Assembly (NCBI GenBank): GCA_900537185.1
Contig: LS999831.1
Coordinates: forward strand, 124,001-188,000
Origin: Cytophagales bacterium Alg240-R148
GTDB lineage: Bacteria > Bacteroidota > Bacteroidia > Cytophagales > Cyclobacteriaceae
DNA length: 64,000 nucleotides
Reading direction: 5' to 3'
Made by a program: the position numbers and the translations under genes
The notes under the pieces: generated by a model
Told to the model about the DNA's origin: nothing
Database searches by the model: none
What the model saw: only the letters and a program-made list of their open reading frames with translations
In this document: positions 1 to 64,000 of the stretch, one piece after another
Layout of the letters: each line of letters begins with the position of its first letter
Numbering within the stretch: position 1 is the stretch's first letter

Positions 1-366
1 TTACCTTACTTTAACTAAAAACTTCGTTATAAACCCAACTAGGAGCCCGGAACCGTTCATAAAAAAATCCAATAAAGACGCAGAACGGCCTGGAATAACA
101 CTTTGCAACAACTCTAGCCCAAACGTTAGCAATAATACCAAAAATAGATCGGTGTTAAAAAAGTTCGGTTTTTCTTTAGCCAAATGATTTTTATACTGAT
201 AAAAAGCACCCAGCATAAAAAAAAGTACAAAATGGACCAACTTATCCAACCCCAATAATGGTTTTGGGACAGTAGATTCAAAAAAAAAGCCAGGCAATAG
301 TGTTAAGGTAACAACCACCAATGCCCAGCCATAAAAAATAATTTTTGATACTTTAGGTTTATTCAC
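1..366 (-). CDS. VanZ-like family membrane protein
   Basis: Small integral membrane protein of 121 residues. Hydrophobic segments lie at about residues 9-29, 43-58 and 72-118. The family signature is visible as a DKLVHF motif near residue 41 and ELLQ...[12 protein letters not shown] near residues 85-107. Some VanZ proteins raise teicoplanin resistance, but most Bacteroidota members have no known role, so no drug-resistance function is claimed. The start is GTG, and the first 8 bases overlap the end of gcvH, so the two are probably co-transcribed and translationally coupled. The stop codon occupies the first three bases of the window, so the gene is complete. Confidence 0.85.
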
Positions 367-739
367 CTATAATGTCTTTGTAGTCAGCAGCTGACAACAA
401 ACCTTCTAATTGTGATGCATCAGAAAGGGTCATTTTGATCATCCACCCGTCCCCATAAGGGTCAGAATTAACCGTTTCAGGCTCACCTTCTAATTTCTCA
501 TTAATTTCATCAACTGTTCCGGATAATGGCATGAAAAGATCTGAAACTGTTTTTACAGCTTCTACTGTTCCGAAAACATCCCCTGAAGCCAATTCTTCGC
601 CTTCAGTTTCAATTTCCACATATACAATATCTCCTAGCTCTTTTTGAGCGAATTCAGTTATTCCAATGGTTACAGTTGTTCCTTCAACCTTGATCCATTC
701 ATGGTCTTTAGTGTACTTAAGAGTTTCTGGTATATTCAT
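359..739 (-). CDS. gcvH: Glycine cleavage system H protein
   Basis: Lipoyl carrier protein of the glycine cleavage complex, which shuttles the aminomethyl group between the P, T and L proteins in the cytoplasm. The 126 residues are normal for the family. The lipoylation site is Lys63, in the motif [12 protein letters not shown], and the N-terminal YTKDHEW motif is typical. The gene lies just downstream of sprA on the same strand, an arrangement known in other Bacteroidota. A TATTTTTG promoter box (757-764) sits just upstream, so gcvH may be transcribed separately from sprA. The other glycine cleavage genes are not in the window. Confidence 0.96.
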
Positions 740-756
740 ACTTCAAAAATTTTGAC

Positions 757-764
757 CAAAAATA
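757..764 (-). promoter_or_regulatory. Bacteroidota -7 promoter box for gcvH
   Basis: The minus strand reads TATTTTTG, a full match to the Bacteroidota -7 consensus TAnnTTTG, 18 bases before the gcvH start codon. A TTG lies upstream but at shorter than usual spacing. Confidence 0.45.
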
Positions 765-790
765 CATTTTATTTTTTAACAAGTAAAATT

Positions 791-3700
791 TTATTGGGCC
801 AAACTAAATCTAATTTGAACTCCAAAGGCTGTAGTAGATCGCTTAAATGAGCTCGAAATTTTCGGATCATTAATCGTACGTTCAAAATACACCTGTAAAT
901 TTAATTTTTGATTCAGAACGTAATTTATATTTGGTCTAAGTTTAAAATTTCGATTCCCGTTTGTAATGGTATTCACTTCTTCAATCTTTCGCTGTACCGT
1001 TCTGGTGTCTTGAATGCCCAGTGTAAGCCTGAATTGAATGTCATTTTCTAAGGTGATTGTTCTGCCGTTCGATTTAAATGGGAGTTTCATCTTTGCTTTG
1101 GTATACCCAAATTCCATAGAAAAATCCGAGCTGTTCAGCTCCGTAATTTGCGTATTGGAAACGTTCAGTGCAATGTCCCGTTGCGTTTTATATTCCACTT
1201 TTATGCTCATTCTACTTTTGGTGCGCACACTGACGCCTATCAAAGGTGAAAATTGTTCTGATACTACTACCTGACCAATGTTGTAAATAGGCATGGCCAA
1301 ACCATCCGAATTGGGTTGGGTACCAAATCGATCCACATTGTATTGCTCAATATTATTGTTCAATTCAAACCCCGCGTTGGAGGTGTAATCTAAGTTATTC
1401 GTGAAACTTGTTATAGAATACTCCGATTTGTAGCCATGGGTAATGTTGATCGACCGGAACTTGTCTTTAAGCCCTTTTGCTTTACCCAAACCTGCATAGT
1501 CCAAGCGCCAATTGGGAATTGGGAACTTAGGAAAAGGAGACAAGCTCACTTCCGAAGCATCTTTACCGGAATAGGCTGCAATAAAAGATGGAATCAATAC
1601 ATCCTGTGAGTTAAGGGAATACTCTGCCTGGGTTGTATTTTCAAATCTCGATTTAACAATCGCCCTATTTTTCTCAAATTGCTGAAATGTAGGCGAATTA
1701 TTTTGCCCATCGTCTTGGACGAAAGCCGTTTTGATACTCAAAAAGGACACACTATACCCTCCAGACCTACTTGGAGATAAGGAAAGGAATAAATCTTGTG
1801 CGTCGTCGTACCGGAAAAGCTCTTGGAACATTTCTGACTTCCTTTTATTGGCATCCAATTGCACTTTAAAATCTTTAAATGGTTCTATGGTAGCGCGCAA
1901 CGATAAATTTTTTGTACTGGTTTGGGTAAAGGGATTGGACAACAACGAGTTCTCTCTCAACCACCCGTTTTCTTCTGCCTTGGTGCGTATGCCAGGGTTC
2001 TGGCTACCAAATACAAAGTCCCATCCTGGCGCACTAAAAGTAGAGTCCATTCCAAACAAATAGGCCCTTTTGTTAAAACCAGGTAAAATAGTGCCATCGT
2101 TTACGGAGTAATTAAAGTTTACCGAACGAACACTCATTAACAACCTTAAAAATGCCTTCATCCCTTTGTTCTCCCCTCCAGTTTTAACCGTATCGGCTTG
2201 GGCCGAACGGCTCCTACTTCTGGAAGATCTACTTCTTCTTGGACTGTTGATACTCTTCAAATACTTGGACTTATTGTATAGAGAAACAAAATCAAATTTA
2301 CCTGTTAATGTTTGGGTTCTATTGTTTTGGATGATATTACCAAAATTCAAGGTGTCCACCACACCCACTTGCCCAGCCTGCCAATTGTATCCTGTTTCGT
2401 AGCGGTAATCTCCTTTAATCCAATTGGTCAATGGCAACTTATCTAAGGGTAATTTGTAATTCACCCCGACCGTTTGATCAAAGGTTTTCATTCTTCCCAA
2501 ATTCCTGAAATTACTCCAAATCTGGTCTCTTTTTTCGTCGCTGTCAATATCACCATCTGGTTCGTCGACTACTGCATGTACCCTTGAGAAATAGTCGACA
2601 GACAAGGATTTTGAAAGGTTCCATTTAAAGTTGTAGGTCCTATTGAAATAAAAATATTTTTCAAAGTTATCCTGTGTGTTGTCGGTGTTTCTGTACACCC
2701 TTTTTAGAAATTGCCGATCGACATCCCCCCTAAAACCTAGGTTGCTAGGAACAAAATTCAAATTAAAATCCTTCAACCATTTCAAATACGGACTTTTCAT
2801 TGATGCCCCTTTAAAAGGTTCCCAATAATTTGGCTGCGGACTAAAATTATAAGCCAAAGAAGCCCGGTAGTTTTCTTTTAGATATTGTGCGGTATTGAAA
2901 TTGGTTTGGTTGACATCACTGTACGCATAAGTAATAGAGAAATTTTCGATATCGTATATGCGACTTCTTTTTTCAGGATTAATTTTAACAAAACGCACGT
3001 TGCTAAAATTAAAACTTCTTCTTTCGGTGTTGTCCTGGACAATGTTGAGGTAGTCGTTTCTTTCTTGTACGGTCTCAAACGAAGCCAACGTAGCTTCCAT
3101 GGTAATATCTGGATTGGCCGGGTCAAACTGCGGATTCATCTTAGATTTTTCGTAGCTAACAAAAAATGGCAATTTCAGACCAGAATTACCTGGAATGAAT
3201 TTATCTAAATTGAGGCTGGCAGCAATATCATATTCTGTTGTTTCCTCTCTGGTTCTTTCACTTATCTTACTCTGCACACTACCAAATCCAAAAGAAGTAT
3301 ACCTCGTAGAGGCTGTTACGGTTCCTAAATCTGCCAATTTCGCATTGAGCGAGGCGTTGGCCGCCCACCCAGCATTCTTATCAAAATCTGTCACCCTCAA
3401 TTCATTGGCCCAAATACACACCGACTTGGAGGCGCCATCTTGGCTAACAGGATTTCTAATGCCAATCATGATTCTTCTTACATCACTCAGCTTTGGACTT
3501 CCCAATACTCTAATTTTATGTTTGCCTACAATTTTGGGTCCATTGAGTGGGTAGGGTTTGTCAAGCGCTGCACCCTCCCTATTTCTTGCTGCCTTTAGTG
3601 CACTCAATTCTTTGAGAGCCAAATCAATTTGGTTTTCATCTGGCCACACATCGTCGGCCAAAGTTGCCTCCGGATTGGTGATTTTTAACGGTATTTCTAT

Positions 3701-6700
3701 TTCATAAAAATGGTCTTTGCTATCGGTACCCAACCGCAATACTGCTGTGGTTTCATCGTCCGAAATATTTTCTCCGTGGGCCGAAATATACATTTTAATC
3801 TGACCGTAATTAATCAAATCTAGGGTCACATCTTTATAAGCTGCTCTGGCATCGCCGTCATTTAAATCATCCACACACAACTGCAAAGATTGCTCGTTTT
3901 GTTGTCTGTCTACCGCAGAGGTATTGTCTCTATCTCTGTTAATTCCAGGAGGCAAGACATACCCAGGTTGGGTTTCATTTTTCTCAGAATTTTCCTCGAT
4001 ATTGACAACAGAAATATTAAAATTAAAAGGGTCGTTTTCAACAGCATCTCCCCAGCTTGGCCCATCAATACTCTGGGTAAAACGCCGCCACTGGCTACCA
4101 ACAAAACGGAAATTGGCCATTCTCAAAACGATCGGTTGCTCAAATTCTGTTAAGTAGGTTCTAATGTATCGAATGGATTTAAAACCACTAATGTTTCCGA
4201 ATTTTTTTCCTTGATTGATCGGTACTCGAAACAAATACCAAGAAACATTCTGACCATTGCCATTGATGTCTGGAGCATCAATTTTATCCACGATATAATT
4301 TTGTCCTACCTGCATATTAGCAGGTTTAATTTTCATCGTATACTCATAGTACTCTTCTAAATCACTTAGCGTATTATCAGAGTTTAAATCTTCATTGTCT
4401 GGAATGGTCCTACCCGACCGAACCGTATTGCCATCGGATACAGGAGAGTTTTTTTCCAATCCGTTAAAATCTTTGTACCGCTCCAATATTTTGGCATCTC
4501 CTTGATCAAAACTAGCATCTAAAAAGTGCCTAAAATTATCTGCCGATGGATCTGCCTCTACCGTTGGCCACACCGTGCCCGGAAACTCCGCTTCGTATTT
4601 GGCCTTTTCTCTGTCTAAATTAAGCCCATCCAACCCTACATCTTGGTTGTCCCTTGCGCCAGAAGAATTATCAAAAGCATTGGTTAAATATTGTTGTTCG
4701 GTCACATTACCCCAAGGACTGTCGGTATTCACATTGTCCAAAGACCCGTCTACTGGAAGTCCATTTTCAAAAGCATGCCGCCCATCTTGCATCACATCCT
4801 CATTGATACTTCCTAAGTTGAATACCAATTCCCCACCCGTGTTGTTCTCTATCCATTCTTCTCCATCGTAGATCATTCCATCTCTATTGCCTGGGGTATT
4901 ATTGGAAAGATTGATGAAAGGATCCATCAACCAAAATTCTAAGTATTCAATATTTGCTTTATCAAAATCGACCTCCGTGCGCACAGAGCTTACCATACCA
5001 CCCCAGTTGCTTTTAGGGTCCGGTAGTTTGCCATCGACCCCCAAACTCGGGTTAAAATTATAGGGCCCTCTTTCTGCTGGGTAGTAGGCCAAATCCAATA
5101 TTGGCTCATTGGGGTTGACCACATCAGGGTCTCTATTTCTAAAGATTTCTTGCTGTTGGACCTCTCGTACAAAATGGTTTTTAAGGTCTTCATCGGATAT
5201 ATTCCCCGGCTTGTTTTTATCTGAATTTCTGTAAAAAAGGTTGTCAATTTGGTACCATGCCAACTTTCCCCTTTTATATCCTACGGCCAGGTCATTTTTC
5301 ACATTGCCATCCACTACAGAAAAGCGGTTGTCGGTGGTTTGTGGGGTAGAGGCCAAAAACCAATTAAAAGGATTGCCCATATTGTACGGCGTCGCAGAAG
5401 CTTCAAAATCATCAATATAAGAAGTACCGGTGCCCTGCACTTTATTGGAAGTGCCAGGAATGAGCTGTGCAAATTCTGCCGCAAAATTGACGGTCGACTT
5501 TTCCTTGGTTTGAATTACAGGTAAAAAATCTACCATTTTCGTTAAAAACCTAGATTCTTTGTTCACATTGACATCAAATCCATATTTAATATTCCGAGCA
5601 GGTTCACTACCCAAACTCACCCGAGAAACCAAAGGCCGTTCATTTAAATACAATAGGGTTCCCCCAAAGTTCACATCTTCATTGAGTCTGTAATCCAACC
5701 GGGTTCCCAACAAAGTTCTTGTTTGAAAATTAAATAAATCAGCTGTTTCATAATTGATTGTAATTTTCTTGCCAGAGTTCAAAACACCCTGATTGGTAAT
5801 CCGTACTTTACCAAAAGTATAATCTACTTGGTAGTCTGTTCCTTCTATTAAAGGAACACCACCTGCAAATACCTTCACACTCCCTTCGGCAATGTTGAAC
5901 CCACGAAGTGAAATTTCACTGGACGAGCCAGACTTCATCTCACCTGTAATAAAGTATTTGTTTTTACTTGCTACTAATTGCGCATCGGCTTTAGTAGATC
6001 GATAGAGCGTATCGTAAACATATTTGTTAACCAAATAATCTTCATTTGGATCTCCTTCAAACCCATCTTTCAGGGGTGTATTAAATGGTTCTAACAAAGG
6101 GAACATGATCAACCCAGAGGCCGGATCAATGGTTACACCCTCTACATAATCAAAATTACCATCTTTTTGCCTGTCTCTGTTTCTGTTCAGTCGGTCCAAG
6201 CCCATCAGCTCAATGAGTGGCGTATTCTGAAAACCACCCTCTTGAAGCGTTGGGTTGTCCAAACCAGAGTTGTCATCGCGGTAGATCACCCGCAGTTGAA
6301 AACCTTCTTCTTCTACACTTCCGGCATTCAAGTTATAGATGTTTTTCATCATCAGATCCCAAGAAGGAATCACCTTGCCCACATTGTCTCGGATATTGAT
6401 TTTACGAGGCCGCAACATTTTCATGTAAACCACCTTGTCTTTTTCTCTATTTTGAAAATCTTCTGTAAGTTCCCCTACTTTGCTGGTTTGACCATTGTAA
6501 GTATACTGGTAGGCCACGGCCAGCGCTTCATCATTCTGTAGTTTCCTGTTTAATGTAATGTACCCCAGTTTAGGGTGCACCGTATATTCATTTTCTGCTA
6601 ATTTTCTGGCACCGGTAATTTTCTCATAGTCTACTCCATTTTCCAATCCTATGGCCTGCAAAGTTCCATCTACTGATATCGCATCGTCATTTTTATTAAG

Positions 6701-7963
6701 CTGACCAAAAAGGTCGTTGCCATCGTTGTCATTGGAGGAGTTGGAAGGGGCAGTTGCGTTGATGTTGCCATTGTAAATTCTTCTGGGTTCTGCCAAATCC
6801 AACAACCCTACGACATTGAGCAAGGTAGCCGTGTTGTTCTGTCTGTTCAGCACATACACTTCCACACGGGTCACATTAACACCACTGGATACTTCTGGAA
6901 TTAAACCCAACCACTTCTCGTAATTGTCTCTAAAAAATTGTCCTAAAAAAAAGTGCCTATTTTCGTCGTAGTCAGAAGCAATCAAGTCAAATGGCCTGCC
7001 TTGGCCTCCACTCCCTCCTTCAATTACCATAGATTCAGCTTTACCCCTTTGCGTGGAAGCAACACCGGTAACATACAGCTTTCCAAATTGCAATTGCGCT
7101 TTCACTCCAAACAAGTTTTGCGCTCCGCTTATCAAGGAGTTCCTCAATGGCAAACTTACATTACCCAATTCCAGTTTTTTGATTATATCTTCTTCGTACC
7201 CCGTATACTCTACTTTCAGGTTGTTTTGAAAATCAAATGAGTTGTTGTTGTCAAAATTAGCGGTAACAGATAGTTTTTCACCAATCTTACCCGTAACATT
7301 CATACTAATTTGCTGGTCAAACTCAAAGCCTCCAGATTTTTGCTGTCGAATGGGTATGGTAGGGTTGTTGATGCGTTGCCATTTACCACCAAAATCCAAG
7401 GTCACAAATCCCCTTGGAATAATCTCGACATAACTTCCGCCAAACAACCTATCAAAAAAAGGGCTTACATGAAGCCGTGGAATTAAGCCTCTGTTGCTCA
7501 CAGCACTCTCGCCATCTAAAGCTGCCGATTTTTGTTTCCAATAACTTTTGAGTAGGTCTCCTGTCTGGTAATTGTTGTAATCTTGAAAAGACATTTTAGA
7601 GGGGGGTCTGAAATCAAGCCCTCCCATCTTCTCGTAAATCGTATAATTTATGGTAGTATCAAAGTCAACCCCAATCCCCAATTCGGTTGGATCTTTTAAA
7701 AGCAGTGGACTTTTACCTCTATAGTCGTTGTAGGGATTCCCGAATCTATAGCGCTGGTTGTAAGTAGGTCTTCTAGTAGGCTCGTAAGGCTTGTAACCGG
7801 TTGTATCTTGGCCATTGGTAATGGTAGTATCTTGTTCTTGAAAAAAATATGCATTTCGTTCTTTTTCAACACCAATTGCAAATACGTCAGGTTTAGGGCT
7901 TAAGAGACTAAAAAGAACTACATAGGTTAAAAAATAATATGTCTGTTTTGCTTTTGTCGTCAT
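791..7963 (-). CDS. sprA: Type IX secretion translocon / gliding protein SprA (Sov)
   Basis: Giant outer-membrane protein of 2390 residues, the pore-forming translocon of the type IX secretion system; F. johnsoniae SprA is a very large beta barrel required for secretion and gliding. An N-terminal signal peptide (about residues 1-29, ending DVFA) is followed by long alternating beta-strand-like stretches rich in Asn, Asp and aromatic residues, as expected of SprA. The C-terminus ends in a beta-strand-like sequence. A short Arg/Ser-dipeptide stretch is encoded at about 2204-2245. The gene starts one base after the ruvA stop codon, and maeB-ruvA-sprA-gcvH is a conserved order in the phylum. No frameshift is seen. 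The identification rests on length, composition, signal peptide and neighbours together. Confidence 0.95.
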   Translation of the reverse strand: MTTKAKQTYYFLTYVVLFSLLSPKPDVFAIGVEKERNAYFFQEQDTTITNGQDTTGYKPYEPTRRPTYNQRYRFGNPYNDYRGKSPLLLKDPTELGIGVDFDTTINYTIYEKMGGLDFRPPSKMSFQDYNNYQTGDLLKSYWKQKSAALDGESAVSNRGLIPRLHVSPFFDRLFGGSYVEIIPRGFVTLDFGGKWQRINNPTIPIRQQKSGGFEFDQQISMNVTGKIGEKLSVTANFDNNNSFDFQNNLKVEYTGYEEDIIKKLELGNVSLPLRNSLISGAQNLFGVKAQLQFGKLYVTGVASTQRGKAESMVIEGGSGGQGRPFDLIASDYDENRHFFLGQFFRDNYEKWLGLIPEVSSGVNVTRVEVYVLNRQNNTATLLNVVGLLDLAEPRRIYNGNINATAPSNSSNDNDGNDLFGQLNKNDDAISVDGTLQAIGLENGVDYEKITGARKLAENEYTVHPKLGYITLNRKLQNDEALAVAYQYTYNGQTSKVGELTEDFQNREKDKVVYMKMLRPRKINIRDNVGKVIPSWDLMMKNIYNLNAGSVEEEGFQLRVIYRDDNSGLDNPTLQEGGFQNTPLIELMGLDRLNRNRDRQKDGNFDYVEGVTIDPASGLIMFPLLEPFNTPLKDGFEGDPNEDYLVNKYVYDTLYRSTKADAQLVASKNKYFITGEMKSGSSSEISLRGFNIAEGSVKVFAGGVPLIEGTDYQVDYTFGKVRITNQGVLNSGKKITINYETADLFNFQTRTLLGTRLDYRLNEDVNFGGTLLYLNERPLVSRVSLGSEPARNIKYGFDVNVNKESRFLTKMVDFLPVIQTKEKSTVNFAAEFAQLIPGTSNKVQGTGTSYIDDFEASATPYNMGNPFNWFLASTPQTTDNRFSVVDGNVKNDLAVGYKRGKLAWYQIDNLFYRNSDKNKPGNISDEDLKNHFVREVQQQEIFRNRDPDVVNPNEPILDLAYYPAERGPYNFNPSLGVDGKLPDPKSNWGGMVSSVRTEVDFDKANIEYLEFWLMDPFINLSNNTPGNRDGMIYDGEEWIENNTGGELVFNLGSINEDVMQDGRHAFENGLPVDGSLDNVNTDSPWGNVTEQQYLTNAFDNSSGARDNQDVGLDGLNLDREKAKYEAEFPGTVWPTVEADPSADNFRHFLDASFDQGDAKILERYKDFNGLEKNSPVSDGNTVRSGRTIPDNEDLNSDNTLSDLEEYYEYTMKIKPANMQVGQNYIVDKIDAPDINGNGQNVSWYLFRVPINQGKKFGNISGFKSIRYIRTYLTEFEQPIVLRMANFRFVGSQWRRFTQSIDGPSWGDAVENDPFNFNISVVNIEENSEKNETQPGYVLPPGINRDRDNTSAVDRQQNEQSLQLCVDDLNDGDARAAYKDVTLDLINYGQIKMYISAHGENISDDETTAVLRLGTDSKDHFYEIEIPLKITNPEATLADDVWPDENQIDLALKELSALKAARNREGAALDKPYPLNGPKIVGKHKIRVLGSPKLSDVRRIMIGIRNPVSQDGASKSVCIWANELRVTDFDKNAGWAANASLNAKLADLGTVTASTRYTSFGFGSVQSKISERTREETTEYDIAASLNLDKFIPGNSGLKLPFFVSYEKSKMNPQFDPANPDITMEATLASFETVQERNDYLNIVQDNTERRSFNFSNVRFVKINPEKRSRIYDIENFSITYAYSDVNQTNFNTAQYLKENYRASLAYNFSPQPNYWEPFKGASMKSPYLKWLKDFNLNFVPSNLGFRGDVDRQFLKRVYRNTDNTQDNFEKYFYFNRTYNFKWNLSKSLSVDYFSRVHAVVDEPDGDIDSDEKRDQIWSNFRNLGRMKTFDQTVGVNYKLPLDKLPLTNWIKGDYRYETGYNWQAGQVGVVDTLNFGNIIQNNRTQTLTGKFDFVSLYNKSKYLKSINSPRRSRSSRSRSRSAQADTVKTGGENKGMKAFLRLLMSVRSVNFNYSVNDGTILPGFNKRAYLFGMDSTFSAPGWDFVFGSQNPGIRTKAEENGWLRENSLLSNPFTQTSTKNLSLRATIEPFKDFKVQLDANKRKSEMFQELFRYDDAQDLFLSLSPSRSGGYSVSFLSIKTAFVQDDGQNNSPTFQQFEKNRAIVKSRFENTTQAEYSLNSQDVLIPSFIAAYSGKDASEVSLSPFPKFPIPNWRLDYAGLGKAKGLKDKFRSINITHGYKSEYSITSFTNNLDYTSNAGFELNNNIEQYNVDRFGTQPNSDGLAMPIYNIGQVVVSEQFSPLIGVSVRTKSRMSIKVEYKTQRDIALNVSNTQITELNSSDFSMEFGYTKAKMKLPFKSNGRTITLENDIQFRLTLGIQDTRTVQRKIEEVNTITNGNRNFKLRPNINYVLNQKLNLQVYFERTINDPKISSSFKRSTTAFGVQIRFSLAQ

Positions 7964-7964
7964 A

Positions 7965-8561
7965 TCAGGCAGATTTCAAAGCCTGCTTAATTAATTCTTC
8001 CAAAGTAATACTATTCCCTGAATTTTTTAATATTTTATCAATACTTTTTTCAGCTGATGCTTTGGCAAATCCCAATGTCATTAGAGCAGATAACGCTTCG
8101 TTTTTCACCGTATTGCCCAATACTACATTTTTAATTCCGTCGCCCTGCACCTCGTATTGTTCTTTGGCCATTTTATCTTTGAGTTCCAACACAATTCTTT
8201 GTGCAGTTTTGGCTCCTATGCCCTTCACCATCTGAATTGATTTTGCATCGCCATTGACAATGGCCGATTGAATTTCTCCTGGACTCATAGAAGACACCAC
8301 CATCAACCCAGTACTCGGCCCTACACCCGAAATGGAAATCAAATGTAAAAAGACTTTTTTCTCCTCCAAAGAGCTAAACCCAAACAAGGTTTGGGCATCT
8401 TCTTTGACATGAAAATGGGTGTGCAAAATACAGTTTTCTTCTTCTTTAATCTGAGAATACGTAGACAAAGATATGTTAATGTGGTACCCTATTCCATTTG
8501 CTTCTAAAACAACAAAAGTTGGTTCTTTTTGAACCAACTTTCCTTTTACATATGCAATCAT
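7965..8561 (-). CDS. ruvA: Holliday junction branch migration protein RuvA
   Basis: DNA-binding subunit of the RuvAB branch-migration motor, which recognises four-way junctions and loads the RuvB helicase. The 198-residue protein shows the N-terminal OB-fold, then two helix-hairpin-helix motifs (ISGVGPSTG near residue 80 and VKGIGAKTAQRIV near residue 113), and a C-terminal domain (about 150-198) that contacts RuvB. It abuts maeB with no gap (8562 is the last base of maeB) and leads into sprA with one intervening base, so the three are likely one transcript. RuvB and RuvC are not in the window. Confidence 0.97.
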   Translation of the reverse strand: MIAYVKGKLVQKEPTFVVLEANGIGYHINISLSTYSQIKEEENCILHTHFHVKEDAQTLFGFSSLEEKKVFLHLISISGVGPSTGLMVVSSMSPGEIQSAIVNGDAKSIQMVKGIGAKTAQRIVLELKDKMAKEQYEVQGDGIKNVVLGNTVKNEALSALMTLGFAKASAEKSIDKILKNSGNSITLEELIKQALKSA

Positions 8562-10832
8562 TTAATTTCTATTTTCAGTTTGAGCATCCACAACTGCCAC
8601 AGCAGCCATGTTCACAATCTCCCGCACCGAACTACCAAGTTGAAGAATATGAACGGGTTTATTGATTCCTAAAAGTATGGGCCCAATGGCCTCCGCCCCT
8701 CCGATTTCCATTAACAATTTATAAGCGATGTTACCGGAAGCAAGATTAGGAAAAATAAGTGTATTGACATTCGAATCCACTAATTTACTAAAAGGGTACA
8801 TATCCTTTTGTATGTCTTGGTTCAATGCCACATTGGCTTGAATATCCCCATCGATAATTAAATCTGGATATTTCTTTTTGGCCATTGCAACCGCTTTCAT
8901 TGTCTTTTCGGGCACATCTCCTTTAGAAGAGCCAAAATTGGAATAAGAAAGTACCGCTACCTTAGGCTCCATGTCAAAAAACCGAACTCCTCTAGCTGCT
9001 AGGCCAATAATATCCACCAATTCCTCGGCAGTTGGATCCACATTTACTGTTGTGTCCGCAAAAAAGAAACGCCCTTTTCTTGTGTTGATGATGTACATCC
9101 CCGCAACCCGCTTCACTCCTTCTTGCACCCCAATACACTGAAGTGCCGACAAGATAGTTTTTGGGTAATCCTTCGTAAGCCCAGAAATCAACGCATCTGC
9201 TTGGCCAAAATCCACCATCATCGCTCCGAAGGTAGTCCTTCGAAGCATTTGTTTTTTAGCCTCATCCAATGAAAGCCCTTTGCGCTGCCGTTTTTCGTAG
9301 AAAGCCTCCGCAAATTGCTCCACTCTTTTCTTTTCTTCGTAGGGGTTGAGTATGGTCGAACCTGACAAATCCAAATTATTATTTTTCGCCAAGGTTTCTA
9401 TTTCCTCTTTGTTCCCTAACAATATTGGCAAACCAATTTTTTCATCCAAGATGGTCTGAGCAGCGGTTAAAATTTTAACGTTGTTTGCTTCCGCAAAAAC
9501 AACCCGCTTCGGATTCTTTTTGGCCCGCGTGATAACCCTGGTCATCAACTCCTGGTCAATCCCTATTCTTTTCTCTAATTCCAGGTTATAGGCTTCAAAA
9601 TCATCTATTTTGATTCTGGCCACACCAGAATCCATAGCTGCTTTTGCAACAGCCGGAGAAATTGCAGTGATTAGGCGCATATCCAAGGGCTTGGGGATTA
9701 AATAATCCCTACCAAATTGAATGGTACCGCCTCCATAGGCTTTGCTTACCATTTCAGGAACAGCTTCTTTTGTAAGTGCTGCCAAAGCCCGCACTGCTGC
9801 CATTTTCATCTCTTCATTAATGGAGGTAGCCCTCACGTCCAGTGCACCCCTAAAAATATAAGGAAAACCCAACACATTGTTCACTTGATTCGGATGGTCT
9901 GAACGCCCCGTGGCCATGATGATATCACTCCTTGTTTCCATTGCAAGCTGGTAGTCAATCTCGGGTTTAGGGTTGGCCAAGGCAAATACGATAGGGTTGT
10001 CATTCATATCCAACAACGCCTTAGCATCCAAACTATCCGCAACAGAAAGCCCTAAAAACATATCGGCACCCTTCAAGGCTTCTTCCAATGTGGAAACTTC
10101 TACCGCCCGTGCAAACAATTTTTTCGATTCGGTAAGATTCGGACGGTCTGTTTTGATCACCCCTTTGCTATCGCACATAATCAAATTGTCCTTTGAAGCA
10201 CCCAATGACACATAGAGCTTGGCACAAGCAATTGCAGCCGCCCCTGCTCCATTTACAACAATTTTTAGATCTTCAATTTTTTTGTCTACCAATTCTAAGG
10301 CATTCAACAAAGCTGCAGCAGAGATGATGGCCGTGCCGTGTTGGTCGTCGTGCATCACTGGGATGTTCATCTTGTCCTTCAGCTCTCTTTCTATCTTAAA
10401 ACTTTCAGGAGCCTTGATATCTTCTAAATTGATCCCACCAAAAGTAGGCTCCAAAGATTTAACAATTTTAATGAATTGATCTGGATCCTTTTCGTCTATT
10501 TCAATGTCAAACACATCGATACCAGCAAACTTCTTAAAAAGTACGCCCTTGCCTTCCATTACCGGTTTAGAAGCCGCAGGACCAATATCCCCAAGGCCTA
10601 AAACAGCTGTCCCATTGGATACAACGGCCACCAAATTACCTTTAGCAGTATATTTATAGGAATCATCTGGATTCGCTTCGATGGCTTTACACGGTTCCGC
10701 AACTCCAGGAGAATAGGCCAGAGCCAAATCGATTTGTGATGACAAAGTTTTGGTTGGTACCACCTCAATCTTTCCAGGTTTGTCTTGAGCATGATAATCC
10801 AGCGCGTCCTGTTTTCTAAACTTGATCGCCAT
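8562..10832 (-). CDS. maeB: NADP-dependent malic enzyme with phosphotransacetylase-like domain
   Basis: Oxidatively decarboxylates malate to pyruvate with production of NADPH. The 756-residue protein has the MaeB fusion layout: a malic enzyme half (about residues 1-425, with SPGVAEPC near residue 41, MHDDQHGTA near residue 160 and a Rossmann nucleotide site around VVNGAGAAA) and a phosphotransacetylase-like half (about 430-750). In E. coli MaeB the second half regulates and does not make acetyl phosphate; the same is inferred here. It starts with ATG at 10832 and is first of a maeB-ruvA-sprA run. Length and domains are complete. Confidence 0.96.
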
Positions 10833-10856
10833 GATGTAAAAAGTGGTTTTAGTTAA

Positions 10857-11942
10857 TTATTTTTCTTTCGAATTTAATTCGTAGTCTGCCTTAAAGGTAG
10901 AAAGAATTACCCTCATTTCCCTCATATATTCTCGCTGAGATTTACCAGGGCTGTATACGAAGCCTTCGATAAAATAAAGCCTGTTCTGCTTTTCGTCCAC
11001 AAACACATACGACAAAAACGGACCACCCATTCTGTCATCGTTGGATTTCCACAAGCCTTTCAATTCCAAACCGAACCTATTAAAAAAGTTTATTTCTCTT
11101 TTTAGGATGGGTGCTTCAAATTGAAAAGTGAGATAGGAGTCTGCATCTGCAGGATCGGCAAACAAATATTGTTTGGTAATGGATTCTCTTAGTGCTTCGA
11201 TATTGTCCAGCTTCAATTGTTCTTCACTGGTATAGGGTTGGTAGTGTATGAAAACATTTTTGTCTACATGGGACTCCATTTTTCTTAACCAAATAAAACC
11301 TGGTACGTTGTCAGCAATTTGATAGCTTCTAGGGACATCAATAAAACACTGGTGTTCTTTCAATAGTGTTTGTTCAATTCCTGTTGCCCCAGCTTTGAAT
11401 AAGGTTTCCTTCAGTCGGTTTTCTTCCACTTGGTTGAAATGGTTCCTTATTTTATCCATGTTATTTAATAAGTTCTCGTTAAGCTCTGCTTCGTCCCTAC
11501 CAAATAAGTACATGACTTCCTGGCCTTTGGCAAATTCATCCTGAGCTGTAAAAAGAAACATTTTAGGATTGGCATTGATCTTATCCACACTCTCTTGGGT
11601 AAAATAACGCTGAACAATCTTGGCTCCTTTCGTTTTTTTATCAAATGAGGTAACGAAAACCAAGTTACTAACCCCCTTTAAAGTAGAATTCAATTTTCTG
11701 GGATCAATGTGTATAACAGAAAAGAGCTTTTCTCTTCGAGGTAGCTCTATAATATCTGCATTAAAAACTTTACGAACACTTTTTCCCAATGGACCCTCCC
11801 ATTGTGCTGAATCCATCACCAATACCATTTCTCCTGTTTTACCGGCCGCGCTAGGCAATAAAATAGAGGACTTTCTTTCATTGCTACTGGTAGTACAAGC
11901 AAAAGTAGAAATCAAAATAAGTAATGTTAATAATTTATTCAT
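10857..11942 (-). CDS. DUF4837 family lipoprotein
   Basis: Predicted lipoprotein of a family confined to Bacteroidota; function unknown. I place the start at ATG 11942, giving MNKLLTLLILISTFAC with a lipobox Cys near residue 16; a TTG nine bases upstream would add three residues and is less likely. The mature part (about 345 residues) looks globular and soluble, with no membrane helix. The gene lies 13 bases after a lytic transglycosylase gene and 24 bases before maeB on the same strand, so it may share a transcript with either. An envelope role is likely from the lipoprotein signal and neighbours, but no reaction can be assigned. Confidence 0.85.
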   Translation of the reverse strand: MNKLLTLLILISTFACTTSSNERKSSILLPSAAGKTGEMVLVMDSAQWEGPLGKSVRKVFNADIIELPRREKLFSVIHIDPRKLNSTLKGVSNLVFVTSFDKKTKGAKIVQRYFTQESVDKINANPKMFLFTAQDEFAKGQEVMYLFGRDEAELNENLLNNMDKIRNHFNQVEENRLKETLFKAGATGIEQTLLKEHQCFIDVPRSYQIADNVPGFIWLRKMESHVDKNVFIHYQPYTSEEQLKLDNIEALRESITKQYLFADPADADSYLTFQFEAPILKREINFFNRFGLELKGLWKSNDDRMGGPFLSYVFVDEKQNRLYFIEGFVYSPGKSQREYMREMRVILSTFKADYELNSKEK

Positions 11943-11955
11943 GGTGTGCAAATTC

Positions 11956-13347
11956 TTATCCTAAAATTAATTTTTGACCTGGTTTCAACTTATCCGAAGT
12001 AAGCCCATTGAGTTCTTTTATTTTTTCAATGCTCAGCCCCTTGTACTTCAATGAAATATCCCATAGGGTATCTCCTGGTTGGACATAATAAATAATTTTA
12101 CCATCAATTTTTTGAGGAGTCTTTTGCACTTTGGAAGATGCCACTTGCTTCTGAGTGGTGGATTGGCTCTGTTTCGGTGCTTTTCCGTTGAGGTAAATGT
12201 TCAACTTCTGCCCGGACCGTATCATGTCGCTGTGTAAATTGTTCCAGCGTTTGATGCTGGAAACCCGTACATTGTATCGCATTGCGATCTTTCCCAATAC
12301 ATCTCCGCTTTTAACCCTATAAACAATCTTATTTTTGCCATAGGTACTGCCCATATCATTTTTGGCTTTGGCCAACAATTCTTTTTTGCCAACTTTTGAA
12401 ACCGTATCCACTATTGCGGCTTTGTTGGCTCTAAATACTTCTGCTTTATCCGCAGGTATGTGTATGGCAAAATGTTTGGCAGTTTTGGGCTTTGCAGTAT
12501 ACCGAATTCCTGGGTTCAATTGGTGCAATTCTTCTGCACAAATATTCAATTGGTTGGCCAAAGTGGCAAAATCTACATGTTCTTTTAGCATGATGGTGTC
12601 CTTTTTTACAGGGTGTTGCAACTCCACGTCCATGAAGTTATGGTCATCAGCATAATGCATAACATAGTAAATAGCCACAAATTGAGGGACATACCCTCTT
12701 GTTTCTCTGTATAAATTGGGGTAAATCTCCCAAAAAGATTTTTTATAGCCTGATTTTCTAATCGCTTTTCTAACGGCTCCAGGCCCAGAATTATAGGCTG
12801 CTAAGGCCAATTCCCAATCGCCAAACATGCCGTATAAACTTTTCAAATAACGGCAGGCCGCATCGGTAGATTCTTCAGGATCCATCCTTTCATCTATAAA
12901 ATTATCTATGTGCAAGCCATAGTATTTGCCAGTGGCGTACATAAATTGCCATAACCCAACTGCTTTCGCTCTTGATTTCGCTTTGGGGTTGAGCCCCGAT
13001 TCTATTAAAGACAAGTACTTTAACTCCTCCGGTAAGTCATATTTTTTTAAATATTTTTCAAAAATCGGAAAGTAATAAGCACTTCTTTCTATCATTCTTT
13101 TGGTATATACCCTGTCTTTAACAGCAAAATAATTGACAAACGCATGCACCCGTTCGTTGTAATTTAATGGCATTTCAGAATCAATGCACTGCATTTTATC
13201 TTCAATTAAATCAAAATTGTCAAATGCAGGTATAAATTCTTGGTTCGATGTAGGGTAAAACAAAACTTCTTCTTCCACCGATTGAGATTGAGCCCAACTT
13301 ACTAATGGTAAAATACCAATGGCAAAAACTGTTAATAACAACCTCAT
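11956..13347 (-). CDS. MltD-like lytic transglycosylase with two LysM domains
   Basis: Membrane-bound or periplasmic murein lytic transglycosylase that cleaves the glycan backbone to 1,6-anhydromuramyl ends. A signal peptide (about residues 1-19, ending SWA) precedes an SLT goose-lysozyme-type domain with catalytic Glu116 in the motif SLIESGLNP, followed by GLWQFM and AAYNSGPGAV motifs. The C-terminal part carries two LysM peptidoglycan-binding domains, near residues 344-388 and 418-463. Order and length (463 residues) match MltD of Gram-negatives, although there is no obvious lipobox. It lies between gatA and the DUF4837 gene in a probable operon. Confidence 0.93.
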   Translation of the reverse strand: MRLLLTVFAIGILPLVSWAQSQSVEEEVLFYPTSNQEFIPAFDNFDLIEDKMQCIDSEMPLNYNERVHAFVNYFAVKDRVYTKRMIERSAYYFPIFEKYLKKYDLPEELKYLSLIESGLNPKAKSRAKAVGLWQFMYATGKYYGLHIDNFIDERMDPEESTDAACRYLKSLYGMFGDWELALAAYNSGPGAVRKAIRKSGYKKSFWEIYPNLYRETRGYVPQFVAIYYVMHYADDHNFMDVELQHPVKKDTIMLKEHVDFATLANQLNICAEELHQLNPGIRYTAKPKTAKHFAIHIPADKAEVFRANKAAIVDTVSKVGKKELLAKAKNDMGSTYGKNKIVYRVKSGDVLGKIAMRYNVRVSSIKRWNNLHSDMIRSGQKLNIYLNGKAPKQSQSTTQKQVASSKVQKTPQKIDGKIIYYVQPGDTLWDISLKYKGLSIEKIKELNGLTSDKLKPGQKLILG

Positions 13348-13359
13348 ATGCTCCTTCGT

Positions 13360-14778
13360 TTAGTTCATTAAATATTTCGAAAAAGAAAGTAGTTTACTTT
13401 CTTCAAAGTCATTGGCAATGGCCTGCACTCCTATCGGCATACCGCCCTTATCTTTACCGTAGGGTACCGATATCGCCGGAGTACCTGCAACAGAAGCGGG
13501 TACAGTAAATAAGTCCGCTAAGTACATTTCCAAAGGATTTTTAGTGAGCGCTCCTATTTTAAATGCGGTTGTAGGAGCTGTTGGTAACACTAAAAAATCA
13601 TGATTGGACAACAAGGCCTTTAACTCATCGCGAATCAAACGCCTTACTTTTTGAGCCCTTGTGTAATAGGCATCGTAGTAACTTGCGCTCAACACAAAAG
13701 TTCCTAACATTATCCTTTTCTGCACTTCTTTTCCAAACCCTTCTGAACGAGATGCTTTGTACATCGATTCCAGATCCACGCTTTTTTCACTTCTGTGTCC
13801 GAACCGAACCCCATCGTACCTCGATAAATTGGAGCTGGCCTCGGCAAAGGTTAGGATATAATACGTTTCCAGTGCATACCGCAGCATTGGAAACCCAACC
13901 TCTTCCACTTCGTGCCCATCGTTTTTTAAACGTTCAATAAGGTCAGTCATTGTGTCTTTAACCTCGGGCTGTAGTCCGTCTGAGTCCAAAGCCTCTTTAA
14001 TATAGGCGATTTTATACTTCTTATGAGGATCAATTTGAGTGGTATAAGTGGGGACTGGTTTTTTAGAAACTGTTGAGTCATAAACATCTGCTCCCGCAAT
14101 TACTTCAAGCATTAAAGCATTGTCTTCCACACTCTTGCTAAATATTCCAATGGTATCAAAGGAGGAAGCATACGCTGCGAGCCCATGCCTAGAAATTCTG
14201 GAATAAGTTGGTTTTAAACCCAAGACTCCACAAAATGAAGCGGGTTGCCGTACAGATCCGCCGGTATCGGTTCCCAAAGAAACCAAACACGTATTGGCCT
14301 GAACCCCTACTGCTGAGCCCCCAGAAGAACCTCCTGGAACTCGGGTCGGGTCCGCTGCATTTTGCACTGGCCCAAAAGAGGAGTTCTCATTGGACGACCC
14401 CATCGCAAACTCATCACAATTTTGTCTTCCAATTACAATGGCATCCTCAGCCAATAATCTTTCGACAGCTGTACCGTTAAATTGAGACTCAAACCCATTT
14501 AAAATTTTACTACCACATTGCAAACCATGTGCATCATGGCAAAGGACATCTTTTAAACCAACTACCATTCCTGCTAGTTTGCCTGCGGTATTATTTTTTA
14601 TTTTTTCATCTACAACAACCGCTTTATCCAAAGCTTCAGCCTCATATACTTCTACATAAGCATTTAAGTCTTTATTTTGGGCAATGTTGTTGAGATAGCC
14701 TTTTACTAGGTCAACACAATTGATCTTACCGGCATCCATATCTCTATGAATCTCCGCAAGCGATGTATAATGTTTCAA
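13360..14778 (-). CDS. gatA: Aspartyl/glutamyl-tRNA(Asn/Gln) amidotransferase subunit A
   Basis: Amidase subunit of GatCAB, which converts mischarged Glu-tRNA(Gln) or Asp-tRNA(Asn) to the correct amide and is needed where glutaminyl- or asparaginyl-tRNA synthetase is absent. The amidase Lys-cisSer-Ser triad is intact: Lys76 (GLKDVL), Ser151 (in GGSSGGSA) and Ser175 (in TGGSVRQ), with the spacing known for S. aureus GatA. Length 472 is normal. gatB and gatC are not nearby, which is common in Bacteroidota. It follows tatA by 3 bases on the same strand. Confidence 0.95.
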   Translation of the reverse strand: MKHYTSLAEIHRDMDAGKINCVDLVKGYLNNIAQNKDLNAYVEVYEAEALDKAVVVDEKIKNNTAGKLAGMVVGLKDVLCHDAHGLQCGSKILNGFESQFNGTAVERLLAEDAIVIGRQNCDEFAMGSSNENSSFGPVQNAADPTRVPGGSSGGSAVGVQANTCLVSLGTDTGGSVRQPASFCGVLGLKPTYSRISRHGLAAYASSFDTIGIFSKSVEDNALMLEVIAGADVYDSTVSKKPVPTYTTQIDPHKKYKIAYIKEALDSDGLQPEVKDTMTDLIERLKNDGHEVEEVGFPMLRYALETYYILTFAEASSNLSRYDGVRFGHRSEKSVDLESMYKASRSEGFGKEVQKRIMLGTFVLSASYYDAYYTRAQKVRRLIRDELKALLSNHDFLVLPTAPTTAFKIGALTKNPLEMYLADLFTVPASVAGTPAISVPYGKDKGGMPIGVQAIANDFEESKLLSFSKYLMN

Positions 14779-14781
14779 AGT

Positions 14782-14997
14782 TTAGTCTTTTTTCGGTGAC
14801 TCTTTAGGGCTGTCTTTCACACCCTCTTCAATCTCGTTTTGAATTCCTTTTGTGGCATCTTTGAACTCTCTAATTCCTTTTCCTAAACCTCTTGCCAATT
14901 CAGGAATTCTCTTAGCGCCAAAAAATATTAACACAACCAAGACTACAATTATCCATTCCCAGCCTCCTGGCATTCCAAATGCTAAAATAGTATTCAT
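14782..14997 (-). CDS. tatA: Twin-arginine translocase subunit TatA/E
   Basis: Small TatA-family protein that polymerises to form the pore of the twin-arginine pathway, exporting folded proteins. The 71 residues contain an N-terminal membrane helix (about residues 14-27), the characteristic FFGAKRIPELARGLGKGIREF amphipathic stretch following it, and a charged Lys/Glu/Ser-rich tail. TatC is not in the window. A TATCTTTG promoter box lies at 15022-15029, and gatA follows after 3 bases, so tatA-gatA is a probable transcript. Confidence 0.95.
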   Translation of the reverse strand: MNTILAFGMPGGWEWIIVVLVVLIFFGAKRIPELARGLGKGIREFKDATKGIQNEIEEGVKDSPKESPKKD

Positions 14998-15021
14998 ATT
15001 AATGTTGTTTTTATATAACTA

Positions 15022-15029
15022 CAAAGATA
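15022..15029 (-). promoter_or_regulatory. Bacteroidota -7 promoter box for tatA
   Basis: The minus strand reads TATCTTTG, a full match to TAnnTTTG, 25 bases before the tatA start. The -33 element is not clear. Confidence 0.45.
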
Positions 15030-15071
15030 GTGCATAATTCTTACGTTTTTAAACTAATTCTTTGTAAATGC

Positions 15072-16301
15072 TTAACGAGGGTTTAACCACTGTTGTGGAT
15101 TCATCCTTTCACTTTTCTTCCATATCTCAAAATGCAGTTCTGAAACCCCATTTTTGTCGGTCATTACCACGCCCATTTCATCTTTTACATCAATGGTCTG
15201 ACCAGATTTAACCGAAACGTTCTTTAATTTGGCATATACGGTAAAATACTCCCCATGTTGCACCATAATAAAATTACCCATGCCTGGAGCATACCCTACC
15301 GCATTCACTTTTCCGCTGTAAACGGCCCTAACTTTTTCGCCTTCGTTGGTTTGAATGTCTATGCCATTATTTTCAAACTGCACCCTTTTCAACACAACAT
15401 GCCGTTGTACGCCATAACCCTTGGATACAAACCCTTTTTCTACAGGCCAAGGTAGTTTTCTTTTATTGGATGAAAAGGCACCGGTTAACTTTGCAACTTC
15501 CGGTGTAGCAGTAACTTTACTATTGGATCCACTATTCGCACTTGCCGTTTCGGCTGCCTTGGCTGCCTTGGCCATTTCTGATTTAATTAAATTGTCGATT
15601 GTAGACTCCAATTGAACCACTGCATCTTTGTAATCCGCAATTTCATCTTCCAATTGTTTCTCCTTTGCTTCAAGTGTTTTAACGATGGCCGACTGTTTGT
15701 TTTTTAAATTGGTCAGTTTGATGTTGCCTTGGATTTGTTCTTCCAATAACAATTGTTGGTCTTTTCGTTTTTGCTGTATCGACTGAATCTGACCCTTTAA
15801 AGCAAATTGCACTTTTTCAATATGATCTGCTTGTCTTTTTCTGGCCTTGGAATACTCTTCTAGGTATTTCATCCGCAACATAAAATCAGAAAACGAATCG
15901 GATGCAAATAAGAATGTTATTTTACCATGCCCTCTAGAGCTTATATAAGACGCTCTAAGAATGGTAGCGTACTCTTCCTTTAACTGTTCCAAATCCTCCC
16001 CCAAAGATTGAATGATTTCATCCGTGTCCCGGATATCCAATTCTATGATATAAATAACCCCCTTAATTGAGTTGATTACTTTTTTACGCTCTTTTATTTG
16101 GCTATTTAACGCATATAATTGACCTAAATCCGATTTTTTCTGACCAGCTGTTTCATTTAGTATTTTCTCAACGTCCTGAATTTTCTTCAGGCTTTCTCTT
16201 TTCTCTCTCTCCAAAGTATTCCTAGACTTATTTTGTCCTGAAACACTGAAAACAGTAAGAACCATTAAAAACAAACAGGTAAAAAATTTACTTGCGCACA
16301 T
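15072..16301 (-). CDS. EnvC-like murein hydrolase activator (degenerate M23 domain)
   Basis: A signal peptide (about residues 1-22, ending VSG) precedes a long coiled coil (about residues 25-245), a short Ala/Ser-rich linker and a C-terminal M23/LytM domain (about 283-409). The zinc site is degenerate: the usual H-x-G-I-D is NNGID (Asn311, Asp315 kept) and the usual H-x-H is ELH (Glu388, His390 kept), although His349 in VQHG remains. This is the EnvC/NlpD-like state, in which the domain activates amidases and does not cut. The domain order matches EnvC. It overlaps the DUF4292 gene by 14 bases, so both are probably in one operon. A cell-separation role is inferred. Confidence 0.85.
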   Translation of the reverse strand: MCASKFFTCLFLMVLTVFSVSGQNKSRNTLEREKRESLKKIQDVEKILNETAGQKKSDLGQLYALNSQIKERKKVINSIKGVIYIIELDIRDTDEIIQSLGEDLEQLKEEYATILRASYISSRGHGKITFLFASDSFSDFMLRMKYLEEYSKARKRQADHIEKVQFALKGQIQSIQQKRKDQQLLLEEQIQGNIKLTNLKNKQSAIVKTLEAKEKQLEDEIADYKDAVVQLESTIDNLIKSEMAKAAKAAETASANSGSNSKVTATPEVAKLTGAFSSNKRKLPWPVEKGFVSKGYGVQRHVVLKRVQFENNGIDIQTNEGEKVRAVYSGKVNAVGYAPGMGNFIMVQHGEYFTVYAKLKNVSVKSGQTIDVKDEMGVVMTDKNGVSELHFEIWKKSERMNPQQWLNPR

Positions 16302-17040
16302 ACCTTTTAGGAATATTGAATGGGAATTTTAGTGGCTTTTCTTCAATAACAGTTTTGTTGTACTCCAGGTCGACATAAGTATACACCGTACCCTTGGTAT
16401 TTTCAAAAGTCAGGTCCACTAAAATCTTAAATGGAAACGAAGCATTGCCAGCTGAGTGGTAATCTTTGTAGTCAATTTTCAAGTTGCTTTTTTTATCCTT
16501 ACCTGAAATCTCTACCTTTTCAACCTGCTTGGATTCTTTATTGATACTGGTGGAAAGCAAAAATTCTCCCTGCTCTTTTTTTACTACAAACATACCGCCT
16601 TCACTCGAAACTTTGTCTTCAGGAGACAATGCAAATGGCAACTCTCCAATTATGATGTCTTCGATAATATTGTAATCAATTTTGAAATTGAACTTTTCTG
16701 TAAATTCTGAATAAGTGTATTTGTAGTACTCCTTTTTTACAATGTTTATCATGGAAATGGAGTCTTTTGTAAACAAACAACGCGCTCCTTGAATGCCAAC
16801 TGCCGAAAAGTTAATCCATATTAAACTGTCTTTTTTTATCCTAATATTGGCCTTGGCTTTTACATCTTGGCGGTTGTCTTTGAAGTTTATTTTGGCCTTG
16901 GCTGACAAATACTCAAAGTCCAACTCCTTTACTTCAATGTGTTTTTTACTTATGGTGCTCCTCCCTATTCCTTTGAACCTCTTGCTACAAGAACCGAGCG
17001 TTATTAAAACCATAAGAAAAACCAAACTAAACTTATTCAT
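16288..17040 (-). CDS. DUF4292 family lipoprotein
   Basis: Predicted lipoprotein with lipobox LGSC (Cys18) of a family found mostly in Bacteroidota. The mature 230 residues are rich in beta-strand-like segments, compatible with a LolA/LolB-like half-barrel fold proposed for relatives; I regard that as inference, not demonstrated here. It begins 8 bases inside the 3' end of the TPR gene and ends overlapping the EnvC-like gene, so all three are probably translated from one message. A role in outer-membrane lipid or lipoprotein handling is plausible only by fold and context. Confidence 0.85.
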   Translation of the reverse strand: MNKFSLVFLMVLITLGSCSKRFKGIGRSTISKKHIEVKELDFEYLSAKAKINFKDNRQDVKAKANIRIKKDSLIWINFSAVGIQGARCLFTKDSISMINIVKKEYYKYTYSEFTEKFNFKIDYNIIEDIIIGELPFALSPEDKVSSEGGMFVVKKEQGEFLLSTSINKESKQVEKVEISGKDKKSNLKIDYKDYHSAGNASFPFKILVDLTFENTKGTVYTYVDLEYNKTVIEEKPLKFPFNIPKRYVRK

Positions 17041-18769
17041 ATAATTTTTTATCTTTTATTTTAAGGTCGATATGCTCCAAAGACCCATCCAATTCCTTCG
17101 CCTTCTCCCATTGCTCCACTGCTGCGCTTACATCTCCTGCCTTGAACAAGACGTCACCATATTTGTTAAATCGTTCCGCTAGGCTACTATCTATCGCAAT
17201 GGCTTTTTTAAATACATCTTTGGCTTGTTCATATTTTTCAAGTTTGAACAACACCCAACCATAAACATCCAAATAGGTAGGGTTATCAGGTTCTAGTTGA
17301 AGCAGCTTTTGAGCCATGGATTCTGCTTTCGACAATTTATCATTTCCCAAAGAAAGATAATAACTGTAATTTTTCAAAGCAGATTTAGATTCAGAATTAA
17401 TTTGTAGGGCCTTTTCAAAACAAGAGTAAGCTTCGGGAAGCTGGCCTACCTCCGCAAGTGCCACCCCTTTCAATGGCAAAATCACCAGTGCTATTTCTTT
17501 ATTACCTCTGGATATTCTTTCGCCCTGTTGCAAAGAATACAACGCTTCTTCAAATTCTTTCAATTCTATTTGCCCCCATCCCAAATAATGATAAATTTCT
17601 GCTTGGTTTGGGAAAACTTCAAGTGCCTTGTTGGCCACTTGAACCACCTCTTCTGGTTGCCCAGCGGCTTGTGCTAAAATCAAAGTATTTTTCCAAACAC
17701 TATAACGATTGCCCTGCAGCGCAATCAATGCCTGGTATGCTTCTAGAGCTCCTTTGTTGTCTCCAGACAGGTATAATACATCAGCATATGCGGAGAGTAC
17801 TTTCACCTCATCGGGATACTTCTTTTTTAAGTCCTTCGCCATTTTGACCAACTCCAACAGAGAGGCACTGCTTGGTTTGTCCTCTTTTTGAACTGCTTTT
17901 ATTTCAGCTACCAAAAGCTCCAATTTCTGATCGACGCTCAAAAAATCACCATAAAATGCAATTTTACTGCTTGCAGCAGCCTGCTCCTTTTGTCCTGTTG
18001 TTCTGTACAGATCCGTTAATACCACCCAACTATATTGCCCTTTGTTGGTCTTCAAAAATAACTCCAGCACCTCTATTGCTTTGTCCGTCCTTTTCGCCTC
18101 AAGCAACATTTCTGCTAAAACTATAACATAACGTTCTTCCCCTGGGTTGGCTTGAATAAGCCGCTCTCCCGTACTCATAAGGCGCTCTACATCTCCTTTT
18201 TTTAAATAAACTTTTTGCTGCTGAACAATATTTTCTTCATTAACGCCAAAATGGGCTTCGGCTTTTTCATAATAAATCAAAGCCTTATTCAATTCGTTCA
18301 TATACAAATACAACCCACCAATATTATAAAAGTAATTTTCATTACCGGGCACATTTTGCACCAGTTTTTCATAAGCCAATGCCGCCTCATTAAGTTTCGA
18401 ATGTTGGGTGTAAATATCAACTGCAAGCAAATAAAAATAAGGGTTATTCTGTTCAATATTCAATGCTTTTTCAATATGTTCTTCTGCCTCTTTCAAATTG
18501 CCTGATAACATAGCAAGTTCGGCTAGTTTGTAGAGCACCGTTGGCTGATTGGGTTTTTTCTCTAGGCATTCATTAAACAACTTGTACGATTTGCTATAGT
18601 TTTCTAAGAGAAAATACTTTTCTGCTTCAGAAAACAAATAAGCCGCTTCTTGTTCCTGTTTCTCCTGTTTTTTTGAGTCTTTCGATTTTTGAGCATAGGA
18701 TTCTGTTGCCCACCCTGACAAAACAACGGTGCAAAAAACAGTTAGAAACCAAAGCTTAAAAATTTTCAT
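17033..18769 (-). CDS. Exported tetratricopeptide-repeat protein
   Basis: TPR protein made of many 34-residue helical repeats (visible as A-x-x-x-Y/F-E-K-A and similar motifs), which generally act as protein-binding scaffolds. A signal peptide ending SYAQ precedes the repeats, so it is periplasmic or outer-membrane attached. I prefer ATG 18769 (starting MKIFKLW), which gives a standard signal peptide; another ATG lies 18 bases upstream (18787). The C-terminus overlaps the DUF4292 gene by 8 bases. Which complex it serves is not shown; the DUF4292 and EnvC-like neighbours suggest an envelope assembly role. Confidence 0.85.
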   Translation of the reverse strand: MKIFKLWFLTVFCTVVLSGWATESYAQKSKDSKKQEKQEQEAAYLFSEAEKYFLLENYSKSYKLFNECLEKKPNQPTVLYKLAELAMLSGNLKEAEEHIEKALNIEQNNPYFYLLAVDIYTQHSKLNEAALAYEKLVQNVPGNENYFYNIGGLYLYMNELNKALIYYEKAEAHFGVNEENIVQQQKVYLKKGDVERLMSTGERLIQANPGEERYVIVLAEMLLEAKRTDKAIEVLELFLKTNKGQYSWVVLTDLYRTTGQKEQAAASSKIAFYGDFLSVDQKLELLVAEIKAVQKEDKPSSASLLELVKMAKDLKKKYPDEVKVLSAYADVLYLSGDNKGALEAYQALIALQGNRYSVWKNTLILAQAAGQPEEVVQVANKALEVFPNQAEIYHYLGWGQIELKEFEEALYSLQQGERISRGNKEIALVILPLKGVALAEVGQLPEAYSCFEKALQINSESKSALKNYSYYLSLGNDKLSKAESMAQKLLQLEPDNPTYLDVYGWVLFKLEKYEQAKDVFKKAIAIDSSLAERFNKYGDVLFKAGDVSAAVEQWEKAKELDGSLEHIDLKIKDKKLYE

Positions 18770-18814
18770 ATCAACAAAATAACACATTTTTTTTAGCTAA
18801 CACCATCCCCCTAT

Positions 18815-20329
18815 TTAAGGTTTTTTATTAAACAGCTTTTGTAGGAGAACGCCTAGTAATTTTTCTTTCACTAAAATTAGTAACACAAACGCTACCAACA
18901 TAATCTGATGCCAAACAAAACCAGCCGGCGTACCATTTGGAACAAATCTAAACCCAATCCAAATGAACAATGCGGCTATAATTGTGTAAAAAAAGAATGG
19001 CTGCAAAGCATAGTTTATAACATAGTGTTTTCTACTGAGCACATAACTTAGGAAAGCCATTAACCCAAAAGAAAGGAGGGATACTACCGAGCTTCCTTCG
19101 TAACCGTACAAAGGAATTAACACATAATTGAGCACAATAGTTACAACTGCGGCAACAGCAGTAATGATGGTGCCAAAATAAGTTTTATCCGAAAGCTTGT
19201 ACCAGACCGAAAGGTTGTAATAAACACCATAAAAAAAGTTAGCAAAGAGCAATATGGGTACTACATGCACCCCTACTCTAAAATCCTTACCTAAAATATA
19301 TTGGATAACATCCAAGTTTAGTGCTACCCCTACGCATACTAGCATACCAAAAATAACATACCAATGCATCACTTTAGCATACAAAGCTTTGTTATTTTTA
19401 TTTTCTGCTTGTTGGAAGAAAAATGGCTCCGCTGCATACCGGAATGCCTGTATGGCCAAATTCATAAAAATTGACAATTTAAAAACAGCTCCAAAAACAC
19501 CCAACGCTTCTTCTTTGGTCATCCCAGGATAAAACCCATCTGGCAACCAATACTTTAATACCACCCTAGACAACATCTCATTGGTAGCGAAAGCCAATCC
19601 GGTGATTAATATTGGAAACCCATAAACAAGCATAGGCTTTAAAAGTTTAAAATCCATTTGAGGCCGAAATTGCAACAAAAACTTGCCCAAAAATAAAAAC
19701 AAGGCAGCATTAGCAATTAAGTTGGAAATAAAAATGTATTCAATTGACCATGCCGGGTCATAAACCTTTGCCACATAAGAATATAAAAAATGATCCGTCC
19801 CAACCTCCCACACCATTGGGCAAAATTTAATAAAGAAGAGGTTAAGGCCTAGATTCAGCGCAATATTGGAAAGTTTGGCCGTGGCAAATAACTTTGCCTT
19901 GTGCAATTGACGCAACCTTGCAAATGGTATGGCCAAGACTGCATCTATAGCAAATATTATGGAGAACCATTCAATAAACGCACCCTTGGAGCAATACCCT
20001 ATTGCACATGCAATACTTTCTGCATTAAAATAAAGAAGAGAAGACAACAAAACACTAGTTGCAATAACTGAAGTAGCTGCAACTTGATAGACTTTTTTAC
20101 CCTGTTCTTTGTAGATGTTTGAATATCTAAAAAAAGCGGTTTCCATCCCATACACATACAGAACATTGAAAAAAGCTGCATATGCATAAAATTCTGTAAC
20201 AATCCCGTATTGGTCCTGCCCCAGCACTCTGGTATAAATAGGCACCAAAAGGTAGGTCAACATCCTACCGACAATGCTGCTTACCCCATACACTGCAGTA
20301 TCACTTGCCAGCTTTTTTAATACACCCAT
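18815..20329 (-). CDS. Oligosaccharide flippase family protein (Wzx/MATE-like)
   Basis: Polytopic membrane protein of 504 residues with about 12-14 hydrophobic segments, of the MOP superfamily that includes Wzx lipid-linked oligosaccharide flippases. It opens with the typical SDTAVYGVSSIVGRMLTYLL sequence of O-antigen exporters. The C-terminus is hydrophobic and short. It begins 5 bases after the enoyl-CoA hydratase stop codon and ends 45 bases before the TPR gene on the same strand. Substrate is unknown; no other sugar-polymer genes adjoin it, so it may act on a scattered glycan pathway. Confidence 0.85.
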   Translation of the reverse strand: MGVLKKLASDTAVYGVSSIVGRMLTYLLVPIYTRVLGQDQYGIVTEFYAYAAFFNVLYVYGMETAFFRYSNIYKEQGKKVYQVAATSVIATSVLLSSLLYFNAESIACAIGYCSKGAFIEWFSIIFAIDAVLAIPFARLRQLHKAKLFATAKLSNIALNLGLNLFFIKFCPMVWEVGTDHFLYSYVAKVYDPAWSIEYIFISNLIANAALFLFLGKFLLQFRPQMDFKLLKPMLVYGFPILITGLAFATNEMLSRVVLKYWLPDGFYPGMTKEEALGVFGAVFKLSIFMNLAIQAFRYAAEPFFFQQAENKNNKALYAKVMHWYVIFGMLVCVGVALNLDVIQYILGKDFRVGVHVVPILLFANFFYGVYYNLSVWYKLSDKTYFGTIITAVAAVVTIVLNYVLIPLYGYEGSSVVSLLSFGLMAFLSYVLSRKHYVINYALQPFFFYTIIAALFIWIGFRFVPNGTPAGFVWHQIMLVAFVLLILVKEKLLGVLLQKLFNKKP

Positions 20330-20334
20330 TCAGA

Positions 20335-21111
20335 TTATTCTCCTTTGAATTCCGGAGCTCTTTTCTCTATAAATGCGGTAGTTCCTTCTTTAAAATCTTC
20401 TGTATTGCAGCATTGCGAAAACCCGTTGGCCTCCGTTAGGTATCCGTCTTCACCATCTTTGTAATACGAATTCACGCTGTCTATAATTCTTCCTATTGCA
20501 ATAGGTGCCTTTTGTGTAATTTTTGACAAAATGGAAATGGCTTTTTCCATAGCATCTTCTTTGGTTGGCTCAACGTAATTAACCAAACCCAGCGCCAAAG
20601 CTTCGGGGCTTTTAACCATATCGGCTGTCATCATCAACTCTAGTGCTTTGCCTTTCCCAACCAATTGGGTAAGCCGCTGGGTCCCCCCATAGCCTGGTAT
20701 TAAACCTAAATTCACTTCCGGTTGCCCAAACCTTGCCGATTCTGTAGCCACCCGAATATGACACGCCATAGCCAGTTCACATCCTCCACCAAGCGCAAAA
20801 CCATTTACCACTGCAACTACTGGTTTTTCACAGGACTCAATTTCATAAAAAATTTCTTGCCCGCTTTCGGCAAATTTTCTAGCATTCACTTCATTCAAAC
20901 CTGCAATTTCTTTGATGTCAGCTCCTGCAACAAATGCTTTGTCCCCACTGCCAGTCACCACAACTCCTTTGATTTCAGAATTGTCATTCACTTCATCAAA
21001 AGCTATTTTGATCTCCTCTAATGTCTGTGAATTCAAAGCATTCAAGCTTTTTGGCCTGTTGATTTCCAAAAAGGCAATGCCCTCTTTTATATTCAGTGTA
21101 ATGTTTTCCAT
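20335..21111 (-). CDS. Enoyl-CoA hydratase / crotonase family protein
   Basis: Hydrates trans-2-enoyl-CoA thioesters in fatty acid or amino acid breakdown. The 258-residue crotonase fold shows the oxyanion-hole region (about residues 57-66, AFVAGADIKE) and both catalytic glutamates, Glu112 (GGGCELAMACH) and Glu132 (FGQPEVNLGL), 20 residues apart as in rat crotonase. This makes a true hydratase more likely than a divergent isomerase, though the chain-length preference is unknown. The ATG start has a TACATTTG box at 21131-21138. The flippase gene follows after 5 bases. Confidence 0.92.
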   Translation of the reverse strand: MENITLNIKEGIAFLEINRPKSLNALNSQTLEEIKIAFDEVNDNSEIKGVVVTGSGDKAFVAGADIKEIAGLNEVNARKFAESGQEIFYEIESCEKPVVAVVNGFALGGGCELAMACHIRVATESARFGQPEVNLGLIPGYGGTQRLTQLVGKGKALELMMTADMVKSPEALALGLVNYVEPTKEDAMEKAISILSKITQKAPIAIGRIIDSVNSYYKDGEDGYLTEANGFSQCCNTEDFKEGTTAFIEKRAPEFKGE

Positions 21112-21130
21112 AGTCCTGTTTATATTAGAA

Positions 21131-21138
21131 CAAATGTA
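21131..21138 (-). promoter_or_regulatory. Bacteroidota -7 promoter box for the enoyl-CoA hydratase gene
   Basis: The minus strand reads TACATTTG, a full match to TAnnTTTG, 20 bases before the start codon. The -33 element is not clear. Confidence 0.45.
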
Positions 21139-21254
21139 TAAAAAATTACAAGTATTGCCTATTATGTGTAACTAAAGTGGCCTTCTAACTCGATAATACT
21201 CCGCACATCATTGGAACTATATAAACAAAAATTTGTATCTTAATACAAAAACGA

Positions 21255-22424
21255 GTGTTGACTTCAAACAAAGTTTATTTAACAATAGCCCTCCTCCTCT
21301 GCGCAAGACTTTTGGAAGCGCAGTCTTGCTCCATTACCATCAATGGAACGGTAAATTTCAGCACTACAGTGAGTGGCGATTGGACCGCGGCAGGTGGTGC
21401 AACTTGCCCGCCCACTTCCACATTTAATGGAGATGTAATCCTAGACATAGGAAATAACGACACTTTTATAATGGATACAGACCTCATCGTAAATGGCAAC
21501 ATTGTTGCCGACTTGGCTAACAATTCCATATTGAGAATCGCTGCAGACATAGATGTTATTGGCACACCAGTTCCAGACTTGGGTGGGACTGGAAACTTTG
21601 CATTGACCAACAATGGTAATTCAACATTAGAAATTACAGGAACTGGAGATGTTAGCGTCCAAGGTGACATGGGAGACCCTACCAACAACAATGTCACTTT
21701 TGACGTGGATGGTCTACTTCAGGTAGATTTAACTTTGTTTTCTAAAAATGGTACGGTTTTTCAAGGGTCCGGTAGTGTTGGTGGCGGTGGGTTGGAAGTA
21801 GGCGGTGGGTCCTGCGGGCCTGGAGGATGCCCCAATTTTGGATTTGACACCTGTGTTGGAGACACAGACTTTTGCAACAATGAGGTTTTGCCCGTAACCC
21901 TGGTGTCTTTTTCGTATAAAACCAAAGACGAATCAATTTTATTGCTTTGGACAACGGCCTCAGAAGAAAATTTTGATTTCTTTATTTTAGAACATTCTAG
22001 AAATGGCATTGCCTTTACTCCTGCAGCAAAAATAAAGGGAAAAGGGGGCTTTGAAGTACTTACCAATTACTCTTATGTTGTGGACACCCCACAGGAGGGT
22101 ATTACCTACTATAGACTACAAGCAATAGATTTGGATGGAAAGTCAGAAGTTTTCCATCCTATTGTCACAAAGTATTCGTCTAACCTAACCCTTGATTTCG
22201 ATCTATATCCAAACCCAAGTTTGGAAGAAGTAGTGCTACAATTCAATTTTACGCCATCAAAAAACAACTCAATTGACCTATATTCTCTACAAGGAAAGCT
22301 CCTGCAAACTATTGTTGCAACCGGTAATAAGATAATTCTTCACAATAAGATTGAAGAAGGAATTTATTTGGTTCATTACCAAGAAGCAGGAATTTCAATT
22401 GTGAAAAAAATAGTTATCGAATAA
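21255..22424 (+). CDS. Secreted protein with type IX type A C-terminal sorting domain
   Basis: Predicted T9SS cargo of 389 residues. A signal peptide (ending LEAQ near residue 23) precedes an Asn/Gly/Thr-rich beta-strand body, a Gly-rich stretch with Cys (near 170-195) and a C-terminal domain ending in beta strands after LYPNPS (about residue 317), the usual type A sorting signature that directs the protein to the cell surface. The start is GTG at 21255; a TTG follows directly. A 7-bp inverted repeat lies at 21232-21249 just upstream. A strong bidirectional terminator follows the stop codon. The mature function is unknown; it looks like a surface adhesin or structural protein. Confidence 0.8.
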   Translation: MLTSNKVYLTIALLLCARLLEAQSCSITINGTVNFSTTVSGDWTAAGGATCPPTSTFNGDVILDIGNNDTFIMDTDLIVNGNIVADLANNSILRIAADIDVIGTPVPDLGGTGNFALTNNGNSTLEITGTGDVSVQGDMGDPTNNNVTFDVDGLLQVDLTLFSKNGTVFQGSGSVGGGGLEVGGGSCGPGGCPNFGFDTCVGDTDFCNNEVLPVTLVSFSYKTKDESILLLWTTASEENFDFFILEHSRNGIAFTPAAKIKGKGGFEVLTNYSYVVDTPQEGITYYRLQAIDLDGKSEVFHPIVTKYSSNLTLDFDLYPNPSLEEVVLQFNFTPSKNNSIDLYSLQGKLLQTIVATGNKIILHNKIEEGIYLVHYQEAGISIVKKIVIE

Positions 22425-22448
22425 AAAATGGGCCGAGGCCCATTTTTT
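22423..22448. terminator. Bidirectional rho-independent terminator
   Basis: A 12-bp perfect stem (AAAAAATGGGCC / GGCCCATTTTTT) with a very short GA spacer; A-run and T-run flank the GC core in both directions. It lies between the convergent cargo gene and the tdh gene and overlaps both stop codons. Confidence 0.9.
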
Positions 22449-23400
22449 ATTCAACTTTTTCCAATAATTTCTTAAGGTTATTTAACATGGTTTGGGTCAT
22501 TTTATTCAAATCGTATTTTGGAGACCAACCCCAATCTTTTCTTGCAAAACCATCGTCTATCGACTGCGGCCAACTGTCCGCAATTGCCTGCCTAAAATCT
22601 GGTTTATAAGAAATTTCAAAGTCAGGATACGTTGCTTGGATCGATTCGTGCAGCTCCTTTGGAGAAAAACTCATGCCTGCAATGTTATAACTAGACCTGA
22701 TTTTCACTTTGTCTTTAGGTACCTGCATGATGTCGATGGTAGCGGAAATAGCATCGTCCATGTACATCATGGGCAACTTAGTATTTTGGCTTAAAAAACA
22801 TTTAAAAGGAGCCGATTGTACAGCCTTATGGTAAATATCCACAGCATAATCTGTTGTACCTCCACCTGGCAAAGTTTTATACCCTATGAGCCCTGGGTAT
22901 CGAACACTTCTAACGTCTACTTTATATTTTTCATGGTAATACTCACACCACCGTTCACCTGCTTGTTTGCTAATGCCGTAAACTGTGTTGGGGTCCATTG
23001 TGGTATGTTGTGGTGTGTTATCAGCAGGGGTATTTGGACCAAAAACAGCAATAGAACTTGGCCAAAATATTTTATTTATGAACCTTTCTTTTGCTAAATC
23101 CAAAACATGAAACAACGATGTCATGTTTAAATCCCAACCAAAAACTGGATTTTCTTCTGCTTTTGCAGATAACATGGCAACCAAGTGGTAAACCTGAGTT
23201 ATGCTGTGTTTTTGAACAACCGATAACAAAGCAGCTTTATCGGTAGCATCTAGTATTTCAAACGGTCCTTCAGCCAAATCCCCTTTTGGTTTGTTTAAAT
23301 CTGAGGCTACTACGTTGTCTGTTCCAAATGCTTTTCTCAAGGCCAATGTGAGCTCAGAACCTACCTGGCCACAAGCGCCTAGAATTAGAATTTTTTCCAT
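22447..23400 (-). CDS. tdh: L-threonine 3-dehydrogenase, GalE-like SDR type
   Basis: Short-chain dehydrogenase of the extended (NAD-dependent epimerase-like) type that oxidises L-threonine to 2-amino-3-ketobutyrate. Visible are the NAD-binding GACGQVGS (8-15) and the catalytic Tyr141-x-x-x-Lys145 (YGISK). Length 317 and layout fit the GalE-like threonine dehydrogenases known from Flavobacterium and archaea rather than the zinc-dependent MDR type. A divergently transcribed kbl gene 94 bases away supports the assignment, because the unstable product is its substrate. If the neighbour were ignored, a sugar epimerase would be the alternative. Confidence 0.88.
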   Translation of the reverse strand: MEKILILGACGQVGSELTLALRKAFGTDNVVASDLNKPKGDLAEGPFEILDATDKAALLSVVQKHSITQVYHLVAMLSAKAEENPVFGWDLNMTSLFHVLDLAKERFINKIFWPSSIAVFGPNTPADNTPQHTTMDPNTVYGISKQAGERWCEYYHEKYKVDVRSVRYPGLIGYKTLPGGGTTDYAVDIYHKAVQSAPFKCFLSQNTKLPMMYMDDAISATIDIMQVPKDKVKIRSSYNIAGMSFSPKELHESIQATYPDFEISYKPDFRQAIADSWPQSIDDGFARKDWGWSPKYDLNKMTQTMLNNLKKLLEKVE

Positions 23401-23480
23401 CCCTGTTAATTAATTTGTGTGCGTGGCATCAAAATAACAACAAAGACCAAGCATTTGCAACCTAAGCCAACCAAGTTTTA

Positions 23481-23488
23481 TATATTTG
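23481..23488 (+). promoter_or_regulatory. Bacteroidota -7 promoter box upstream of the small gene and kbl
   Basis: TATATTTG, a full match to TAnnTTTG, only 6 bases before the ATG at 23495. If the start site is as usual 3-6 bases after the box, the mRNA would be nearly leaderless. Confidence 0.5.
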
Positions 23489-23494
23489 CGCATT

Positions 23495-23740
23495 ATGATT
23501 AGTGAATTCGAACAATACCTGGTAAATAAAAAGATTGATCCTGAGCGATTTCAAGCCTCAGAAGTAGAGCGATTTAAGGAGTGGGAATTATTATTTGACC
23601 AGGTGCATGAGAAAAATTTCACCATGCAAAAGTTAAATTTGATTAATAACATACGTAGAAATTACCCCTATATAGAAGCGGTGAAGGCTGATGTTACCAA
23701 GCCGAAACCTACAAAACCTATTATCAAACCCAAAATTTAG
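23495..23740 (+). CDS. Small hypothetical protein upstream of kbl
   Basis: 81-residue soluble protein I do not recognise. It is rich in charged and aromatic residues (MISEFEQYLV start), has a helical look (about 5-60), and ends in a Lys/Pro-rich tail (KPKPTKPIIKPK). ATG 23495 is chosen over an in-frame TTG nine bases upstream, because the -7 box at 23481-23488 would overlap the TTG. It ends three bases before kbl, so the two are almost surely one operon. Role unknown; a kbl partner is plausible from position only. Confidence 0.75.
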   Translation: MISEFEQYLVNKKIDPERFQASEVERFKEWELLFDQVHEKNFTMQKLNLINNIRRNYPYIEAVKADVTKPKPTKPIIKPKI

Positions 23741-23743
23741 ACT

Positions 23744-24940
23744 ATGTACGATAAGTTGAAACCAGAGCTTGAAAAACAATTGTCAGAAATTAAAGCTGCC
23801 GGATTGTTTAAGTCGGAGCGCATCATTACTACGCCACAAGGAGCGGACATCAAAACATCAGAAGGAAAGGAAGTAATTAATTTTTGTGCCAACAACTATC
23901 TAGGGTTGTCGTCCCATCCGAAAGTGATAGAAGCTGCAAAAAACGCAATTGATTCTCATGGATATGGCATGTCTTCTGTACGTTTTATTTGCGGGACGCA
24001 AGACATACACAAAACACTAGAAAAAAAGATTTCAGAATTTTTAGGTACCGAAGATACTATTTTATATGCAGCAGCCTTTGATGCCAACGGCGGTGTTTTT
24101 GAACCGATATTAGGCCCAGATGATGCCATTATTTCAGATGCATTGAACCATGCCTCTATCATTGATGGGGTGCGGCTCACCAAATGTAAAAGGTTTAGGT
24201 ATTTGCACAACAACATGGAAGATTTAGAGGTCCAATTAAAAGCCGCGGATACAGCAGGTGCCAAACAAAAAATAATTGTAACGGACGGTGCATTTTCTAT
24301 GGACGGTACGGTTGCACAGCTGGATAAAATCTGTGATCTTGCCGAACAATACAATGCATTGGTTATGTCAGACGAATGCCACTCCACGGGGTTCATGGGA
24401 AAAACTGGGCGAGGAGTTCACGAACTCAAAGGCGTAATGGACCGAATGGATATCATTACTGGTACCCTTGGAAAAGCGTTAGGTGGAGCATCTGGAGGTT
24501 TCACTTCTGGAAAAAAAGAAATTATTGAAATGTTACGACAAAAATCCAGACCTTATCTTTTTTCAAATACCCTGGCTCCTTCGATTACAGGCGCTTCTAT
24601 TGCAGTTTTAGATCTACTAAGTGAAACAACCGAGCTCAGAGACAAACTAGAAGCCAACACACAATATTTTAGAGAAAAAATGACTGCAGCTGGATTTGAC
24701 ATCACGCCTGGCATCCATCCGATCACTCCAATTATGTTATACGATGCGGTGTTGTCTCAAAAATTTGCTGAAAAACTGCTAGAAAAAGGAATTTATGTGA
24801 TAGGGTTTTATTTTCCTGTAGTTCCAAAAGGGCAAGCAAGAATTAGAGTTCAAATTTCAGCAGTGCATGAAAAACATCATTTAGACAAAGCCATAACCGC
24901 CTTTACGGAAGTAGGCAAAGAGTTAGGAGTTTTAAAATAA
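23744..24940 (+). CDS. kbl: Glycine C-acetyltransferase (2-amino-3-ketobutyrate CoA ligase)
   Basis: PLP enzyme that splits 2-amino-3-ketobutyrate with CoA to glycine and acetyl-CoA, completing threonine breakdown. The 398-residue length equals E. coli Kbl, and the PLP lysine falls at the same position, Lys244 (in GTLGKALGG). The motif [11 protein letters not shown] is also typical of the alpha-oxoamine synthase family. It shares an operon with the small gene upstream and the phosphatase 4 bases downstream, and faces the divergent tdh gene. Since gcvH is in the window too, glycine from threonine may feed the cleavage system. Confidence 0.96.
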
Positions 24941-24944
24941 AGCC

Positions 24945-25424
24945 ATGGTTAAAGTACTTTTTGTTTGTTTGGGCAATATTTGCCGGTCTCCACTCGCTGA
25001 AGGCATTTTCACAAAAAAAGTGGAAGAAAAAGGTCTGGCAGATTGTTTTCATATTGACTCTTGTGGCACCTCCAATTTTCATATTGGTTCGGCGCCAGAC
25101 GAACGCACCATTAAAAACGCACAAATCAATGGGGTAGAACTCAACCATTACGGCAGGCAATTCTCCAGCCAAGATTTTGACCGGTTCGATCACATTTTGG
25201 CAATGGATAGCAGCAATCTGAGCAACATTTTAGATTTATCCATAAACGAATCCGAGCAACAAAAGGTAGAGTTGATGCGCACTTACGATGCGGTAGATGC
25301 GGGTACGGATGTCCCAGACCCTTACTACGGAGGCCCTTCGGGGTTTCAAAATGTTTTCGATATTTTGGACAGAAGTTGTAGCCAGCTTCTAGAGGACTTA
25401 ATTACCCAACACCAATTGCTTTAA
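24945..25424 (+). CDS. Low-molecular-weight protein tyrosine phosphatase
   Basis: Dephosphorylates phosphotyrosine or small phosphoesters. The signature CX5R is intact as Cys8-LGNIC-Arg14 followed by Ser15, and the general acid Asp is in the DVPDPYYGG motif. Length 159 is normal. It begins 4 bases after kbl and is probably co-transcribed. The stop codon overlaps the convergent lysC stop by 4 bases. A perfect 13-bp hairpin just past the end (25447-25479) could end its transcript. Substrate unknown; a role in capsule or signalling control is known only for other members. Confidence 0.93.
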   Translation: MVKVLFVCLGNICRSPLAEGIFTKKVEEKGLADCFHIDSCGTSNFHIGSAPDERTIKNAQINGVELNHYGRQFSSQDFDRFDHILAMDSSNLSNILDLSINESEQQKVELMRTYDAVDAGTDVPDPYYGGPSGFQNVFDILDRSCSQLLEDLITQHQLL

Positions 25425-26686
25425 CCCTTTTCATAAAGGACTCGATAATTGCTCCTAGACCTTTGTTCTAGGAGCAATTTTGATTTTGGAGTGAATTCTT
25501 TTAATACTTCATCGGTATAATTTTTAATGGTCATCATCTCCAAGCCCGTATTAAAGTATATTTCAAATTCACCACTTAGTTCTTGTACAAGGGCCTCTAG
25601 TTTTTCTTGGTTGTAATCAAAGGTAACAGAAATAGAAATGGCCGAGTTTTGCATCAAATTAATTTTGATGTTTTTCTCTGCTAAAACATGGAATATTAAA
25701 TGCAAATTGTGCTCATTTACAAAAGTGAAATCCTTCACCTTTAGCGATACCAGGCATTGGTTTTCTTTGTAAATGATGGAAGGTTGGTGCACTGCATGGT
25801 GTACATCATAAATGACTGTCCCCCCTCCTTCAGGAGCATCGAAACAGCGTACGTGCAGGGGAATGTTTTTATTGGCTAATGGTTTGATAGTTTTAGGGTG
25901 TATTACTTTTGCTCCATAATAAGTAAGTTCAGCCGCCTCCACATAAGACAACTCTGGAAACAAAGTAGCCGAGTTGATTATCTTGGGATCTGCATTCAGA
26001 ATCCCTGGGACGTCTTTCCAAATGGTTACATTTTCTGCTTCCAGGGCACAAGCAAAAATAGCTGCCGAATAATCAGACCCTTCTCTTCCCAGAGTAGTAG
26101 TGGCCCCATCGTGGGTGCTCCCAATAAAACCTTGTGTAACCACCATGTGTTTGGATTGCAAAACTGGCTGTACAGTACTTTTTATAAGCTCCGTTGTTAG
26201 TGGCCAGTCAACAATGCCTTCTTGGAATACGGAAGTAGTCTTTACAACCGAACGAGCATCTTGCCAACGGGCCGGCAAACCAGAAAAATTGAGGTATTCA
26301 CTTATTATCTCAGAAGAAATGAGTTCTCCTATGCCTACAATTTGATCGTAGTACCAAGAAAACCCCTTGGACTTATCTGGCTCAAATGCTTTGGATTTTA
26401 ATTCATCTATCCACATACCCAGTTTAGAGCTTACTATGGCATGCACTCCGTTGAACAAGTTAGAACAAATCTCTTCATGAAATATTTGAAACCGTTCGAC
26501 TTCCTTCACGCAACTTTCATTGTTCCACGACAACCGGATGATTTCTTCTAAAAAATTAGTGGACTTTCCCATGGCCGAAACCACTACTACCAAACGCTCC
26601 GTTTTATAGTGGTTAATTATAGACGCCATGTTCTTGATGGCCTCTACATTTTTAATGGAAGCACCTCCAAACTTAAAAACTTTCAT
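25421..26686 (-). CDS. lysC: Aspartate kinase
   Basis: Phosphorylates aspartate, the first step to lysine, threonine and methionine. The N-terminus starts with the aspartokinase signature FKFGGASIK; the kinase domain spans about residues 1-275 (including TLGREGSDYSA near 200), and two small ACT-type regulatory domains follow (about 290-410). It is a single-function enzyme of 421 residues, not fused to homoserine dehydrogenase. The promoter is a TATTTTTG box at 26718-26725, sharing a divergent region with fbp. The last ten codons encode a perfect hairpin (25447-25479). Confidence 0.95.
   Translation of the reverse strand: MKVFKFGGASIKNVEAIKNMASIINHYKTERLVVVVSAMGKSTNFLEEIIRLSWNNESCVKEVERFQIFHEEICSNLFNGVHAIVSSKLGMWIDELKSKAFEPDKSKGFSWYYDQIVGIGELISSEIISEYLNFSGLPARWQDARSVVKTTSVFQEGIVDWPLTTELIKSTVQPVLQSKHMVVTQGFIGSTHDGATTTLGREGSDYSAAIFACALEAENVTIWKDVPGILNADPKIINSATLFPELSYVEAAELTYYGAKVIHPKTIKPLANKNIPLHVRCFDAPEGGGTVIYDVHHAVHQPSIIYKENQCLVSLKVKDFTFVNEHNLHLIFHVLAEKNIKINLMQNSAISISVTFDYNQEKLEALVQELSGEFEIYFNTGLEMMTIKNYTDEVLKEFTPKSKLLLEQRSRSNYRVLYEKG
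25447..25479 (+). terminator. Perfect 13-bp hairpin inside the 3' end of lysC
   Basis: AATTGCTCCTAGA and its exact complement flank a 7-base loop, followed on the plus strand by TTGATTTT. It lies just after the phosphatase stop codon (25424) and within the antisense lysC reading frame. It could act as a terminator for the plus-strand operon while encoding part of the lysC C-terminus; the T-run is weak. Confidence 0.55.
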
Positions 26687-26717
26687 ATGTGTATGCAGAC
26701 AAAATTGAAATCGTTCT

Positions 26718-26725
26718 CAAAAATA
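26718..26725 (-). promoter_or_regulatory. Bacteroidota -7 promoter box for lysC
   Basis: The minus strand reads TATTTTTG, a full match to TAnnTTTG, 32 bases before the lysC start. Confidence 0.5.
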
Positions 26726-26738
26726 AGATGTAATTTTT

Positions 26739-26746
26739 TAACTTTG
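26739..26746 (+). promoter_or_regulatory. Bacteroidota -7 promoter box for fbp
   Basis: TAACTTTG, a full match to TAnnTTTG, 30 bases before the fbp start; faces the lysC promoter with about 13 bases between the boxes. Confidence 0.5.
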
Positions 26747-26775
26747 GCAAAAATTAAAGGAGATTACTACATATT

Positions 26776-27777
26776 ATGGAAGATTCGAGAATTGCTTTGC
26801 CCATAGGCACAGCATTGGACCGCTTTATAAAAAAGTACCAGGACCAGTTTAAATATGCCACAGGAGAACTTTCGCAACTATTGCGTGATTTGGCTTTGGC
26901 AGGAAAAGTTGTTAACCGCGAAATAAACAAAGCGGGGTTAATGAACATTGGCGGGGCTTATGGATCCATCAACCCACAAGGAGAAGAACAACAAAAGCTG
27001 GACATTCTTACCAACATTCGATTTTCCAGAGCCTTAACCAAAGGTGGAGAAGTTTGTGGTATTATTTCCGAAGAATCTGAAGAGATTATTTATACTGGCA
27101 ACCACGACGGAAACTACGTGGTAGCAATAGACCCTTTGGATGGGTCTTCCAATATTGATGTAAACGTTTCAATTGGAACAATTTTCTCTGTATACCGCAG
27201 AAAAAGTAAAACAGGCATGCCTGTAACTATGGAAGACATGTTACAACCTGGCAAAGAACAGGTGGCTGCCGGGTATATCTTATATGGTTCTTCTACCATG
27301 CTGGTATATACCACCGGGCACGGCGTTAATGGATTTACCTACGAGCCTTCTCTTGGAGAATTCTTTTTGTCGCATCCGAACATGACAATTCCTGAAGTAG
27401 GAAAAATTTATTCCATAAATGAAGGATCTTATAACAGTTTTGAACAGCCAGTTAAAGATTTTATAGAACATTGTCGGGACAACAACTATTCGGGCAGGTA
27501 CATTGGCTCCTTGGTAGCTGATTTCCATAGAAACTTGCTAAAAGGAGGTATTTATATTTACCCAAAAACTGAAAAAAGCCCAGAAGGCAAATTAAGGTTG
27601 ATGTATGAGTGTAACTGTTTGGCGTTCATTATTGAGCAAGCTGGTGGAGCTGCATCGGATGGTGTCAATAGAATTATGGACATCGTGCCTACAGAACCCC
27701 ATCAAAAAGCACCTTTCTTTGTAGGTTCGAAGAATCTAGTAGAAAAGGCAGAATCAATGTACAACCAACAAAGCTAG
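26776..27777 (+). CDS. fbp: Class I fructose-1,6-bisphosphatase
   Basis: Hydrolyses fructose-1,6-bisphosphate to fructose-6-phosphate in gluconeogenesis. The class I metal-binding motif [10 protein letters not shown] is at residues 119-128. Length 333 is typical of the class I enzyme. It has its own promoter box (26739-26746) divergent from lysC. The last 4 bases overlap the stop region of the convergent small gene downstream. Together with gpmI and maeB it forms the central-carbon part of this window. Regulation by AMP is known for the family but not evident here. Confidence 0.96.
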
Positions 27778-28079
27778 GAGCGGTATTGCAATCGAGTAAT
27801 GGCTTTTTCCATTTCTCGTGCAATTATCATATCGGCAAGGTTGGCTGATAAATTGTCTGGGTTGGAGTTGGAAAGTACTGCTTTGAACTCGGTTTCATTC
27901 AAGTCAATCCGATATGCCACCAACAATAGCTTTTCCATATCATGATTAAGCAAATGATCCAGTACCGGGATCATTTGCTTTTTTAATGCGTCTTGGTTGT
28001 CTACCTCTTCTAGAGGGTCTGCCAAGTTAAAATCCTTTTGCAACAGTGTCCTAGTGATTTCTAAAGCCTTATTGGCCAT
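27774..28079 (-). CDS. Small conserved hypothetical protein next to DUF5606
   Basis: 101-residue soluble protein of unknown function, with a helical look and no membrane segment. I choose ATG 28079 (MANKALEI); a longer reading to 28148 would run 80 bases into the DUF5606 gene and is implausible. With this start it overlaps the upstream DUF5606 gene by 11 bases, so it is translated from the same message. It ends convergently with fbp (4-base overlap). No catalytic motif is visible. Confidence 0.75.
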
Positions 28080-28536
28080 CTGAATCCGGTTTTGTTTCTG
28101 TTTCTTCCTTACCATCCAAAGATTTTTTCTCTGTTGTTTCTGTAGCAAACAAAGAAGGCGCTTCTTTTAGCAACACGTTGTACCAACTGATAATTTTTTT
28201 AATATCAGAGTTGTACACTCGGTCGGCGTCGTAATCGGGTAGAATGAATTTGAAAAAAGAGGCCAATTCTTCATTGGATGCAGAACGATCTACGCCTGGA
28301 TCCTCTCCAAATTCTTGGTTGATTTTTTTCATTACATCTTCTAAAGGCACAGATCCTTCCGCAGTATTGGTGTAAATCGAAATTTCATGCAAAATTGACA
28401 CCCTGTGGTTAATTCCAGCAACAAGTTTTGCCTTTTTACTATCCAAAGACTCAAGAATAACACCTGATCGTGTCGGTTTTAACACTTTAAACAACCCTCC
28501 CTTACCGGATACTGATGCAATATCTTTAAATTCCAT
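28069..28536 (-). CDS. DUF5606 family protein
   Basis: 155-residue protein of a Bacteroidota family of unknown function. The N-terminal half (about 1-75) starts MEFKDIASVSGKGGLFKV and has a beta-rich small-domain look; the C-terminal half contains a helical segment and an acidic Glu/Lys tail. The last 11 bases overlap the following small gene. A TAATTTTG box (28564-28571) precedes the start. Function is not predictable from the sequence alone; its neighbour engB may be a separate transcript since it ends 42 bases upstream on the same strand. Confidence 0.8.
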   Translation of the reverse strand: MEFKDIASVSGKGGLFKVLKPTRSGVILESLDSKKAKLVAGINHRVSILHEISIYTNTAEGSVPLEDVMKKINQEFGEDPGVDRSASNEELASFFKFILPDYDADRVYNSDIKKIISWYNVLLKEAPSLFATETTEKKSLDGKEETETKPDSDGQ

Positions 28537-28563
28537 TCTTATTAAATTTTGATTTTAGACCGG

Positions 28564-28571
28564 CAAAATTA
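28564..28571 (-). promoter_or_regulatory. Bacteroidota -7 promoter box for the DUF5606 gene
   Basis: The minus strand reads TAATTTTG, a full match to TAnnTTTG, 28 bases before the start codon. Confidence 0.4.
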
Positions 28572-28577
28572 AAAATT

Positions 28578-29180
28578 TTATACCTGAAATGAAGCATTAA
28601 TTTCACTTATAAATTCAAGTATTTCTTCTTTTCCCATTTTTTTCTCAGAAGAAGTCACAAAAATATCTGGTAAATAGTCCCAATCTTTTTTCATTTCCTT
28701 TTTAAATGCAGCAACTGCGCTATCTGTTTTGTTTGGGGATTGCTTGTCCGCTTTAGTAAAAACCAGACTAACAGGCATTCCTTTTGATCCCAGCCATTGC
28801 AAAAATTCTAAATCTATCTTCTGTGGTGGCACCCTGCTGTCAATTAATAAAAATGTACAACACAAGTTTTCTCTTGTCAAAAAATAATTTTGAATCATCT
28901 TTTCCCACTTCTGCTTTTCCGTTTTACTCACCTTCGCCCAACCATAACCCGGGAGGTCCACCAGAAACCAAGCATCATTGATAATGAAATGATTGATAAG
29001 CTGCGTCTTACCAGGTCGGCCAGAAGTTTTGGCCAGACTCTTTCGGCCAGTTAACATATTGATTAACGAAGACTTACCAACATTGGACCTGCCAATAAAA
29101 GCATATTCGGCTTTTTTTGGAGGAGGGCATTCTGAGGCCTTTTGACTGCTCTTTACAAATTCTGCCTGTTTAATTTTCAT
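28578..29180 (-). CDS. engB: Ribosome biogenesis GTPase EngB/YihA
   Basis: TrmE-Era-EngA-YihA family GTPase needed for 50S subunit assembly. The P-loop GRSNVGKSS (residues 30-38), the G3 DLPGYGWA and the G4 TKAD motifs are all present. Length 200 is normal. It lies upstream of the DUF5606 gene on the same strand and has no evident promoter box of its own. Function is essential in most bacteria. Confidence 0.95.
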   Translation of the reverse strand: MKIKQAEFVKSSQKASECPPPKKAEYAFIGRSNVGKSSLINMLTGRKSLAKTSGRPGKTQLINHFIINDAWFLVDLPGYGWAKVSKTEKQKWEKMIQNYFLTRENLCCTFLLIDSRVPPQKIDLEFLQWLGSKGMPVSLVFTKADKQSPNKTDSAVAAFKKEMKKDWDYLPDIFVTSSEKKMGKEEILEFISEINASFQV

Positions 29181-29294
29181 AACTTCAAATCAATCAATTT
29201 ATTACGCCTTATTTTTGCTAAAAAAAGACATTTATTTCTAACTATCCAACCCATTTAACAGCCGTTTTCACCCTATAAAAAATTCAAAAACTCT

Positions 29295-29323
29295 TTGTAA
29301 ATTAATTGTTTAGCCTATATTTG
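29295..29323 (+). promoter_or_regulatory. Bacteroidota -33/-7 promoter for the PorE-like gene
   Basis: TTG at 29295-29297, an 18-base spacer, and TATATTTG at 29316-29323. The leader to the ATG at 29388 is about 60 bases, which leaves room for post-transcriptional control. Confidence 0.55.
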
Positions 29324-29387
29324 TTAAATTAATACAGAAAGTAAAACTAATTCTATTAATACGATTAATTACAAATTAATAAGAATA

Positions 29388-31460
29388 ATGTTAAAAAAGA
29401 TCAATTTTATTGGGTTACTCGTTTTGATTTTTATTGTTGGCAACAATGCATTTGCACAAGACGAAGAACCAAAATCAGACAAAGAACTTGCGCAAGACCG
29501 ATTGGACATTGGGGATGAAATAATGAAGGCCACCAACGCCCTTGAAGAAGCAAGAGACATGTACATCGGTGCGGCAGATTTGGACCCTGACAATATCAGA
29601 GCCAATTGGGAAGCAGGTAATGCCATCATCAACACCATCAACAAAGAACGTGCGGTAAGCTATTTTCAAAGGGTGTACGACTTGGACCCAAAATATAGGT
29701 TTGACATTTCTTACTGGATTGGCCGGGCCAATCAGTACGCCATGAATTTTGATGAAGCTTTAAAGTATTTAAACATCTACAGAGACCAATTAGTGGAATT
29801 GGATGGCTATAGAGGCCGAGACAAAGTGGCGCTCCGGGTGGTGGATAGAAACATAGAAGAATGTCGCAATGCAAAAGAATTTATAGAAAACCCTGCACAT
29901 TTTGCAATTGTAAATGTAGGCAGTGCCATCAATACTGAATTTGAAGACTATGGCCCAGTAATTAACGCGGATGAAACAGAAATGGTTTTTACCTCAAGAA
30001 GACGGGAAGGCAACCTCAATGAAAACGTGGCGGATGACAACAAACCGTATGAGGACATCTTCATTTCGGTTAAAAAAGATGGTCAATGGCAGCCAGCTGA
30101 AAATATTGGATACACAGTAAATACTTTGTACCACGACTCCAATACGGCACTTTCATCGGATGGTAAAATGCTTTTCACGTACAAAGACGAAAACAATGGA
30201 GACATTTATTATTCCACACAAAACGAGGATAAAACTTGGACAGAGCCTATTCCAATAGGGGACAACATCAACTCTAGCTTCAAAGAAGGATCTGTTAGCA
30301 TATCCAGTGATGGGTCTATGCTTTTCTTTTCTAGTAACAGGCCTGGACACGAAGGAGATGAAGAAAATTTAGACCTCTATTTCAGTGTGAAAAACAAAAA
30401 AGGAGAATGGGACCGACCAAAAACCCTAGGACCAGAGATCAATACCGAATACGACGACGATGGCCCGTTTATTGATTACGACGGTAGAACTTTATACTTC
30501 AGTAGCAAAGGCCTAAAAGGCATGGGTGGTTACGACATATTCAAGTCAGAATACGACTCAGCAAATAACGTTTGGGGGCCTCCAGTAAACTTAGGTTACC
30601 CCATCAATACTCCGGATAACGATATTTATTTTGTAGGCACCAAGGACGGTAAAAGGGGATATTATGCTTCGGTAAGAGAAGATGGCCTTGGATATACGGA
30701 CATCTACATGGTAACCATACCAGAAGACGACAACCAGCCACAAGAAGTAGCCTCTAAAGATCTTACAGAAGCTGTTGAAGATCCAAACCAAACTGAAATT
30801 ACAGGAGTAGACACCGATGTTTCTAAATTAAAACCTGTTGTTCTTACTGTAAATATTGAGGACAATGAGAGTGAATTACCGTTGGATGCAAAAGTGGGAT
30901 TTAAGACTGCCGAAGACAACATTGTAATACCTGTTTCACGTACTTCCGTAGGAACCTACAAAATTGAACTTATTAACGTAGAATCAAGAGACTTCATGTT
31001 AGCAATTGAAAAACCAGGGTACATCTTTCAAAATTCGAAGGTAACATTGGCTGCTAGCAAAGCTGATGCGCCAACGCAAATCACTAGAACTGTGCATTTG
31101 CAAAAGGTAAAAAGCGGGGTGGTTCGCGTATTGAGAAATATATATTTTGATTTCGACAAAGCCACTTTCAAGCAAGTTTCGTATGAAGAATTAAACAAAC
31201 TCGAAAAGTTGATGGCCACCAACCCTGGGTACCAGGTGGAAATACGCGGGCATACCGATGTAATCGGCTCAAAGGCCTATAACAAGCAGTTATCTGAACG
31301 TCGGGCACAAGCTGTAAAAAGCTATTTGGTGAGCAAAGGAGTAGATACCAGGCGGATCACAACGGTTGGTTTTGGATCGGAGCAACCTTTGGCTTCCAAC
31401 GATGACGAGAACGAAGGAAGAGAGTTAAACAGACGGGTTGAATTTAAAATTGTAAAGTAA
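29388..31460 (+). CDS. PorE-like OmpA family protein (TPR, propeller and OmpA C-terminal domain)
   Basis: 690-residue periplasmic protein with the domain order TPR-like repeats (about 30-160), PD40 beta-propeller (about 190-430), a small carboxypeptidase-regulatory-like fold (about 480-560) and an OmpA C-terminal peptidoglycan-binding domain (about 575-690, with GHTDVIGS...YNKQLSERRAQAV). This order matches PorE of the type IX secretion system, which anchors the outer-membrane ring to peptidoglycan. Unlike lipoprotein PorE, the signal peptide here is of the plain type (ends NAFAQ). It may therefore be a PorE paralogue. It is monocistronic, with its own promoter and terminator. Confidence 0.75.
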   Translation: MLKKINFIGLLVLIFIVGNNAFAQDEEPKSDKELAQDRLDIGDEIMKATNALEEARDMYIGAADLDPDNIRANWEAGNAIINTINKERAVSYFQRVYDLDPKYRFDISYWIGRANQYAMNFDEALKYLNIYRDQLVELDGYRGRDKVALRVVDRNIEECRNAKEFIENPAHFAIVNVGSAINTEFEDYGPVINADETEMVFTSRRREGNLNENVADDNKPYEDIFISVKKDGQWQPAENIGYTVNTLYHDSNTALSSDGKMLFTYKDENNGDIYYSTQNEDKTWTEPIPIGDNINSSFKEGSVSISSDGSMLFFSSNRPGHEGDEENLDLYFSVKNKKGEWDRPKTLGPEINTEYDDDGPFIDYDGRTLYFSSKGLKGMGGYDIFKSEYDSANNVWGPPVNLGYPINTPDNDIYFVGTKDGKRGYYASVREDGLGYTDIYMVTIPEDDNQPQEVASKDLTEAVEDPNQTEITGVDTDVSKLKPVVLTVNIEDNESELPLDAKVGFKTAEDNIVIPVSRTSVGTYKIELINVESRDFMLAIEKPGYIFQNSKVTLAASKADAPTQITRTVHLQKVKSGVVRVLRNIYFDFDKATFKQVSYEELNKLEKLMATNPGYQVEIRGHTDVIGSKAYNKQLSERRAQAVKSYLVSKGVDTRRITTVGFGSEQPLASNDDENEGRELNRRVEFKIVK

Positions 31461-31489
31461 TCCCAACCCATTGAAAAAATTATAAAGTT

Positions 31490-31520
31490 AAAAAAGGAGG
31501 TAATTATACCTCCTTTTTTT
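31490..31520 (+). terminator. Rho-independent terminator after the PorE-like gene
   Basis: 13-bp stem AAAAAAGGAGGTA / TACCTCCTTTTTT with loop ATTA and a trailing T-run. Confidence 0.9.
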
Positions 31521-31521
31521 A

Positions 31522-31550
31522 TTGCATTAAAGATTAGCAACCTATATTTG
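31522..31550 (+). promoter_or_regulatory. Bacteroidota -33/-7 promoter for ubiE-porT
   Basis: TTG at 31522-31524, an 18-base spacer and TATATTTG at 31543-31550. The leader is about 15-20 bases to the ATG at 31571. It starts directly after the upstream terminator. Confidence 0.55.
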
Positions 31551-31570
31551 CAAAAAATTTGTTTACAATT

Positions 31571-32293
31571 ATGGCAGTTTTACCCTACAAAGACCATCAA
31601 GGCGCTAAAAAAGAACAAGTAGCTGAGATGTTCAACAACATTTCCAAGAATTATGATTTTTTAAATCATTTTCTTAGCATGGGTATTGATATTCGCTGGA
31701 GGAAAAAGGCGGTGAAAATCTTAAAACCTTTGCAACCAAAGAATATTTTGGATATTGCTACAGGTACTGGAGACTTTGCCCTTGAGGCCTTATCTTTAAA
31801 ACCGGAAAAAATTATCGGGCTGGATATTTCTCAGGGTATGTTGGATGTAGGCAAAGAGAAAATGAAGAAAAGAGGAGTGGAAAAAACCATTGAAATGGTT
31901 TTAGGAGATTCTGAAAATTTACCTTTTGAAGACAATTCCTTTGACGCTATTACTGTCGCCTTTGGTGTGAGGAACTTCGAAAACCTAGAAAAAGGGTTAA
32001 AAGAAATGAACCGGGTTCTTAAACCTGGAGGTAAAGCGGTTATTATTGAATTTTCAAAACCTAAAAAATTTCCATTCAAACAAGTATACAATTTTTATTT
32101 TACAGCAATTTTACCTAAACTAGGGCGTTTAATCTCGAAAGACAGTTCGGCTTACACCTACCTTCCTGAAAGTGTACAAGCATTTCCTGAAGGTGATAAA
32201 TTTTTGTCCATCTTAAAAAACACTGGTTTTTCAGAATCTAAATGCAAACCATTAACTTTTGGAATAAGCTCCATCTATACAGGCACAAAGTAA
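31571..32293 (+). CDS. ubiE: Demethylmenaquinone methyltransferase (UbiE/MenG)
   Basis: SAM-dependent methyltransferase that adds the methyl group to demethylmenaquinone. The SAM motif [15 protein letters not shown] is at about residues 57-71, and the [23 protein letters not shown] segment is characteristic of UbiE/COQ5. I place the start at ATG 31571 (MAVLPYKDH); a TTG twelve bases upstream would lie inside the likely leader. The 3' end overlaps porT by 52 bases. The ubiE-porT neighbourhood is conserved in Bacteroidota. No ubiquinone genes are known in this phylum, so menaquinone is the expected product. Confidence 0.95.
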
Positions 32294-32985
32294 TTCTTGG
32301 GTTCGTTTTTCTGTTCCTTTCTTTTTCTGCTTTTGGGCAGGGAGATTACCAAAACAGAAAGATTATTCACAATCCAAATTACGACAACAAGAAAATCAGT
32401 TTTGGGTTTTTGATTGGGTTGCACCAATCTACCTATAAATTGCGGTATTCGGATGATTTTGTTTTAAACGAATTTGATACCGTACACAGTATTATCCCAC
32501 AACGAAATATGGGCTTTTCACTTGGGTTTATTGTCAACCTGAGTTTACATGATTATTTTGACCTGCGTTTTATGCCCAAAGTGGCTTTCTATGAACACAA
32601 TTTAGAATACAACTTTACCAATGCCAATAGCCAAACCCATTTGAAAGAATCAACTGTAGTTGAATTTCCGCTGTTGTTAAAGTACAAATCCAAAAGAAGG
32701 GGCAACTCCAGAATGTACTTAATAAGCGGCATCAAACCTGGGCTCGAGGCCTCTGCAAAAAGTAAAATTGCCAACGAAGAACAGCTGATCCCAATTAATA
32801 AATTCAATTTCAGTGTGGATTTTGGATTTGGATTTGATTTGTATTATCCCCTTTTTAAATTTTCCCCAGAATTGCGTTTTTCTAAAGGGATCCCAAATAT
32901 GCTTGGCAACGAAGTAAACGAATACTCACAAGGAATTGACCGCTTAACCACCAATACAGTAACCCTATACTTATTATTCCAATAG
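32242..32985 (+). CDS. porT: Type IX secretion / gliding protein PorT
   Basis: Outer-membrane beta-barrel protein of 247 residues required for T9SS function and gliding. A signal peptide (about residues 15-33, ending AFGQ) precedes a barrel of alternating strands. The only in-frame start before the signal is ATG 32242, which makes the gene overlap ubiE by 52 bases and gives a basic N-region ([16 protein letters not shown]). The ubiE-porT pairing is conserved and supports the call. Identification comes from length, signal peptide, strand pattern and context, because PorT has no strong sequence motif. Confidence 0.82.
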
Positions 32986-32986
32986 T

Positions 32987-33733
32987 ATGAAAAAGACGGT
33001 ACTTATCACAGGCGCCACATCGGGCATTGGCAAAGCCACTGCAGAACTTTTGGCCTACAAAGGATACAAATTGATACTATGTGGTAGACGCAAAGAAAGG
33101 TTGGAGGGGTTGCAAAAACAACTTGGAGAAATAACAGAAGTACAAACCCTCTCTTTTGATGTAAGAGACCAACATGCAGTTCAATCTGCTTTGGCTTCTA
33201 TCGATGCCGGTTCTATCGATGTGCTTATAAACAATGCAGGCAATGCACACGGCCTTAGCACCATCGACACCGGGGACACAGCCGATTGGGATGCCATGAT
33301 TGACATTAACGTTAAAGGACTGCTCTATGTTTCTAAAGCCGTTATTCCGGCTATGGTGGAACGCAAGGCTGGTCATATCATTAATATTGGCTCTATTGCC
33401 GGTATAGAAGTGTACCCGAAAGGAAATGTTTATTGTGCCTCTAAACACGCAGTAGATGCCATTACAAAGGGAATGCGACAGGACCTCAATCCGTATGGCA
33501 TAAAAGTTAGTGAAATCAAACCGGGTCTAGTAGAAACAGAGTTTTCAATGGTTCGTTTCAAAGGAGACCAAGACATGTCGGACAACGTATACAAAAACAT
33601 GCAGCCGCTTACTGGAAAGGATATTGCTGAAATCATAGAATTTATGTTGTCCAGGCCAGCCCACGTTGTTATTGCGGATGTATTGACACTCCCGGTAGCC
33701 CAAGGCGCTTCTACTTTGGTACAAAGAGACTAG
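32987..33733 (+). CDS. SDR family oxidoreductase (YdfG-like)
   Basis: Classical short-chain dehydrogenase of 248 residues. The NAD(P) motif TGATSGIG is at about residues 8-15, the NNAG motif near residue 83, the active-site Ser of NIGSIAG near 138 and the catalytic Tyr/Lys pair YCASK (about 149-153). It resembles YdfG-type 3-hydroxy acid dehydrogenases acting on serine-like compounds. It starts one base after porT's stop, so it is probably in that transcript. The last 23 bases overlap the convergent esterase gene. Substrate unknown. Confidence 0.9.
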   Translation: MKKTVLITGATSGIGKATAELLAYKGYKLILCGRRKERLEGLQKQLGEITEVQTLSFDVRDQHAVQSALASIDAGSIDVLINNAGNAHGLSTIDTGDTADWDAMIDINVKGLLYVSKAVIPAMVERKAGHIINIGSIAGIEVYPKGNVYCASKHAVDAITKGMRQDLNPYGIKVSEIKPGLVETEFSMVRFKGDQDMSDNVYKNMQPLTGKDIAEIIEFMLSRPAHVVIADVLTLPVAQGASTLVQRD

Positions 33734-34373
33734 TTTGCAAAGTGCTTAGAGCCGATTGGTCAATTACATGCCCACCTTTAAAAGAAATCGTTGTTGGTTG
33801 TATGTTAAGTTGTTTTAGATAAGCATCTTGTTCCTGAAATTTCTCATCATTTAGATAGGCATCCGTTTCTCCATACACCCAAAACAACTCCTTTCCTTGC
33901 AACCGATCGGCACCCAAACCAATATTCATATCATAAGGCAGTATGCCAGCCCATAACACCAAGGTATCGAAATGCAATTTTCCTTGCACGGCCCAACGCG
34001 TAACAGTTGCTGCTCCCTGTGAAAAACCTAACAACCTTATTTTCAGATTTGGGTTGGAGCAAAGAGAAGTTGTTGCTTCAAAGACGGCATCCAAGAAAGA
34101 AACATAGTTTTTGATGTCGGTTTCGCGGTCTTCTTTGGTCATCCAAGTACTGCCAACTCTACCAGTATTCTGTTTTAAATAAAACCTATTGGTTGCTTCC
34201 GGTGCTACAACAGCAGTAGTACCATTTCCAACGGATTCAAAGTTTCTTAAAAAATACCGGGCCAATTGACCATACCCATGAATAACAAACCAAATTTCCT
34301 CTGTTGATTCGTTGAGAGGGCCTAGGTGGTAATACCTATTTTCTTGTAAAACAGCAATTCTATTTTCGTTCAT
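33711..34373 (-). CDS. Alpha/beta-hydrolase, phospholipase/carboxylesterase type
   Basis: Soluble esterase of 220 residues in the YpfH/carboxylesterase group. The nucleophile Ser118 lies in GFSQG, the Asp in the VYGETDAYLN segment (about residue 180) and the His in GGHVID near the C-terminus. I choose ATG 34373 over a TTG six bases upstream. A TAGCTTTG box (34394-34401) precedes it. The gene ends inside the SDR gene with a 23-base convergent overlap. No signal peptide, so it acts in the cytoplasm. Substrate unknown. Confidence 0.88.
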   Translation of the reverse strand: MNENRIAVLQENRYYHLGPLNESTEEIWFVIHGYGQLARYFLRNFESVGNGTTAVVAPEATNRFYLKQNTGRVGSTWMTKEDRETDIKNYVSFLDAVFEATTSLCSNPNLKIRLLGFSQGAATVTRWAVQGKLHFDTLVLWAGILPYDMNIGLGADRLQGKELFWVYGETDAYLNDEKFQEQDAYLKQLNIQPTTISFKGGHVIDQSALSTLQTSLFVPK

Positions 34374-34393
34374 GACCAATTGTACAATATGGT

Positions 34394-34401
34394 CAAAGCT
34401 A
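34394..34401 (-). promoter_or_regulatory. Bacteroidota -7 promoter box for the esterase gene
   Basis: The minus strand reads TAGCTTTG, a full match to TAnnTTTG, 21 bases before the start codon. Confidence 0.4.
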
Positions 34402-34409
34402 AAAAAAAA

Positions 34410-35561
34410 TTATCTCTTTCTTCTTTTTTTGGAAGGACTCTTCCTTTTATAAGAAGACTTTTGTGCCCTAGCACGCTTTTTATAACTAGGACTCTTTTTA
34501 GATTTCTTTAATTTTCTTGAGTTGGGAGATTTGTTATAGCGCCAACTTGGTGAATACCGTTTTACTCCTTTCTTGTTTTTCTTACTTGCCGCTTTTGGCC
34601 CTTTTGCTCCTACCCTTCCTTTAGGCGAACTTAAGGTTTTCCGCCTATAAGTCATGGAGCTTTTATAGTCGGTTCTGTATTTTTTCTCGTAATTAATTTT
34701 GTTAAAATCGAACCTTAAAGTGAATTCATTGGAAGCGCCTATATCGGAACCAATATCGTTGTTAACAAATTCATAGGAATAGCCAATTAGAAGTTTATCC
34801 AATATTTTAAACCCTGCAGTAGCACTGATAACATCCCCTTTTCTAAGCCCTCCTCCGAGAACAAATAGGCCATCATAGGTGTAGAATAAACCAACCCCCC
34901 AAGTATTGTTAATATCTGAATATTTCCGAAAGTTAAACAGCGGCTCTATCAGGTCTTTCCCTCCTCTTAAAGGCAAAGTTCCTTGCACATAGGCGGTATA
35001 GAAATTAGACAACAAATTCGCATTCTTATCAATACCAAAACTGGTGGCCAATCTGTTAACAGACAGTCCTACTTTTAAATAGTCATTGGAGTAATTGGCA
35101 CCAAAAGAAAAATCATAGGCAGAGTTGGTCTCGCTCAATACGGGGTCTTCCAAACTCCCTATTACATTATTAATATTGTGCCCAATCCTGTTGAATTCGG
35201 CTGATACTCCCATCGACAACATGTCTGTCCCATTCAAACGGATGTGGTACGCAAATGCGCCAGAGGCATATAAATTAGAAACAAAATTCACCTCCTCTTG
35301 GAATACATTTAACCCCATCCCAAATCGATGTCCTTTTATAGGGGTATGAATGCTCAAAAAATTACTTTTTGCTGCCCCCTGAACGTTCCCAAAAGACTGT
35401 CTGTGGGACAGTGTCGCAGACCCATAACTATTTCCTGCAAAAGAAGGGTTGTAGATAAAGGCGTTGGTTAACTTTTGGCTAAATAAAGGAATGTCCTGTG
35501 CATTTCCACTGGACAGCAACAGTATTAAAAAGGACACTATACATAAGAGTCGTTGCTTCAT
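34410..35561 (-). CDS. PorP/SprF family type IX secretion outer-membrane protein with basic tail
   Basis: Outer-membrane protein of the PorP/SprF group, which work as cargo-specific attachment proteins for type B sorting domains in T9SS. A signal peptide (ending GNAQ near residue 22) precedes a 270-residue beta-barrel region containing PLFSQKLTNAFIYNPSFAGN, the standard PorP opening. The last 90 residues (about 294-383) are an unusual low-complexity tail with 38 Lys or Arg residues plus Ser and Pro, ending KKRRKR. The gene overlaps the preceding cargo gene by 4 bases (ATGA). The cognate cargo is almost surely that neighbour. Confidence 0.87.
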   Translation of the reverse strand: MKQRLLCIVSFLILLLSSGNAQDIPLFSQKLTNAFIYNPSFAGNSYGSATLSHRQSFGNVQGAAKSNFLSIHTPIKGHRFGMGLNVFQEEVNFVSNLYASGAFAYHIRLNGTDMLSMGVSAEFNRIGHNINNVIGSLEDPVLSETNSAYDFSFGANYSNDYLKVGLSVNRLATSFGIDKNANLLSNFYTAYVQGTLPLRGGKDLIEPLFNFRKYSDINNTWGVGLFYTYDGLFVLGGGLRKGDVISATAGFKILDKLLIGYSYEFVNNDIGSDIGASNEFTLRFDFNKINYEKKYRTDYKSSMTYRRKTLSSPKGRVGAKGPKAASKKNKKGVKRYSPSWRYNKSPNSRKLKKSKKSPSYKKRARAQKSSYKRKSPSKKRRKR

Positions 35562-36682
35562 TTGGCCACAGTTACAGTTTGCTTAATTGTATTTTCACCA
35601 CCATTGTACTTGAAAATGCAGATATAATTTCCTGGTGGAAGAAAAGTAAAGTCATCTCCAGGAAGCCCAACTTCTGGGACCGGATTGACATAGTTTTTTT
35701 TCTGATAGACCGCTACACCCCACCTATCGACCAACGTTATTTCGTTTTCTGGATACCGGTCTACATTTTGTACAAACAAATAATCGTTTACATTGTCGCC
35801 ATTGGGTGAGATAATATTGTGTACCAAAGGCGTTTCACTAATTACTCTTCCCACCATAAAATAACCAGTGGACCCTGGGTTTCTAGATTGCACATTGTCG
35901 TCTGCTATGGAGCCACTTAAAAAATCGTTGTCTAAATTAACAGCCAAACCCGAGGCGTCCACCTGAAGCACAACTGGGCGGTCAAAAGTGTTAAACTCCG
36001 CTTTGTCCTCCTCCCTAAAAGGCAATACAATCTGCCCCCCAGAAAAATTATTGTTTTCATCTTCAATTTGCCAGTACCAATTGGAAGAGGCACTTCCTAC
36101 CTCCAATGGAAGGTTGATTGGGCTTACTTCCGATGCAAAACTTCCATTACTTACCGAACCTACCACCAAGCTTCCAGAGGAGACTCCTTCCACCACTAGT
36201 GGTGCATATCCAACCCCGTTGGCATTGGAACCGATGGGAAATGTCAATGTACTGGAAACATCTGTTGCGGTACGGTCATAAAAAAACTTGTCCAAAACAA
36301 AAGACAATTCAGACGCATTTTCAATTAAACCAGGATCTCCTGCAAACCCAAAAGCATCCTCCGCAAGGATGTGCCCCTCGGAAAGATCCAATAAAATTTC
36401 AACGGTAGTCCTATTAGTAAAACGCTTGAGCCCACCACCTAATATGGTAAGGCGTTTTATAACAAATTCATTGGCAGTAGTAATGTTTTGATTCTCTCCT
36501 ACCAATACCAAGCTCGCCGAACCTAGATTGCTCAAGTTACTTTCAATAGATACATCTGCATTCGTGCTAATTGTGGTTAGGTCTCCGCTCGCAAATTGAT
36601 CGGTAGCAACCGTTATTTGTGCACAAAGAATTGTTGGGGACAATAAGCCTAAACCAAATAATATGTAGAAAACAATTTTCAT
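35558..36682 (-). CDS. T9SS cargo with type B (gliding-motility-type) C-terminal sorting domain
   Basis: Secreted protein of 374 residues with a signal peptide (ending LCAQ near residue 21), a beta-rich body with Ser/Asn-rich strands (about 25-280) and a C-terminal type B sorting domain (about 285-374). That domain has the recognisable order SPNGDNVNDYLFVQN, ITLVDRWGVAVY and FLPPGNYICIFKYN, as in gliding-motility-associated C-terminal domains. It overlaps the PorP/SprF gene by 4 bases, the usual pairing for type B cargo. Function of the body is unknown; a surface filament or adhesin is possible. Confidence 0.85.
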   Translation of the reverse strand: MKIVFYILFGLGLLSPTILCAQITVATDQFASGDLTTISTNADVSIESNLSNLGSASLVLVGENQNITTANEFVIKRLTILGGGLKRFTNRTTVEILLDLSEGHILAEDAFGFAGDPGLIENASELSFVLDKFFYDRTATDVSSTLTFPIGSNANGVGYAPLVVEGVSSGSLVVGSVSNGSFASEVSPINLPLEVGSASSNWYWQIEDENNNFSGGQIVLPFREEDKAEFNTFDRPVVLQVDASGLAVNLDNDFLSGSIADDNVQSRNPGSTGYFMVGRVISETPLVHNIISPNGDNVNDYLFVQNVDRYPENEITLVDRWGVAVYQKKNYVNPVPEVGLPGDDFTFLPPGNYICIFKYNGGENTIKQTVTVAK

Positions 36683-36913
36683 AATAGCCGAACAGCTAAT
36701 ATATAAAAAAAGTCGACAAATGCATCACAATACTAAGAAATCATTGACCAATAGCGGCAGTTTTTTAAATTCTGTTCCATTTTTCAAAAAGTCCATAAAA
36801 TAATTTCTTGGTGGAAACTGGGAGCGGTGATTGTTTTTGTAGCCCAACACCCCGGAGGTTGTGTTGGGCAAAAAAATAATCTTATATTCGAATTTTACAA
36901 AGCCCATAAAAAT
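36683..36913. other. Divergent intergenic region with a perfect hairpin
   Basis: 231 bases between the divergent T9SS cargo gene and the glycosyltransferase cluster. I see a perfect 9-bp stem (GCCCAACAC / GTGTTGGGC) with a 10-base loop at 36842-36869 followed by seven A, and a near-consensus TATATTCG box at 36883-36890. No gene is evident. Confidence 0.6.
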
Positions 36914-38068
36914 TTGAATCACAAAGTATTATATGCTGCTTTTGACCTTTTCCCAACTGCAAAAGGCGCTTCTACGCACATCGAAGTTTTTTCCAAACGA
37001 ATGTTTCAAGTATTTGATGGCGGCATGTTGTTTACTTTGGGCAACATACTCTATGCGCCTTCCGAAGTAGAAGGAACTATCGAAATTAAGCGTTTTGTAG
37101 AACAAATCCCTCAATATATGGAAAGGGCCAATGCTTACGGAAAAGCCTTGTCCAAACAAATCGAGCAAATGCCGCATTTGGAACTGGTTCATTTTAGAGA
37201 TATTTGGTCGGGGTTGGCCAGCCTACATCCAAAAAGAACCTACCGCTGTATTTACGAAGTAAATGGCCTACCTTCTATAGAGTTGCCCTACCGGTACCCT
37301 GAATTAAAAACCAAAACGATACAAAAACTGAGACAATTAGAACTTCGTTGTTTAATGGATTGTGATCGAATTATAGTGCCTTCAAAAATTATTTTAAATA
37401 ATTTAGTCCAATTGGGTATTGCTGCATCAAAAATCAGCCACATACCCAATGGGGCTTCCTTGCAACCTGAAATCCAGGACAAAGTTATTTGCCCTTCTCG
37501 GTACCTCATTTATTTTGGTGCCGTGCAAAAGTGGCAAGGGTTGGCAACCTTGCTTAAAGCCATGGCCTTGTTGAAAGATTTTGAAGATCTTAAATTAATG
37601 GTCTGTTCTTCCAACAGAGAAAAAGAAACCAAACAACTCCGCAAACTAGCCAACAAATTGGGCATTGCCGGGTCCATCATTTGGAAATACCAACTTGAAA
37701 AAGCTGAATTGAATGCGTATATTAGGAATGCTGAATTGTCTATAGCTCCATTAGCCGAATGCAGCCGAAACATTGCTCAGGGGTGCTCTCCACTTAAAGT
37801 TTTGGAGTCGATGGCTGTTGGAACAGCGGTAATTGCGTCTGATCTACCAGTTGTAAGGGAGATTATTGACCCTGGTATTAATGGGAAATTAGTGCCTCCA
37901 GATAGGCCCCAGGAATTAAGCAGAGCCATTCGGGTATTACTGGAGTATCCCAAAGAAAGAAAAAAATTGGGACACAGCGGCATGCAAAAAATAAAAAGTG
38001 AACGCAATTGGGACGCTATTTTACCTCAACTTGATGCGGTCTATTCACAATTGATGGCAACACCATGA
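36914..38068 (+). CDS. Glycosyltransferase family 4 protein (cluster gene 1)
   Basis: GT-B glycosyltransferase with the N-terminal VLYAAFDLFPTAKGAST motif and the C-terminal nucleotide-sugar site SIAPLAECSRNIAQGCSPLKVLESMAVGT (near residue 305). About 384 residues. I place the start at TTG 36914, where the Rossmann strand begins; a GTG at 36827 would add 29 residues that include the hairpin of the intergenic region and look non-native. It leads a six-gene run with overlapping ends; its stop overlaps the next gene by ATGA. Substrates are unknown. Confidence 0.85.
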   Translation: MNHKVLYAAFDLFPTAKGASTHIEVFSKRMFQVFDGGMLFTLGNILYAPSEVEGTIEIKRFVEQIPQYMERANAYGKALSKQIEQMPHLELVHFRDIWSGLASLHPKRTYRCIYEVNGLPSIELPYRYPELKTKTIQKLRQLELRCLMDCDRIIVPSKIILNNLVQLGIAASKISHIPNGASLQPEIQDKVICPSRYLIYFGAVQKWQGLATLLKAMALLKDFEDLKLMVCSSNREKETKQLRKLANKLGIAGSIIWKYQLEKAELNAYIRNAELSIAPLAECSRNIAQGCSPLKVLESMAVGTAVIASDLPVVREIIDPGINGKLVPPDRPQELSRAIRVLLEYPKERKKLGHSGMQKIKSERNWDAILPQLDAVYSQLMATP

Positions 38069-38949
38069 ATAAAAAAAAACAATTGGAACGGTTGCAGAAA
38101 ATCCAATCTGAATTGTCTCCAGAACAAAGAGAAGTCTTAAAAACAAGGAAACTATCCGGGCGATATTCTACGTTGAAATGGATGAAAATCATGAAAAAGC
38201 TGGCCTTATTCGATGAGTTTGGAGATCTGCTGTATGCCACCATTAAAAAGAAAAGAAATTGGGCCATTGCCTTTATGATTTTCTTTTTTATAGTCGCTTT
38301 GTTATTCAATGAAAATTTTTCCGGGGTACCAATGGTTGCCTTTTTTGTTTTGTCCTTGGTGTCTTTGGTTCTACTCATTGTATGGTCTCGATCCATGAAA
38401 AAATTAAGATCAAATGATTTAGACAATGGCTTCAGAAATTTAGTTGTTCCATTGGTTGGTATATTCAATGAAGAAATAAAATCGGGAACAAAGCTCCTGT
38501 TGGAGGTGGATGCCGGAGACCCAATGCGGAAAGAAAACTATACCGACACACAAAAAAAACAGAGCTTTCATGGACGCACCTTTGTAAACTATTATTCTGA
38601 ATGGTTAAAAGGCAACCTTATTTTAGTAGACGGGGCACAATTGTATTTTTCGAGCGTTAAAAAATGTCAAAAAATTAAGATTACCAAACGCAGTAGAAGT
38701 GGCAAAACCAAATACAAAACAAAAATCAAATTGAGAGAAATCAACCAATTTAAATTGGTGCTCCCAAAAAGCAATTACCAACTACAACCCGATCAATACC
38801 CTCATATTAGAAAACAAGAAACCGAAACTGAAATTGTTTTGAAAGCTAAAATTACTAGAAAGTCCGCTTTAATTGACAATACCTCTTTAGAAGTATTTTT
38901 AAACACCATTCACGCCATGTACAACACGGTAAAACCCCTTGCTTCATGA
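38065..38949 (+). CDS. Membrane protein of unknown function in the glycosyltransferase cluster
   Basis: 294 residues that I do not recognise. There is a charged N-terminal cytoplasmic part (1-65), two membrane helices (about 66-81 and 90-107) and a large Lys-rich soluble domain after them (about 115-294) with a mixed beta/alpha look. The start ATG overlaps the previous stop (ATGA), and its own stop overlaps the next start in the same way. Tight coupling to glycosyltransferases suggests a membrane anchor or regulator of the pathway, but that is inference. Confidence 0.75.
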   Translation: MNKKKQLERLQKIQSELSPEQREVLKTRKLSGRYSTLKWMKIMKKLALFDEFGDLLYATIKKKRNWAIAFMIFFFIVALLFNENFSGVPMVAFFVLSLVSLVLLIVWSRSMKKLRSNDLDNGFRNLVVPLVGIFNEEIKSGTKLLLEVDAGDPMRKENYTDTQKKQSFHGRTFVNYYSEWLKGNLILVDGAQLYFSSVKKCQKIKITKRSRSGKTKYKTKIKLREINQFKLVLPKSNYQLQPDQYPHIRKQETETEIVLKAKITRKSALIDNTSLEVFLNTIHAMYNTVKPLAS

Positions 38950-39305
38950 GTAGTTGTCAAATGAAAAAAGGTATTTTCGTTCAGAGAGCCTGCAACCGCC
39001 CTACCACTGTACAGTGTACACAATGCCAAACCCCAGTTTGCAACCACCATTACAAACAATCTGAACAAGGGACGCTTTGTTTTAGCTGTTATGCCTCCCA
39101 AAACCAAGAAGGAGAAGTAGAAGCAGAAGAAAATGTTATGGTTCACCACTACCACTGGTGGTACTGGAACACTAGAAGCCATTACCACAGCACCTACCAC
39201 GACGATTATGTAACCTTTGATGAATCGGACTATGAAGGTTTTAATACCCATGACGGAGACAGCTACGATAGAATGGACCAAGATGATGATTTTTTCGATA
39301 GCTGA
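38946..39305 (+). CDS. Small putative zinc-binding protein with acidic His/Tyr/Asp tail
   Basis: 119 residues. The N-terminal half has a cross-brace-like set of ligands: Cys16, Cys24-x-x-Cys27, Cys32, His34/His35 and Cys45-x-x-Cys48, resembling a B-box or zinc-ribbon arrangement. The C-terminal half (about 66-119) is rich in His, Tyr, Trp, Asp and Ser, with a DDDFFDS end. No signal peptide, so it is cytoplasmic. ATGA overlap with the membrane protein before and a one-base overlap with the glycosyltransferase after. Function unknown; metal or nucleic acid or protein binding is possible. Confidence 0.75.
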   Translation: MSSCQMKKGIFVQRACNRPTTVQCTQCQTPVCNHHYKQSEQGTLCFSCYASQNQEGEVEAEENVMVHHYHWWYWNTRSHYHSTYHDDYVTFDESDYEGFNTHDGDSYDRMDQDDDFFDS

Positions 39306-40420
39306 TGCGGATATTGTGGATTACTGAAAATTACCCCCCACAGCGCGGTGGTATGGCCCAATCGTGTGATCGAATTGTGGCGAATTTAAGAAAAAGAGAT
39401 GTTCATATAGACGTTGTACATTTTACAAATAAAAAAAAGCCTTTTGAGTCTGAGTTAAAAGTTATGGGCAGCTATACTGCACTACCAAAAACAGTTGACA
39501 TGGCCCACGGGCTCAATTTAGCTCTTACCCATTTAGAACAGCACTTTGCAGAACAATCGGACCTTATTGTAGCGTTTGGAGGTGTTTTCCCAATGACCGC
39601 CATTGCTACCTTCAGTGCAGTACTGAACATTCCTTACTACTTATGTTTGCGGGGCAACGATTTTGACATTGGCCTTTTCTCTTACAAAAAAAAGTACTTG
39701 TTGGACCAAGCCATTAACAACGCACAAGGTATCTTTGTTAATAGTTTCGATAAAATAAGGCGGATTGAAGCCATTTATAATAAAGCTGCTTATTTCACAC
39801 CCAACTCGATTGACCTAGAGACCTGGACCCCATTGTTAAGTGAAAAAGAAAAAGCAAAGGTATGGAGAGAAAAACACCTACCACCCAACGTGCAATGCAT
39901 TGGTCTTTTTGGGTTTTTAAAAGAAAAAAAAGGGGTTTTGTTTTTTCTACAATCCCTTGTAAAAAGCGGCACCAAAAAAAGCGTTTTTTTACTCTTTTCA
40001 GGCACATTAGAAGCAGAAGTAGAAGCCTTTCTAAACGCTGAAAATATAGAATACCTGCAAACTCCATTTTTAGAAAGAATTGCACTCCTCCCTTATTATT
40101 TAATGTGCGACTGGGTGGTAATCCCTTCTTTTTATGAAGGCATGCCCAATGTATTGCTTGAGGCAGGAGCGTTGCACCTGCCAATTGTTGCCAGTGCCAT
40201 TGACGGCATGAAAGATGTCATAAAAAACAACCAAACAGGATGGCTATTTCAAACCAACAATACCAACGATTGTGCCGAAGTAATTCGGCATGTAATTGGG
40301 CTCAGCCAAGAACAAAGAAAGAAAATAGGCGCTGCATTATTTGCAGATATCAAATGTAATTACACCTTAGAAAAAGAATCTAATAACTATTTAAATGTCT
40401 TTAAAAATGATGGATTTTAA
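39305..40420 (+). CDS. Glycosyltransferase family 4 protein (cluster gene 4)
   Basis: GT-B fold enzyme of 371 residues. The N-terminal motif ENYPPQRGGMAQSCDRIV is typical of GT4, and the sugar-nucleotide domain contains the segment PSFYEGMPNVLLEAGALHLPIVAS (about 278-301), which includes the GT4 E-x7-E pair (Glu283, Glu291). It begins one base inside the previous gene's stop and its last 26 bases overlap the following lipoprotein gene. Donor and acceptor unknown. Confidence 0.88.
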   Translation: MRILWITENYPPQRGGMAQSCDRIVANLRKRDVHIDVVHFTNKKKPFESELKVMGSYTALPKTVDMAHGLNLALTHLEQHFAEQSDLIVAFGGVFPMTAIATFSAVLNIPYYLCLRGNDFDIGLFSYKKKYLLDQAINNAQGIFVNSFDKIRRIEAIYNKAAYFTPNSIDLETWTPLLSEKEKAKVWREKHLPPNVQCIGLFGFLKEKKGVLFFLQSLVKSGTKKSVFLLFSGTLEAEVEAFLNAENIEYLQTPFLERIALLPYYLMCDWVVIPSFYEGMPNVLLEAGALHLPIVASAIDGMKDVIKNNQTGWLFQTNNTNDCAEVIRHVIGLSQEQRKKIGAALFADIKCNYTLEKESNNYLNVFKNDGF

Positions 40421-41033
40421 ACACAAAATACTCGCAATGGCATTGTTGTTATTTTTGTGGTCTTGTGGTACTGAAAACAGATCAGAAAATGTGGCATCAG
40501 CGGAAACAGGACAGGAAAACACTGCTACAACCGGCGGCAGCCAACAAGAAATAAAAATTATTGCACAAGACAATGTAGCCATTGCTACCATTACCATTGG
40601 AGAAGCAGTGAACATTAGCCTTGGCAACGACTTCATTTATTCCAAAATTGGGTCTTCTGGTAAAAGAAAATACATCGGCGGCAGCGAAACTACCTTGGCA
40701 AAAATCAACCGATACGACTATGGGTTTAAATTAAAAACTTTAGAAGGGGCCGTGCTCTGGAAGGTGAAAAATGAAGAAGGACATATTAAAATTGCCAACA
40801 ACGACGCAATGGAGAATGCCTTTAAAATTAAGAAAAAATCAAAAACAAAAATTTATAAAAACGAAGAAGAAGTTGGGCATGCCAAAAAATCTGATGCATT
40901 TATTACTGTACAGGGCAGTGCAGGCTCACAATTAAAAGTAGTTTCGGAAAACGAACTTATTGCTGCGGTGATAGGCATAGAAGAAATCCCAATTGCGGAG
41001 CGTTTGATTATTCTGGCCGAACTGCTGCAATGA
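40395..41033 (+). CDS. Predicted lipoprotein in the glycosyltransferase cluster
   Basis: 212 residues, not recognised. A lipoprotein signal ends at LWSC, with Cys24 (if translation begins at ATG 40395; ATGs at 40407 and 40410 would give a shorter, more standard signal). The mature part has a short Asn/Glu/Thr linker (about 26-60) and a beta-rich domain (about 60-212). It overlaps the preceding glycosyltransferase by 26 bases and the next gene by ATGA. Lipid-anchoring in the periplasm hints that the cluster's product is delivered to the envelope. Confidence 0.75.
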   Translation: MSLKMMDFKHKILAMALLLFLWSCGTENRSENVASAETGQENTATTGGSQQEIKIIAQDNVAIATITIGEAVNISLGNDFIYSKIGSSGKRKYIGGSETTLAKINRYDYGFKLKTLEGAVLWKVKNEEGHIKIANNDAMENAFKIKKKSKTKIYKNEEEVGHAKKSDAFITVQGSAGSQLKVVSENELIAAVIGIEEIPIAERLIILAELLQ

Positions 41034-41851
41034 TATTGTATTATGCCGTTGGTGGAGGCCTTGGACACCTCTCCAGGGCCAGGAAAGTATTGGATAAGCT
41101 GAAAATCACGAACTTTATGGTCATAACAGGCATCCAAAACAACCCGGTTTTTGACCCAAGTAGAAGCATTTTAATTGAAAACAAGGACACCAACACGTTG
41201 CAATCAGAACTGCGCTTTTGGACCAACAAAGCTTCCATATTAATTGTTGATACATTTCCAAACGGTGTTTTAGGAGAATTAAGCAACCAAGAACTGTCCA
41301 TTCCCATTTGGTACATAGCCCGAAGCCTTGACATGCATTCCTATGGCAGTAAATTACAACCTGCACCATTGGATAGAACCTTTGTTATGGAAACGCTTCC
41401 TCCGTTACAAGCAGCATTTGTTCAGAAGTACTCCAAAAAAATTGAAACCATGGCGCTGCAACCCCTTAAAAACCCAAAGGACAGCGCATTCACTTCCAAA
41501 CAACCATTTTGGTTGGTGCACCATTCTGGCCCAATAGAGGAGGTAATGAGCTTGTACGCCTATGCAAAAGACATTGCTGTTGTAGAAAAAAAGAATCCTA
41601 AAATTGTGATTAATACCCAATGCGCTGCCGATTTATTGCACGCTGTACCCGCTGTTATCACCCACTTTTTTCCTATTCACCAACTATTGGTTTCAGCCGA
41701 AAAAATAATTACGGCCTGTGGTTTTAATACCATGTCAGAAACAGAGCCATTCGCCTATAAACATCACTTTCTTCCATTTGAAAGAAAATACGACGACCAG
41801 TTTACAAGAGCCAAAATTAGAAATCAAAAACAAATCAACAAGACTCGATAA
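41030..41851 (+). CDS. MurG-like GT-B glycosyltransferase (cluster gene 6)
   Basis: 273 residues with the N-terminal Gly-rich YYAVGGGLGHLSRARKVL motif typical of MurG/UDP-GlcNAc transferase-type GT-B enzymes, and a C-terminal acceptor or nucleotide-binding segment (near residues 225-250: SAEKIITACGFNTMSE). It is somewhat shorter than many relatives. It overlaps the lipoprotein gene by ATGA and ends the cluster 88 bases before the HAD gene. The donor is probably a UDP-sugar, but this is inference. Confidence 0.8.
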   Translation: MILYYAVGGGLGHLSRARKVLDKLKITNFMVITGIQNNPVFDPSRSILIENKDTNTLQSELRFWTNKASILIVDTFPNGVLGELSNQELSIPIWYIARSLDMHSYGSKLQPAPLDRTFVMETLPPLQAAFVQKYSKKIETMALQPLKNPKDSAFTSKQPFWLVHHSGPIEEVMSLYAYAKDIAVVEKKNPKIVINTQCAADLLHAVPAVITHFFPIHQLLVSAEKIITACGFNTMSETEPFAYKHHFLPFERKYDDQFTRAKIRNQKQINKTR

Positions 41852-41939
41852 CCACCCCATCTCAGGAAAAAATTTCATTTTCACTTTTTCATCTTATTGA
41901 TTAATAGTAGATTAACAAATAATTCAACCCTAATATATT

Positions 41940-42959
41940 ATGCGACCATTGCCCGTATTATTAGTCCCCTCTATTGGTTTGTTGCTGTGTTTACTCCTGC
42001 TACAAAACTGCCAAACAAATGAAAACAAAGCAGCGAAACAGCCAACCGACCCTCTACCTTCTTGGAATGAAGGGCCAAGAAAACAGGCCTTACTCCAATT
42101 CGTACAAGAGACCACTGATGCTTCCAACCCGCAGTATATTGCGATTCCGGACCGGATAGCAGTATTTGATAACGATGGTAATTTATGGGCTGAAAAACCA
42201 GTTTATTTCCAATTGTTTTTTGCCATGGACCGGGTTAAATCCATGGCTTCGGAACACCCAGAATGGAAGGAACAGCAACCTTTTAAAGCGGTCTTGGAAA
42301 ATGACATGTCAACCTTGATGGAGCAAGGAGAACATGGCTTGCTAACCTTGGTCATGAGCACGCACGCCGGTACTACCACAGAAGAATTTGAAAAAATTGT
42401 TTCTGAATGGTTGCGCACTGCCCAGCACCCACAGCTCAACCGGCCTTATACAGATTTGGTATACCAACCCATGTTGGAATTATTGACATTTCTTAGGGCC
42501 AACGATTTCAAAACATTTATTGTTTCTGGTGGAGGTATTGAATTTATGCGGCCTTGGGTAGAAGAAGTGTATGGCATTCCAAAAGACCAGGTGATTGGCA
42601 GCAGTATTAAAACCGAATTTACAATTGAAAATGGAATACCGACAATCAAAAGGTTGCCAGCCATCGACTTCATCGACGATAAAGCAGGCAAACCCGTAGG
42701 CATTCAAAAATTTATTGGTCGAAGACCGGTTTTTTGTTCTGGTAACTCGGATGGAGATTTGGCCATGATGCAATGGACAGCAGCTGGAAAAGGTCCAAAA
42801 ATGATGTTGTATTTACACCATACGGATGAAGCACGAGAATGGGCTTACGACAGAAACTCTGCAGTCGGCCGCCTGGACAAAGGACTTGACATTGCTACCA
42901 ACAATGGGTGGCAGGTTATAGACATGAAAAAAGACTGGAAAACGGTCTTCCCATTCTAA
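41940..42959 (+). CDS. Exported HAD-superfamily phosphatase
   Basis: 339-residue predicted lipoprotein (signal with Cys near residue 22, LLLQNC). The HAD motif 1 is VFDNDGN (about residues 74-80, Asp75 and Asp77), motif 2 is the IVSGGGIEF segment (near 192), and motif 4 is CSGNSDGDLAM (near 265-275). It resembles phosphoserine-phosphatase-like HAD proteins but is exported, so it probably acts on an envelope or extracellular phosphoester. It is monocistronic. Substrate unknown. Confidence 0.85.
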   Translation: MRPLPVLLVPSIGLLLCLLLLQNCQTNENKAAKQPTDPLPSWNEGPRKQALLQFVQETTDASNPQYIAIPDRIAVFDNDGNLWAEKPVYFQLFFAMDRVKSMASEHPEWKEQQPFKAVLENDMSTLMEQGEHGLLTLVMSTHAGTTTEEFEKIVSEWLRTAQHPQLNRPYTDLVYQPMLELLTFLRANDFKTFIVSGGGIEFMRPWVEEVYGIPKDQVIGSSIKTEFTIENGIPTIKRLPAIDFIDDKAGKPVGIQKFIGRRPVFCSGNSDGDLAMMQWTAAGKGPKMMLYLHHTDEAREWAYDRNSAVGRLDKGLDIATNNGWQVIDMKKDWKTVFPF

Positions 42960-43022
42960 TGTTACCTAGGCCAAAAGCAGGAATAATTATATAATATATC
43001 AATAACATCAAGATTCATTTTG

Positions 43023-43030
43023 TACATTTG
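43023..43030 (+). promoter_or_regulatory. Bacteroidota -7 promoter box for the following lipoprotein gene
   Basis: TACATTTG, a full match to TAnnTTTG, 28 bases before the ATG at 43059. Confidence 0.45.
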
Positions 43031-43058
43031 TTAGGACTAACATTTAAATAAACACAAA

Positions 43059-44180
43059 ATGATTAAAAAAGTATTCTCAATTGCGTTGGCAGCAATGGTT
43101 ACGATCCTATCGTGCAAAGACGACAACAAACCTATTTTTGAAATTAATGAGTTTGAGATAAACACAGACAATTACACCAATGGAGAAGTTGTTTTTATGG
43201 TATCCACAGATGGGGGCAACACATTTTCGACCAATATTCCAACCAGCCTCGAAGAAGGACAAACCATTACGGTAAGGGCTACAGATGGTTTAGACCCATT
43301 GGACACAGAGCTGTTTGATGTCGATTACAGCGCTTGTATTCCTGAAGCAACCTCAATAGATGGTGCCGATGCTACATTTAAAGTAGAGGGAAGTGCCATC
43401 AGTGTGAAAGTGGTCATCGAAGACATTCAAACTTTGGTTGCAGTAAACAAAGGCACAGCTGTTTTTCATACAGTTGATATGGAAAATAAAAGTTTAACTG
43501 CAGCATTTACAGTAACCGAAAATGGTGATCCGCTGACAGACATCCGATCATTCATTTACAACAGATTCGACAAGAATTATTACATTACTAGAAACACAAA
43601 ATCAGGCGGCGGCATCTACAGCGTGGATCCAGCAACCAGCGCAGCTACTTCAATCAATGACAATGCAGACAACGACTGGGATGCCATTGCTGACCTAGTC
43701 TTGATGTCCAACGGCGATCTATTGGGCAATATGTGGGTCAACAACGACCCAGGTGGGCATTCATTGGCTCAAATTAAAACGACAGGTGAGGTAGGGACCA
43801 TCAATAAAATTTTCGACAACACCAATGATGACATTTGCTGTGGAATGGGTACGATTCAAGTTAAGGGAACCAACAATTACATGATTGGAGACCAAAACTT
43901 AAAAGTACACATGGTTGGTATTGATGGTCAAGGAGAAACCCTACAGTACACTTTAGATCCAGATTTTACTGATGTTGTAGTGGGCGATGTGGTTATTAAA
44001 AGCCTTACACAAAACCACGATGGAACAGTGCTTGGCTTATTGTTCAACTGGAACGACAGCAAGTCTTATTTAGTTGCTTTTGATACAACAAACAAAATAG
44101 TTTCTAAAGTGATGGCGTTGGAAAAAGACGGCGAGACCAATTTTCAAGCATTGAAATACATTCCAAAATACACTCTTTAG
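43059..44180 (+). CDS. Predicted surface lipoprotein, beta-propeller-like
   Basis: 373-residue exported protein with lipobox ILSC (Cys near residue 19) followed by an acidic KDDNKP stretch, in keeping with surface-exported Bacteroidota lipoproteins. The body is rich in Asn, Asp and Thr and in repeating beta-strand-like segments (about 130-373), which suggests a propeller or similar fold. I do not recognise the family. It has its own promoter box and a strong downstream terminator, so it is monocistronic. Confidence 0.72.
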   Translation: MIKKVFSIALAAMVTILSCKDDNKPIFEINEFEINTDNYTNGEVVFMVSTDGGNTFSTNIPTSLEEGQTITVRATDGLDPLDTELFDVDYSACIPEATSIDGADATFKVEGSAISVKVVIEDIQTLVAVNKGTAVFHTVDMENKSLTAAFTVTENGDPLTDIRSFIYNRFDKNYYITRNTKSGGGIYSVDPATSAATSINDNADNDWDAIADLVLMSNGDLLGNMWVNNDPGGHSLAQIKTTGEVGTINKIFDNTNDDICCGMGTIQVKGTNNYMIGDQNLKVHMVGIDGQGETLQYTLDPDFTDVVVGDVVIKSLTQNHDGTVLGLLFNWNDSKSYLVAFDTTNKIVSKVMALEKDGETNFQALKYIPKYTL

Positions 44181-44188
44181 TTAGCTTT

Positions 44189-44227
44189 AAAAAAAGGCCC
44201 AACTAAAATACAGTTGGGCCTTTTTTT
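44189..44227. terminator. Bidirectional rho-independent terminator
   Basis: A 16-bp stem (AAAAAAAGGCCCAACT / AGTTGGGCCTTTTTTT) with loop AAAATAC. It works after the plus-strand gene that ends at 44180 and could serve a minus-strand reading from 44250. Confidence 0.9.
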
Positions 44228-44356
44228 AAATATATTAAAGGTCTCGGTTAGTCTCTATCCAATAGAATTGTAGAGGCCTTAACACAGTCGTTTACGCTAT
44301 CTGATACGATCCCGCCGCCATTACTTAATATGGAGATTTAGTGCTGCAGAAGCCCA

Positions 44357-44785
44357 TTATTTTATCGGAATTGGAGTTTTAGCTACTGCCAAAATCAATG
44401 GTGTTTCATCAATTATAAAGGAGATCACTCCTTTTTGGTCTGTATCGACCCACAATCCCATAAAAACACCTTCCTTATTATTCGCTTGGAGATTGTATAT
44501 GGTGATGTAATCCTTTTTTATTTCCCAATACCCTTTTTTTAATTGCATTTCAGGGAATATTGAATAAATCTCACAGGCACCATCGGAAGAGAAAGAAAAC
44601 CTAAAAGATTCAAATGCAGGTTTCATATTTTGCAAAGACTCGGTCGCGGATTTTGGAAAGTCAGCACTCTGGTACATTTTAACCTCTTGCACCGTCCATA
44701 CCCCTGGTATGTCTTTTGTATTTTGCCCTGAACCTAGGAAGGGAACGCTTAGCAACAACACCACTATACAACATGTAAAACGCAT
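44357..44785 (-). CDS. Small exported protein, lipocalin-like
   Basis: 142 residues with a signal peptide (about 1-20, ending GSGQ) and a beta-rich mature domain (about 25-142) with a GVWTVQEV motif at its start. This resembles small lipocalin-like domain proteins in Bacteroidota. No lipobox Cys at the usual place. It is isolated from other genes on its strand. Function unknown. Confidence 0.65.
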   Translation of the reverse strand: MRFTCCIVVLLLSVPFLGSGQNTKDIPGVWTVQEVKMYQSADFPKSATESLQNMKPAFESFRFSFSSDGACEIYSIFPEMQLKKGYWEIKKDYITIYNLQANNKEGVFMGLWVDTDQKGVISFIIDETPLILAVAKTPIPIK

Positions 44786-45112
44786 AGGCAGACTTTTTTA
44801 GTGAATCACTTTGTTTATAATGGCACCAAAAAAATTCCGAAGCAAAACCCATTCACACTCGGTATAATTATATTGTTTTCAGAAGGTTACTCAATTAAAA
44901 TACAAAAAATACACTTAATTCTAGTTAATATTTAACTATTTTTTATTCGAAAACAAGAAGGAATTCAAAATCAGAAAGGACTGAATTAGGCGTTTTTAGA
45001 AAAAATTGAAATAGAAAAATAAACAGCCTAGTTCCGTGCAACGATTGGAGGATTAAAAATAGGGGGTTAAAAAAAAGACAAAAAAAAAGCAGTCTTTTCA
45101 GACTGCTTCTAG
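44786..45112. other. AT-rich intergenic region
   Basis: 327 bases between the lipocalin-like gene and the tRNA gene. Apart from the tRNA terminator at 45080-45107 I see only AT-rich sequence with no conserved gene, no clear promoter and no long repeat. Confidence 0.55.
45080..45107 (-). terminator. Rho-independent terminator of the initiator tRNA
   Basis: On the minus strand an 8-bp stem AGCAGTCT / AGACTGCT with loop GAAA is followed by nine T, immediately downstream of the tRNA 3' end. Confidence 0.9.
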
Positions 45113-45185
<73 letters not shown>

Positions 45186-45274
45186 ATATATCTTAATGGC
45201 TAATTTTTCTTTAAAAATTTGCCTTTGTTTCATTTGGGAGTACAAACGTAGAAGTATTTTTAATTAAAAACAAG

Positions 45275-45282
45275 TACCTTTG
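45275..45282 (+). promoter_or_regulatory. Bacteroidota -7 promoter box for era
   Basis: TACCTTTG, a full match to TAnnTTTG, 14 bases before the ATG at 45297, so the leader is very short. Confidence 0.5.
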
Positions 45283-45296
45283 TAAAAAAAAATAAA

Positions 45297-46178
45297 ATGG
45301 AAGGTAAACACAAGGCAGGATTCGTGAGCATCATTGGCAAGCCCAATGTGGGTAAGTCTACCCTGATGAACCAGTTGGTAGGAGAACGTTTGTCCATCAT
45401 CACTTCAAAAGCGCAAACCACTCGACACCGCATCATGGGCATCATCAGTGGAGATGATTTTCAAATTGTATACAGTGACACTCCAGGTATTTTAAAACCA
45501 GAGTATGAGCTGCACAAATCCATGATGCGCTTCGTCAACACATCCTTGGAAGATGCCGATGTAATTTTGCTCGTATCCGACCTTTATGAAAAATACGATG
45601 ATGATTTTATTCAGCGCATCAACAACATTAAAGTACCAATCATATTTATTCTCAACAAAATAGACCTGGCAAAAGGCTCTCAAGTAAAGGATAAAATGGA
45701 TTACTGGAAATTACTGGACAACATTACCGAAACAATAGAAGTGTCTGCACTTAATGGCGACAATGTAGACCAAGTGTTTGATGCCATCGTAAAACACCTA
45801 CCGGAACACCAAGCGTACTTCCCTAAAGAAGAAATGACCGATAAGCCAGAGCGGTTTTTTGTGGAAGAAATTGTCCGGGAAAAGATATTTTTAAATTATA
45901 AGAAAGAAGTTCCCTATAGCACAGAGGTAGTGGTCAGTGAATTTAAGGAAGACAATAAAATCATTCGAATTAGGGCGGAGATTTTTGTTGAACGCAAAAG
46001 TCAAAAGGGCATTATCATAGGACACCAGGGAAAAGCACTTAAAAAAGTAGGTGTGGAAGCACGGCAAGACTTAGAAAAGTTTTTTGCCAAACAGGTGCAT
46101 TTAGAAACCCACGTGAAGGTAGAAGCGGATTGGAGACACAAAGAATTTAAGTTAAAGGGATTCGGGTATAACCAATAA
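45297..46178 (+). CDS. era: GTPase Era
   Basis: Ras-like GTPase with KH domain that binds the 3' end of 16S rRNA and acts in 30S assembly. P-loop GKPNVGKST near residues 14-22, G3 DTPG near 61, G4 NKID near 119, and a C-terminal KH domain (about 200-285, with IIGHQGKALKKVG). Length 293 is normal. It has its own promoter box (45275-45282) after the divergent tRNA. der follows after about 117 bases. Confidence 0.97.
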   Translation: MEGKHKAGFVSIIGKPNVGKSTLMNQLVGERLSIITSKAQTTRHRIMGIISGDDFQIVYSDTPGILKPEYELHKSMMRFVNTSLEDADVILLVSDLYEKYDDDFIQRINNIKVPIIFILNKIDLAKGSQVKDKMDYWKLLDNITETIEVSALNGDNVDQVFDAIVKHLPEHQAYFPKEEMTDKPERFFVEEIVREKIFLNYKKEVPYSTEVVVSEFKEDNKIIRIRAEIFVERKSQKGIIIGHQGKALKKVGVEARQDLEKFFAKQVHLETHVKVEADWRHKEFKLKGFGYNQ

Positions 46179-46225
46179 AAAGGTACAAGTACTGCACAAA
46201 AAGAAAAATAACCGGATGTTTTTTG

Positions 46226-46233
46226 TATTTTTG
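46226..46233 (+). promoter_or_regulatory. Bacteroidota -7 promoter box for der
   Basis: TATTTTTG, a full match to TAnnTTTG, 62 bases before the preferred TTG start at 46296. Confidence 0.45.
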
Positions 46234-46295
46234 CCCCCTTTACTGGGAGTTAGTTGAATTTCCGGATAAAAAAAAGCATAGAAAACAATAAGAAA

Positions 46296-47603
46296 TTGGC
46301 AAATATAGTAGCGATCGTAGGTAGGCCCAATGTTGGGAAATCGACTTTATTCAACCGTTTGGTTGAAAAAAGACAGGCCATCATGGATGATGAGAGTGGG
46401 GTTACCCGGGACCGTCAGTATGGGTATGGAGAGTGGACAGGCAAACATTTTACCGTTGTAGATACCGGTGGTTATGTAGAAGGGTCGGATGATAAATTTG
46501 AAGGAGAAATCAGAAAACAAGTGCGCATCGCCTTAGACGAAGCTTCTGTCATTCTTTTTATGGTGGATTGTTTTGCAGGATTGACTGGGCTGGATCAAGA
46601 TTTTGCCAATATTTTAAGAGAAGTTAAAAAACCCATATACATTGTTGCCAACAAAGCGGACAACAACGAGCGCAGTTTTATGGCTACAGAGTTTTATTCT
46701 TTGGGTTTCGAACATATGTTTCCAATTTCGGCAGTCAATGGCGGTGGAACAGGAGACTTATTAGATGCGGTTGTCGGTCATTTTGAAATGGAAGGGGATG
46801 AAAGCCCAATGGAAGGCGTACCCAAAATAGCCATTGTTGGCCGTCCCAATGTTGGGAAATCATCTTTTATAAATGCCTTGCTTGGGGAGTCTAGAAGCAT
46901 CGTTACAGACGAGGCAGGAACAACAAGAGATTCCATCAACACCCATTACAAACTTTACGGCAAAGACTTTCTGCTTACAGATACCGCTGGTATCCGAAAA
47001 AAGGCTAAGGTCAAGGAAGATATAGAATTCTATTCCGTAATGAGGGCCATCCAATCCATACAAGACTGTGACGTTTGTATGATGATAATTGATGCCGAGC
47101 GAGGTTTGGAAGCACAAGACATGAATATTATTGGCTTGGCCAACAAGTACAACAAGGGCATCATGATTATGGTCAACAAGTGGGATTTAATTAAAAAAGA
47201 TACCATGACTGCCGATGTCTATAGGAAGCAGATCTATGAAAAAATATCTCCAAATGATTTTATCCCAATTATATTTACATCTGTTACCAACAAACAAAGA
47301 ATTTTTCAAGCCATCGAGTTGGCAATGGAAATAAATGATAACAGACAATTAAAAATATCGACATCCAAACTTAACGAAACACTCCTTCCTATTATAGAAA
47401 GGCAGCCACCTCCCTCTTTAAAAGGAAAATATATCAAAATAAAGTACATCACGCAATTACCAACGAAAACGCCAACTTTTGCCTTTTTCTGTAATTTACC
47501 ACAGTATATTAAGGTGCCATACGAGCGTTTTCTAGAAAATAAGTTGAGAAAATCGTTTTCTCTTACAGGAGTTCCAGTAAAAATCTTTTTTAGAAAGAAA
47601 TAG
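46296..47603 (+). CDS. der: Ribosome biogenesis GTPase Der (EngA)
   Basis: Two tandem Ras-like GTPase domains (P-loops GRPNVGKST near residue 8 and GRPNVGKSS near residue 181) and a C-terminal KH-like domain; required for 50S subunit maturation. I place the start at TTG 46296, giving MANIVAIVGRPNVGKS and 435 residues, the usual Der length; an earlier TTG at 46254 would add 14 residues not seen in the family. A promoter box sits at 46226-46233. It directly follows era, another assembly GTPase. Confidence 0.96.
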   Translation: MANIVAIVGRPNVGKSTLFNRLVEKRQAIMDDESGVTRDRQYGYGEWTGKHFTVVDTGGYVEGSDDKFEGEIRKQVRIALDEASVILFMVDCFAGLTGLDQDFANILREVKKPIYIVANKADNNERSFMATEFYSLGFEHMFPISAVNGGGTGDLLDAVVGHFEMEGDESPMEGVPKIAIVGRPNVGKSSFINALLGESRSIVTDEAGTTRDSINTHYKLYGKDFLLTDTAGIRKKAKVKEDIEFYSVMRAIQSIQDCDVCMMIIDAERGLEAQDMNIIGLANKYNKGIMIMVNKWDLIKKDTMTADVYRKQIYEKISPNDFIPIIFTSVTNKQRIFQAIELAMEINDNRQLKISTSKLNETLLPIIERQPPPSLKGKYIKIKYITQLPTKTPTFAFFCNLPQYIKVPYERFLENKLRKSFSLTGVPVKIFFRKK

Positions 47604-47647
47604 TTTTTTATTTTGCACTCTTATTCATTCAACAAAAACCAAGAATT

Positions 47648-47875
47648 ATGAAAAAGTTACTAACATTATTCATGAGCGCGGCATTCATTTTTGCTGTTGC
47701 TGCATGTGGCGGTGCTTCAGAAACTACTGAAGGCGAAGCTGAAACTACTGAAACTACTGAGACTGCTGCTGAAGAGCCTGCTGCTGAAGAGCCTGCTGCT
47801 GAAGAAGTAGAAGTGGTTGAAGAAGTTGCTGCAGATTCAACAGAAGTTGAAGCGGACACTACTGCTGCTGAATAA
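47648..47875 (+). CDS. Small acidic repeat lipoprotein
   Basis: 75 residues. A lipoprotein signal ends at AVAAC (Cys20). The mature 55 residues consist almost only of Glu, Thr, Ala, Pro, Val and Asp with no Lys or Arg, and so are highly acidic and likely disordered. The coding DNA has a 15-base tandem repeat (GCTGCTGAAGAGCCT) at 47765-47806. Such proteins are common in Bacteroidota and are often abundant, but no function is known. A terminator follows at 47894-47931. Confidence 0.8.
   Translation: MKKLLTLFMSAAFIFAVAACGGASETTEGEAETTETTETAAEEPAAEEPAAEEVEVVEEVAADSTEVEADTTAAE
47765..47806 (+). repeat. 15-base tandem repeat in the acidic lipoprotein gene
   Basis: GCTGCTGAAGAGCCT occurs twice in tandem, with a third partial copy ending GAAGAA. 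It encodes repeated AAEEP units. Confidence 0.85.
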
Positions 47876-47893
47876 TCAGATAGCAAAAAATAT

Positions 47894-47931
47894 AAAAAGG
47901 GCATCGATTAGTTTCGATGTCCTTTTTTTTT
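47894..47931 (+). terminator. Rho-independent terminator
   Basis: Stem GGGCATCGA / TCGATGTCC (one G-U pair) with flanking A-run and a 9-base T-run, after the small lipoprotein gene and before the oxoprolinase gene. Confidence 0.9.
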
Positions 47932-47957
47932 GACTCTATTTTCCTTTTTTTTATCAA

Positions 47958-50900
47958 ATGGAAGATAAATGGCAACTGTTTGTTGATACGGGAGGTACTT
48001 TTACCGATTGTATCGGAATTTCCCCAAACCAATCAACAAAAAGAATTAAAGTGCTTAGCAGTAGTACACTAAGAGCACCAATAATAGGGGTTAAACAAAA
48101 CAAAATAGCCATACACAACCCTTGGAAAGTAGCGCCAACCATTTTCAAGGGATATTCCGTTCGCCTTTTGGGCTCTGAAAACTGGGTGAAAATCGTCCAG
48201 GTAGAAGGAGACCAATTCCAATTAGAAAAACCACTACCGCTTAAGAAGGGAGACGCCCTTGAACTCACTGCATTTGAAGAAGTGCCGTTGTTAGCGGCAA
48301 GGATGCTTACTTCTACCCCTCTAGACACCCCCTTCCCTCCATTGTATTTAAAACTGGGTTCCACAAGGGGCACCAATGCCCTATTGGAAAAAAAGGGAGC
48401 CAAGGTATTCCTCCTCACCACTGCCGGTTTCAAAGACCTCCCAAAAATAAGAGACCAAAGAAGAGCGCAATTATTTTCTTTAAATGTAGCACAGCGCGAT
48501 TCTTTAGCACATACCACTTGTGAAGTAAAAGAAAGAATCCATTACAATGGGGCAATAGAAACCAAACTCAAAAAAGAAGACCTGGACGATATTTACAAAG
48601 CATACCAAACATCCGAATGCCAATCGGTAGCAATTGCTTTGGTCAATGCCCATAAAAACAATGCCCACGAAGAAGAAATTTTAAATTACCTACAAAAAAG
48701 AGGGGTACAATATGTTTCAACCTCCACCCAATTGAGCAACAGCATTGGATATTTGATGCGGTTAGAAACCACACTTGTAAATGCGTACCTCAAGCCGGTT
48801 ATTGATGCCTACACGAGCAACATAAAGGCAGGCTTAGGCCAACACCCCTTTAAAATCATGACCTCTTTTGGAGGGCTTATCGATTACGAACACTTCGAAC
48901 CTAAAGATTGTTTGTTGTCCGGACCTGCAGGTGGCATTGTGGGTGCCGGTTTGAAAGCAGAAGAGTCGGGTACCAACAAAATTTTGACATTGGACATGGG
49001 AGGAACCAGTGCCGACGTTGCCCTCTACCACGAAACCCTCGATTACCGCTACCTACAAAAGGTAGGGGACGCTGCAATAGAAGCCCCCTGCCTTGCCATT
49101 GAAACCATTGCCGCTGGCGGTGGTTCCATTTGTTCTTTTGATGGAAAGAAGTTTCAGGTAGGGCCAGAAAGTGCTGGAGCCAACCCAGGACCAGCCTGTT
49201 ATGGAGCAGGGGGGCCATTGACCCTTACCGATGTGAATTTATTGCTTGGTAAAATGCAAGCGCGCGCTTTTGGCATTCCAATTCACATTGAAGATGCCGA
49301 AGAAAAAGCCAAGGAAATTACAGAATTCATTAATAAAAGTACTGGTGAGACTTTCAACATACAGGATGTTCTAAAAAGTTTTGAACTCATCGCCAATGAA
49401 AAAATGGCTGAAGCCGTTGGCAACATGGCCATCAACAAAGGGCACGACTGCAAAGAACACGCACTGTTGAGTTTTGGCGGTGCTGGTGGTATGCACGTAT
49501 GTAGCATTGCAGAAATATTGGGTATTACCTCTGTTTTAACACCTTTTGAGGCAGGATTGTTAAGTGCGTATGGCATAGGACATGCCCAAGTTGAAAGAAT
49601 GGTGTCGCAACAATTGCTAACTACTATTGATAACAGCAAAGACATCGAGGGTTTAATTCAGGATTTGTTTGAGTCCGCCCAATCGCGCTTAATTGAGGAA
49701 GGGTACCAACCGAAAGACCTACACAACAAACAGTGCCTTGTTTACCTTCGGTTTGTGGGCCAAGACCATACTATTGAAGTCAATTACGAGCAGGGAATGG
49801 ACTTAGCTGCGGCATTTAAAAAGAAATACCTTCATTTATTTGCCCATTGGATAGAAGGAAAAGCAATTGAAATAGAATCCATAAAAGCAACAGCTGCCAC
49901 CAAACACAAGGGCGGTGAAAACACAACACAAAAACCGCAAAAGTATACACCCACTACCTCCATGGAGGTTTTCAACCAAGTTTACCAACAAAATATACCC
50001 ACCTTCTGCTGGGAAGAACTCCATAGAGGCGCCACCATGGTAGGTCCAGCAATTCTGTACAGCAACAATGCTACTTTAATGGTAAACGACGGGTGGAATT
50101 GCACCATAAATGAACACAATACTGCTTTGCTGCATAACAACATTTCAAGTTCCGCCCAACAAACTCCAACTATTGAGTCCGCTCAGCTAGAGCTTTACAT
50201 CAATCGGCTGAACGCCATTGCCAATGATATGGGCAGCATGTTACAAAGGGCCTCCTTCTCTGTTAACATCAAAGAGCGGTTGGATTTTTCATGTGCCATA
50301 TTAGATAAAAAAGGGCAGCTCATAGTCAATGCCCCGCATATTCCTGTCCACTTAGGCAGCATGGGTATTTGTGTGCGCAGGGTAGCCGAACATCTGACCA
50401 TGGAAGAAGGAGATGTTGTAATAACCAACCATCCCGCCTTTGGTGGCTCCCACCTTCCAGATGTAACATTGATCAGTCCATTTTATTACCAAGGTAAATT
50501 GGAAGGTTACTTGGCCAACAGAGCACACCACGCCGAGATTGGAGGATCAAGACCAGGCTCCATGCCTCCCAATGCACAATGGCTAACAGAAGAAGGAGTA
50601 ATTATTGCTCCATACAAGCTATTATCCAAAGGAAAAGCCAATTGGGATGCAATCGAATCGATGTTGAGCAATGGCCTCTACCCTTCCCGTTCTGTACAAG
50701 AAAATATTGCCGACTTAAAAGGAGCACTGGCCTCTATCAATTTAGGACAACGCCAAATGCACACCTTATTCGAAAAACACAGCGCTTCTGAAGTGCAACG
50801 TTATATGCTTAAGATTAAACAATACGCAGCTAATCTCTTGGCAAAAAAACTACAATCCTTCAATAAGCAACACTTTTATGCAAAAGAAAGGTTGGACGAG

Positions 50901-51710
50901 GGCCAGCCCATTGTAGTGGCAATAGAATTACAAAAAGGACGATTGTCCATCAACTTTTCTGGTTCCGGTGGAGTAAACAACAACAACATGAATGCCACGG
51001 AAGCCATAGTACATTCTGCTACCCTTTATGTGCTTCGATTGTTGGTGGATGAAAATATCCCACTGAACGAGGGGTTGCTCGAGCATGTAAAGATCCATTT
51101 ACCACATGGTTTTCTCAACCCTAACTTTGGTGCACTAAAATCAAAATCTCCGGCAGTTGTTGGGGGCAATACGGAGGTGAGCCAACGCCTCACGGATACG
51201 TTAATAAAAGCCTTTGAACTTGCTGCCTGTAGCCAAGGAACCATGAACAACGTTGTTTTCGGTAATGATAATTTTGGCTATTACGAAACCATTGGTGGTG
51301 GGGTTGGTGCAGGCGATGGATTCCATGGCGCCAGTGCAGTACACCAACATATGACCAATACAAAAATTACGGATCCAGAAATCATAGAGCTCCGTTACCC
51401 AGTGGCTATTAAAGAGTTTTCAATTCGAAAGAATTCTGCAGGCAATGGCAAATGGCATGGAGGTGAAGGTTTAAAAAGAGTTTTTTCTTTTAGAGAAAAG
51501 GTGAAAGTTTCTGTAATTACACAACATAGAAAAGAACAGCCTTTTGGATTAAAAGGTGGTTTACCTGGTAAAACAGGGCAACAATACGTTCAAAAAGCCG
51601 ATGGCACTTACATTCCGTTAAAAGGCATCGATGGCATAGAAGTGGACAGCCAAGATTTACTAATAATAGAGTCACCAGGAGGCGGGGGGTATTTGCCTCC
51701 TGGCAAATAA
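47958..51710 (+). CDS. Fused 5-oxoprolinase / hydantoinase A-B protein
   Basis: 1250-residue ATP-dependent hydrolase opening 5-oxoproline (pyroglutamate) to glutamate or a related hydantoin-type ring. The N-terminal HyuA half starts with FVDTGGTFTDCIG (ATP site) and contains SGPAGGIVGAG and the metal motif LDMGGTSADVALY; the HyuB half begins near residue 730 (LELYINRLNAIANDMGSMLQRAS) and runs to the Gly-rich end. Single-chain fusion and size (1250) resemble the eukaryotic enzyme. Bacteria often have it split in two genes. Standalone transcription is likely, as it follows a terminator. Confidence 0.92.
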   Translation: MEDKWQLFVDTGGTFTDCIGISPNQSTKRIKVLSSSTLRAPIIGVKQNKIAIHNPWKVAPTIFKGYSVRLLGSENWVKIVQVEGDQFQLEKPLPLKKGDALELTAFEEVPLLAARMLTSTPLDTPFPPLYLKLGSTRGTNALLEKKGAKVFLLTTAGFKDLPKIRDQRRAQLFSLNVAQRDSLAHTTCEVKERIHYNGAIETKLKKEDLDDIYKAYQTSECQSVAIALVNAHKNNAHEEEILNYLQKRGVQYVSTSTQLSNSIGYLMRLETTLVNAYLKPVIDAYTSNIKAGLGQHPFKIMTSFGGLIDYEHFEPKDCLLSGPAGGIVGAGLKAEESGTNKILTLDMGGTSADVALYHETLDYRYLQKVGDAAIEAPCLAIETIAAGGGSICSFDGKKFQVGPESAGANPGPACYGAGGPLTLTDVNLLLGKMQARAFGIPIHIEDAEEKAKEITEFINKSTGETFNIQDVLKSFELIANEKMAEAVGNMAINKGHDCKEHALLSFGGAGGMHVCSIAEILGITSVLTPFEAGLLSAYGIGHAQVERMVSQQLLTTIDNSKDIEGLIQDLFESAQSRLIEEGYQPKDLHNKQCLVYLRFVGQDHTIEVNYEQGMDLAAAFKKKYLHLFAHWIEGKAIEIESIKATAATKHKGGENTTQKPQKYTPTTSMEVFNQVYQQNIPTFCWEELHRGATMVGPAILYSNNATLMVNDGWNCTINEHNTALLHNNISSSAQQTPTIESAQLELYINRLNAIANDMGSMLQRASFSVNIKERLDFSCAILDKKGQLIVNAPHIPVHLGSMGICVRRVAEHLTMEEGDVVITNHPAFGGSHLPDVTLISPFYYQGKLEGYLANRAHHAEIGGSRPGSMPPNAQWLTEEGVIIAPYKLLSKGKANWDAIESMLSNGLYPSRSVQENIADLKGALASINLGQRQMHTLFEKHSASEVQRYMLKIKQYAANLLAKKLQSFNKQHFYAKERLDEGQPIVVAIELQKGRLSINFSGSGGVNNNNMNATEAIVHSATLYVLRLLVDENIPLNEGLLEHVKIHLPHGFLNPNFGALKSKSPAVVGGNTEVSQRLTDTLIKAFELAACSQGTMNNVVFGNDNFGYYETIGGGVGAGDGFHGASAVHQHMTNTKITDPEIIELRYPVAIKEFSIRKNSAGNGKWHGGEGLKRVFSFREKVKVSVITQHRKEQPFGLKGGLPGKTGQQYVQKADGTYIPLKGIDGIEVDSQDLLIIESPGGGGYLPPGK

Positions 51711-51767
51711 TGTTGCTCCTTTTGAGCCACACCAAGGTCCCTTTAGGAGTGGGCCTCTCTTCTAATT

Positions 51768-52811
51768 TTAATCTCCGTCGTTGTCATTAAAAACCACCAA
51801 CAAACCGAGTTGAGACATCATATCTGTTTTCAGTAGCACAAGCAATTGATTGATCTCTTCATAAAGCAATTCCAAGGTGGTATAATCAGAAATTAAAGCG
51901 GTCTGCAAGGAGGGGCCCATCCCTTTCAACAGGCTCAATATGCTTTCCATTTTTATAATAATTTTTTCAGACAGCAACCCATTGGCATCTTTTACATGCA
52001 ATGCATCCAGGTAATCATCCAAGCCAAGTCCATTTTGTCCTGTAAACACGTTTTTCATAGCTGTAACATTACCAGACAAACCAGACAAAGACATACTGGC
52101 ATATGGTACCTCTACCAGTTGTGGTGCAATGGCTTTGTTGTGCAGCACACCCATTGGGACACCCAACTTTTCATTTTTTAATACTTCTGCTAAAAAAACC
52201 AATTCATTGGCCAGCAAGGTCATCGATGCATCTGCTGCATTGTCTATTCTTTTAACGAAGGAACCATGTTTGGACCACGCTTGCAGTACCAACTCTATTT
52301 TATCGACCAAATCGTTGCTATAAGCAACCAACAACACCCGTCTGTTTTCCTCCTGCAGTAGTTCAAAAGCACCCGGTTGAAAAATCAAATACTCCATTGC
52401 CGGAAGCCCCTTTTTATTGCTCCCCAACCCTTCTACAAAACCAGGACTTCCATCGTACGTTTGCAGCAGCAACTCAATTGCATTGCTGTTGGTTGGCCAA
52501 TTATCAAAACTGGTAGTCCAGCCCAATTGGTCTATGGGGCCAAAGTTATATACCTCGGCTTGTTTCCATTCCAAAAATGCATGTTTCCACTTATCTTGGA
52601 GCGCCAAATAATTGCCACCACTTGGTAATGCACTGAAATCCTGTGTGCTCTTTTGCAACTCCAAAAATGCCAGCTTGGTTTGTTGGTACTGAGGAAGCAA
52701 AAGGTTGTCTTGAATATTTCGGAGTAACCCAGACCGGTCAAAAGCTTCCTGCCCTTCAAAAGAAGTACAAGCTACTAGGACCATACAACACAAAAGGATG
52801 GATTTTTTCAT
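51768..52811 (-). CDS. Imelysin family lipoprotein with altered metal motif
   Basis: 347-residue imelysin (peptidase M75) protein, predicted lipoprotein with lipobox LVAC (Cys15). Imelysins bind iron and take part in iron uptake. The family motif G-x-H-x-x-E appears as GLPAME (Gly135-Pro137-Glu140), so the His is replaced by Pro. The same variant is typical of the imelysin that accompanies DUF1111 oxidoreductases. It overlaps the di-heme oxidoreductase gene by 4 bases. It ends 57 bases from the convergent oxoprolinase gene. Confidence 0.85.
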   Translation of the reverse strand: MKKSILLCCMVLVACTSFEGQEAFDRSGLLRNIQDNLLLPQYQQTKLAFLELQKSTQDFSALPSGGNYLALQDKWKHAFLEWKQAEVYNFGPIDQLGWTTSFDNWPTNSNAIELLLQTYDGSPGFVEGLGSNKKGLPAMEYLIFQPGAFELLQEENRRVLLVAYSNDLVDKIELVLQAWSKHGSFVKRIDNAADASMTLLANELVFLAEVLKNEKLGVPMGVLHNKAIAPQLVEVPYASMSLSGLSGNVTAMKNVFTGQNGLGLDDYLDALHVKDANGLLSEKIIIKMESILSLLKGMGPSLQTALISDYTTLELLYEEINQLLVLLKTDMMSQLGLLVVFNDNDGD

Positions 52812-54196
52812 AGCGATTCTAAAAATTTGATAAGATTATTTCTTTCCATTTGGTTCAAATTCATAAAATTCTTTTTGCTTTGTTCGCCTTCTCCACCGTG
52901 CCATAAAATTGCTTCTTCTAGATTTCTTGCTCGACCATCATGTAAAAAAAAGGTGTGTTGGTTTACTGTTTCAATCATGCCTATTCCCCACAATGGAGGC
53001 GTCCGCCATTCGCTGCCATTGGCCAAACCATCGGGCCGGTGATCGGCAAGTCCCTCTCCCATGTCGTGCAAAAGCAAATCTGTATAGGGCCTTATCTCTA
53101 AATTATTGAACTCGGGTATTTTTTCGTGTTTGCCAGTGGTAACCTTCGGTTTATGACATTGGACACACCCAATTTGATTGAAAAGGCCTTTGCCTACAAG
53201 TACTTCTTGATTTTCCCAGTTGCGTCTACCCGGAACAGCCAATGTTGCAGAATACAAGTCGACTCTATCCAAAATGGCATCAGAAAGCTCCGGATCCCCT
53301 CCATCCATTGCATTTTGGCAATCTATTTGACCTTCCGCACAAGGTTGGTCCGGAAATATGCTAGTAGAAATACCAATATCCCCTTTAAAGGCGCCTGCCA
53401 CTTGCTGCCTTACAGTTGGCTGATTGGCTTTCCATCCAAAACGACCTATGGTTTGTTTCTTTTTTTCGATATTGTAAACGTAATTCGGTCTGCCAGAAAT
53501 TCCATCACCATCCGAGTCATCAGGGTCAGCAAAAGACTCTAAAGTTGCGGCATCAATTGCTTCCAAAAGCCCTAGACCCACCATGTGAGGCGCAATGCGA
53601 GGAGAAATTTGCATGTCAGCAGCAAAGGGCCCATAATTCAAATCATAAAATTGGTAGGTTGGTATTCTTAATTCAAACGGAGCACCATCTGCATATTCTC
53701 CTTGGGAATAATGGTATACAACTTTGACCTTTCCCTCTGGTGGCACCCCTAATACAGACAAATGGTTGAATTGCCCTCCATACATAACATCGGGAATCGA
53801 CTCCCATTCTACCACCCCAGGCCGACTCAAACGAAATAATAAATCCACAGGTTCTTCTTCTGGAGTCAGGGGTGGTGCGCCACGACCATCTAGCTCATGA
53901 CAACTAGAACAAGATCGGGCATTAAAAACAGGTCCAAGGCCATCCAAATCCACGGTCGATGCTGGTGATGACACCCAGTTGCGCTTAAAAAATGCATTCC
54001 CAGAAACAAAAATCAAGTCTTTATCCCCCGTTAAATTGGGTGCAGCATGGCCAAACGCATGCACAGATTGATCAAAAACTGTCGCTTGAGCACCGCTAAA
54101 CTGCTCTCCCTCCTCCTTCCATTCTTGCCCAGGTTGCTCTAATTCATTGGAACATGAAAAACCAAGAACCAAAATTATCCAAATGTAATTTTTCAT
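52808..54196 (-). CDS. Di-heme oxidoreductase family lipoprotein (DUF1111)
   Basis: 462-residue exported cytochrome of the thiol-oxidoreductase-like family (DUF1111), with two heme c sites: CSSCH (Cys96-Cys99-His100) and CVQCH (Cys344-Cys347-His348). The lipobox Cys15 follows MKNYIWIILVLGFS. I place the start at ATG 54196; a GTG at 54223 would sit in the terminator-like hairpin upstream. It lies between two imelysin genes, a known iron-acquisition arrangement in which the cytochrome probably oxidises or transfers electrons for iron. A CcmF-type maturation system is needed but not in the window. Confidence 0.9.
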   Translation of the reverse strand: MKNYIWIILVLGFSCSNELEQPGQEWKEEGEQFSGAQATVFDQSVHAFGHAAPNLTGDKDLIFVSGNAFFKRNWVSSPASTVDLDGLGPVFNARSCSSCHELDGRGAPPLTPEEEPVDLLFRLSRPGVVEWESIPDVMYGGQFNHLSVLGVPPEGKVKVVYHYSQGEYADGAPFELRIPTYQFYDLNYGPFAADMQISPRIAPHMVGLGLLEAIDAATLESFADPDDSDGDGISGRPNYVYNIEKKKQTIGRFGWKANQPTVRQQVAGAFKGDIGISTSIFPDQPCAEGQIDCQNAMDGGDPELSDAILDRVDLYSATLAVPGRRNWENQEVLVGKGLFNQIGCVQCHKPKVTTGKHEKIPEFNNLEIRPYTDLLLHDMGEGLADHRPDGLANGSEWRTPPLWGIGMIETVNQHTFFLHDGRARNLEEAILWHGGEGEQSKKNFMNLNQMERNNLIKFLESL

Positions 54197-54210
54197 TTTA
54201 TGAAATTCCA

Positions 54211-54242
54211 AAAACACGCCCACCCAAAAGGTCGGCGTGTTA
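54211..54242 (-). terminator. Stem-loop between the two imelysin-cluster genes
   Basis: Perfect 8-bp stem AACACGCC / GGCGTGTT with an inner ACC/GGT stem, followed on the minus strand by a run of T. It may partly terminate after the upstream imelysin gene, reducing expression of the following genes. Confidence 0.6.
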
Positions 54243-54284
54243 AAAGTTGTTGTCTTCCATAGAAGACTATAAAGTGTTTACTTA

Positions 54285-55475
54285 TTAAATGGCACTAGGA
54301 TCAAGCGAAAAACCAAATAAAGCTGCAGCTTCTGCTAACTTATCTCCTTGTGTTCTTAATTGATCAATGGTTGTTTTTATCCTGCTTCTTCCAGGTTCTG
54401 CTAAAAATTCTTGATCAAACGGTGCTTCAATAAGGCCCGCGCTCTGAACACTTCCCGACATTATACTTTTTATTTCGTCTGCCAGTTCTTGGTTTTTAAG
54501 TGCTACCAAATCATAAATTCCCGCCCCTTTTAAGGTGGTTCCATCTGTTTTGGTGTACGTGCCTAAGTATACATTTTGTATGCCTTTGGCATTGGTTACA
54601 ACATCGCGGTGGGTGTTGTCACTAAAACAGGAATGTTCGTCTTCTTTTGATTTTAGATCATAAGCAACAAACATTCTTTCTCCAGCAAGCTCTCCCTTGC
54701 TAAGCTTTCCCAAACCACTTAATATTTTTTCAAGAGAAATGGTCTCTTGTCCTGCAGCCGTAAAAGAAGTACGGTAGTTTCCATTAACTGTCCATTCTGA
54801 GACTAGATATTCTAAATCCTGCACCAAAAGAGTACAGGCCGCTTTCAAATAAGTAGCCCTTCTATCTTGGTTGCTGTTGGTGCCTGATCCGTCGGTAACA
54901 TAATCGGTATGCGAGCGTTCGCCTCCTCCTGCACCAATGCTAACATCCTGCCCCCAAAGCAGGAATTCAATGGCATGATAACCAGAACTTACATTGGTTT
55001 CACTTCCATTTTCATTTCTTGAAGCTATAAAGTCTGAATCAATTGTTGGAAATTCTTTTGGGTTGTTAATAATGTTAATGCCACTAGATGGGTCCCCGCC
55101 ATTGGTTGCTCCATCCACATAATCGATATAAGATTCATCCAATGGCCATGCATTTAGTTGTCCTTCTGGCCCGTCGGCATCGTCTATTGGCCCACCATAA
55201 AAACGAAATGCCTCCGTTTGACCATAAGATTCTCTTGCTTGCAACCATTTTAACTTACAGTTTTCCAACCCAGCTGCCGTAGGGGTTGCGGTAAAATTGT
55301 CTAATGCAGTTTGTAAAGATTCAGCATCTGCCAATGCGTCCCTATAGTTTGCCTCCACCAGCTCTGCATAGTGGTTGATGGCAAGTCCTAGAGTATTTTG
55401 ATAGGTATCATCCGAATCATTTTTACAGGATCCTAGAAGTGTTAATACCATTAATAATGTTAGTATTTTTTTCAT
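54285..55475 (-). CDS. Imelysin family lipoprotein
   Basis: 396-residue imelysin lipoprotein (lipobox LGSC, Cys17, start at ATG 55475 preferred to a longer reading from 55523). The metal motif is intact: Gly165-Tyr-His167-Ala-Ile-Glu170 (GYHAIE). Members of the M75 group bind iron and are known to be iron-repressed in some species. It is upstream of the di-heme oxidoreductase gene, separated by 88 bases with a stem-loop, so it probably starts the transcript. No iron box is visible upstream by eye. Confidence 0.88.
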   Translation of the reverse strand: MKKILTLLMVLTLLGSCKNDSDDTYQNTLGLAINHYAELVEANYRDALADAESLQTALDNFTATPTAAGLENCKLKWLQARESYGQTEAFRFYGGPIDDADGPEGQLNAWPLDESYIDYVDGATNGGDPSSGINIINNPKEFPTIDSDFIASRNENGSETNVSSGYHAIEFLLWGQDVSIGAGGGERSHTDYVTDGSGTNSNQDRRATYLKAACTLLVQDLEYLVSEWTVNGNYRTSFTAAGQETISLEKILSGLGKLSKGELAGERMFVAYDLKSKEDEHSCFSDNTHRDVVTNAKGIQNVYLGTYTKTDGTTLKGAGIYDLVALKNQELADEIKSIMSGSVQSAGLIEAPFDQEFLAEPGRSRIKTTIDQLRTQGDKLAEAAALFGFSLDPSAI

Positions 55476-55570
55476 TGTAGTATTGTGTGTCGTTTGTTCC
55501 GCAAAATTCAGAGTTAAAAACAACTACAACAATAGCCAACAATAGCCAATGACATCACTAGTACTAGTGA

Positions 55571-56173
55571 CTATCTAGAGAAATATTGAACAAAAGCATA
55601 CAAACCCAAAGCCAAAAAAATAAAGCCAGGAATGGCATTAATTGCCCTTTTGTGTTGAATAAAGTAATGGGCAACTTTGGAGCCTGCTAAACCCAGTAGG
55701 GCCAACAAAGCCATGGTACCTAATGAAATTCCTACAACAAAAAACCATATATTTTGGTTATTTATTTCTAGCCAACGGTTGGTTCTAAGGTAGGCAGTTA
55801 TTCCTATCCAAAAAGGGATGGCCAATGGGTTTAAAACACTGAGCAGCACGCCCTTCCTAAAACCACTTTCCAAAGGCACAATAGTATTGTCTTTTTTAGA
55901 AGGCCATAAATTAACAACCCCTAACAACACCATTACTACAGCAGCTATCAGTTGAAAATTCTTTATTATAAATGGGTTTGCAGTGATAAATTGTTCAAAT
56001 TTCACAGCAATTAAAGCGTAGGGAAACTCCACCAACCCCGCCGCAAGAGCAAACCGCAGTACTGCTTTTTGTTGGTTCGCTAATGCCAACTGAACGATGC
56101 TTATGTTTAGGGTTCCAGGTGGTAAGGACCCAACAAAACTAAAGGCGAAACCAATGAGAAATGGCCCCATCAT
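55571..56173 (-). CDS. LysE family amino acid exporter
   Basis: 200-residue membrane protein of the LysE/RhtB group, which exports amino acids or small amines. About 6 membrane segments are visible, and the N-terminus carries the family opening GSLPPGTLNISIVQLALAN with conserved Gly and Pro. The start codon overlaps the stop codon of the ATP-grasp gene (ATGA overlap), which ties it to that enzyme's product. Substrate unknown. Confidence 0.87.
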   Translation of the reverse strand: MMGPFLIGFAFSFVGSLPPGTLNISIVQLALANQQKAVLRFALAAGLVEFPYALIAVKFEQFITANPFIIKNFQLIAAVVMVLLGVVNLWPSKKDNTIVPLESGFRKGVLLSVLNPLAIPFWIGITAYLRTNRWLEINNQNIWFFVVGISLGTMALLALLGLAGSKVAHYFIQHKRAINAIPGFIFLALGLYAFVQYFSR

Positions 56174-57177
56174 TGTATTACTTTTTTATACGTGCGGTAT
56201 ATTCCAATGCCCTCTTTAAGGGAAAGAAATTTATATCCATTTTTTTTATTCACCATGGCAATTGTGAACATCATTTTCCAATGACTAAATAAGGAACGGT
56301 AAGCCTCTGCTATTGGGAATCCAGGATTGTAAATATGCGCTGGTTCTGCACCGGCACCATTTAACTCCATAATTTGAAAATCGCCCTGGTACAAAGCATC
56401 GATGCTTTCCGATCTCAAATCGTACCGACCATAATAAAACCCCTCTACTTGCAAACTCAATTGATCAAAAACACCTACCAATTGGTCATTGATAATTTCA
56501 TTCCCATTTTTAAACTTCGTGCCCAAACAATGGTTGCCAATAGGTACCAACTGCATGCGCTCATTTTTTTTAAGCACTAGGGCCATATCCGTCCCTTCTT
56601 TTTCTAGTCTTTCTATTTGTAACCTGGCCCTATCCGACTTAGACATCAAAGTTTTCAAGTTGTCCTTCCCATTTCCAGTAACAGATAAAAACTCCTTTAT
56701 GACTACAGAACTAACAACCCCTGTATTTTGCCCAGGCAATCTGTAGTAAAAAATGCCACACTCAAACGGCATATCCAGGTATTCTTGAATGATATAAGCG
56801 AATTTGGAATCATGGTGGTATTGAATTAAGTCTTGTGGGCCTCGTATTATTTTAACCATTCTACCACGTTCACCAACATCTGGCTTTGCAATAAAAGGAA
56901 AGGCTATGCCTTCCAAGTCCCGTTGGCTTGGGAGTCCATTTTTGGGATCCACAAAAAGCATTTTAGGCCGGAATTGTTCTGGAATTAGTTCTAATATTTT
57001 AAATTTTGACTCCCCAAACATACCGCCGTTTTCAATCCCAGGATTGGACCCAGTAAAAAAAAGCAAGGACTTTGCTCGCAAAGAAAGCATTAGATAATAC
57101 AGCGTGATTGGAAAATAAACCACGAACATGGGCCAGTATTCCCAGCTCAACAGTTTAATAAGAAATTTTGACTTCAT
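56170..57177 (-). CDS. ATP-grasp superfamily protein
   Basis: 335-residue protein resembling ATP-grasp ligases such as D-Ala-D-Ala ligase. The N-terminal region has a hydrophobic stretch (about residues 11-30, likely membrane-associated) and the segment LLFFTGSNPGIENGGMF. The ATP site is implied by AFPFIAKPDVGERGRM (near residues 92-107) and the C-terminal metal-binding segment YGRYDLRSES...QIMELNGAGAEP (near 247-276). Substrate is unknown. The following LysE exporter overlaps it by 4 bases, which suggests it makes a small amino-acid-like product. Confidence 0.8.
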   Translation of the reverse strand: MKSKFLIKLLSWEYWPMFVVYFPITLYYLMLSLRAKSLLFFTGSNPGIENGGMFGESKFKILELIPEQFRPKMLFVDPKNGLPSQRDLEGIAFPFIAKPDVGERGRMVKIIRGPQDLIQYHHDSKFAYIIQEYLDMPFECGIFYYRLPGQNTGVVSSVVIKEFLSVTGNGKDNLKTLMSKSDRARLQIERLEKEGTDMALVLKKNERMQLVPIGNHCLGTKFKNGNEIINDQLVGVFDQLSLQVEGFYYGRYDLRSESIDALYQGDFQIMELNGAGAEPAHIYNPGFPIAEAYRSLFSHWKMMFTIAMVNKKNGYKFLSLKEGIGIYRTYKKVIQ

Positions 57178-57196
57178 TTATTTTTTTGTCTGCTCC

Positions 57197-57709
57197 TTAT
57201 TTTGATTCCATGGAATCTTGGTACCTTAAAGTAGAAACAGCTACCCCGAAATCATCTGGAAGAAGGATATCTTGGCGCATTTGTTTGACACCAATTTTGA
57301 TCAATGCCATGTGGTGTACAGCATGTTCAATATTGTAAATTAATTCTCTATACAAATTAGTGTCCACTTGAACCAAAACATCTTTGTCTCGATCGTAATT
57401 GACCTCCAATGTAAGGTTATGATTGGATCCTGTAGAAGTCAGAAAATCCTGAATGGCATTGATGGCGTCCATGGCCAGCCCCCTGTTGGTTTCAAGTGTA
57501 GTATCATGATCTCTGTTGTCATAATTAACACTACCACTGTTTGCTCCAGATTGTAGACAAATGTAAAATTCCAGGGTATGGCGGATGTGCTGGCCTAGTG
57601 TAGCACCATTTAATACCGAAATTGGTTGCACAAATTCTTGGTCTGACAGTCTTTCAATAAGCGATTTTAATTGGTCTAAAATCGAGTGGTTCGCTACAAT
57701 AACTTCCAT
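57197..57709 (-). CDS. DinB family protein
   Basis: 170-residue four-helix-bundle protein of the DinB/YfiT metal-binding superfamily. The metal ligands are likely His residues in LGQHIRHTLEFY (about 48-52) and in IEHAVHHMAL (about 127-131). DinB proteins act as thiol transferases or metal-dependent hydrolases; this member's reaction is unknown. It ends 19 bases before the ATP-grasp gene on the same strand, so they may be co-transcribed. Confidence 0.85.
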   Translation of the reverse strand: MEVIVANHSILDQLKSLIERLSDQEFVQPISVLNGATLGQHIRHTLEFYICLQSGANSGSVNYDNRDHDTTLETNRGLAMDAINAIQDFLTSTGSNHNLTLEVNYDRDKDVLVQVDTNLYRELIYNIEHAVHHMALIKIGVKQMRQDILLPDDFGVAVSTLRYQDSMESK

Positions 57710-57762
57710 ATTCTACACAATAAAGCAAGCAATATAATAAAATTACCCCAATATTAATCTTG

Positions 57763-58146
57763 TTAAAAATGATTTATCAATCCAACAACTTTTTTTCTTT
57801 CCAACCATAGCAATACCAAGCTACAAAACATAACAACAAGCCCCAATACAAACAAATACCCACCATCTGCCATCACCTCTACTCCAATTACTGTAAGGTG
57901 TACCAGCAGAGCTCCTGCCATGGTACCCACACTTAAAAGTGCCCCAAAGACCGTTGTTCTTGGTATTAATAACAACACTGCTGCAAATAACTCTACAATT
58001 CCAGAACCAATTCGCCCCCAGGGCTCTGCTCCAATCGCAGAAAATATGAACACAGACTCTTCGGCACCAGTAAATTTAAAAAACAAGGTTTGCAACAATA
58101 TTATCGCTGGAACTACCCTCAAAACCCATACCATAAATTGTTTCAT
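57763..58146 (-). CDS. DoxX-like membrane protein
   Basis: 127-residue membrane protein with about four hydrophobic segments of the DoxX family (starts MKQFMVWVLRVVPAIILL). I choose ATG 58146; the longer reading to 58212 would overlap the YHS gene by many bases. It overlaps the YHS gene by 4 bases (ATGA), so the two are coupled. DoxX-like proteins are often linked to thiol or redox stress, but no reaction is assigned. Confidence 0.8.
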   Translation of the reverse strand: MKQFMVWVLRVVPAIILLQTLFFKFTGAEESVFIFSAIGAEPWGRIGSGIVELFAAVLLLIPRTTVFGALLSVGTMAGALLVHLTVIGVEVMADGGYLFVLGLVVMFCSLVLLWLERKKVVGLINHF

Positions 58147-58589
58147 TCCTCTATTATTTTCTTCCAAAATGCATCCGCTGCCTTTTTTAAAGCTGCCTCC
58201 TGCTTGTTCCAATCGTGGAGGGTATTGTATCCTCCTTGGTTATAAAATAAATATAACTTATTGTCTACAATTTTATAAGTGTGGGGGTTGATTTTTACTT
58301 TAGAACCATCTTTTCCCATGGCATAAGCACACCACCCGCCATATTGCGGTAGGTATTGGTTGGGGTTGGCATCAAAAAGAGCTTTGTTTTGAGCTGTTGC
58401 AAATAAGTACTCTATGCCTTTGTGCTGGGACCGCAAACTGAGCAATCCCTTTTTCACCTCTTTTTTAAAATAACCCACGGCATCGTAACCTTGCAAGGCC
58501 AAACCTTTTTTTAGGTTGCTCTTTTTTGCACCATCTTGCGCATATAAAGACGATGTAACAAAAACTAAAAGAATTAACAAACCACGCAT
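58143..58589 (-). CDS. YHS domain protein
   Basis: 148-residue exported protein (signal peptide ending LYAQ near residue 18) with a YHS metal-binding domain (about residues 28-95), visible as GLALQGYDAVGYF and QYLPQYGGWCAYAM. YHS domains accompany copper or heavy-metal transport, so a metal-related role is likely. ATG 58589 preferred over GTG 58595. It shares an ATGA overlap with the DoxX-like gene. Confidence 0.87.
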   Translation of the reverse strand: MRGLLILLVFVTSSLYAQDGAKKSNLKKGLALQGYDAVGYFKKEVKKGLLSLRSQHKGIEYLFATAQNKALFDANPNQYLPQYGGWCAYAMGKDGSKVKINPHTYKIVDNKLYLFYNQGGYNTLHDWNKQEAALKKAADAFWKKIIEE

Positions 58590-58677
58590 ATCCACTCTGT
58601 TTAAATGATACCTTTAAATAAAGCATTTTTTGAAATGTCAATTTGTCTGTCTTATTACAAATATCCTTTTTTATTTG

Positions 58678-59169
58678 TTAATACTCCTTTAACACCTCCC
58701 AAACAAGCCATGGCTCAAACCCTCTGGAAATAGCATAGTGCGCTACTTTTTGTTTTTTTTCGAAATCGGAGCGAGAAGCCACCCCGGTTATTTTTTTTTC
58801 TATAAGCAAGGTTAGAGTTTCGCGGTAGGATACATCGTCTATTTCTTCCAAGCCTTTCTTAATACAATATTCCGAAATGTTGTGTTGTTTAAGCCCTTGT
58901 AAAATTTTGTTTCTTCCCCAGCCCTTCATCCTAAACTTTCCTCCTATGTAGGCTTTAGCAAAGCGTTCTTCGTTTATAAAACCGTCCACGATCAAATCGT
59001 ATAGGATTTCCTCCACATCATCAGAATTTAGATGGTATTCGTAAAGTTTTTTACGCACTTCTTGCTGAGACCTTTCTTGGTAAGCACAATAGTCGGCTGC
59101 CTTTAGTTTGGCCGCTTTAGGAGTTAAGGCTTTGGATTTTTTTTTAGAACTATCGTATTCAATAGGCAT
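58678..59169 (-). CDS. recX: Regulatory protein RecX
   Basis: 163-residue helical protein that modulates RecA filament activity. The three-helix repeat structure typical of RecX is visible from about residue 22 on (ADYCAYQERSQQEVRKKL, then VDGFINEERFAKAYIGGKFR). Length is normal. It lies just downstream of a terminator and is separate from recA, which is not in the window. The assignment rests on the helix-repeat pattern rather than a catalytic motif. Confidence 0.87.
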   Translation of the reverse strand: MPIEYDSSKKKSKALTPKAAKLKAADYCAYQERSQQEVRKKLYEYHLNSDDVEEILYDLIVDGFINEERFAKAYIGGKFRMKGWGRNKILQGLKQHNISEYCIKKGLEEIDDVSYRETLTLLIEKKITGVASRSDFEKKQKVAHYAISRGFEPWLVWEVLKEY

Positions 59170-59180
59170 ATGAAGGCAAT

Positions 59181-59207
59181 AAAAAAGGCTATTTGAAATA
59201 GCCTTTT
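59181..59207 (-). terminator. Rho-independent terminator
   Basis: 12-bp stem AAAAGGCTATTT / AAATAGCCTTTT with a single-base spacer, followed by T on the minus strand. It overlaps the end of the 59189-59662 gene and separates it from recX. Confidence 0.85.
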
Positions 59208-59662
59208 CTTTTTAATATTGTATCAATAAACTTAATGTCATTCTCGTTATTAAAAACTTTAAATGGCAAGTGGATTATTTGTGCTTTGTTAATCACCAGT
59301 AAATAAAAGTTCTTCCCTTTGCTAGCACTTTTTACTTGGTCCCACTTCAATGGCATACCTTGTTTTGGATTTATTTTCATCAGAATTTGATGGCTTCCAA
59401 TTTCATAAGACATTTTTTCGAACAACATTTTACCTTGTTCTAATTGAGACACTCCTGCAAACTGAATCACCCAAAACAACCAATACAATGCATAGGCAAT
59501 TCCTGTCCCGATAAACCACCAGGCCGATGGTGCAAGAAAATAACCACAACAAAGGGCTATTACTATTAAAATCACCCACCATTGATCTCTTAAAACATTT
59601 TTAAGACCAAATTTGATATACGTGTTTTTATCTAACTTGAATTTTTTTGTTTTAACAATCAT
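59189..59662 (-). CDS. YcxB-like membrane protein
   Basis: 157 residues with two hydrophobic segments (about 30-50 and 52-70) and a C-terminal soluble beta-rich domain (about 85-157) that resembles YcxB-like or PH-like small domains. The motif KINPKQGMPLKWDQVKSASKG is typical of the YcxB C-terminal domain. Function unknown. It ends in a rho-independent terminator that overlaps the stop codon and starts about 79 bases downstream of nadC on the same strand. Confidence 0.65.
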   Translation of the reverse strand: MIVKTKKFKLDKNTYIKFGLKNVLRDQWWVILIVIALCCGYFLAPSAWWFIGTGIAYALYWLFWVIQFAGVSQLEQGKMLFEKMSYEIGSHQILMKINPKQGMPLKWDQVKSASKGKNFYLLVINKAQIIHLPFKVFNNENDIKFIDTILKRKGYFK

Positions 59663-59740
59663 TTTTCCCTCTTTTCAATATTTTTTGCAATGATACGGTT
59701 TTTAGTTGTGATTTCAGACAGCTTATACAACAAAATGACT

Positions 59741-60598
59741 TTAAAAGGCCTTCAAGCTCATGTCCAAGCTCTTATAAGAATGGGTCAAAGCGCCAACACT
59801 AATAAAGTCAACACCACATGCAGCAATGGATTCGATCCGTTCTAGGGTAATGCCTCCACTTGCTTCGGTAGTCATTCTCCCATCAATTAATGCCACGGCC
59901 TCCTGCATTGTATCGTTGCTCATGTTGTCCAACATGATTATATCTGCTTTGCCATTTTTTAGCACTTCTTTTACCTCCAGCAAATTGCGTGTTTCCACTT
60001 CTATTTTCAAGTCCAATTCATTGGCCTTTAAATAAGATACACTTTTCTCAATTGCTTGGTCGATGCCCCCTGCATAATCCACATGGTTGTCTTTTAACAT
60101 AACCAAATCGTACAACCCAAACCGGTGGTTGGTGCCACCTCCTATGTGCACCGCCCATTTTTCTATGATTCGAGCGTTGGGAGTTGTTTTTCTAGTATCC
60201 AAAATTTTGGTATTGGTTCCTTCGAGTTTTTGGGCGTATTGTTTGGAAAGTGTAGCAATACCACTCATTCTTTGCATGCAATTAAGCACCAACCTTTCAG
60301 CAGTTAGAATAGTTCTTGCAGGCCCCTCTACTTCAAAAGCAACATCTCCATTAGAAACTTGACTCCCATCCTGTATATGCACCGTCATTTTTAAAGTTGG
60401 ATCCAAACGTTTAAAGATGTATTGAGCAAGCTCAATTCCAGCAATTATCCCTTGGTCTTTCACCAATAATTTTGCTTTTTTAATAGCATTTTGGGGAATA
60501 GACGATAAAGTTGAAAAATCGCCTGGTCCGATGTCTTCGGACATGGCCGCATCAATAAATTTATCCAATGCAGCAGATGTTAAATATTCTGGCTTCAC
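59741..60598 (-). CDS. nadC: Nicotinate-nucleotide diphosphorylase (carboxylating)
   Basis: Converts quinolinate and PRPP to nicotinate mononucleotide in NAD synthesis. 285 residues, with the quinolinate-binding segment RKTTPNARIIEKWAVHIGGGTNHRFGLYDLVMLKDNH (about 135-172) and the C-terminal barrel motif EASGGITLERI (about 246-256) typical of NadC. The start is GTG 60598. A TAATTTTG box (60603-60610) ends only 4 bases before the start, which implies a leaderless or nearly leaderless mRNA. The DUF4783 gene, upstream on the same strand, is a common Bacteroidota neighbour. Confidence 0.95.
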   Translation of the reverse strand: MKPEYLTSAALDKFIDAAMSEDIGPGDFSTLSSIPQNAIKKAKLLVKDQGIIAGIELAQYIFKRLDPTLKMTVHIQDGSQVSNGDVAFEVEGPARTILTAERLVLNCMQRMSGIATLSKQYAQKLEGTNTKILDTRKTTPNARIIEKWAVHIGGGTNHRFGLYDLVMLKDNHVDYAGGIDQAIEKSVSYLKANELDLKIEVETRNLLEVKEVLKNGKADIIMLDNMSNDTMQEAVALIDGRMTTEASGGITLERIESIAACGVDFISVGALTHSYKSLDMSLKAF

Positions 60599-60602
60599 AG
60601 CA

Positions 60603-60610
60603 CAAAATTA
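60603..60610 (-). promoter_or_regulatory. Bacteroidota -7 promoter box for nadC
   Basis: The minus strand reads TAATTTTG, a full match to TAnnTTTG, ending 4 bases before the GTG start codon. Confidence 0.4.
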
Positions 60611-60689
60611 TAACTCTGTTGGTACAGATAAAAGGAAAGTCGAAATCTTTATTAAAGAATATTATTTTTTAAGGGATACTGTACAATGT

Positions 60690-61091
60690 TTACTCTTCAT
60701 CGATGCTCATTTCATGGACCTTGTAGGAACCTGCCGATTCTTTGAGCCTAATCCAAACCCTGAATTGTTTGTTCCCGCTTTTGTATTGCCCAATGGCATA
60801 AGGTTGCCCTCCTTTGGAAGCTCCATAGTGTTCAATCATAAAATTGGATGGAGGGTTTTTTTTAAAAAAATCTTTTAACACAAATTCCGATTGGGCTTTG
60901 CTGTAGGTTTGGGTGTCATTTTCAAAAGTAAGGTCTACAGAATTGTTAAAATATTTTACCATCTCTTTAGAAGCCCCGCCTTTTAAAGCCAAGCTTATTT
61001 CATCTAGGACATCTTTTTGAGCATAAGAAGTAAATGGAAACACCAACAACACACCAAAAGCCAAAACTATCATTTTTTTCATTGCCATCAT
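60690..61091 (-). CDS. DUF4783 family exported protein
   Basis: 133-residue exported protein (signal peptide ending SYAQ near residue 25) of a family limited to Bacteroidota. The mature part has a small mixed alpha/beta domain like nuclear-transport-factor-2-type folds, with an EISLALKGG segment at the start; this fold is inference. It precedes nadC on the same strand, a conserved arrangement in the phylum. Function unknown. Confidence 0.87.
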   Translation of the reverse strand: MMAMKKMIVLAFGVLLVFPFTSYAQKDVLDEISLALKGGASKEMVKYFNNSVDLTFENDTQTYSKAQSEFVLKDFFKKNPPSNFMIEHYGASKGGQPYAIGQYKSGNKQFRVWIRLKESAGSYKVHEMSIDEE

Positions 61092-61214
61092 TTTTTGATA
61101 TCATTTGTATTAACAATCCACTAATTTAGTGCCAAGTATTTTATAAAGATTGTAAAAAATTAAAATTTAAGTTAATACAATCTACATAACCATACAAACA
61201 TCAAACTCTATATT

Positions 61215-61222
61215 TATATTTG
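61215..61222 (+). promoter_or_regulatory. Bacteroidota -7 promoter box for gpmI
   Basis: TATATTTG, a full match to TAnnTTTG, 33 bases before the ATG at 61256. Confidence 0.5.
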
Positions 61223-61255
61223 TTACTTGTAAGAAAAAAGTGAAAATTAAATTTT

Positions 61256-62779
61256 ATGAGCAGGAAAGTAATTTTAATGATTTTGGACGGATGGGGAATT
61301 GCGGTGAACAAGGAAGTGTCCGCTATTGATCATGCCAACACCCCATTTATGGACAGTGTTTATACACAATACACCCACTCAAAATTGGAAGCATCGGGAT
61401 TGGCAGTAGGTTTGCCAGAAGGACAGATGGGCAATTCTGAAGTAGGCCACATGAATATTGGTGCAGGTAGGGTGGTGTACCAAGACTTGGTTAAAATCAA
61501 CAAAGCGGTTGCAGACAAAAGTATTTCTGAAAATCCAACATTAAAACAAGCTTTCGAATATGCCAAAACTGCCAAGAAAAAGGTTCATTTTATTGGTTTG
61601 CTTTCAGACGGAGGGGTGCATTCCCACATCAACCATTTGAAAGGCCTCTGCTCAGCGGCACACCAAGAAGGGTTAAAAGATGTATTTGTACATGCTTTTA
61701 CCGACGGCAGGGACACCGACCCCAAGGGCGGCTCAAAATACATTCAGAACTTGGAAGCACATATGGCCCAAACCACTGGCACCATTGCATCGGTTACAGG
61801 TAGGTATTTTGCCATGGATAGAGACAACCGGTGGGAGCGCGTAAAACTGGCCTACGATGCCATGGTAAAGGGAACTGGACAAGCACATAATACGGCGCTC
61901 GAAGGCATAGAAGCTTCCTATGAGAAAGGGGTTACAGATGAATTCATTGAGCCAATAATTTGCACCAACGGCAAAAACCAACCTCTTGCAACCATTCAAG
62001 CGGGAGATGTAGTGTTGTGTTTCAATTTCAGAACAGATCGCGGTAGAGAAATCACCCAGGCTTTGACCCAAAAGGATTTCCCAGAACAGGATATGAAAAA
62101 GTTGGATTTGCATTATGTAACCATGACCAACTACGACGAAACTTTCGATGGCGTTGAGGTTATGTTTGACAAAGACAACCTAAGCAATACGTTGGGAGAG
62201 GCACTTGCCAAACAAGGCAAAAACCAAATCCGAATTGCCGAAACTGAAAAATATCCCCATGTAACGTTTTTCTTTTCTGGCGGGAGGGAGTCCGAGTTTA
62301 AGGGAGAAAAAAGGTTGTTGTGCCCATCACCGAAAGTAGCTACCTACGATCTACAGCCTGAAATGAGTGCAGCAGACATTAGAGATGCCATACTACCAGA
62401 ATTAAAGGCGCAATACCCTGATTTTGTTTGTTTGAATTTTGCCAACCCAGATATGGTAGGGCATACAGGGGATTTCCAAGCTGCCATTAAAGCGTGTGAA
62501 ACTGTTGACCAGTGTGCTCAAGAAGTATGTGCCACCGCCTTAGAGGAAAAATACGATGTTATAATTATTGCGGACCACGGAAATTCTGATTGCATGATCA
62601 ACCAAGACGGCAGCCCTAACACTGCACATACCACAAGTCTGGTTCCCTGTGTTTTAGTAACGAATGACCTCAAAGGAAAAATGAAAGATGGCAAACTAGG
62701 TGATTTGGCTCCTACCATTTTATCAATTATGGGTTTAAACATACCAGAAGAAATGACTGGAAATGTAATTTATGAATAA
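61256..62779 (+). CDS. gpmI: 2,3-bisphosphoglycerate-independent phosphoglycerate mutase
   Basis: Interconverts 3- and 2-phosphoglycerate in glycolysis and gluconeogenesis. The 507-residue protein carries the alkaline phosphatase-like active site: Asp11 in MILDGWG, the phosphorylated Ser61 in GQMGNSEVGH, and metal-binding residues in DHGNSD (about 441-446) and HTTSLVP (about 460). Manganese-dependent. Its promoter box is at 61215-61222. The last 8 bases overlap the next gene. Confidence 0.97.
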   Translation: MSRKVILMILDGWGIAVNKEVSAIDHANTPFMDSVYTQYTHSKLEASGLAVGLPEGQMGNSEVGHMNIGAGRVVYQDLVKINKAVADKSISENPTLKQAFEYAKTAKKKVHFIGLLSDGGVHSHINHLKGLCSAAHQEGLKDVFVHAFTDGRDTDPKGGSKYIQNLEAHMAQTTGTIASVTGRYFAMDRDNRWERVKLAYDAMVKGTGQAHNTALEGIEASYEKGVTDEFIEPIICTNGKNQPLATIQAGDVVLCFNFRTDRGREITQALTQKDFPEQDMKKLDLHYVTMTNYDETFDGVEVMFDKDNLSNTLGEALAKQGKNQIRIAETEKYPHVTFFFSGGRESEFKGEKRLLCPSPKVATYDLQPEMSAADIRDAILPELKAQYPDFVCLNFANPDMVGHTGDFQAAIKACETVDQCAQEVCATALEEKYDVIIIADHGNSDCMINQDGSPNTAHTTSLVPCVLVTNDLKGKMKDGKLGDLAPTILSIMGLNIPEEMTGNVIYE

Positions 62780-63371
62780 ATCGAATTTCTATATTTTAAT
62801 AGTTCTATTTGTTTTGGGCGCATGCAATCCACCTGCGCCCAGCAACAGAACAGAAGCTTATTTTGATTTTGAAAAACTACTATCAGATCAACAACTGAAG
62901 CTTGCAACCAAAAACATATTGTTACACAAAACCATATGGATGGGAGACAGTAGCAACACAGAAATATATGAAACGGATTCTTCCACTTGGGGCAATGAAC
63001 TGGCTTTGTTCCAAGACATCAATCTCAACAACCCTGTTTTAAGAGGGCAATACAAAGTACAATTATCCAAAGACACCGCAAGTAATTTGCAAATAATGCA
63101 ACACCGGAGTTTGGACAAAACACTACCTATTAAAAAACTGGATGTTTTCTACCTATCCGACCCTGAAAGACCGAGGAAAATAGAAATTGAATACAACGAG
63201 TCCAATCTAATTTACGACACTTATAGAGTATTAAATATAGAATTTGACACCATATTCAAAGACCTTGTGGTAGTAAAATACGGAGCCAAAGGACATCAAA
63301 AAATGATATTTAAGGACAGTCTATCCTTCTCTTTTGAATCCCAACTCCAATTTAGAAATCTGGCTGAGTAA
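62772..63371 (+). CDS. Predicted lipoprotein of unknown function
   Basis: 199 residues with lipobox LGAC (Cys near residue 18) and Pro-rich start of the mature part. The mature part is beta-strand-rich and not recognised. It starts inside the end of gpmI (8-base overlap), so it is probably translated from the same mRNA. Its 3' end overlaps the convergent M16 gene by 20 bases. Confidence 0.75.
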   Translation: MNKSNFYILIVLFVLGACNPPAPSNRTEAYFDFEKLLSDQQLKLATKNILLHKTIWMGDSSNTEIYETDSSTWGNELALFQDINLNNPVLRGQYKVQLSKDTASNLQIMQHRSLDKTLPIKKLDVFYLSDPERPRKIEIEYNESNLIYDTYRVLNIEFDTIFKDLVVVKYGAKGHQKMIFKDSLSFSFESQLQFRNLAE

Positions 63372-64000
63372 CCAATTGTATAGGCAAACGCAGCTGCTCC
63401 AGTGGCTTTTGTAACACTTTGGCATCTCCAACCACCACAATAGCCAAATGCGCCTTGTCAACATGCTTTTGCATCGCTTCCATAACATCATCCGTTGTCA
63501 TATCTTGTATAATGGCCTTTTGTTGCAAAGGGTAATCGCTGCCCAATTGAAAACGCAACATATTCTTTAAAAAGACAGCCTTTTGCCCCTTTGAAGCAAA
63601 CCGCAGTGCCTCTTTTTGAAGAAAAGCATTTTTCATAAAGGTCAACTCTTCTTCGGTGATCCCTTGCTCTAGGTAGAAGCTCAGCTCCGTTAATATGTCT
63701 GTTATCGCTTCAACAGTATTGGGCGTATCCACACTCGTACTAATCAGAAACCTCCCAGAGTTCTCATTGGAGTTAAAACCCGATCGGATGCCATAGGTAA
63801 ACCCCTTTTCTTCCCTTACTTTGTGATTCAATCTAGAATTAAATGCCCCTCCAAAATTATAGTTGGCCAATTGTGCCTTGAAATAATCGCCAAGAGGATC
63901 AAACAAAAGCGCTGTTTCGTGGCCAATTCTTATTTCAGATTGTTTCGAATCTGGAATATCCAAAAGGTATATGGTGCTCGCCCTTTTTTGGATGGAAGAA
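63352..64000 (-). CDS. M16 family metallopeptidase, 5'-truncated by the window
   Basis: C-terminal part (about 216 residues) of an M16 peptidase-type protein; the reading frame stays open to the window edge, so the N-terminus lies beyond 64000. The visible part is the non-catalytic second half: DIPDSKQSEIRIGH, then FNSRLNHKVREEKGFTYG, the arginine/tyrosine motif of M16 C-terminal domains. The HXXEH zinc site is not expected in this part. An apparent TTG start at 63963 is internal. The 3' end overlaps the lipoprotein gene by 20 bases. Confidence 0.87.
   Translation of the reverse strand, partial: SSIQKRASTIYLLDIPDSKQSEIRIGHETALLFDPLGDYFKAQLANYNFGGAFNSRLNHKVREEKGFTYGIRSGFNSNENSGRFLISTSVDTPNTVEAITDILTELSFYLEQGITEEELTFMKNAFLQKEALRFASKGQKAVFLKNMLRFQLGSDYPLQQKAIIQDMTTDDVMEAMQKHVDKAHLAIVVVGDAKVLQKPLEQLRLPIQLVTQPDF

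Follow-up and report, generated by a model that had tools for sequence, protein, structure and literature searches.

A six-gene glycosyltransferase cassette shared by distant bacterial phyla and its acidic-aromatic tail ending in Asp-Ser

Closest described systems and layout of the locus

LysW, an amino-group carrier protein, is small and acidic; it binds Zn near its N-terminus and is conserved at its C-terminus, which closes on a terminal Glu (EDWGE-type motif). Both LysW and acyl carrier protein hold intermediates, which offers an analogy for a protein tail acting as a carrier. Among glycosyltransferases, MshA and BshA of mycothiol and bacillithiol synthesis are enzymes of family GT4, and further points of comparison are provided by PF13528 (MJ1255/VC2487), by the GPMC GT4 (NF038229) and by protein O-glycosylation clusters. 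The LURP-one-related fold class includes membrane-tethered proteins. Here, we analysed 64,000 nucleotides of Cytophagales bacterium Alg240-R148 (the window), in which six plus-strand open reading frames, all present, occupy positions 36914–41851:

36914–38068, plus strand: GT4a, family-4 glycosyltransferase, 384 aa, TTG start (PF00534, E 2.9e-26)
38065–38949, plus strand: TM, two-helix membrane protein with a cytosolic basic beta domain, 294 aa (AF2 pLDDT 94.8)
38946–39305, plus strand: Cys/His tail protein, 119 aa, no named family (37-row alignment, many phyla)
39305–40420, plus strand: GT4b, family-4 glycosyltransferase, 371 aa (PF00534, E 4.3e-20)
40395–41033, plus strand: lipoprotein with lipobox Cys24 and a beta-rich domain, 212 aa, no named family (LLFLWSC signal)
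41030–41851, plus strand: third glycosyltransferase, 273 aa, distant from PF13528 (invariant motifs, hhalign)

Consecutive genes overlap by 4 (ATGA), 4 (ATGA), 1, 26 and 4 (ATGA) bases, and our check of the reading frames agrees, for all six, with the overlapping cluster and overlap sizes described in an earlier note on this DNA. The 26-base overlap of GT4b with the lipoprotein gene assumes a start at 40395; it would be shorter if translation began at one of the in-frame ATGs, 40407 or 40410. For GT4a no ATG start is available; its mechanical reading frame begins at a GTG at 36827, and the TTG at 36914 is a plausible start because the GT4a homologues begin within a few residues of it. A scan for promoters and terminators gave a result at chance level.

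GT4a and GT4b score above the curated cut-offs of PF00534/PF13692 (PF00534: 92.5 and 72.4 bits, respectively, against 26.4) and are thus members of family GT4. The near-invariant motifs of GT4a are HFRDxWxG and FEVNGLxSIE, and GT4b carries invariant RGND, KxKKG and GxPNV..E. Both share family and motifs with MshA and BshA; the GT4b profile matches the BshA structures 5d00 and 2jjm, and both profiles match MshA (3c4q). By comparison, the operon differs in adding membrane and tail proteins, and GT4a and GT4b reach only 52.4 and 36.6 against 462.5 for the NCBIfam MshA model, and 27 and 40.2 against 273.7 for BshA. GT4b is also weakly similar to the GPMC GT4 (E 1.4e-18), but its 67 bits fall short of the cut-off of 400, and no other GPMC component was recognised in the cassette. 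Several cytosolic glycosyltransferases and a putative protein acceptor recall protein O-glycosylation clusters, but no oligosaccharyltransferase, flippase or phosphoglycosyltransferase (PGT) was recognised.

The third glycosyltransferase had been labelled MurG-like, a label that does not hold, as no MurG match was found in Pfam or NCBIfam at E <= 1; a PDB sequence search with its profile likewise returned nothing convincing. As read from its sequence, computation shows that the protein retains GT-B-type motifs, with GxGHxxR, DxFPxGxxGE, GxN and RxxDxQxxR invariant. Its sole, weak relative appears to be PF13528, from which it would be very distant: it scores 13.9 bits, under the Pfam cut-off of 25, and hhalign against PF13528 homologues (E 1.5e-5, prob 79.5) aligns the C-terminal half only, with the G-loop GxGHxxR shared. 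The family is shorter than PF13528 (about 270–290 aa), with DxFPxGxxGE and RxxDxQxxR as invariant motifs of its own.

The beta-rich domain of the lipoprotein is modelled by AF2 with a pLDDT of about 97, and its best PDB match is the LURP-one-related 1zxu (prob 1.00, E 4.2e-3, TMq 0.37, TMt 0.46). At about 10% identity and a TM-score of 0.37–0.46, under 0.5, this likeness does not place the lipoprotein in the LURP-one/Tubby-like fold. TM, the Cys/His protein, the lipoprotein and the third glycosyltransferase, four of the six products, have no family above cut-off in Pfam, NCBIfam or PADLOC, and the Pfam and PADLOC scans were repeated with members from other phyla. A PDB sequence search with the Cys/His profile also gave nothing convincing.

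Gene order and gene presence across phyla

The order GT4a–TM–Cys/His–GT4b–lipoprotein–third glycosyltransferase recurs in Bacteroidota, where conserved synteny had been proposed as a check, and extends to Acidobacteriota, Riflebacteria, Gammaproteobacteria and Chloroflexota. SAR324 and Actinomycetota keep the same order without the lipoprotein, which is missing from 35 of 35 actinomycetotal loci. In total, the cassette spans at least seven bacterial phyla and dozens of loci, and its order is the same in most of the best 80 GT4a loci with room for it. Since the order repeats in dozens of loci from several phyla, the cluster is beyond chance. Orthologues of GT4a are 39–55% identical, and the GT4a tree follows phylum in part, with a degree of mixing. 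The correlations between the distance matrices of the genes are positive (Spearman 0.35–0.77, host phylogeny still included). Many Actinomadura species carry the cassette; its overall distribution is patchy and the flanking genes are unrelated.

Seven loci read by eye, gene by gene, held no polymerase, flippase, PGT or other constant gene beside the cassette, and nucleotide-sugar genes were not consistently attached to it. In a few loci an NAD-dependent epimerase lies near GT4a, but it is not constant. De novo clustering of flanking reading frames was dominated by shadow frames in GC-rich loci. GT4a was found in no phage or viral contig, and plasmids yielded a single 27% GT4 match and nothing else.

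Gene presence among relatives follows the same pattern. The third glycosyltransferase and the lipoprotein occur in an identical 10 of 79 relatives (7e-13 if the genomes are treated as independent, their relatedness being retained in this figure). Five of these ten genomes encode the Cys/His protein and four others a fusion of TM with the tail, while the tenth is truncated where its contig stops. The cassette is dispersed in Flexithrix, Raineya and a Microscilla MAG, and the pieces tested there are mostly retained, one copy each. The earlier note had held that non-glycosyltransferase genes absent, scattered or assignable to known families would count against a dedicated system; their absence is joint, and where scattering occurs the set is largely retained. 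The six-gene set is thus kept as a functional unit.

No description of the cassette or its parts was found in the open-access literature searched. The cross-phylum order, the identical profiles, the complementary dispersed pieces and the four products outside curated families bear out the reading of the locus as a dedicated, undescribed system, the part of the earlier interpretation that stands beside the discarded MurG label.

The acidic-aromatic tail and its candidate partner

The Cys/His protein and TM contain the following elements:

38955–39089, plus strand: predicted zinc-binding region with ligands C4, C16, C24, C27, C32, H35, C45 and C48 (37-row alignment)
39168–39302, plus strand: acidic-aromatic tail ending FFDS-COOH (37-row alignment)
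38248–38397, plus strand: approximate membrane helices of TM, residues 62–81 and 89–111 (sequence, AF2 helices)
38701–38730, plus strand: basic strand GKTKYKTKIK of TM, with K214, K216, K218 and K220 (TM alignment rows)

In the 37-row Cys/His alignment, C4, C16, C24, C32 and H35 are invariant and C27, C45 and C48 are at least 90% conserved; in the tail, D118 is at least 90% conserved and S119 is invariant. Of the 67 Cys/His proteins encoded in cassettes, 66 close with Asp-Ser-COOH, and this end persists where the Zn ligands have decayed (L156, L157, L158 and L162). The tail occurs in three settings: the Zn-finger protein carries it, TM bears it as a C-terminal fusion, or it stands by itself as a peptide of about 57 residues (L054). 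Over the last 45 residues the median charge is -9. The constant element of the cassette is this short acidic-aromatic tail ending in -Asp-Ser-COOH.

The Cys/His protein resembles LysW-type carriers in its small size and acidity, in the predicted binding of Zn near the N-terminus and in the conservation of the C-terminus, a likeness by analogy only. By comparison, it has about eight predicted ligands instead of four and a longer aromatic tail, it ends in Asp-Ser instead of the terminal Glu of an EDWGE-type motif, and its partners are glycosyltransferases instead of amino-acid enzymes.

TM is predicted by AF2 to contain helices 36–81 and 89–116, and its K/R-rich flanks suggest an inner side, with a short loop outside. 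A Foldseek search against the PDB gave no match (query TM-score at most about 0.2). Among 57 TM rows, all taken from loci with the tail or the cassette, 56 have a basic residue at three or more of the four positions of GKxKxKxK, compared with none of the three TM homologues of tail-less genomes, which are remote paralogues. By charge and by this correlation, the near-invariant strand could be the binding site of the tail.

Possible roles of the cassette

The order kept across distant phyla and the identical gene-presence profiles imply that the cassette must do something specific. We lean slightly towards a self-contained inner-membrane glycosylation machine organised by the tail. In such a machine, TM would be anchored in the membrane with both termini in the cytosol, its basic strand would dock the acidic tail, and the free end of the tail would recruit, or serve as substrate of, the three cytosolic glycosyltransferases, which may assemble a short glycan at the membrane. 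The beta-rich protein bears a signal peptide and would, in diderms, be active beyond the inner membrane, either on the product or in its export. As to the role of the tail itself, we tentatively favour, by analogy with the carriers above, that its terminal Ser (or Asp) accepts or carries the sugar as it grows, a step that taken alone is less likely than not; the conservation of the C-terminal Asp-Ser is equally compatible with docking and with glycosylation. In a fuller carrier reading, which is possible but rather doubtful, the oligosaccharide built by the three enzymes would be attached covalently to the Zn-finger protein through its C-terminal Ser (or Asp). The Zn-finger protein would then be a protein counterpart of undecaprenyl phosphate, docked on the new-fold TM, which would hand the glycan on.

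Just as doubtful is glycolipid synthesis, in which the three enzymes would build a short glycan on an inner-leaflet membrane lipid, the tail protein would only hold them at TM, and the lipoprotein would assist in moving or sensing the glycolipid. Lipids are frequent acceptors for GT4 and GT28-like enzymes, the membrane protein is a core part of the cassette, and the loci read have no initiating PGT, polymerase or flippase beside it; the lipoprotein, absent from the actinomycetotal loci, has its weak LURP-one-related similarity. This reading, however, leaves the fixed last two residues of the tail in three protein contexts unexplained, and the LURP-one match stays below a TM-score of 0.5. A soluble small-molecule glycoside, made as in the MshA or BshA steps, would account for the matches to 5d00, 2jjm and 3c4q, but all GT4 enzymes resemble MshA and BshA at such distance, the NCBIfam scores lie far under the equivalog cut-offs, the cassette is without a deacetylase or ligase, and a cytosolic thiol would hardly call for a membrane protein that is conserved and a lipoprotein; we consider it improbable and reject the thiol pathway.

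Patchy distribution, compactness and unrelated flanks would suit an anti-phage or conflict cassette that alters a receptor on the surface or causes cell death. Nine proteins gave no PADLOC match, however, GT4a has no match in phages or viral contigs and only the 27% one in plasmids, and dispersed single-copy retention together with the many Actinomadura species is unlike typical mobile defence, so that this reading is also rejected as most improbable. Least credible of all is a capsule or LPS locus of the usual kind whose genes are neighbours by chance: although three glycosyltransferases are adjacent, it is contradicted by the conserved cross-phylum order, by the lack of consistently linked Wzx/Wzy, PGT or nucleotide-sugar genes, and by the identical phylogenetic profiles of a glycosyltransferase gene and a non-glycosyltransferase gene.

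TM combines a confident model with no match among solved structures. The last two residues of the tail, nearly invariant and carried by different proteins, indicate that glycan synthesis involves a protein end that is recognised or modified. Such an end can be tested for directly in the culturable hosts Hahella, Chryseotalea, Flexithrix and Solirubrobacter, and it would be new.

Genes of the cassette and its neighbours

Open reading frames read from the window bear out the six plus-strand genes and their overlaps as the earlier note had described them: a glycosyltransferase (GT4a), a two-helix membrane protein (TM), a small predicted zinc-binding protein (Cys/His), a second glycosyltransferase (GT4b), a lipoprotein and a third glycosyltransferase.

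34410-36682, minus strand: PorP/SprF type IX secretion membrane protein and CHU_C (type IX signal) protein, just upstream of and divergent from the cassette
36914-41851, plus strand: six-gene cassette
44943-45245, minus strand: 100-aa ORF overlapping the tRNA-Met gene at 45112-45185

GT4a could start at the TTG at 36914 or at an upstream GTG (36827), and its homologues favour the former; the lipoprotein start is uncertain, with a possible alternative 12-15 bases downstream. GT4a and GT4b are family-4 glycosyltransferases according to Pfam. No Pfam or NCBIfam family was found above cut-off for the other four proteins, and likewise no Pfam family for the counterparts of these four in other phyla. 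The earlier designation of the third glycosyltransferase as MurG-like is not upheld, its sole, weak relative being PF13528, which scores below the Pfam cut-off and matches only the C-terminal half in profile-profile comparison (E 1.5e-5). Members of the lipoprotein family carry a lipobox or a plain signal peptide followed by a confidently predicted beta-rich domain. The best hit of this domain in the PDB, at a TM-score < 0.5, is a LURP-one-related protein from a plant. In Raineya (L039:8322-9344), its fusion partners are a helical repeat-like region and, rather than a lipobox, a membrane helix.

In Chryseotalea (L122/L032), too, a PorP/SprF-like gene neighbours the cassette, possibly by chance given how common such genes are in the order. 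The 100-aa ORF, which overlaps the tRNA-Met gene, is probably not a protein gene.

Conservation and dispersal of the cassette

The source genome is 5.3 Mb and 99.9% complete. Of 79 relatives, 12 have TM homologues, and the lipoprotein and third glycosyltransferase share one identical set of 10 (7e-13 if genomes were independent, with relatedness still contained in this statistic). Synteny in Bacteroidota relatives, the check proposed for the cluster, is observed as an unchanged order in five of them, a separate Cys/His gene being present in one and missing from the other four. In evenly drawn genomes, the lipoprotein (3/395 in the phylum) and the Cys/His protein (5/295 in the class) are rare.

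A single GT4a-profile search covering 84,980 species genomes, seeded with GT4a motif patterns and missing loci that lack them, yielded 375 relatives, of which the best 80 were examined. In their records these 80 loci are labelled as Bacteroidota, Chlorobiota, Acidobacteriota, Riflebacteria, SAR324, Pseudomonadota, Chloroflexota and Actinomycetota, some of them being possibly misassigned metagenome bins. Scored with profiles for all six families, 14 loci with room to show it have the full six-gene order, as does one more at a contig end, and 39, chiefly from Actinomycetota, have the order minus the lipoprotein, which was found in none of the 35 actinomycetotal loci. Flanks are unrelated between the loci inspected gene by gene. 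An NAD-dependent epimerase-like gene, possibly a clue to the sugar donor, lies several kb or less from GT4a at L076, L080, L085, L094, L056 and L061 (some Actinomycetota, one Bacteroidales bin and SAR324).

In Flexithrix, the cassette genes occupy three sites (GT4a-TM-Cys/His, GT4b-lipoprotein and the third glycosyltransferase), and in Raineya and a Microscilla MAG, GT4b, the third glycosyltransferase and the Cys/His protein are each single-copy and away from GT4a. As exceptions, GT4b was not found in the draft genomes G723 and G725, nor the third glycosyltransferase in the drafts G722 and G724. Retention of the genes though unlinked argues for a functional unit and against a hitchhiking cluster.

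The constant tail and the membrane protein

The Cys/His protein combines about eight zinc-type ligands with an acidic-aromatic tail. Its C-terminal residue is Ser in 37/37 aligned members, preceded by Asp in at least 90%; cassette copies end in DS (66/67) or QS (1/67). In four Cyclobacteriaceae cassettes without a Cys/His gene, TM has a C-terminal extension ending in FDS, and locus L054 encodes, between TM and GT4b, a stand-alone peptide of about 57 residues that ends in EEALIYLDS. Several genomes keep the DS end with decayed zinc ligands. Given this fusion, free peptide and ligand decay, the constant element is the tail and not the zinc finger.

In the AlphaFold2 model of TM (mean pLDDT 94.8), a helical N-terminal region precedes two membrane helices linked by a short loop, and the C-terminal part is a beta domain of long strands; the model has no match in the PDB. 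One strand, GKxKxKxK, is basic at three or more of four positions in 56/57 rows whose loci have a tail or a cassette, and we infer that the acidic tail would dock here. By comparison, this level is reached by 0/3 TM homologues in genomes where neither a Cys/His protein nor a third glycosyltransferase was detected, a suggestive contrast only, as all three are remote paralogues. TM paralogues also occur outside cassettes (L036:8710, L040, L041-L043 and L044, the last in tandem copies), some being about 360-380 aa with added hydrophobic segments and the three from tail-less genomes being without the lysine strand.

Novelty and proposed mechanism

No description of the system was found in the open-access literature searched, with few subscription papers or preprints covered, and one may exist elsewhere. 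Any novelty lies in the system as a whole, the GT4 enzymes themselves being ordinary. LysW and acyl carrier proteins are models for the carrier idea, borrowed as an analogy and not as membership. The computation shows a functional unit with family-4 glycosyltransferases and a constant tail. A cytosolic complex would dock on TM, the tail end would serve as recognition site or acceptor and, in diderms, the lipoprotein would act beyond the inner membrane.
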